DNA from: a virus | Length of the DNA: 24,685 nt | Reading direction: 5' to 3' (one strand) | IMG/VR virus record: IMGVR_UViG_3300042353_000078 | Span: 1 to 24,685 of that record | Part shown: positions 1-24,685 of the stretch, piece after piece | How the letters are laid out: every line of letters begins with the position of its first letter | Numbering within the stretch: the first letter of the stretch is position 1 | Position numbers and translations under genes: made by a program | The notes under the pieces: generated by a model | What the model was told of the DNA's origin: nothing | What the model saw: only the letters and a program-made list of their open reading frames with translations | Database searches by the model: none

Positions 1-705
1 CTTGCCTTCGCTAGGCAGCAGTACGCAGATATTAGTCCAATGCTTCGTGACATAGCGCAGCAACAGCAAGCCGCGCAGAACCAGCAAATGCAGCAGGCAC
101 AGGACTACTACGACTACCAAACACAAACATACAGACCCGTAGAACGTGGACTAGTGCAACAAGCCCAACAGTTCGATACGGCAGATTATCGTAATCAATT
201 AGCGGCGCAAGCCGCCGCCGATGCTGGTCGCGCATTTGGCCAAACTCAGGCCGCAACACAGCGAGCCATGGGTTCTATGGGTGTTAATCCTAACTCTGGT
301 CGCTTTGCTGGACTTACAAACCAAAACGCTGTTGCACTAGCTGCACAACGCGCTGGTGCTATGACCGGAACTAGACAGCAAGCCGAACAGATGGGTTGGG
401 CTAGAAAGATGGACGTTACTGGTCTTGGCCGTAATTTGCCCGGCGCTTCTACAGCGGCGTATCAAGGCGCTACTGGTGCAGGCAGTGCTGCTGGTACTAC
501 AGCTATGGGTGCTGGTAATCAATATATGGCAGGTATGGGTCAGGCAGGACAAACCATCGGAGCTGGTCTCAACACCCAAATGCAGGGCCTTACAAATATT
601 CTCGGCGTACAAGGCAGCGTATACAACCAAGCGCAGAACGCCCAAGGTGAGATGTTCGGCTCTTTGCTTGGCGCTGGTGGGTCGCTTGGTGCAGCGTTTG
701 TATGA
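1..705 (+). CDS. Gln/Gly-rich internal virion or head-tail protein, 5' partial
   Basis: The reading frame is open from base 1 and encodes 13 residues before the first ATG at 40, so the gene almost certainly starts upstream of the window. The visible 234 residues begin with a Gln-rich, probably helical stretch (QQQQ, QQMQQAQ), followed by an Ala/Gln region with MGSMGVNPNSGRF and the segment GWARKMDVTGLGRNLP, then a Gly/Ala/Gln-rich low-complexity tail. I recall this layout from small structural proteins encoded just before the large internal proteins of podovirus-like phages; that is family memory, not a search result. It ends in an ATGA overlap with the PP-loop enzyme gene. No catalytic motif is visible. 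The exact virion role (internal protein, head-tail connection or ejected protein) cannot be decided from sequence. Confidence 0.8.
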   Translation, partial: LAFARQQYADISPMLRDIAQQQQAAQNQQMQQAQDYYDYQTQTYRPVERGLVQQAQQFDTADYRNQLAAQAAADAGRAFGQTQAATQRAMGSMGVNPNSGRFAGLTNQNAVALAAQRAGAMTGTRQQAEQMGWARKMDVTGLGRNLPGASTAAYQGATGAGSAAGTTAMGAGNQYMAGMGQAGQTIGAGLNTQMQGLTNILGVQGSVYNQAQNAQGEMFGSLLGAGGSLGAAFV

Positions 706-1418
706 TCGATTTGGTAAAGTACAGCAAGCCAGCTCTTCATTTTTCAGGTGGAAAAGATTCGCTTGCGTGTCTATATCTGCTTAAAGACGAGCTGGCTGGC
801 ATTACTGTATATCACCTAAACACTGGGGACATGTGCCCAGAAACAGCGGCTGTAGTAGAAGAAGTTAAGCAATGGATTCCTAATTTTGTCGAGGTATCCA
901 CCAACGTAAAAAAGTGGCGTGACGAGTATGGGTATCCTTCTGATTTAGTACCAGCTAAAACACATTGGCTAGGTGTAGCATACGGTCTTAGCAACTATAA
1001 ATTAGTTAATAGATTTGATTGCTGTTGGAGTAACCTGATGAAACCTATGCACGATAGGATGGTTGCTGATGGAGTTGATGTCGTAATTCGTGGTACTAAA
1101 CTAAGCGACACGGGTAAAGTGCCTGCTGAAGGTCCAACTGAATTTTATGACGTGCTACTTCCTATAGTAGATTGGACACATGAAGAAGTATTTTCCTATT
1201 TAGAAGAAGTTGGCGCACCTAAGAACGCTATATATAATTACTTCGAGGCTGTTAGCGCACCTGAATGTTTTGGCTGCACTGCATGGTGGGACGACGGTAA
1301 AGCTGAGTATTTAAAGAACTTACATCCAGAACAATACAACATATACAGAGCTGATTTAACTAGTATCGCTTCATCTATAAGCTCGCATATGTCTGATTTA
1401 TACAAAGAATTGAAATAG
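702..1418 (+). CDS. PP-loop ATP pyrophosphatase, PAPS/APS reductase-like, with Fe-S-type cysteines
   Basis: The 238-aa product carries the PP-loop SGGKDS at residues 15-20, followed by HLNTGD (38-43), VIRGTKLSD (128-136) and LPIVDWTHEEV (153-163), the usual order in the adenine nucleotide alpha-hydrolase / PAPS reductase superfamily. Such enzymes adenylylate or bind adenylylated substrates in sulfur transfer. Cysteines C107-C108 and C189-x-x-C192 are separated by exactly 80 residues, matching the CC-X~80-CXXC signature that binds the [4Fe-4S] cluster in bacterial APS reductases. The C-terminal ECGLH catalytic cysteine motif of true (P)APS reductases is absent, so sulfate reduction is doubtful; nucleic-acid thiolation (DndC- or TtcA-like chemistry) is an alternative that cannot be proven here. 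It starts inside the preceding virion gene (ATGA) and lies 10 nt before the next, so it is co-expressed with late structural genes. Phages often carry such genes with unknown substrates. Confidence 0.88.
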   Translation: MIDLVKYSKPALHFSGGKDSLACLYLLKDELAGITVYHLNTGDMCPETAAVVEEVKQWIPNFVEVSTNVKKWRDEYGYPSDLVPAKTHWLGVAYGLSNYKLVNRFDCCWSNLMKPMHDRMVADGVDVVIRGTKLSDTGKVPAEGPTEFYDVLLPIVDWTHEEVFSYLEEVGAPKNAIYNYFEAVSAPECFGCTAWWDDGKAEYLKNLHPEQYNIYRADLTSIASSISSHMSDLYKELK

Positions 1419-1428
1419 GAGTCTAATT

Positions 1429-3456
1429 ATGGGCTGGGCATCTGGGTTTCAAGCTGGTACAGCAATGGGTAAAAGTTGGATTGATACTTACCGCGAGGCT
1501 GAACAACGTAAGAAAATTGAAGAAATTCAAAAGGCTCCTGTTAGCGAGACTAAAGGGTTAACTGCGCCTGATGCTGCACAGTTAGAAGCTATTCGTAATG
1601 CTAAAACACCAGAAGGTCTTCCCTACTACAACGTAGAAGAATTTACTGGCAGAGGTGTTGGCCCTAGTTCCTATGATGTAACGCCTAATAGTGGTGTTGG
1701 TGGTGGTTTTGTAACGCAATATCCTGAACAAGCTACTGTTGCTGGCCTAGCTCCTACTCCACGTTACGCTCCCGGTGAATTGGAAAAACTAGACGAACAG
1801 TTTAAAACACCTGTAGCGTTTGCGCCGCAAGTAACTGGCACTCAGTATTTAGGTAAAGAATACAGCGCTACCGGACCTTCCGAACAACAGAAACAACTTG
1901 CGCAGATGAACGCGTATGCCGATGTTGTTGCTAAAACTAATCCGTTAGAAGCACAACGTATGCGGTTGGCCGCTACACAAGAAGCTCGTTCACAGACGCA
2001 ATTTGAAGGCGCACAGCAGTTACAAGGTCTGCAGATTAGTAGAGAAAAACGTGCGGAAGGTAAAGAAGCTGGATTAGACGCCGCGCTTGAGTCTATTAAT
2101 AGCGATGTAACCATGCCAATGGACCAGCGCCAGAAAGCTATTGTTACAGCTATTGCTCAGTACAAAGGTCCTGAAGCTGCACTAGAATTTACGAACAAGG
2201 GTACTTCTGCGAAACTCAACGAAGCATCGCTAGCTTCTGTTACACGTACATTAGAAGAAGGTAAGCTAGTAGACAGATTCAACGCTGAAGTAGTTAAGCA
2301 ACGTGCAGCTAATCCTGATTTCGGTGCAAAAGACATGCAGAAATTGGCTACGGATTTGGGATTGCCACTCGGTCTCCAAGATTCATATGTAGCTGCTATG
2401 GCTAACATTAGCAAGAATAGCATTACGCTGCTTCGCCAAGAAGTTGAGTCTAAGTTTAGTACGCTAAAAAATTATAAAGAAGCGATAAGAGAGTTCAATA
2501 CTAACGATAAACTAGACCCGGATACCGACTTGCGAGAACGAGCTGGTCCTAACGGTAGCATTATCGTTGACCTCGTAGACAAAAAAGGTAATGTGCTACA
2601 GAAGGATATGTATAGCTTCCGCAACGCTGCCGAGGCTTTTTCTGGACTATACCAAGCCGCTACTAATCCTGCTCAGATGGGTGATTGGGCGCTTAAGAAC
2701 GAACTTACTCGCGCAGAGATTGAGGAAAAGAGAGGTAGAGCTGAATACCTTAAAGGTGGCGGTGCTCGTCGCCCCGGTGGATTAAGCAGTGGTGGTGGCG
2801 ACGCAGCTTCCGTTAAAAAGGCAGATACGCTTACACGTATGGCTTCTACATATGAAAAAAGTATCATTAACATCGATAAGCAATTAGCTGAACTACGTGG
2901 AAATAGTCCTGAAATAGTAAAGCAACGGGACGCGTTAACGGTCAAGCGCAATGATCTTAGCGATAAACAAATGAAAGCCATGGATAATGCGGAAGCACTT
3001 CTTAGTGGCGAAGGTGGTGGCTTACAGCGTGGTGGTGGTGGTGGTGGTGGTGGTGATGTTCTGCCACCGCTAAAAAAGGGCGAATCTCGTATTCTAGAAG
3101 ATAGAGGCGAGAAAGTTACGTTTAACGGTGGTGATACCACAGACCCTAAAAACTACACGATAACGAAAATTAATGCTGCTCCTGCCGCTGCTCCTGCCGC
3201 TGCTCCTGCCGCTGCTCCTGTCGCTAAATCAGAAATTCAAATTAAAGCAGAAAGGGAAACGCAGGAACTAAATAGTCTTAATGGTAAAAGAACTAAACTC
3301 TCCCCTGATGTTGTTGAATATTACAAGTCGATAGAGAAAACAGCTGAAGCAAAACGGAAAGCGAAACAGCAAGCAGATGAAGCGGAAAGTACCGCATACA
3401 AGGCAAGGGAACGTGAGAAAGCCCTTAAAGCTGCTAAAGCACTGAACCAAAAATAA
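1429..3456 (+). CDS. 675-aa coiled-coil/low-complexity virion protein
   Basis: The start ATG is preceded by an AGGAG ribosome-binding site (taggag, 1417-1422). The protein starts MGWASGFQAG, a beginning I recall from podovirus virion proteins encoded just upstream of the large ejection protein. No enzyme motif is visible. Residues about 460-525 are charged heptad-like helix, flanked by Gly-rich linkers (including eight consecutive Gly at about 535-542). A PAAA/PAAP repeat occupies about 585-599, and a Lys/Glu/Ala-rich helix (about 625-675) ends the protein. Alternation of helices with flexible linkers fits an internal capsid or tail-associated protein. The next gene begins 8 nt after its stop, so the two are surely co-transcribed. 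The virion role is inferred from position and composition. Confidence 0.8.
   Translation: MGWASGFQAGTAMGKSWIDTYREAEQRKKIEEIQKAPVSETKGLTAPDAAQLEAIRNAKTPEGLPYYNVEEFTGRGVGPSSYDVTPNSGVGGGFVTQYPEQATVAGLAPTPRYAPGELEKLDEQFKTPVAFAPQVTGTQYLGKEYSATGPSEQQKQLAQMNAYADVVAKTNPLEAQRMRLAATQEARSQTQFEGAQQLQGLQISREKRAEGKEAGLDAALESINSDVTMPMDQRQKAIVTAIAQYKGPEAALEFTNKGTSAKLNEASLASVTRTLEEGKLVDRFNAEVVKQRAANPDFGAKDMQKLATDLGLPLGLQDSYVAAMANISKNSITLLRQEVESKFSTLKNYKEAIREFNTNDKLDPDTDLRERAGPNGSIIVDLVDKKGNVLQKDMYSFRNAAEAFSGLYQAATNPAQMGDWALKNELTRAEIEEKRGRAEYLKGGGARRPGGLSSGGGDAASVKKADTLTRMASTYEKSIINIDKQLAELRGNSPEIVKQRDALTVKRNDLSDKQMKAMDNAEALLSGEGGGLQRGGGGGGGGDVLPPLKKGESRILEDRGEKVTFNGGDTTDPKNYTITKINAAPAAAPAAAPAAAPVAKSEIQIKAERETQELNSLNGKRTKLSPDVVEYYKSIEKTAEAKRKAKQQADEAESTAYKAREREKALKAAKALNQK
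3031..3054 (+). repeat. (GGT)8 trinucleotide microsatellite
   Basis: Eight perfect GGT units in frame encode an eight-glycine linker in the 675-aa virion protein. A tract like this can change length by slippage without breaking the frame. Confidence 0.95.
3181..3225 (+). repeat. 12-bp in-frame tandem repeat (Pro-Ala-Ala-Ala)
   Basis: Three perfect copies of CCTGCCGCTGCT (3181-3216) are followed by a partial degenerate copy (cctgtcgct). They encode a proline-alanine linker between the middle of the 675-aa virion protein and its C-terminal helix. Confidence 0.93.
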
Positions 3457-3464
3457 GGTAAGCC

Positions 3465-6400
3465 ATGCCGACACTATCGCGCTATCCATGGGAAACCGCC
3501 GTTGCTGATGAAGAACTACGCACTTTGCGTATCGATCCAGAAGTTCAGAAGCAGCGGGATAGAGAAGCTGCCCGTATTCGGTCTGCTGAGACGGATAATC
3601 CTGAGCTTGCTGGTATCGAGGACCGAGTTGCGGAAGTCGGTGGGCAAAAGCGGAAAAAGTTTGACCGTGTAGATAACCCACTGCGTGCGCCAGAGCAGAC
3701 GCGCACGTTGTCTAAGTACCCATGGGAAGAATCGCCTAAGCCAAAAAGTAAATATAGCAAATACCACCTTCCGTTATCTACAGAAATCCCTAAAGAGCGG
3801 GGTTTCTTTGACGAGTTAGGCACCCAGTTGGCTGGTGGTGCGATGGTCGATCTGCCTGAGATGGCTGGTCAGGGATTAAAATTCTTAGAGCGTGAAACCG
3901 GACTTGCGACTGGTGATCTTGGTAGACGTATGGTTGCGGGTGCTAGAGAACGTGCTCCACAATATGAACGCTCTGGCCAAGAGCGTGGACTTGCTGCCGA
4001 TATTCTTCTGTCTGGTTCTCGTGCTGTTGCGCCAGTATTAGCTGCGGCCCCGCTTGCGCTTGTACCCGGTGTTGGTACTTCGGCAGCTGCCGTTGCTGCT
4101 GGTACCTTATTTGGTACCTCTTCGGCGCAAGAAACCTACGATAAACTTATCGCGCAGGGTGTATCTCCTGAAGAAGCAACCGCTGCTTCACGTCGTGTAG
4201 GTTTGATTCAAGGTGTTGGTGAAACCGTTGCGACTGCTGTCGGTGCGAAGGCGTTTAAGCCGCTGCTAAAAGGAAAAACCACTACTGGCCTTGCTGCTGA
4301 GTTAACTGATACGGGTATCCTAAAGCCATTTGCTAAGGGTATGGCTGTCAACATGCTAGTGCAGCCTACTACTGAAGTAGCGCAAGATGTTGGAGCCTCG
4401 TTGGTCGAGCGTGCATACGGTGGCAAAGAAGAAAACCTATACGATATCGCTGGACAGTCGTTCAAAGGTGGTCTTGGCCTGACGCTGTTGCTTGGTCCGC
4501 TATCTATCGGTAGTCATGTATCTCGTTCAAACAATGCGGCTACGTTGAAGGCTGCACTATCCGACGACCTGAGCATACCTCCTGAAGTTAAGCAGCAAGC
4601 CATAGCCACCGTGCAAGCCGCCGCGCAGCAGAAAGGTATCAAAGACGAAGATATCGCTGGTTGGGTTACGAAGCAGATCGAATTAGAAGATCGTCGCAGT
4701 GATGCACTTCGTCGCATTGAAGACGCTATTGCTTACGATGTAGAGATCGGTGACCCTAAGACACTAGAAGAATACGACAAGGCATTTAACTCGCCAAGCG
4801 GTGAGAAAATTACCGAAGTAGGTGACGATGGTAAGAAGAAAACTCGTGAACTTACTATTGGTGAATTGATCCAAGAGCAGGCTAAGCGTAACATTCTTGG
4901 TGAACTGGTAGAAGAACCCACAAACCTGCTGACTCCTAGCGTGATGAACGCACAAGAGTATCTGGAGAAGATGCGCCGTGAGAATATCCTCGGCAGCACT
5001 GACCCACTTACGCAGGTAGAAACAGGTAAGCAAGTTGCGCCGGGTGTAACGCAAACTGCATCGGGTACTTATGTAACGGCTCCAGAAGATCAAGCCCAGC
5101 AAGGCCTCGGTCGGCAGATGCCACAGACAGCTTATGGTGTGCCGGGTGTTACTACGACTGGCGGCGGTGTTTATCAGGTCAACCCCGATCAATTGCAAGG
5201 TCCTGCTGCACAAGTGCAGACTGGCCAGCGCGTAGCAGAACCACAAGTCATGGGTGGCCTTACCCGCCCTGTCGCAACTGTTCCTTCCTCCAGCGGTCCT
5301 GCCGCTGTTTCCCCGAGCGTGATTACCCCGCCGGGGTCTTTTACAACGCCTGTCACCGTTGCTCCTGCTGCTAAACCTGCTGCTAAACCTGCTGCTAAAC
5401 CTAAAGTTGCTAAGGTAGTTGTTCCTGTCGTAGCTGAATTAGAAGACGAAGAAGTTGCACGTACCCCTGAAGAACAGAAAGCTGACGATGAAGCCACGGC
5501 TAAGCTAATCGATGAAGTCGGCCTGACTGATTTCGCTGGCAAGAACCCATTGCAAGCCGTCGTGCAAGGTGAAAAGTCTATCCCAGTACCGGGTCGTCCA
5601 TCAATAGCACTTAAAGCACTGCAAGGTATCCGTGATGCACTGCTTCGCAAATCAGGCAAAGTGTCCAAGGAGTTTGGCAAGAAAGAACAGCGCATCACTA
5701 CAGCGTTACAGAACTTCTCTACTGCCTACGACCAGTATTTGAACAAGGGTGGGAACCTCGTCGTTGAGAAGACTGATCGTGCCGCCGCTGCAAAACTTCC
5801 AGAAGGTACGACACCCGCCGCTGCAGTAAAAGCTACGGAAGAACGAGCAGCAACTCGTATTGCTGGATTGGATAAGTACGCTACCGCTGCACGTGATGCT
5901 TTGGCGGAGCTTGGCGCTGCTGTAGGCAATAGCCCGAAAGATGTTGAAGTACTTGTGCGATTGCTTAAAGACACAGTGCAGCAGAAGTTGGCCAAGCCGG
6001 GCAAGACTAAAGCAGAGACGCTGAAGAAGCTAAAGAAACTAGACACGACTATCTCGTCTGGTTGGGCTGCTGCGAAGCAGGACTTGTTCCGTGCTGAAGG
6101 GACTGATCTTGCCAATGTGCGTGGTGGCGAAGTTCGGTTGGCTACAGAGCAGCAAGAGAAAGCAGGTGCTATCTCCCCTATCGAGAAGGCAGCTATAGAA
6201 GGTTTCTCTAATCCTACTGGTAAGGGCGAGACTACTTACACTGGCATCGCTGGCGTTTTGCAGTACCTACGATTCTCAGGTACGCCGTTTGAGCGCAACC
6301 TAGCACGTCTGATTCGTGACTCTATCGAGGGTTCTACTAACGCTCCTAAAGTTGAGTTCATCACAACAGGTAAGCCTAGGTTCGATCCTAAAACAAACAC

Positions 6401-9400
6401 GGTTTACTTGCGTAAGAACGAATCACCTGAAGTTATCTTGCACGAGTCTTTGCACGCGGCACTGCAGTGGTACGTTCACTCAAACCCTAACGATCCAGTA
6501 GTCAAGCAACTGAAGAAGTCATTGAATACCGTCGTTGGTTATAAAGGCACGTTGACTGGCAAGGCTGCAGAAGTTCAGACTATTCTTAAAGACCTCGTTG
6601 CTGGTAAGAACGAACTAGACGCGGTGCTGGAACTTATCTCCTACGGTACTACGCTCAACGAGTTCCGCAAGGCGCTCCAAGCTATGCCTACAAAAGGTGT
6701 GCCTAAGACGTTCTACGAAGCGGCTAATTCGATCTGGCGCATGACGATGGCTATCGTTCGTAAACTGCTCGGCGTAAACAACTCCGTTGCATCAGACGTT
6801 CTTGCATCGTCCCTCAAGTTACTAGAGCAGGCATCTAGACAGGCACCACCTGCAGTACGTACTGGCAATATTCTTGAAGCTGCGGTTACGTCGAACAAGG
6901 CTATGTCGCAAGCTGCTGGTATTCCAGCACAGGACTTTTCTCAGTTCGGTAAACGCATTGCGCCTGCTGCGTTGAGTACTAGATTCTTCTTTGAGATGGT
7001 TGGCTACGATAAGCTGGCTAAGAAGATAACTGAAAATTCTAGCAAGATAGCTGCAAACATTCGTAAGAATTTCCCAGCTACCGAACGCACGATGATTTAT
7101 CTCAACTCAAGATTCAGCGCTGGAGAAGCAACGAGCCAAGAGATCGAGAACTTTAAAGTCAACAAAAGCGTCGGCTATCAGCAGATGGAGCGCCTTGCCA
7201 ATTTTGTAGTTAACCGACCCGGCAAAGATGTTCTGTCGCTGTTCAAGTATATGGATGGTGACAAGACTGCCCTTGATGGTGTTAAGAACAAAGAAATTCT
7301 CTTTCGTGCAGCGGACAATGTTCTTAACTGGTTCGATACCTATGTCAAGGATTTACCAGAAGCTGACCAGAAGTTCTTCAAGGGCCAGCCGTTCTCTAAG
7401 TCTTTGTTATTTGCCAGCAACCGAGATCAAGTAGCGTCGAACACATTTGGTATGCGTGGTCTTGGCAAAGTCATGGGGCTAAAGCACCAGTACCAAGATA
7501 CGCTAGACGGGTTTAAGGACTGGATTGCTAAGGATCAGAAAGGTGACTTGGACTTGGATGGGCGCTTCTACCAAGTATTTAAGAACGATCCAATAAAATC
7601 CAATACTCCGCAGCTCGAAGGTTACATGTCGATTAGCGAGTTCGAGAAATTAAACCGTAGGAATCCTACTGGGGTTGTCGTTGACTCGTCGCGTGAGTGG
7701 TGGTTGTCGCAGTATGAGAATGATAAGAAGTACAAGTTCACGTCGAGTATGACGGCTAAGCAAGCCATCGAAGAAAACAAAGCAGATGAACTGGCTAACG
7801 CTATGCGTAACACCATGGCTGCACTGGCTAATAACTATGCTAGCAAGAACTTCTCTACTGCTTTGTCTAAGATCGGCTACGACGCAGACGGTAAGCCCAC
7901 TGCTTTGTCAGTAGCGTTTGATAGCTTAGATGCCATCAACAAGACGTTTGATCGCAAAGTACGTGACGAAAGAGCAGTACTACAAGTTTCCTCCAACGAA
8001 GCCAGAACGCCACAGATCACGTCTATGTATCGCCGCACGGGTACATGGGTTAAGTTGTCTGACAACAAGGCTATCTACGGCGACTTAGCTGGCAAGTACG
8101 TATCTGGTCCTGTATGGAGCGCCATGACAGACATGTCTGACAGACAACCACTTATACCACTTCAAGCCGTTAACGATGGTATGCGCTGGTTTAAGAAGTC
8201 TAAGACTATCTACAACCCCGGCACACACATCACCAACGTAGCGTCTAATATCTCGCTTGCCATGATGCACGATATCCCGATGATGACATTGGGTAAGGCA
8301 GCTCGTATATTCTCTCTATACGAAGTAGCACCCAACAAACTTACTAAGTCTGAACTCGACATGATGTCGTCGTTTATGAACTCTGGTGCCATGTTGGGTG
8401 ACTTCTCAAGCTCTGAAGTTAAGCGTGCGTTGAACGAAGCATGGGCTAAGAACATGGCCATGGAAAACGATGTGTCTATGATGCAGCGTTTGGCTTCGTT
8501 CGTTAACTACGAGAAATCTAAGGCTCAGGCATTGGTACAGACCGCCGCTAAGTTTGGGAAAAAAGCAGATGAGATTGCCACAGAAGCCTACGCCGCTGAA
8601 GATAATATCTTCCGTCTTGCAGCGTTCTTAACGAAGGCTGCTGACCTACAACGTATGGATGGCACTAAGACAGCTTCGCCGGAGCAGTTGCGTGCTGCTG
8701 GTGACTTTGCGCGTAAAGCCTTCCTAGACTACGACATCGACTCCAAGGCTGTCCGCATATTACGGCAGTCAGTCATCCCGTTTGTCTCTTGGGGATACGC
8801 AGTAGCTCCTGTGCTTGGTCGTATTGCCCTGCATCAGCCTTGGAAGATTGCTAACATCCTGATGGCTTATTACCTGCTAGACGCTGGTATGGCGGCTATG
8901 GCTGGCGACGATGATGAAGAGACGCGCAAAGCTCTTCCAGAAAGTGTCCGTGAACGCATGTTCTTCGGTAGCTTCGGTCCTAATATGCACATCCGTATCC
9001 CGTTCATGGGCGACGAAGATAATCCTGTGTACTACAGACTAGGTGACTATGTACCGTTTGCATCGATGACTAAGGGATTGCCTAATGGCGCGTTTGGTCA
9101 GTCATGGATTCCTAGTATCGTTACTCCAAGCGGCCCAATGGTATCTGCCATTGCTGGATTCGTAGCCGGTGTTGACCCATACACAGGCAAGTCTCTGTAT
9201 AAGCCCACAGATACACAGTGGGATAAACTACTAAAAAGCGCAAAGTTCGGCTACGATATCGTATCGCCGCCAATGGTAAGCAGTAAAAACATAGAGAAAG
9301 CTACCGAGATTGCGTCGGGGGATAACCTGAGTATCACTGGTGTAGAACCTAGTAGTTCCGTGTTTGCTCGTATGCTTGGACTGAAGATTTATGACTACAA

Positions 9401-9602
9401 TGTACCTGAGTCGTTGGCTATTCAAGACAAGATAGAGAAGAGTATCGAGCGTGACTTCAAGGCTGCAATGAACAAGGCCAAGAAGGAAGAAGATATGCGT
9501 GGGTACCCTGACTATGAGGAACTTGACGAGACGCTCGACGACTTGCAGGAACGCATGGAAGAACGGGTTGCAAGACTTCGTGGTGAAGAGGAGGAAGAAT
9601 AA
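3465..9602 (+). CDS. 2045-aa large polyvalent internal (ejected) virion protein with HExxH metallopeptidase motif
   Basis: The product belongs by architecture to the large polyvalent proteins that podovirus-like phages pack in the capsid and eject with the DNA. From the N-terminus: a doubled TLS[RK]YPWE motif (residues 3-10 and 81-88); an Ala/Gly-rich amphipathic or membrane-active region (about 180-350); a Pro/Ala/Thr-rich linker with AAKP repeats (about 600-650); helical stretches; then HESLH at 993-997 within a VILHESLHAALQW context, with a plausible third zinc ligand E1056 in LDAVLELISYG, suggesting a zincin-type peptidase. The C-terminal third has IYNPGTHITNVASN (about 1583-1596) and a hydrophobic block around QSVIPFVSWGYAVAP (about 1768-1782), both typical of the conserved domain known as LPD38, and ends in a Glu-rich tail. 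Its stop overlaps the next start (TAATG). The protease activity is inferred from motif only. The start ATG has a short AAGGTAAGCC leader. Confidence 0.9.
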   Translation: MPTLSRYPWETAVADEELRTLRIDPEVQKQRDREAARIRSAETDNPELAGIEDRVAEVGGQKRKKFDRVDNPLRAPEQTRTLSKYPWEESPKPKSKYSKYHLPLSTEIPKERGFFDELGTQLAGGAMVDLPEMAGQGLKFLERETGLATGDLGRRMVAGARERAPQYERSGQERGLAADILLSGSRAVAPVLAAAPLALVPGVGTSAAAVAAGTLFGTSSAQETYDKLIAQGVSPEEATAASRRVGLIQGVGETVATAVGAKAFKPLLKGKTTTGLAAELTDTGILKPFAKGMAVNMLVQPTTEVAQDVGASLVERAYGGKEENLYDIAGQSFKGGLGLTLLLGPLSIGSHVSRSNNAATLKAALSDDLSIPPEVKQQAIATVQAAAQQKGIKDEDIAGWVTKQIELEDRRSDALRRIEDAIAYDVEIGDPKTLEEYDKAFNSPSGEKITEVGDDGKKKTRELTIGELIQEQAKRNILGELVEEPTNLLTPSVMNAQEYLEKMRRENILGSTDPLTQVETGKQVAPGVTQTASGTYVTAPEDQAQQGLGRQMPQTAYGVPGVTTTGGGVYQVNPDQLQGPAAQVQTGQRVAEPQVMGGLTRPVATVPSSSGPAAVSPSVITPPGSFTTPVTVAPAAKPAAKPAAKPKVAKVVVPVVAELEDEEVARTPEEQKADDEATAKLIDEVGLTDFAGKNPLQAVVQGEKSIPVPGRPSIALKALQGIRDALLRKSGKVSKEFGKKEQRITTALQNFSTAYDQYLNKGGNLVVEKTDRAAAAKLPEGTTPAAAVKATEERAATRIAGLDKYATAARDALAELGAAVGNSPKDVEVLVRLLKDTVQQKLAKPGKTKAETLKKLKKLDTTISSGWAAAKQDLFRAEGTDLANVRGGEVRLATEQQEKAGAISPIEKAAIEGFSNPTGKGETTYTGIAGVLQYLRFSGTPFERNLARLIRDSIEGSTNAPKVEFITTGKPRFDPKTNTVYLRKNESPEVILHESLHAALQWYVHSNPNDPVVKQLKKSLNTVVGYKGTLTGKAAEVQTILKDLVAGKNELDAVLELISYGTTLNEFRKALQAMPTKGVPKTFYEAANSIWRMTMAIVRKLLGVNNSVASDVLASSLKLLEQASRQAPPAVRTGNILEAAVTSNKAMSQAAGIPAQDFSQFGKRIAPAALSTRFFFEMVGYDKLAKKITENSSKIAANIRKNFPATERTMIYLNSRFSAGEATSQEIENFKVNKSVGYQQMERLANFVVNRPGKDVLSLFKYMDGDKTALDGVKNKEILFRAADNVLNWFDTYVKDLPEADQKFFKGQPFSKSLLFASNRDQVASNTFGMRGLGKVMGLKHQYQDTLDGFKDWIAKDQKGDLDLDGRFYQVFKNDPIKSNTPQLEGYMSISEFEKLNRRNPTGVVVDSSREWWLSQYENDKKYKFTSSMTAKQAIEENKADELANAMRNTMAALANNYASKNFSTALSKIGYDADGKPTALSVAFDSLDAINKTFDRKVRDERAVLQVSSNEARTPQITSMYRRTGTWVKLSDNKAIYGDLAGKYVSGPVWSAMTDMSDRQPLIPLQAVNDGMRWFKKSKTIYNPGTHITNVASNISLAMMHDIPMMTLGKAARIFSLYEVAPNKLTKSELDMMSSFMNSGAMLGDFSSSEVKRALNEAWAKNMAMENDVSMMQRLASFVNYEKSKAQALVQTAAKFGKKADEIATEAYAAEDNIFRLAAFLTKAADLQRMDGTKTASPEQLRAAGDFARKAFLDYDIDSKAVRILRQSVIPFVSWGYAVAPVLGRIALHQPWKIANILMAYYLLDAGMAAMAGDDDEETRKALPESVRERMFFGSFGPNMHIRIPFMGDEDNPVYYRLGDYVPFASMTKGLPNGAFGQSWIPSIVTPSGPMVSAIAGFVAGVDPYTGKSLYKPTDTQWDKLLKSAKFGYDIVSPPMVSSKNIEKATEIASGDNLSITGVEPSSSVFARMLGLKIYDYNVPESLAIQDKIEKSIERDFKAAMNKAKKEEDMRGYPDYEELDETLDDLQERMEERVARLRGEEEEE
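5367..5402 (+). repeat. 12-bp in-frame tandem repeat (Ala-Ala-Lys-Pro)x3
   Basis: Three perfect copies of GCTGCTAAACCT encode an AAKP linker within the large polyvalent protein, between the N-terminal region and the helical/peptidase part. Confidence 0.93.
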
Positions 9603-9856
9603 TGGCTAAGTCCCCAGCATGGCAGCGCAAGGAAGGCAAAGACCCCGAGGGGGGTCTTAACGCCAAGGGTCGTGCATCGTATAATAAAGCTAATCCCGGC
9701 AAGCCGGGGTTGAAGGCACCACAGCCGGAAGGTGGGCCTCGCAAAGATTCTTTTTGCGCCAGAATGGAAGGCATGAAGAAGAAAATGACCAGTGCTAAGA
9801 CAGCAAAGGACCCAGATTCTCGCATCAACAAAAGCCTTCGGGCATGGAAATGTTAA
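9602..9856 (+). CDS. 84-aa conserved basic phage protein
   Basis: It starts at the last base of the preceding stop (TAATG), so it is translationally coupled to the large polyvalent protein. The product begins MAKSPAWQRKEGK, has a Gly/Pro-rich middle (NPGKPGLKAPQPEGG) and ends SRINKSLRAWKC. I recall closely similar small proteins in many environmental phage genomes, always without a known function. It is strongly basic, with two Cys (one at the very C-terminus) and no membrane segment. Its position right after the ejection protein suggests a late, virion-related or DNA-binding role, but this is inference. Confidence 0.82.
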   Translation: MAKSPAWQRKEGKDPEGGLNAKGRASYNKANPGKPGLKAPQPEGGPRKDSFCARMEGMKKKMTSAKTAKDPDSRINKSLRAWKC

Positions 9857-9870
9857 CTTAGGAGATTGTT

Positions 9871-10062
9871 ATGATGAAAAAAGGTATGCCCGTTCGTGGT
9901 TCGCGCACAGCCACATCGAAATCAAAAGCTATGCCATTCGGTAAGCCAGAGACAAAAGCCAACGAAGCCAAAGAGATGAAAATGGTCGGTGGTAGTAAAG
10001 CTGCTTATGAGCGCATGGAAAAGAAGATGGAAGGAAAGAAATCAACTTCCAAAATGAAGTGA
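9871..10062 (+). CDS. 63-aa Lys/Met-rich small protein
   Basis: A good ribosome-binding site, AGGAG at 9860-9864, precedes two adjacent ATGs at 9871 and 9874; the first has 6-nt spacing and the second 9-nt, so either may be used. The product is about one quarter lysine and unusually rich in methionine, with no cysteine and no hydrophobic segment, and its C-terminal half (YERMEKKMEGKKSTSKMK) looks like a highly charged helix. Function unknown. It is the second of four tiny basic proteins in a row. Confidence 0.7.
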   Translation: MMKKGMPVRGSRTATSKSKAMPFGKPETKANEAKEMKMVGGSKAAYERMEKKMEGKKSTSKMK

Positions 10063-10069
10063 GGCTATT

Positions 10070-10183
10070 ATGAAAACTCCACCAAAGACTAAATCAGCAT
10101 CGTTCAAACCCTGTAAGGGCTGTCCTAATCCATCCAAGTGTGAAAAAATGGGTGGTTGCATGATGAAAATGAAAGGCAAATAA
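10070..10183 (+). CDS. 37-aa Cys-rich, Lys-rich small protein, possible zinc knuckle
   Basis: ATG at 10070 follows the preceding stop by 7 nt; upstream tgaggct is a weak ribosome-binding site. The product has four cysteines arranged CKGC-x5-C-x5-C at residues 15, 18, 24 and 30, a spacing compatible with a tiny zinc-binding or disulfide-stabilised fold, and ends MMKMKGK. I recall similar Cys-Pro-Asn peptides after the preceding small genes in other environmental phages. The function is unknown. Conservation of the cysteine spacing would confirm that it is real. Confidence 0.62.
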   Translation: MKTPPKTKSASFKPCKGCPNPSKCEKMGGCMMKMKGK

Positions 10184-10184
10184 A

Positions 10185-10337
10185 ATGCCGTTCAAGTCAG
10201 AAAAGCAAGCTCGCACCATGCGAGCCGCTGCTCATGATCCAGCATTTGCTAAGAAGCTAGGTATTGCTGTCCCTGCCGCCAAGAAAATGGTGAAGGACTC
10301 CAAAGGCAAGCCCATCTCCAAAGCAAAAGCTAAGTAA
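10185..10337 (+). CDS. 50-aa small basic phage protein (MPFKSEKQ type)
   Basis: ATG at 10185 lies one base after the preceding stop, so translation is probably coupled. The product starts MPFKSEKQAR, resembling the recurrent MPFKSE(K/A)QRR beginning of small phage proteins of unknown function, and ends KPISKAKAK. It is rich in Lys and Ala with no Cys. Its stop codon (10335-10337) directly abuts the stop codon of the oppositely transcribed HNH gene, so it is the last gene of the left arm. Confidence 0.65.
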   Translation: MPFKSEKQARTMRAAAHDPAFAKKLGIAVPAAKKMVKDSKGKPISKAKAK

Positions 10338-10589
10338 CTACTTCATACCCGCACGTTTCGTGCGTGGGAACGATCTATTCGCGGAAGCGGTAACTGCACG
10401 AAGGTTGCCGCTTCCATTCCCACCTCCCTTGACGATTGGCTGCTTGTGGTCAACGTCCTTACCGTCCCCCTTAGCGACAACGCCCTTACGCTCCATGTCC
10501 CGACGAGCCGCGTTACGCTTAGCGCGATTCTTCTTCTGCTCTTCTGAGCCTTGGTAGTTTGCGTATTCTGCTTTGTAATCCCGTGCCAT
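10338..10589 (-). CDS. HNH endonuclease-like protein, 83 aa
   Basis: A strong AGGAG ribosome-binding site lies upstream of the ATG at 10589. The N-terminal 35 residues are highly basic and helical (QKKNRAKRNAARRDMERKG). They are followed by the HNH core: VDHKQPIVKGG with D47-H48, then N62 in SGNLRAV and N71 in SANRSF. This matches the compact phage HNH family in which His, Asn and Asn/His coordinate one metal and cleave DNA. The family's role is uncertain; some act as nicking enzymes aiding packaging or as homing-type nucleases. There is no CxxC zinc support, but the family often lacks it. It is the most promoter-distal gene of the right arm, 9 nt after the primase-helicase. Confidence 0.82.
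   Translation of the reverse strand: MARDYKAEYANYQGSEEQKKNRAKRNAARRDMERKGVVAKGDGKDVDHKQPIVKGGGNGSGNLRAVTASANRSFPRTKRAGMK
10348..10368. other. Hairpin at the convergent arm boundary
   Basis: A 6-bp perfect stem (cgcacg/cgtgcg, loop ttt) extends with one bulged T into ccc/ggg pairs. It lies inside the 3' end of the HNH gene, about 10-30 bases from the point where both arms end. No T-run follows on either strand, so it is at most a weak or factor-dependent transcription end signal. Confidence 0.25.
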
Positions 10590-10598
10590 ACCGTTCTC

Positions 10599-13562
10599 CT
10601 AGTTAGCTCCACCCTGCAACACCGCCAGCGCCACAGGACTTTGCAATCGTGCGGTCGTACTCGTCAGCGTCTCGATAAATCTAGGGTGATTGATATTCAC
10701 AATGATGCAATGCGCCTGTCCCGGATTGCGGTTCTGGCATCCTTTAAATATAGTAACTCGTTCACGTGGTGCAATCAAGCCACCCTTCGCTTCTAGTTCC
10801 TTGACGATACGGTCAGAGCTGTCCTTAGTTTTGTTCAGCCACTTCTTGAACGTCTGCAGATTAATAGCTAACTGGCTACCCGGCATCACAGGATTATTGC
10901 TATCGTAAACAACCTTGAGTCTAGCAACTGCCCGTTCCGGCGCAGGAATATGCACCTGCTCTTTAGATGAGCCATACATCTCAGTGACTTCGATAAGCTG
11001 ATCGTTATGCTCTTGCAGGAACTGACCAACAATATCAAATACATCCTGCTTGTTGAATACGATATCGTTCCTAAATTTCCTGACGTGCTCAATCAGGTAC
11101 TGGGTTGTGGCATCAACATCGAACGGGAATAGACCGAGCTTCTTGCCAATCTTACCCATCGTCCACGCACTGATAATACCTGTACGGTAGAAACGCTCTT
11201 GCGGCTCAAAGATAAAACCGAACTTTTCGAAGAACGCTTTCTCACCCTTCTCCCATACAACTTTCGGCCCACCCATGGCGAGTACTGCTTCTACCAGCTC
11301 AGGGAACGCCCAACCATTATTATTGGCAATAATGTCGAAGAACTTATATCCATTGCTAGAACCTGAATCATCGGTGGTAATGAATATCCTATCGTCATGC
11401 GGTAACTCTAGCGTACGTGCCTTGAGCGGGTCGTTGTTAGTCTGCACGTTCTCAAACTTCTGGTGCATAGAAAAGTTTGATGTAATCATCGTAGGTGCAG
11501 CCCACGTAACTGGCTCACGTAGCTCACGGTCTTTAGTCATGGCAATCTTCTCACGACCTTGACTCAGATCATATGCCAAGTCAGCAGCATCCTGATCTAG
11601 CATCGTGGTAAGTTCGTCAATTGTGCATGGTAAGTTATTCAGTACCCCACGTATCTTGTACAGCGAATTGGCTGTGTCGTTCTTCGACATCATCAATATC
11701 TTAGGCGTACCAATCAAGCTATTCGCAGCAAGCAACGCAAGTGTCTTACCCGTCGTAGTTTCTGGTGAGTAGATTGATACAACCATCGTAGAGTTACCTG
11801 CGATCTCGCCAATGATGCCAACTGTGCCTAGCAATACACCTGCACGAATAGTATGCGTACCCGGTAGGTTCAGCATATCCATCGCTTCAACCCACTCTCC
11901 ACGTGTACCGTGCGGCTTGATGATGCTGGAGTACCGCGCTGCTGGTCCACGCAAACGTCGATCAGTACTGCCTGTAGGTGAGCCTAATACTTTCTCACCA
12001 CATAAGAACGAGCCGTCTGGTTGCCAACCAAATGCAACATAGTCTAATCCCGTGGGAGTAAGGCTTTGCACTGATGTTAAATAATCCATTAAGTAACCTC
12101 GTAGTTTTTCTTGATGTCCACCACCCTTCACGCTATACACCTGCCGGTTCAGCATAAACGTAGAGAAATCCCTACCTATTGCGGCTAGTACTGATATCTC
12201 ATGATCTTCCTCTTGCCATCCAGTAAGCGGATACTTAATTGCTAAGCGGAATGTAGACTTAGTAGATACGTTGTCCTTGTATATACCTGTAATGTGCATT
12301 GGGTACGGTGAGATCAAATCCCACTCTGTGCTATCAACCGAAACTGCTACACCATTTGCATCAGTCGTTTCAACTGTAGTCTTGATCTCTTTATAAATCT
12401 TCCCGTCTTTTTCAACGTATGGTTGCGGCAGTGTGATCTCAATCTCTTCGCCTGAATCCACAACGACAGTCGAAGTAGTGCTTGATGATAGTTGTGCAGG
12501 ACTTGTAAGCTTCCCATAATGAGGACATCCTTCGCAACCTTTAGAATTTACTTGTTCAAATTTCTTGCAGGTAGTCGGCGGATAATTCTTCCAACCATTA
12601 ATCTTATCCAAACTTGTTTGCAGGTCGAAGTCAGGATGTTTCCCTGCCAGCATAATCACTGCAGCTTCAACATTGATAGCGTGCGCCGCCATACCCATAC
12701 CTAACCGCCACATCGGTTCTTTTATGAGATTACCGGCTGCGTCCGTCACTCCACCAGATTGCAGCATTGCGCTTACTTGTGCGCAGTGTTGCGCAACGAC
12801 TTCTATGTTCACAGTGTTCGAGTTTAGTACCGCTGCTAGTATCGACGACTGCGCTGCTCTTCCGCTTCGTTGTTGCGACGGGCTTTTTGTTACCTTTGCG
12901 AACCATGGCTTGAGCGTAGTAAAAAGCTGCACCGGATCATAGTCGGGGCAATCCTGTAAACACTTAACTTCCTTCCACGGAGTTTGTTTCTTGTGGTGAG
13001 TACCGACTGGACGCAGCACCATCGACGGGTCGTGAATCTTTGTTGTATCGATCTGTACGTTGTTCTTCTCTAACGCTATGCGTAGCGCAGTGGATACCTT
13101 TACCCAGTGCTCTTTGCTGATAACTGTAGTCAGTGGCCAATATAAATGGATACCGTTGCCGGATGAAATAATCATCGGGTCTGGCATACCTATGGCGATC
13201 AGTGCAGCCGACATCGCTGCCCAACCTTCCTTCTTTGTAGCGTAGGGTTTATCTGCGCCTATGTCCAAGTCCAATGCCAGCGTCTTAAACGTCTGCGCAT
13301 GTTCCTGTGTCCTATACCACTTCTTTCGCCCATTGGCTGTATGCGCATGGTTTGCGAATGAACCTATAGTGAAATAAATAGTTGTATCGTTTTCTTTGTC
13401 CCACTTGGCTATGTCTGCTACAGCAGTATCGATATCGGTATATGAACCACGGTTCCAAAAGAAACCACGACTATTTTTACCTGACGGGTCAGGTTTATGG
13501 GTACATATAACCAGTTCGTTTTGCTGGGCGAATACGCGAGTAAGAAAGTTTTTAGTATCCAA
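10599..13562 (-). CDS. Primase-helicase fusion: AEP-type primase-polymerase plus DUF927-like helicase
   Basis: The N-terminal third resembles archaeo-eukaryotic primases: LALDLDI with D98/D100, SGNGIHLYW (134-142, the sGxGxH motif) and a later IHDPSMVLRPVGTHHK (177-191) with candidate third metal ligand D178. A cysteine cluster C332, C343, C346 in GCEGCPHYG is a likely zinc site. The C-terminal half fits the DUF927 superfamily-3-type ATPase: Walker A SPETTTGKT (599-607), Walker B CTIDE (646-650) and a sensor-like TMITSN (691-696). The protein would prime and unwind DNA at the phage fork with the polymerase encoded upstream in the same operon. The start is TTG at 13562: TAA sits immediately upstream in frame, the next ATG lies inside the primase domain, and AAGGGG is suitably placed. 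A terminator directly precedes it, suggesting attenuated expression. Confidence 0.88.
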   Translation of the reverse strand: MDTKNFLTRVFAQQNELVICTHKPDPSGKNSRGFFWNRGSYTDIDTAVADIAKWDKENDTTIYFTIGSFANHAHTANGRKKWYRTQEHAQTFKTLALDLDIGADKPYATKKEGWAAMSAALIAIGMPDPMIISSGNGIHLYWPLTTVISKEHWVKVSTALRIALEKNNVQIDTTKIHDPSMVLRPVGTHHKKQTPWKEVKCLQDCPDYDPVQLFTTLKPWFAKVTKSPSQQRSGRAAQSSILAAVLNSNTVNIEVVAQHCAQVSAMLQSGGVTDAAGNLIKEPMWRLGMGMAAHAINVEAAVIMLAGKHPDFDLQTSLDKINGWKNYPPTTCKKFEQVNSKGCEGCPHYGKLTSPAQLSSSTTSTVVVDSGEEIEITLPQPYVEKDGKIYKEIKTTVETTDANGVAVSVDSTEWDLISPYPMHITGIYKDNVSTKSTFRLAIKYPLTGWQEEDHEISVLAAIGRDFSTFMLNRQVYSVKGGGHQEKLRGYLMDYLTSVQSLTPTGLDYVAFGWQPDGSFLCGEKVLGSPTGSTDRRLRGPAARYSSIIKPHGTRGEWVEAMDMLNLPGTHTIRAGVLLGTVGIIGEIAGNSTMVVSIYSPETTTGKTLALLAANSLIGTPKILMMSKNDTANSLYKIRGVLNNLPCTIDELTTMLDQDAADLAYDLSQGREKIAMTKDRELREPVTWAAPTMITSNFSMHQKFENVQTNNDPLKARTLELPHDDRIFITTDDSGSSNGYKFFDIIANNNGWAFPELVEAVLAMGGPKVVWEKGEKAFFEKFGFIFEPQERFYRTGIISAWTMGKIGKKLGLFPFDVDATTQYLIEHVRKFRNDIVFNKQDVFDIVGQFLQEHNDQLIEVTEMYGSSKEQVHIPAPERAVARLKVVYDSNNPVMPGSQLAINLQTFKKWLNKTKDSSDRIVKELEAKGGLIAPRERVTIFKGCQNRNPGQAHCIIVNINHPRFIETLTSTTARLQSPVALAVLQGGAN

Positions 13563-13579
13563 TTAATTGCCCCTTAATG

Positions 13580-13602
13580 AAAAACCCCCGCCGAAGCGGG
13601 GG
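13580..13602 (-). terminator. Intrinsic terminator with TTCG loop
   Basis: On the - strand a perfect 7-bp GC stem (CCCCCGC/GCGGGGG) closes a TTCG tetraloop and is followed at once by TTTTT. It lies after the ssDNA-binding-like gene and just before the ribosome-binding site of the primase-helicase, so it probably reduces rather than blocks downstream transcription. Confidence 0.9.
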
Positions 13603-13621
13603 CGCTGTAAAGTCTATTCTA

Positions 13622-14518
13622 TTACTCGTCGAAGAGGCTGTCTAGCTTTGCTGCTAGTTCTTCTGATGCTTTTACCGGAGCAACAACAGGCTTCGCAGCT
13701 TTAGTTGGCGCAGCGGCAACAGGGGCTTCTTCCTCGTAAGCATCATCAACAGCAGGTGCAGGTGTAGGTGCGTTGATCGCCGTTGCTTTTTGTGGTGCAG
13801 CAAGAGACGCCATGGCACTCTGTGGTGCTAATACGCGGGTTGCAACTTTAACACTGTCGCTACCTAACAACACGTCGATACGCTCGATAGCTTTCTCCGG
13901 TACGTAGCCCTTTTGCTTAAATACAATCTTGGGGAAACTAGCCGAGTCATCGAAGCCAAGTTCTGTGATGGCTTCCTCTGGGGCAATACCGTAGTTACCT
14001 AATTCCTTAAAGTACTCGCGCAGTGCCTTCATGCCGGATACTGGAATGGTCAGGCTGTACACCTTTGTGGGGTCAGCTGCCGGTACAACTGCCAGATGCC
14101 GTTGATCCGCGCACATCTTGGACTTAGCACCGGAAGGTAGAATCTTGGAGCCAAGCACATTGTTAGGGCAATCAGCACACCCCGTATGCACAGGCTTCTC
14201 GATAGACACATCAGCCTTGATACCATCGTTGGACCAGCAATCAGGACGTACATCCGAAGCTGATGCGTCGAAGGCTTTGCCATAGAATACTTTAGATACC
14301 CGTGGGTTTGCACCGACGATAATGGTGTCAAGGGTTACACCGACTGTGGTCTCAACGCCATCTTCGTTCAAGCGGTAACGTCCTGCACGGATGCTGATGC
14401 GTGGGATATTAAATCCCTCGCTGACGATTGCAGAAGCTACCGATGATTTAGTACCCGTCTGCTGACGTGCAGCGATACGGGCGGCGATGTGTGCTGGTAC
14501 TGTGGCTACGTTGCTCAT
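13622..14518 (-). CDS. ssDNA-binding-like replication protein with four-Cys zinc site
   Basis: This 298-aa protein has a structured N-terminal region with cysteines C94, C114, C117 and C136 (C-x19-CxxC-x18-C), consistent with a zinc-ribbon insertion. An Ala/Pro-rich flexible linker follows (about 233-285), and it ends in an acidic tip, KLDSLFDE. Flexible linker plus acidic, aromatic-containing tail is the arrangement of SSB and T7 gp2.5 proteins, which use the tail to contact replication partners. I recall similar proteins annotated as putative ssDNA-binding in phages with the same neighbours. It sits between the Gp49-like gene and the primase-helicase and is followed by a strong terminator, which would make it more abundant than downstream proteins, as expected for an SSB. 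AAGGAAAA precedes the start ATG. The ssDNA binding itself is inferred. Confidence 0.75.
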   Translation of the reverse strand: MSNVATVPAHIAARIAARQQTGTKSSVASAIVSEGFNIPRISIRAGRYRLNEDGVETTVGVTLDTIIVGANPRVSKVFYGKAFDASASDVRPDCWSNDGIKADVSIEKPVHTGCADCPNNVLGSKILPSGAKSKMCADQRHLAVVPAADPTKVYSLTIPVSGMKALREYFKELGNYGIAPEEAITELGFDDSASFPKIVFKQKGYVPEKAIERIDVLLGSDSVKVATRVLAPQSAMASLAAPQKATAINAPTPAPAVDDAYEEEAPVAAAPTKAAKPVVAPVKASEELAAKLDSLFDE

Positions 14519-14528
14519 AATGTTTTCC

Positions 14529-14816
14529 TTAGTTTCCGTTTGTGAATAGTTCTTGCGCCAAGAGATAACCCTCTAGTGGCCATAATTTATCAATCGCATT
14601 TTCATACGAATACTTCTCTCCCAACGCCTGATTGAATTTGTTAGGGTCTACACAGGCACTTGTGCCAACTACAACGTACCCATTCTCCATGGACAGCTGA
14701 CAGATCGTCGTAGTCGTTTCTGGTATTACATAGTATTGGGTCTTTACGACCTTCTTCATCATATCGGGCAGAGACACTGTATTGCGCCGCTGCACAGTAT
14801 TAACTGAGTTCATCAT
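14529..14816 (-). CDS. Phage N4 Gp49 / Sf6 Gp66 family protein
   Basis: The 95-aa product contains NGYVVVGTSACVDP and FNQALGEKYSYENA followed by IDKLWPLEGYLLAQ, the core pattern of the Phage_gp49_66 family (small proteins encoded in replication or early regions of many phages; biochemical role unknown). The start codon overlaps the stop of the preceding gene (ATGA). The second ATG, one codon in, is an equally possible start. It is followed 10 nt later by the ssDNA-binding-like gene, with which it is certainly co-transcribed. Confidence 0.85.
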   Translation of the reverse strand: MMNSVNTVQRRNTVSLPDMMKKVVKTQYYVIPETTTTICQLSMENGYVVVGTSACVDPNKFNQALGEKYSYENAIDKLWPLEGYLLAQELFTNGN

Positions 14817-15208
14817 GGTTCCTTCGCTTGTGATTTACGGAAGTTAAAAACTTTCGCAGACGCAAAGTCAACACCCGGTGGGGGCGCACCTTTAGCCTCT
14901 ATGTAACTTTTAACGCCTGTCTTAGATGCACGGGCTTCGACCATATCCCATGTATCGTTTTCTTTGCAGTATGCAAAAAATGCCTCCCGCGATGCGACCG
15001 TCGCGGTGTAGTGCGTGGACCAGTACCCTGTACCAACACGCGTCTTGACAGAATCAAGTCCATCTTCCTGCGCCTTGGCAGTAAACCAACTCTCTAGCGC
15101 AATAAGTTTCGTAGTAAGTTTAGCCTTGTTCTCTTTATGTACTCTCTCTAACTCTTCTATGCTCTTACGTATTTGTACATACTTTTCTGCCGCTATCTCG
15201 TAATTCAT
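14813..15208 (-). CDS. 131-aa conserved phage protein with N-terminal coiled coil
   Basis: AGGAG lies 7 nt before the ATG at 15208. Residues 1-45 form a charged helix (IRKSIEELERVHKENKAKL) followed by a compact domain with SREAFFAYCKEN, DMVEARASKTGVKSYI and PPGVDFASAKVFNFRKS. I recall this pattern from phage hypothetical proteins beside replication genes; it is somewhat reminiscent of Gam-like host-nuclease inhibitors in having a long helix and a small C-terminal domain, but I cannot support that assignment. Its stop overlaps the start of the Gp49 family gene. Confidence 0.8.
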   Translation of the reverse strand: MNYEIAAEKYVQIRKSIEELERVHKENKAKLTTKLIALESWFTAKAQEDGLDSVKTRVGTGYWSTHYTATVASREAFFAYCKENDTWDMVEARASKTGVKSYIEAKGAPPPGVDFASAKVFNFRKSQAKEP

Positions 15209-15234
15209 AAGTAATCTCCTGTTTAACTGTATGA

Positions 15235-16785
15235 CTATTCGTCACTGTTGATGCCCTGCACTAACGTCAAAAACTCTGCTAACGTATTCTGCTTTGTCCG
15301 CAGTCTACGGTACAACTCTGCTTCAAATCCGGTAGCCCATATGTGCCACACAGATGTCTTTCCTACGGTGGTCAACCGTCGAATCCTTGCATTGGCTTGC
15401 TCGTACTGCTCCAACGAATAGATCGGTGCAAACCAAATAACGTCCTTCGCCCTAGTAAGCGTCAACCCGTGCGCTGCAACCTTCGGATGTGCCAGTAATA
15501 TCTGTGGCCTATCAGTATGCTGGAAGTCATTAAATATCTGATTGCGATCGTTCTTACTTGTATCGCCATTGACCATGGCAACGTCGAACCCATCTTTAAT
15601 CAAGTTATCTCTCAACCAAACCTGCACTGCTTTAAGCGGAACGAATATGATCGCTTTGTCGCCTATCTCGGTAAGTAAGTCAGTGAGTGTATTATACCGC
15701 GCAGAGCCATCTATAGCAATTGAACCAGTGTCTCCATACACTACACCGCAGCTAATTTGCAACAACTTGCCAAGCATCACCGCTGTGTTCGCTGCCGTTA
15801 CTTCCCCTGCCGCAAATACAGTTACTGCTTTGTCCTTCATATCTTTGAACGCCTTAGCTTGCTGTGCGGTCAGTTCTGTTTTACGTCCAACATAATTAGT
15901 CTGTGGCAAATCTTTGCACTCGTCCAGCGAAAATCTAATCGACGGCTGTAGAACTTTCTTGCATGTATCTAGTGCGTCCTCTCTCGGTGTCCACTTAAAC
16001 GTAGTTACCTTCTTCATTACTAAATCTTTGAACGTAGTAAAGCTCTTAGGCACTACAGGTGAATCAACGAGTCTTGCCAATGTCCATGCGTCTGCGGGTG
16101 TCTGCGATATTGGTGTACCCGTTAGCATCCACAACCACGGCTGCGACTTCTGCATCCACTTAGAAAATATTTTATATCGCTGCGAACTCGGTGACTTGAG
16201 TGCTGTTGCCTCGTCATAGATAACTACGTCGAACCCATTGAGGTCGGCGCTCATATTAGAAAACCCATCGTGGTTAATGATTACATACTGCACTCCGGGT
16301 GTAGCTAATAACTTCTGACGTTTCTCTTTACTACCCGTGCATACAACGAATGATCTATGTGGCAGATGGTGCTTTAGTTCCCTACCCCACACGACCGTCA
16401 GTGTAGACAGCGGTGCAATGATAAGCACCTTCCTAGCAACTCCTTCATCAAGTAAAAAGTCTGCGGCCCACAGCGAACTGATTGACTTACCAGTACCCGG
16501 CGCGTTTAGGCACAACGCTTTACGATGCGTGGTGAGGAACGCTGCAGTATCTTTCTGGTGATCCATCGGCGTGAACCGACTTGGCCAGTTGTAATACTGA
16601 AGAATAGGCGCAGGCACATGGAAACCAAGATTACGCAGCACCATAGACTCATCGACACCGTAAGGTAGAGCAATGAGTTCTTCTCCGTTGTGAATAAACG
16701 ATTTCGCATGTGGTATGAACTGGGCAATGGCACTGTTTTCACTGCTGTTAATTATGATCTTACGCTTGTCAGGTATTACGAGCAT
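15235..16785 (-). CDS. SNF2/DEAD-like superfamily 2 helicase, 516 aa
   Basis: Canonical SF2 motifs appear in order: a Q-motif-like FTPMDHQKD (71-79), Walker A NAPGTGKS (94-101), the DEAx box IYDEAT (189-194), motif III LTGTPI (221-226), and in the second RecA lobe LTLTRAKDVIWFAP followed by QANARIRR (about 463-470). The overall order and the TGTP and Q-x-x-x-R-x-R motifs fit SNF2-family ATPases, which phages use in replication, recombination or dislodging proteins from DNA. The ATG at 16785 was chosen because it overlaps the upstream gene by only 10 nt; a GTG at 16818 would add 11 residues but overlaps by 43 nt with a poor ribosome-binding site. It sits with two nucleases and DNA polymerase, suggesting a joint role in fork processing. 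Confidence 0.9.
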   Translation of the reverse strand: MLVIPDKRKIIINSSENSAIAQFIPHAKSFIHNGEELIALPYGVDESMVLRNLGFHVPAPILQYYNWPSRFTPMDHQKDTAAFLTTHRKALCLNAPGTGKSISSLWAADFLLDEGVARKVLIIAPLSTLTVVWGRELKHHLPHRSFVVCTGSKEKRQKLLATPGVQYVIINHDGFSNMSADLNGFDVVIYDEATALKSPSSQRYKIFSKWMQKSQPWLWMLTGTPISQTPADAWTLARLVDSPVVPKSFTTFKDLVMKKVTTFKWTPREDALDTCKKVLQPSIRFSLDECKDLPQTNYVGRKTELTAQQAKAFKDMKDKAVTVFAAGEVTAANTAVMLGKLLQISCGVVYGDTGSIAIDGSARYNTLTDLLTEIGDKAIIFVPLKAVQVWLRDNLIKDGFDVAMVNGDTSKNDRNQIFNDFQHTDRPQILLAHPKVAAHGLTLTRAKDVIWFAPIYSLEQYEQANARIRRLTTVGKTSVWHIWATGFEAELYRRLRTKQNTLAEFLTLVQGINSDE

Positions 16786-17084
16786 AACGCCGCCCAACCT
16801 GTAAACTCTGCAGTCCACGCTTCTAAGCTAGTTTCTCTAACGATCCACACCTGTGCTCCGCTTTGTGTAGCTGACTCAATCTCACGCAGCTGATTCGCTG
16901 TGCAAGTCCCCTTGCCAAACTTAGTCTCGATAGCGAACGCGTGTCCATTCACCCAACCAACAAAGTCAGGGATTCCCGAACGTCCAAATCCATTAGCAGG
17001 AGGCATAAACCAGTAGCAGTTACTTGTAGCTTTTAATACTTCTTTGACCTTCTTCTTTACATCACCTTCGTTGTTTATATTCAT
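16776..17084 (-). CDS. VRR-NUC domain nuclease, 102 aa
   Basis: The protein is essentially one VRR-NUC (PD-(D/E)XK) domain: E6 in the N-terminal helix, SGIPDF with D40, AIETKFGKG with E53 and K55, and Q65 in TANQLREIE. These are the metal-binding and catalytic positions of the fold, so it is predicted to be an active structure-specific or Holliday-junction-type nuclease. The start at 17084 was preferred over an ATG 30 nt upstream because it forms an ATGA overlap with the Cas4-like gene and has a perfect AAGGAAG site before it. It lies between a RecB-like nuclease and an SNF2 helicase; phages and mobile elements often pair VRR-NUC with SNF2-type helicases. Confidence 0.9.
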   Translation of the reverse strand: MNINNEGDVKKKVKEVLKATSNCYWFMPPANGFGRSGIPDFVGWVNGHAFAIETKFGKGTCTANQLREIESATQSGAQVWIVRETSLEAWTAEFTGWAALCS

Positions 17085-17773
17085 CGTCTTCCTTTTAGTC
17101 TTGCATCTGGGCAAATAGATTTAGCTGCACACCATGGGCACAACCCCGACGGTGTAGCTTTGAACACACCTAAATCTATAACTTCCTGCACCTTGTCGAA
17201 TCGAGGGCGCAGCGCTCTCCATAGTGAGTCTAAGAACCTACGTTCATACTTAGCATTTGTTGTCTCGTTAAACTTCAACCATATGAACGATGTCTTTACC
17301 GTATTAACTTCAGGGAACTGCCACATCACCATCGCCGCGAATAGCTGGAGCTGCGTAGGATTTTCTTTAACCTTACCCGTCTTATAGTCAAGGCAGTACG
17401 CCGTATCGCCGTCCACAACCAACACGTCAGCAATAGAACGAATCCACACATCCGGCGCGAACCAGTCAACTGGCGAGAGGTCGTTATTAACCGCCATTTG
17501 GTACTCAAAGTATTTGTCTCCCGGTCTAGCTGTAATCTTATCTACAACTGCGCCCCACTTTTCTAGTGTCTGTTTGCCTTCATCAGATAATGTCGTCTCG
17601 TCTAACTTACCTAGCCCATACGCCTCTAGTAATTTGTGCACACGATCCCCGTAGTCTGACGCGTCATTACTTTGGTTCACTACGCGTTTCGATACGTACT
17701 GATAATCAAACTGTGCTTCACACTGCTCGAATGTAGACAGGCGGCTAAACGATAACGGCATTACCTTGGACAT
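17081..17773 (-). CDS. Cas4/RecB-like PD-(D/E)XK nuclease with Fe-S cysteines
   Basis: Nuclease motifs run in order through the 230-aa protein: C18 in FEQCEAQF, H46 in GDRVHKLLE, D116 in SIADVLVV, D129 and K131 in LDYKTGK, and Q143 in PTQLQLFA. C212, C215 and C221 in LCPWCAAKSIC follow. One N-terminal cysteine plus three clustered C-terminal cysteines is the [4Fe-4S] staple of Cas4 and AddB-type nucleases. The protein is therefore predicted to be an exonuclease for DNA end processing or recombination. There are no cas genes, so this is a replication/recombination enzyme rather than CRISPR adaptation. An AAGGGA ribosome-binding site precedes the ATG, 9 nt after the DNA polymerase stop. Confidence 0.9.
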   Translation of the reverse strand: MSKVMPLSFSRLSTFEQCEAQFDYQYVSKRVVNQSNDASDYGDRVHKLLEAYGLGKLDETTLSDEGKQTLEKWGAVVDKITARPGDKYFEYQMAVNNDLSPVDWFAPDVWIRSIADVLVVDGDTAYCLDYKTGKVKENPTQLQLFAAMVMWQFPEVNTVKTSFIWLKFNETTNAKYERRFLDSLWRALRPRFDKVQEVIDLGVFKATPSGLCPWCAAKSICPDARLKGRR

Positions 17774-17782
17774 TAGTTCCCT

Positions 17783-19630
17783 TTATTTTGCATCTCCGTA
17801 GCTTCCCCCAACACCTGTCTCACAGGAAACTGGAATAGCATTACGACACCATTGTGGAGCCATGGACAAACACTCTTCCATATAGGCACGCGCTTGAGTA
17901 AGTTCTTCGTTCTTAACTACAGCTACAGCTTCATCATGCACAGACAGTTTGACTGGGTACTTCGCGTTAATACGTGCAGTTTGCCACATAACGATCTTCA
18001 TTGCAGCATGTTGCGATAAATTTTCTACAACTTTCGGACCGTAGATTCTGACCCGTGACCTACCCATCTGGTACGTCCACTCCTTGATCCGTTGGTCGTA
18101 CTGCAAATCGCTATATACGACACCCGGTTCCCCCGGCCTACCGAAGCCATCGTTCTGCGTAATAAACCAGCCGTTAACATCTACGTTAGTTAAATTACAA
18201 CCATTGGCAATATCAGGTAATATTACGTGCTGGCAACGATCCCATAGCTGCACAACCTCGCTGTGAATCTGTCTATATAAGTCAACAATGGCATATGCTC
18301 GTTTATCGTCGATCTCTTGCACACTCGGGTCTTGCCTTGACGCTAGGCGAACCATCTCCTTAAACCGTGGCGCACCTGCTCCGTACTGCAATCCGAGCAT
18401 AGCGGTTTTGCCAAGGAATCGCTCGGCCTTGTCAGCTTTAGTAATCGTGCGACCGAACAACTTACTAGCAAAGTCGCAGTACAAGTCTACACCAGAGTCG
18501 AGCTTCTGCACAACATCCCATTGCCCAGCCAGCGCCATAACCGTACGCAGCTCGATGTTGGACGAATCCCCTACGAGAACCGTATGCCCTGCCGGAGCCA
18601 TGAGCGCATTGCGTAGGCCAGCTGAGATACCGCGCGCAGGTAGGTTCTGCCAGTTAACGCCGTTGCCACCAGAGTATCGGCCTGTGGTCTTAGCGCCCCA
18701 AAAATTAAGGTACACGGGTAGTGGACCACGCTTGGCCATCTCATAGAACCGTAGTGCACGTGTCTCTGCAATGGTAGTCTTAACCCCTAGCCGTGCGGCT
18801 ACTAACGCTTGTACTTCTGAATCCTCATGCTCCATCAGGTCGGTGAATCCTTTATCGGACTTAGCAAACGCGTAGGTTTCTTTATTAGTACGTGCGCTAA
18901 TCTTCAGTGGCGGGGCTACGCCTAGCTTCTCTAATCGCGCAGCGAACTTATCGTTGGACATAATTTCGTCACGGTTGATCGTAGCCATCTGTAATAGTTC
19001 TTCTTTACGTGCAACTTCCGCTTCGTACAACGCGTACATATTTGCCTCATCACCGACCAGTACCGGCTCAGTAAACATACGCACCGTCATATCAATCAAC
19101 TTCATCTCAAGTGCTGGCACGAACGCATCCATCTTAGCTGCAGCCATACGGCACAAGACTGTATCGTGCTTGCAGTACTCGGCGTACTGCGCTAACTCCA
19201 GTGGAGAGAACGTAGTTCTACGCCGACCTAGCGCGTTATTGATCGCAGTACCTTTGTCTGGAAAGCCGAAGTGCTTAGCCATGTTAGCCAGTGAGTGCGA
19301 TGGCAAGTGCGGGTACAGCATACGAAATTGCGCCAGTGTATCCATCCACAGCTTAGGCCTAACACCGAACCGCTGCGTCAATATAAACCCGTCGAACATA
19401 GTGTTGTGGCATCGCACAGCGGAGTTAGTCCAGTCAAACTTTGGTTGCCCTAGCCAATCGTTTGTAGCTTCCTCGGAGCCAGAGAACCACTCGGGTTCTT
19501 CGTCGTTTATCGCAACGGATATACCGATAACTTCAAAGCGTGAATCTAGTATGTACGCATCTGTCTGCATCTTCGACAAAGAAAAATCCTTGTCGTAGTA
19601 CGTCTCAAAGTCAACGGTAAGTATGTTCAT
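17783..19630 (-). CDS. Family A DNA polymerase with 3'-5' exonuclease domain, Leu at the Pol I 762 position
   Basis: The 615-aa protein has a DnaQ-like exonuclease at the N-terminus (DFETY with D7/E9, CHNTMFDGF with D80, and YCKHD with D156) and a polymerase A palm/fingers region. Motif A is VGDSSNIELR (353-362, metal ligand D355), motif B is ERFLGKTAMLGLQYG (403-417), and motif C is VHDEA (564-568). There is no 5'-3' exonuclease domain. Aligned to E. coli Pol I, R404, K408, L412 and Y416 correspond to R754, K758, F762 and Y766, so the dNTP-discriminating position is leucine. All catalytic residues are intact. It overlaps the upstream DUF6378-like gene by ATGA and has AAGGGACA before the start. 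It is the replicative polymerase of the phage. Confidence 0.95.
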   Translation of the reverse strand: MNILTVDFETYYDKDFSLSKMQTDAYILDSRFEVIGISVAINDEEPEWFSGSEEATNDWLGQPKFDWTNSAVRCHNTMFDGFILTQRFGVRPKLWMDTLAQFRMLYPHLPSHSLANMAKHFGFPDKGTAINNALGRRRTTFSPLELAQYAEYCKHDTVLCRMAAAKMDAFVPALEMKLIDMTVRMFTEPVLVGDEANMYALYEAEVARKEELLQMATINRDEIMSNDKFAARLEKLGVAPPLKISARTNKETYAFAKSDKGFTDLMEHEDSEVQALVAARLGVKTTIAETRALRFYEMAKRGPLPVYLNFWGAKTTGRYSGGNGVNWQNLPARGISAGLRNALMAPAGHTVLVGDSSNIELRTVMALAGQWDVVQKLDSGVDLYCDFASKLFGRTITKADKAERFLGKTAMLGLQYGAGAPRFKEMVRLASRQDPSVQEIDDKRAYAIVDLYRQIHSEVVQLWDRCQHVILPDIANGCNLTNVDVNGWFITQNDGFGRPGEPGVVYSDLQYDQRIKEWTYQMGRSRVRIYGPKVVENLSQHAAMKIVMWQTARINAKYPVKLSVHDEAVAVVKNEELTQARAYMEECLSMAPQWCRNAIPVSCETGVGGSYGDAK

Positions 19631-19893
19631 CGTATTGTCCCTTGCAACCTATTAGCTACTAGCTGTGCGTACCCTGCTATATCAACCCATGAATCTGCGT
19701 AGTTAGGATCACCATTCAGTATGCGAGCAATCTTGTGAGCAATCATATCGAGGGCTTCTAGTTGGTCGGCTTCCATCAGCCTACTCATGTTCTCGTGCAT
19801 AACGGTCTTTAGTTGCTGTGATATGACTGCGTGATTCTTAAACAGTCCGTACTTAACTCCACGCTCATTTAAAATCGTATCAATATCACTCAT
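19627..19893 (-). CDS. DUF6378-like phage protein, 88 aa
   Basis: The start at 19893 follows GGGAG with ideal spacing, whereas the longer frame lacks any site. The product begins MSDIDTILNERGVKYGLF and ends with EALDMIAHKIARILNGDP and YADSWVDIAGYAQL, the core of the family I know as DUF6378, common near phage replication or nucleotide metabolism genes. The DxxxHKxxR-like helical pattern resembles MazG-type nucleotide pyrophosphohydrolase helices, but the function is unknown. It overlaps DNA polymerase at its end. Confidence 0.88.
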   Translation of the reverse strand: MSDIDTILNERGVKYGLFKNHAVISQQLKTVMHENMSRLMEADQLEALDMIAHKIARILNGDPNYADSWVDIAGYAQLVANRLQGTIR

Positions 19894-19996
19894 CTTTATC
19901 TCCCAAAAAATATATGATTGCACCAATAGCACCGGCGCACAAACCAACGGCCATTATTAGTTCGCCTATAAACATAAGCACGCGTGCTACGTCCAT
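19886..19996 (-). CDS. 36-aa single-pass membrane peptide
   Basis: This small frame has an excellent ribosome-binding site (AGGAGAG, 7 nt before the ATG at 19996). It overlaps the preceding gene by 10 nt and the following one by 8 nt, as real genes in this arm do. The product starts MDVARVLMF and is one hydrophobic helix of roughly 24 residues (LIMAVGLCAGAIGAIIYFL) with a charged tail GDKDE. It could be a small inner-membrane protein or holin-like peptide, but no lysis gene is nearby; the function is unknown. Confidence 0.72.
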   Translation of the reverse strand: MDVARVLMFIGELIMAVGLCAGAIGAIIYFLGDKDE

Positions 19997-20199
19997 GTCT
20001 TCTCTCCTGTCATCTTATCTTTAAGACTACGAGGAATCTTTGGCTTTGGACACCAACCTATACAGTCGTCTGTCCAATTACCTACAATAAGCACTCCGCC
20101 CGGATTAAGTAGTAGCAAGCTAACTGCTCTTGGTGGTGGGTCAATTGCGGGGTCTCTGAAATACAACATATCTGTTGTTACTTGGTGAAACTCTGTCAT
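19987..20199 (-). CDS. 70-aa small phage protein, weakly DUF551-like
   Basis: The start at 20199 is preceded by AAGGAAAA at good spacing; the longer frame from 20226 would overlap its neighbour without a site. The sequence ends with a beta-rich portion, SLLLLNPGGVLIVGNW, and IGWCPKPKIP, a pattern that resembles the strand plus W-x-P-x-P ending of DUF551-like phage proteins. That similarity is weak and from memory. There is no catalytic motif or membrane segment. Confidence 0.75.
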   Translation of the reverse strand: MTEFHQVTTDMLYFRDPAIDPPPRAVSLLLLNPGGVLIVGNWTDDCIGWCPKPKIPRSLKDKMTGEKTWT

Positions 20200-20201
20200 A
20201 G

Positions 20202-20408
20202 TTATTTTCCTTTTTGTTTCTCCCATATCGGTCGCATGGGTCTTGTTCCTTTGTCACCACCCACGATGATTCGCACATTGGGTGCTACGCCCTTGCTTGC
20301 ATCTGATACATACTTCGCCATCGAGTAATCACGGCAGATAAGCAACACGAATCCTTGGTCATTCAAGACCGTGTACGTCCTATCTAATCCGTCATTAAGC
20401 AGAACCAT
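20202..20408 (-). CDS. 68-aa hypothetical phage protein
   Basis: The ATG at 20408 lies inside the 3' end of the winged-helix gene (14-nt overlap) with no clear ribosome-binding site, so it is probably translated by re-initiation. The product has alternating strands and helices (TYTVLNDQGFVLLICRDY, NVRIIVGG) and a basic end. No family is recognised. Codon use and tight packing match real neighbours. Confidence 0.7.
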   Translation of the reverse strand: MVLLNDGLDRTYTVLNDQGFVLLICRDYSMAKYVSDASKGVAPNVRIIVGGDKGTRPMRPIWEKQKGK

Positions 20409-20724
20409 GTAGTACGTTTGTTAGCGCGATCATTTTCTTCTTGCTGCGGTATCGTTCAGTGCGCTCAGCGGCAGTCATACGCCGACGTGGTTTGTCCTTA
20501 CCTTTACCGAACGCGTAAACCTGCGTGCAGTCACGTCCTTTCGCGTCTTTTTCCCATGCACATACGTGTACTAGTTTGTGCTTGTTGAAGCATCGCATCA
20601 GTCGTTGGGCAGTCACTAAGTGCATACCTGTTTCCTCTACCAGATCATGCGTAGTACACGGGTCTTCAATCAGCATCTTAAAAACCATCGCGTACATCTC
20701 TTGGTTCATCTTAACTAAGCTCAT
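20395..20724 (-). CDS. Winged-helix DNA-binding protein, 109 aa
   Basis: Residues about 8-50 (AMVFKMLIEDPCTTHDL, then TGMHLVTAQRLMRCFNKHKL) look like a winged helix-turn-helix, with VAT-type recognition helix spacing and a wing around WEKDAKGRDCTQVYAF. The C-terminus is very basic (KPRRRMTAAERTERYRSKKK), which favours nucleic-acid binding. It is probably an early transcription regulator or replication accessory; the family is common in phages but functionally undefined. ATGA overlaps with the upstream gene couple their translation. Confidence 0.82.
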   Translation of the reverse strand: MSLVKMNQEMYAMVFKMLIEDPCTTHDLVEETGMHLVTAQRLMRCFNKHKLVHVCAWEKDAKGRDCTQVYAFGKGKDKPRRRMTAAERTERYRSKKKMIALTNVLHGSA

Positions 20725-20885
20725 GTGATCTTCTCTATAACTTCGTTGTATTTAATTTCCAACTCAAACAGCGCGTCTTTCAGTATGTCCGCTTGTGTTA
20801 TCCAATGTGAGTCAACAAAGTCTACGGTGTATTCGATGATGGTAACGTCCCTATCGGGATGCCACTTAACTGTAAATGCTTTCAT
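20721..20885 (-). CDS. 54-aa hypothetical phage protein
   Basis: The start at 20885 has a near-ideal AAGGGAGAAGAACAC leader supplied by the repeated junction element, and 38 extra codons upstream are shadow. The product, MKAFTVKWHPDRDVTI onward, is beta-rich then helical (ADILKDALFELEIKYNEV) and acidic. No family recognised. It ends in an ATGA overlap with the winged-helix gene. Confidence 0.72.
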   Translation of the reverse strand: MKAFTVKWHPDRDVTIIEYTVDFVDSHWITQADILKDALFELEIKYNEVIEKIT

Positions 20886-20920
20886 GTGTTCTTCTCCCTT
20901 AATTTGGCTTCGATGGCTCG
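20883..20920 (-). repeat. Junction element, copy D (frame-shifted relative to copies A-C)
   Basis: On the - strand this copy reads gagccatcgaagccaa then attaagggagaagaacac followed by ATG, close to copies A-C. In A-C the first half encodes AIEAKLKEKN at the end of the upstream gene. Here the upstream gene reads it one frame over and stops at TAA (PEPSKPN), while the AIEAKLREKNT frame remains intact but unused. Confidence 0.88.
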
Positions 20921-21147
20921 GGTATATCTCCAACTTCAAAATGTTCAGCAATAAATTTTCTAACCGTAATTGCACCCGATGCCTCAACATCACAACCATG
21001 AGTCACAAAACTCATCTCCGTAACCTCACACATACGCATACATTCCAGCACAATCAACTCGGCGAATTTTTCTATTATGTCTTCAAAATCATCACCGTAC
21101 TTGTAAAATCCTGCCTGTTTAGCAAGTTGTTTAATTTGTTCATTCAT
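20899..21147 (-). CDS. 82-aa conserved small phage protein
   Basis: The product begins MNEQIKQLAKQAGF and has the pattern FAELIVLECMRMCE, which recurs in small phage proteins from beta- and gammaproteobacterial phages; the function is unknown. Its last residues, DIPEPSKPN, are read from junction-element copy D in an unusual frame. The ATGA overlap with the preceding gene sets the start at 21147. Confidence 0.78.
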   Translation of the reverse strand: MNEQIKQLAKQAGFYKYGDDFEDIIEKFAELIVLECMRMCEVTEMSFVTHGCDVEASGAITVRKFIAEHFEVGDIPEPSKPN

Positions 21148-21305
21148 GTCGGCTTCCTTCCTTCTTCGTATTCTTCGCGCCCATCCATGCTTCTATGTAC
21201 GTACAAGTCATACTCCTCGTCGTACTCCGGTCTGCACCAGCAAAATGCACCTTTATCAGTTTCATGTTCGCGCAAATCGTTTAGCGGGTAAGTGTGCATT
21301 GTCAT
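21144..21305 (-). CDS. 53-aa conserved phage protein (NDLREHE / HRSMDGRE type)
   Basis: The ATG at 21305 follows the AAAGGAGAAGAACAC leader of junction copy C and overlaps the upstream stop; longer starts are shadow. The sequence contains YPLNDLREHETDKG, CWCRP and YVHRSMDGREEYEEG, a combination I recall from many small phage proteins of unknown function. The CWC pair might bind metal. It is acidic and single-domain. Confidence 0.82.
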   Translation of the reverse strand: MTMHTYPLNDLREHETDKGAFCWCRPEYDEEYDLYVHRSMDGREEYEEGRKPT

Positions 21306-21511
21306 GTGTTCTTCTCCTTTAGCTTGGCTTCGATAGCTCTGGCAAATGTTTCGATACGGGTTACCCCGTAAGGTGAGCTTTTTTGTGCCCATTCCCATGC
21401 CTTGTCAATATCTGTTTTGGTAAGGCTTTGCCAATAAATTTTTTCTTCAGGTATTTGTTCCTCAATTATTTGTCCGTCTACAAACCATATTTTTTTCATG
21501 TCGATTGTCAT
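21302..21511 (-). CDS. 69-aa small phage protein with AIEAKLKEKN C-terminus
   Basis: The start at 21511 is supplied by junction element copy B. The N-terminal part, MTIDMKKIWFVDGQ, differs from its paralogues, while the C-terminal part, FARAIEAKLKEKNT, is shared with the two genes upstream. It looks like a mosaic of a unique head and a shared tail. Function unknown. Confidence 0.78.
   Translation of the reverse strand: MTIDMKKIWFVDGQIIEEQIPEEKIYWQSLTKTDIDKAWEWAQKSSPYGVTRIETFARAIEAKLKEKNT
21303..21340 (-). repeat. Junction element, copy C
   Basis: On the - strand, agctatcgaagccaagct followed by aaaggagaagaacac and ATG. It encodes the AIEAKLKEKNT end of the upstream gene and the ribosome-binding site and start of the next. 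Confidence 0.92.
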
Positions 21512-21930
21512 GTGTTCTTCTCCTTTAGCTTTGCTTCGATAGCTCGGACTGTATCTGCCCATCCCGGTGGAAGCCTAACTGCTCCCGGCAACAGCGACAT
21601 AATCTCCTCATCTGTCAGCCCCTGCCATTTGCGTTGTGGTGGGGCGGTGTAGAGTGGCTTGTAGGTGTCCTTAATTGACCTGCATGCTATTCCCTCGTCG
21701 CTCCACGGGAACCCGTCGCTATCTAACCACGCCACCGGCTCCGGTTCAGGCTGCGTCTTTGGACACTGCTTACAATACCCGCCAATACCACACTGCCCGC
21801 CGTCACATTCTGCTTGTTCAGGCTGCGCTAGTGCTGCGCGTAGTGCTTCGATTGCTTTATCGCTTTCATCGGTTCGCCAATTTCCCTGCAACGCATCCAA
21901 CGCCTGCTGCAATAGTTCTCTGTCAGTCAT
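21508..21930 (-). CDS. 140-aa modular phage protein with Cys-rich insert
   Basis: The N-terminal module MTDRELLQQALDAL plus EALRAALAQPE is shared with the following paralogue upstream; the C-terminal module KWQGLTDEEI plus RAIEAKLKEKNT is also shared. Between them lies CDGGQCGIGGYCKQC (C-x4-C-x5-C-x2-C, candidate metal site), followed by a PEPEPVAWLDSDGFPW stretch that is common in prophage proteins of this type. Role unknown. Start and end are both ATGA overlaps. Confidence 0.85.
   Translation of the reverse strand: MTDRELLQQALDALQGNWRTDESDKAIEALRAALAQPEQAECDGGQCGIGGYCKQCPKTQPEPEPVAWLDSDGFPWSDEGIACRSIKDTYKPLYTAPPQRKWQGLTDEEIMSLLPGAVRLPPGWADTVRAIEAKLKEKNT
21509..21546 (-). repeat. Junction element, copy B
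   Basis: On the - strand, agctatcgaagcaaagct followed by aaaggagaagaacac and ATG; one base differs from copy C in the coding half. It ends the 140-aa gene and starts the 69-aa gene. Confidence 0.92.
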
Positions 21931-22379
21931 CCGTTCTTCTCCTTTAGCTTGGCTTCGATGGCGCTGTAAAATTCGTTGTACATCGGCCTTGAAAAATCAG
22001 TTCTGCCTTGCGTTGCAAGTATTTTTACTTCCTCATCCGTCAGCCCCTGCCATTCTTTCTTTGATAGCCATTTCTTTGGCGCTCCACGAAATACTGGCTC
22101 TCTATCTTCCAATACAGCAAGCATAACTTCCATGCCGTTATACATACCGTGAAAGTATGGGTCGTAGTTCCATGTACCATTACGCCCTTGAATTTCAACT
22201 AGTTCACGCAACTTTGCTATTGGCACAGGCTTTATCTTCCCGAAGTCTGTTTCGGGAACATCAGGCTGCGCTAGTGCTGCGCGTAGTTTTAAAATTGCTT
22301 CAACGCAATCAATTCCATCTTCATCGCGCACATCAATAAGATTATCAAGCGCAAGCTGCATTACTTCTTTGTCAGTCAT
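21927..22379 (-). CDS. 150-aa modular phage protein, paralogue of the 140-aa gene
   Basis: Residues 1-40 (MTDKEVMQLALDNL, LRAALAQPD) and 110-150 (KEWQGLTDEEV, AIEAKLKEKNG) match its downstream neighbour, but the middle is different: GTWNYDPYFHGMYNGMEV followed by AVLEDREPVFRGAP, a segment I recall as a separate module of phage proteins. The combination indicates module shuffling between paralogues. Function unknown. Confidence 0.85.
   Translation of the reverse strand: MTDKEVMQLALDNLIDVRDEDGIDCVEAILKLRAALAQPDVPETDFGKIKPVPIAKLRELVEIQGRNGTWNYDPYFHGMYNGMEVMLAVLEDREPVFRGAPKKWLSKKEWQGLTDEEVKILATQGRTDFSRPMYNEFYSAIEAKLKEKNG
21928..21965 (-). repeat. Junction element, copy A
   Basis: On the - strand, agcgccatcgaagccaagct then aaaggagaagaacgg and ATG. 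It encodes the AIEAKLKEKNG end of the 150-aa gene and the ribosome-binding site of the 140-aa gene. Confidence 0.9.
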
Positions 22380-22558
22380 ACCTGCCCCCTTGCGCGTAGC
22401 ATGTCAGCGTATTGCCGCCCAAGATAATATTCATCATCGCTAATTTCTTCACACAACTTCGCACATTCTTCGCGCTCCATGTCTACTGCCCACTCGATTC
22501 GTTGCTTCATGCTTCGCTCTCCCATAAGGGCCAAGCGGATAATGTCATCGCGTGTCAT
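22376..22558 (-). CDS. 60-aa conserved small phage protein
   Basis: The product MTRDDIIRLALMGERS then EREECAKLCEE and ADMLRARGQV follows a recurrent phage pattern (a helix with E-R-E-x-C-A-x-x-C and a RARGQ end). Function unknown. It overlaps neighbours by ATGA at both ends. Confidence 0.82.
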   Translation of the reverse strand: MTRDDIIRLALMGERSMKQRIEWAVDMEREECAKLCEEISDDEYYLGRQYADMLRARGQV

Positions 22559-22704
22559 ACCTGTTCCCTTAGCTCTAAGATTATATTTTGTAATCTAGTT
22601 ATCTCTTTCTCTAGCTGTGCCACTACATGTTCAGCTGCGTATAGCGTACTAACTAATTCGCCCTTAGTTAGCGTGCTTACATTTTTAGCGGGTTCGTATT
22701 TCAT
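22555..22704 (-). CDS. 49-aa coiled-coil small protein
   Basis: Start at 22704 was chosen over 22710 and 22758 because it makes an ATGA overlap and has AAGGA 7 nt upstream. Residues 15-49 (LVSTLYAAEHVVAQLEKEI, then RLQNIILELREQV) form a leucine-rich heptad helix, so it probably oligomerises or binds a partner. No family recognised. Confidence 0.72.
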   Translation of the reverse strand: MKYEPAKNVSTLTKGELVSTLYAAEHVVAQLEKEITRLQNIILELREQV

Positions 22705-22931
22705 TCGCATTCCTTCATGTAGCTCATAAGTTCCGCGTTCATTTTTGCACGTGCCCACTTCTTATCACCTTCCATCAGCATCAACGCCAATGCGAACATG
22801 ATGAAGTTTTGCATCTTGTCCAAGTCTTCCTTGTTAACAGAACCCCGACGTATCTCGCCAATAGTACGCATGGCTTCACGTCGGGTGTGGTCTACCGTTG
22901 CTTGCCATTCGCGGGTAGGTTCGGCTCTCAT
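22701..22931 (-). CDS. 76-aa hypothetical phage protein
   Basis: Helical product with MQNFIMFALALMLMEGDKKW in the middle and charged ends; the hydrophobic run is Met-rich and probably a core helix rather than a membrane span. I do not recognise a family. ATGA overlaps at both ends support it as a gene. Confidence 0.75.
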   Translation of the reverse strand: MRAEPTREWQATVDHTRREAMRTIGEIRRGSVNKEDLDKMQNFIMFALALMLMEGDKKWARAKMNAELMSYMKECE

Positions 22932-23167
22932 TTGCTCATCTCCTTGATCTTAGCGATGGGAATGTTAGTCTGCTCATGTACTGCGATAATGACTGTGGGT
23001 GTGATGCGGATTACACCATTGCGTATTTTGCTAATCAGCGGCGTACGAATACTTAGCATGTGTGCCAGCGCAGCGTCAGTCTTTAGGTTGTACGTCTCAC
23101 GTATATGGTCGAATAACTTGTGCGGTGTGTGCACAGCCCACTTGCCAGTAATATCTTTAGCTCTCAT
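22928..23167 (-). CDS. XRE-like helix-turn-helix regulator, 79 aa
   Basis: Residues about 16-68 fit a short Cro/CI-type HTH: KLFDHIRETYNLKTD, then AALAHMLSIRTPLISKIRN with the second helix and recognition helix, then a helix ending in IKEM. The pattern SIRTPLISKIRNGVIRI closely matches a common small phage regulator family. It probably controls early transcription; an 18-bp palindrome sits about 460 bases upstream in the same operon and is a candidate operator. ATGA overlaps link it to both neighbours. Confidence 0.85.
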   Translation of the reverse strand: MRAKDITGKWAVHTPHKLFDHIRETYNLKTDAALAHMLSIRTPLISKIRNGVIRITPTVIIAVHEQTNIPIAKIKEMSK

Positions 23168-23385
23168 TTTTTACCTCCACATATCCGCTGTTTAGCTTCT
23201 TTCAACTCAGACTTGAACATCCACGTCATGCACTGGCGATCGATCTCCTCGATGCTAGGCGGCACGATCTTAGTAGCCTTGCCCATTTCAATACCCTTGA
23301 GCGTACCTAGCTCGTAGATACATACGGCCACGACGCAGACGAATATCATGTACACAACTGCAGTTATAAGTTCGTGTGGTTTCAT
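23164..23385 (-). CDS. 73-aa single-pass membrane protein
   Basis: A hydrophobic helix, LITAVVYMIFVCVVAVCIYEL (residues about 6-26), lies at the N-terminus, after a short cytoplasmic-looking MKPHE, followed by a basic and Cys-containing soluble part (RQCMTWMFKSELKEAKQRIC). The topology suggests an N-terminal membrane anchor. Function unknown. Confidence 0.78.
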   Translation of the reverse strand: MKPHELITAVVYMIFVCVVAVCIYELGTLKGIEMGKATKIVPPSIEEIDRQCMTWMFKSELKEAKQRICGGKK

Positions 23386-23606
23386 CGTGCATCCTCCCGC
23401 AGAAAGTTCTCAAGCCGCGTAATTGATTTCTGGTAGTACACGTTCATCTGTGTGTGGTACTCGGCGAGTGATTGGTTAAGAAGCAAGAAACGACGTGCGT
23501 CGTCAAGCTCATGCTGCGCCATTGTCTTGGCTGATGGCTTGACCCACAGGTTGATGATAGTATTTTTGATGCTATTAGCTACATCTATAACAATGCGTCT
23601 CTTCAT
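23382..23606 (-). CDS. 74-aa small helical phage protein
   Basis: MKRRIVIDVANSIKNTI leads into a long helical region (HELDDARRFLLLNQSLAEYH, MNVYYQKSITRLENFLRED), similar to recurrent small phage helical proteins I recall. GAGGAC lies before the start. It is the first gene after the palindrome-containing gap. Function unknown. Confidence 0.8.
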   Translation of the reverse strand: MKRRIVIDVANSIKNTIINLWVKPSAKTMAQHELDDARRFLLLNQSLAEYHTQMNVYYQKSITRLENFLREDAR

Positions 23607-23628
23607 GTTAGTCCTCTAAGTAATCAAG

Positions 23629-23646
23629 TTAATCCCATGGGATTAA
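23629..23646. promoter_or_regulatory. 18-bp perfect palindrome, candidate operator
   Basis: TTAATCCCATGGGATTAA is an exact 18-bp inverted repeat in a 42-bp gap (23607-23648) between two - strand genes. No T-run follows, so it is not a terminator. Such dyads are typical operators for XRE-type dimers, and one such regulator is encoded downstream. No clear promoter boxes are seen. Confidence 0.6.
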
Positions 23647-23648
23647 GG

Positions 23649-23927
23649 TTATGTGGTGGGGTTGAATGTAATCGTTGCAACTACGTTGCCCTTATGTACT
23701 ACGTCGTACTCTTTACCTACGTGCTTAGCGCCCTTACGTACCATGTCGGTGAGCATCACTTGCATAGACCTGCCCAGTGTCGCCACGTACACAACACGTG
23801 ACGCATCATCTACGGTAAGCCAGTCGTTATCGCCATCGATGTTTACACCTAGCTCCTCGAAGCCGCGCACGAGTTTGCTCTCTACGCGCACAAGTCTATT
23901 CATGAGTTCTTGATGTGGTGATGCCAT
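23649..23927 (-). CDS. 92-aa conserved phage protein
   Basis: Starts after GGAGAATAG at 23927. It contains MNRLVRVESKLVRGFEELG, then DGDNDWLTVDDASRVVYV and TLGRSMQVML, ending KHVGKEYDVVHKGNVVATITF. I recall this conserved pattern in phages near early genes, without a function. It is single-domain, mixed alpha/beta, and lies just after the VWA-domain gene. Confidence 0.83.
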   Translation of the reverse strand: MASPHQELMNRLVRVESKLVRGFEELGVNIDGDNDWLTVDDASRVVYVATLGRSMQVMLTDMVRKGAKHVGKEYDVVHKGNVVATITFNPTT

Positions 23928-23939
23928 TCTATTCTCCAG

Positions 23940-24685
23940 TTATAAAGCTACTTCTACCCGCGTACCGAATGGTGCAGCGGGGTGTGACTGTCCTATGTCT
24001 GCCCAGATAACAGGGAACTCCGGCTCCTCGCACTCATGCAAGTTACCTTCCATGTCAGTGAAGAAAATCATACCGCAATAGTGCTCACCTGACTCTTGCA
24101 TGTGATCGAACACAGGCTTGAACCGCGTACCACCACCGCCCGTTGGCTTGAGCTGCAGCAAGTCGTCACGCTCGAACCGCTGAACGCTAGTCACCTCTGA
24201 GTCGCAGTACACAACCTCGACGAACGCAGGTTGTAAGTCGTCAACGATAGCCTGAATCTCCCCACCGATCTGATTACACTCACGCTGTCCCATGGAACCG
24301 GACGTATCGAAGCCGATGCACAGGCCACCCAATGCTTCAGTACGCAGCGATGGCAGATACAAACCAGAGCCAATGAAGCGGCGTGATGGGCGTATGTACG
24401 TATAGTCTGCAGCGGCTGATTCCGTCATCATCGACCGAGTAACATCCTGCCAATGCACGTTGGACTTACCTACGCTATCCAGTATGCGATCAATCAGGTT
24501 AGACCCATGGCCGCAATCTTTCGCCATCTTAGCTGCCGCGACAATAGTCGCTTCCATGTCAGTCCGCGTCGCTTCATCAACGGCGTCTTCAAGGTCGCCC
24601 TTACCGTCGAAGCCCCCAGCGTCAGGTTGTTGAGAATCTTCGTCACCACCTTCGCCATCACCCGATTGTCCTGAGCCGCCCTTTG
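23940..24685 (-). CDS. VWA-domain/putative metallopeptidase-associated protein (DUF2201-like), 5' partial
   Basis: The frame has no stop from 23940 to the window edge, so the true start is beyond 24685 and an internal ATG at 24557 is not the start. The upstream visible part is Gly/Asp/Gln-rich (GQSGDGEGGDEDSQQ), a flexible linker typical of DUF2201 proteins, which have an N-terminal metallopeptidase-like domain and a C-terminal VWA-like domain. The C-terminal part shows GFDTSGSMG, the MIDAS metal-binding DxSxS motif, with GGGGTRFKPVF and FFTDMEG further on, fitting the VWA fold. In bacteria such proteins usually pair with MoxR-type AAA ATPases as chaperone-like complexes; a partner would have to lie to the right of the window. 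Confidence 0.87.
   Translation of the reverse strand, partial: KGGSGQSGDGEGGDEDSQQPDAGGFDGKGDLEDAVDEATRTDMEATIVAAAKMAKDCGHGSNLIDRILDSVGKSNVHWQDVTRSMMTESAAADYTYIRPSRRFIGSGLYLPSLRTEALGGLCIGFDTSGSMGQRECNQIGGEIQAIVDDLQPAFVEVVYCDSEVTSVQRFERDDLLQLKPTGGGGTRFKPVFDHMQESGEHYCGMIFFTDMEGNLHECEEPEFPVIWADIGQSHPAAPFGTRVEVAL

Follow-up and report, generated by a model that had tools for sequence, protein, structure and literature searches.

A probable zincin-type metallopeptidase domain within a giant candidate ejection protein of an uncultured virus

Gene context

The window analysed here is the whole of a 24,685-nucleotide stretch of viral DNA (IMG/VR record IMGVR_UViG_3300042353_000078, positions 1 to 24,685). 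It contains a gene for a giant protein that is probably an ejection protein, and in the middle part of this protein lies a domain with the features of a zincin-like metallopeptidase (Table 1).

Table 1. Features of the giant gene, its product and the genes upstream of it
Feature	Position	Strand	Basis
Virion structural protein gene	40..705	+	PHROG 8003, E 2.8e-32
675-aa gene directly upstream of the giant gene	1429..3456	+	Weak similarity to the gene in the corresponding position of relative L011
Giant probable ejection/polyvalent protein, 2045 aa	3465..9602	+	ORF; domain homologues in ejected N4 vRNAP and internal virion proteins; virion genes upstream in relatives
Zincin-like metallopeptidase domain, about aa 915-1132	6207..6860	+	AlphaFold2; 78-member alignment A2; PHROG 2206
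FDPKTNT hairpin, aa 973-979, between strands 2 and 3; family signature	6381..6401	+	Alignment A2, per-column counts
H993-E994-S-L-H997, two predicted zinc ligands and predicted catalytic Glu	6441..6455	+	Sequence; 85/85 relatives; helix in model
E1056, predicted third zinc ligand, within a helix	6630..6632	+	Conservation among relatives; model helix 136-145
Y1060 (Glu+4), aromatic of N4/phiKMV-type site, putative role	6642..6644	+	Residue counts among relatives
C-terminal region after the domain, about 893 aa	6921..9599	+	No recognised family

Virion genes lie upstream of the giant gene in both the window and its relatives. The frame of the virion structural protein gene is open at its 5' end and runs off the start of the contig, so that this gene is possibly longer than listed. 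The product of the 675-aa gene matches its counterpart in L011 (27% over 131 aa, E 1e-8), while family searches with it gave no match at a useful E value; it is possibly a second ejection protein. A reading made from the sequence alone (hereafter the sequence-only reading) had called the giant product an ejection protein. In support of this description are the homologies with N4 vRNAP, which is ejected, and with the phiKMV/LUZ19 and PhiM1 internal virion proteins, as well as the neighbouring virion genes; from these we infer that the present phage, too, probably delivers the protein into its host.

Searches with the whole giant protein and with pieces of it revealed no second named domain and no match to a T7-type RNA polymerase module. 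Between 700 and 1300 residues lie C-terminal of the domain in 82 of the 84 domain rows that are complete at the 3' end, the window included, and in distant relatives LPD39 is found C-terminal of the zincin-like domain. The C-terminal region of the window protein gave no alignment by hhalign with the C-termini of distant relatives, and a search for homology between the two groups, close and distant, in their C-terminal halves found none.

Conservation of the motif

The proposal of the sequence-only reading was a zincin-like site composed of HESLH at residues 993-997 and a downstream glutamate, E1056, and translation of the ORF located both where they had been placed. The motif is the sole HExxH of the 2045-aa protein; composition shuffles of the whole protein contained any HExxH in 9 of 5000 cases. 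All 85 distinct relatives keep HExxH and, since they were gathered with seeds lacking HExxH, this conservation puts the motif far from chance. At the position of E1056, the same relatives have Glu in 81 cases and Asp in two, the remaining two being cut off; in a wider set, 90 Glu and two Asp were counted among the 92 complete sequences of 94. Outside the FDPKTNT signature, alignment A2 (78 sequences) has just three invariant columns, H993, E994 and H997. FDPKTNT itself served as a search seed for gathering relatives, and the conservation of the hairpin is partly biased by this choice. No relative with a degenerate site lacking HExxH was seen. The only member of alignment A1 with Asp in place of Glu, L022, ends five residues past the domain and may represent a broken or split gene.

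Predicted fold

The AlphaFold2 model of the domain (pLDDT 87.1, pTM 0.82) has the order helix-helix-three strands-HExxH helix-helices-Glu helix. A strand at model residues 65-69 (aa 979-983) leads into the HExxH helix at 74-92 (aa 988-1006), and the Glu helix occupies residues 136-145 (aa 1050-1059). The strand ahead of the motif and the helices that hold the motif and E1056 are as the sequence-only reading had supposed. At the level of secondary-structure order, the helix with H993 and H997 and the helix with E1056 thus follow each other as in zincins, and the order of the model is that of the core described for polyvalent-protein metallopeptidases in PMC5512222. The sequence-only reading had marked residues 975-1059 only; the whole domain is larger.

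The nine highest of 50 VIA-align rows were all lethal factor metallopeptidase (Z 4.7-5.1). The best of these matches had Z 5.1 and rmsd 4.9 over 139 aligned residues, and Z values of about 5 can also arise from chance arrangements. A Foldseek search of the domain model against the PDB returned nothing at E <= 0.001.

Homology of the domain

PHROG 2206 (virion RNA polymerase) matched the window domain with an E value of 6.5e-11 at PHROG positions 2085-2248, and matched C1 of N4 itself with an E value of 1.1e-80 at positions 2002-2248, overlapping the segment matched by the window. The match of the window protein is confined to the metallopeptidase segment of this PHROG. N4 itself fell below threshold in a plain profile search and was linked through PHROG 2206 and through hhalign, which gave 94.7% for the family of relatives against N4 C1. 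By count, the HExxH Glu of N4 gp50 is residue 2229. T7 gp16 was considered as a member of the family and rejected (hhalign 0.4%, motif not conserved). A PHROG scan of the whole giant protein returned nothing, whereas the domain alone matched at 2e-11; we attribute the empty scan to filtering of so long and biased a sequence, and see no contradiction in it.

Among ejection proteins of solved structure, 9sfn (E 5.9e-10), 8vb2 (E 1.9e-4) and, weakly, 23sg (E 0.011) aligned with HExxH and the Glu kept. No Pfam or NCBIfam model reached its cut-off for the window domain. The closest Pfam model was Tox-MPTase4 (PF15640), which the window matched with 18.8 bits, below the curated cut-off of 25, and which 44 of the 78 family members matched at E<=0.1. 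No match was obtained by tblastn of the whole giant protein against named phages at 1e-5 or by a DNA search, and a pattern scan of genome contigs yielded 72 matches, none of which was confirmed as a relative. With only the domain as query, 135 records were listed at E<=1, all of them weak matches (E between about 0.01 and 1). L026, a distant member, gave 14 records at E<=0.001 when used as query, and the domain profile matched all 13 loci fetched from those lists (L033-L037, L119-L126). Overall, the domain is present in phages of Cellulophaga, Rhizobium, Pseudomonas, Xanthomonas and enterics.

Conservation, predicted fold and homology to the domain of PMC5512222 bear out the zincin-like reading. 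On the strength of sequence and model, residues ~915-1132 probably form a zincin-type (gluzincin-type) metallopeptidase domain, a judgement that concerns identity and not substrate. The domain is a further example of a kind already known from N4 vRNAP and its relatives since 2017.

Two active-site types

A small new point is that the relatives, as judged from their aligned sequences, have one of two active-site types, with Tyr at Glu-7 or with Tyr/Trp at Glu+4. Residues at Glu-7/Glu+4 were Tyr/Glu in 63 cases, non-Tyr/aromatic in 25 and non-Tyr/Glu in four, and the Tyr/aromatic combination did not occur (92 complete sequences of 94). The window, N4 and phiKMV belong to the Glu+4 aromatic type: the window domain lacks the Glu-7 Tyr found in most relatives, the majority of which have Glu at Glu+4. 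In lethal factor, Tyr728/Glu735 would be the equivalent pair. The types follow clades, and hence the split could come from relatedness alone.

Proposed action and alternatives

It is plausible that the domain cleaves proteins of the host or of the virion. In the proposed site, a zinc ion would be held by H993 and H997, both in one helix, together with E1056 from a later helix, and water would be activated by E994. The domain would stay latent in the virion and begin to cut after ejection, in cis or from copy to copy inside the ejected protein complex, whereby the N- and C-terminal parts might be freed or rearranged. Such latent-then-active cutting of its own complex appears the most likely mode of action if the domain is a zincin, and is put forward tentatively, at somewhat less than an even chance. 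N4 vRNAP is packaged unprocessed, according to PMC5512222, and the recombinant protein is described in PMC12633501 with 'no evidence of degradation'. These reports suggest action after rather than before packaging, and the lack of degradation also counts against easy self-cleavage.

Next in likelihood, an active zincin peptidase would attack a host protein, such as one of defence or of the envelope, shortly after entry. Iyer et al. (2017; PMC5512222) name a host target among the options, with a pointer to toxin-like metallopeptidases, and the closest Pfam model, with the window's match below its curated cut-off, is a toxin metallopeptidase. The domain is, however, kept across phages whose hosts differ greatly, and this speaks for a substrate that is universal or carried by the phage. 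A host target is possible and somewhat unlikely.

It is improbable that the domain has a zincin-like fold, and may bind zinc, while serving as a structural or packing module that cuts no protein in the virus life cycle. Its constant position mid-protein in large ejection proteins would suit this role, as would the intact state of N4 vRNAP (PMC5512222, PMC12633501) and the need for the N4 region with the domain in encapsidation, the latter per Iyer (PMC5512222). Against this, E994 is dispensable for holding zinc and yet is invariant (85/85), and copies without HExxH, which a structural module would lead one to expect, were not seen. A chance origin of the pattern, HExxH plus downstream Glu, has a negligible probability and is refuted by conservation: chance occurrences do exist, as in the HERLH of T7 gp16, but that motif, used as a negative control, is kept in 0/5 gp16 relatives against 85/85 here, and HExxH was rare in the shuffles.

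Wider significance

The new family offers 78 aligned, divergent sequences, a confident model and, for expression, a construct of a compact 218 aa. With the motif in three solved ejection proteins, any metal at the site might be sought in existing maps. As a speculation that we hold to be rather unlikely, a latent zinc peptidase may be the one module recognisable from sequence that is common to large ejection proteins, unrelated in other respects, from several lineages of short-tailed phages (N4-like, phiKMV-like, Pradovirus, PhiM1, crAss-like and this uncultured group). It might then serve a common post-delivery step, for instance by opening the ejection channel or taking it apart, in two site types with the catalytic aromatic moved from Glu-7 to Glu+4.

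Comparison with known systems

No report of peptidase activity for such a phage domain was found among the open-licence papers listed. The best fold matches, over about 139 residues, were to the catalytic domain of anthrax lethal factor (family M34). The similarity is weak, and no sequence match reached a curated cut-off; lethal factor is cited here as a relative in fold and not as a member of the same family.

Pectobacterium phage PhiM1 gp48 (PDB 8vb2), a tetrameric protein of the ejectosome, resembles the window protein in that HExxH and Glu align, and differs, by eye in the alignment, in having the site type with Tyr at Glu-7. In the main text of the gp48 paper, the terms protease, zincin and HExxH do not occur. 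In phiKMV/LUZ19 gp37 (PDB 9sfn chain G), the site is of the same type as in the window, with an aromatic-Gly past the Glu, and the domain is at the same place, ahead of a C-terminal region; this protein is shorter (1337 aa), and its flanks are not alignable with those of the window group.

Unlike N4 vRNAP, the window protein yielded no RNA polymerase module in any search, and its flanking sequence was not alignable with the vRNAP of phiA41, the one of the Schitoviridae compared. Iyer et al. (PMC5512222) placed the N4-type domain in the zincin-like metallopeptidase superfamily, within 'polyvalent' phage proteins. N4 vRNAP and the window protein share the PHROG 2206 segment, the HExxH, and a later Glu with Tyr/Trp at Glu+4 and Gly after it, and in both the domain stands immediately ahead of a large C-terminal region, as C1 stands before C2 in N4.

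The HExxH motif and its conservation

The window, 24,685 bases long, is the complete record of an uncultured virus. HESLH is the sole HExxH in the giant protein, a probable ejection protein, and any HExxH appeared in 9 of 5000 composition shuffles of it. A zincin-like site had been claimed from the sequence-only reading, and the motif and a downstream Glu are indeed where that reading placed them. The surrounding domain (residues 915-1132) is likely a zincin-type metallopeptidase domain.

Features of the window in and around the giant gene with the putative metallopeptidase domain
Feature	Position (nt)	Strand	Basis	Remarks
PAPS-reductase-like gene	702-1418	+	PF01507, E 2e-11	inside virion gene module
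Giant gene	3465-9602	+	ORF	2045 aa
HESLH	6441-6455	+	sequence	residues 993-997
E1056	6630-6632	+	sequence	
DUF6321 protein	9602-9856	+		84 aa; directly 3' of giant gene

Viral-contig searches returned four loci with the whole protein and 27 with the domain, and a scan seeded with the FDPKTNT hairpin (residues 973-979) alone gave 134 relatives, the best 80 of which were kept. After a profile search, with identical domain sequences collapsed to one, 85 distinct domains remained, including those of the window and five named phages. HExxH was present in all 85, a set in which the tblastn and profile steps may slightly favour it, and the E1056 column held Glu in 81, Asp in two and a gap in two. In a 78-member alignment, the invariant columns were H993, E994 and H997, plus the P, T and T of the seed motif, whose conservation is search-biased; HExxH was in no seed. 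E994 is constant among the relatives, which makes a non-catalytic role for the domain less likely.

In one relative (L022, 2-1597, plus strand), Asp replaces the predicted third zinc ligand and the ORF ends just past the domain; this gene is possibly broken or split. Another (L097, ORF from 1966) encodes a single 2716-aa protein with two domain copies (residues 946-1101 and 1558-1795), both with HExxH. T7 gp16 also contains HERLH at residue 559, but the family profile did not match this protein and the motif was kept in none of five relatives checked. T7 gp16 was thus ruled out as a family member, and its motif looks, by these comparisons, like a chance occurrence.

Predicted fold and active-site types

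A first model (24 sequences, residues 891-1162) reached a pLDDT of 78, and a second (78 sequences, residues 915-1132) a pLDDT of 87.1 and a pTM of 0.82. The predicted order in the latter (two helices, three strands, the helix with HExxH, further helices and the helix with E1056) is that of the zincin-like metallopeptidase core of polyvalent proteins described by Iyer et al. (2017; PMC5512222). Foldseek gave no match of the models to solved structures at E <= 0.001. With VIA-align, lethal factor metallopeptidase filled the top nine of 50 rows, and PPEP-3, IrrE/PprI and selecase occurred lower down. These matches support a zincin fold for the modelled domain, short of proof because the top Z scores (4.7-5.1) are weak. 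Among predicted viral structures, the first model matched large phage proteins; at E about 0.001 to 0.006 these included the internal core protein of Ralstonia RSB3 and the virion RNA polymerase (vRNAP) of a Roseobacter phage.

Site types were compared in 94 sequences: the 85 distinct domains, N4 and a further eight pieces from named phages. Of these, 92 are complete past the second motif. The first type (63/92) has Tyr at Glu-7 and Glu at Glu+4; this Tyr is presumably placed relative to Glu as Tyr728 is to Glu735 in lethal factor. The second type (25/92), to which the window (Y1060), N4, phiKMV/LUZ19 and Pradovirus belong, lacks the Tyr at Glu-7 and has Tyr or Trp at Glu+4. Four sequences lack that Tyr and keep Glu at Glu+4, and none of the 92 combines both aromatics. 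The split tracks relatedness, so any functional meaning is hypothetical.

Gene neighbourhood and protein architecture

A PHROG 8003 virion structural protein gene lies upstream of the giant gene in the window; relatives have genes for internal virion proteins, tail fibres and lytic transglycosylase-like proteins there. A lytic transglycosylase-like region occurs in the preceding gene of one relative (L015, 3343-5217, plus strand); the 675-aa gene that occupies this place in the window gave no match of that kind. The DUF6321 protein shows up to 79% identity to cyanophage and pelagiphage proteins. The nearest named phages, all about 58-63 kb, are Rhizobium RHph_TM27A-like phages by DNA polymerase and, by the gene for an internal virion protein in relative L011, phiARM81mr, BcepMigl and douglas 12A4.

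In three distant relatives tested, LPD39 follows the domain (two at or above cut-off, one below), and all three also match a DarB-like antirestriction family. The domain is followed by 700-1300 residues in 82 of 84 3'-complete rows, and flanking regions of the close and distant groups were not alignable, except for a weak N-terminal match (hhalign, 49.6%). The domain thus represents a module, mobile or ancient, that otherwise different large proteins have retained.

Possible role and relation to known systems

Judging from homologues, the giant protein would be delivered into the host with the DNA. The substrate may be phage-borne, namely the ejected proteins themselves; we favour this over a host protein because the domain is conserved in phages that infect unrelated hosts. 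In the N4 relative, processing is unlikely to precede packaging, since two reports describe N4 vRNAP as unprocessed when packaged (PMC5512222) and degradation of the recombinant full-length protein as not evident (PMC12633501).

No Pfam or NCBIfam model matched the window domain at cut-off. PHROG 2206 ('virion RNA polymerase') matched it (E 6.5e-11), as well as phiKMV gp37 and C1, the N4 vRNAP region with the metallopeptidase-like domain, at overlapping profile positions; hhalign of the domain family against C1 gave 94.7%. The N4 HExxH begins at residue 2228 (our count), inside C1 (2124-2375), and is mentioned in the N4 structure paper (PMC12633501). A PDB sequence search found 9sfn (an internal virion protein sharing a 15-residue stretch and its length with LUZ19 gp37), 8vb2 (PhiM1 gp48) and, weakly, 23sg gp10, with HExxH and Glu retained in all three alignments.

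Iyer et al. (2017; PMC5512222) had already described the domain, the superfamily to which it belongs and the roles it may have; new here are a member from an uncultured group and a small active-site detail. Of the known systems, N4 vRNAP shares with the window domain, through C1, both the PHROG 2206 segment and HExxH, and phiKMV gp37 has a PHROG 2206 segment overlapping that of the window domain.
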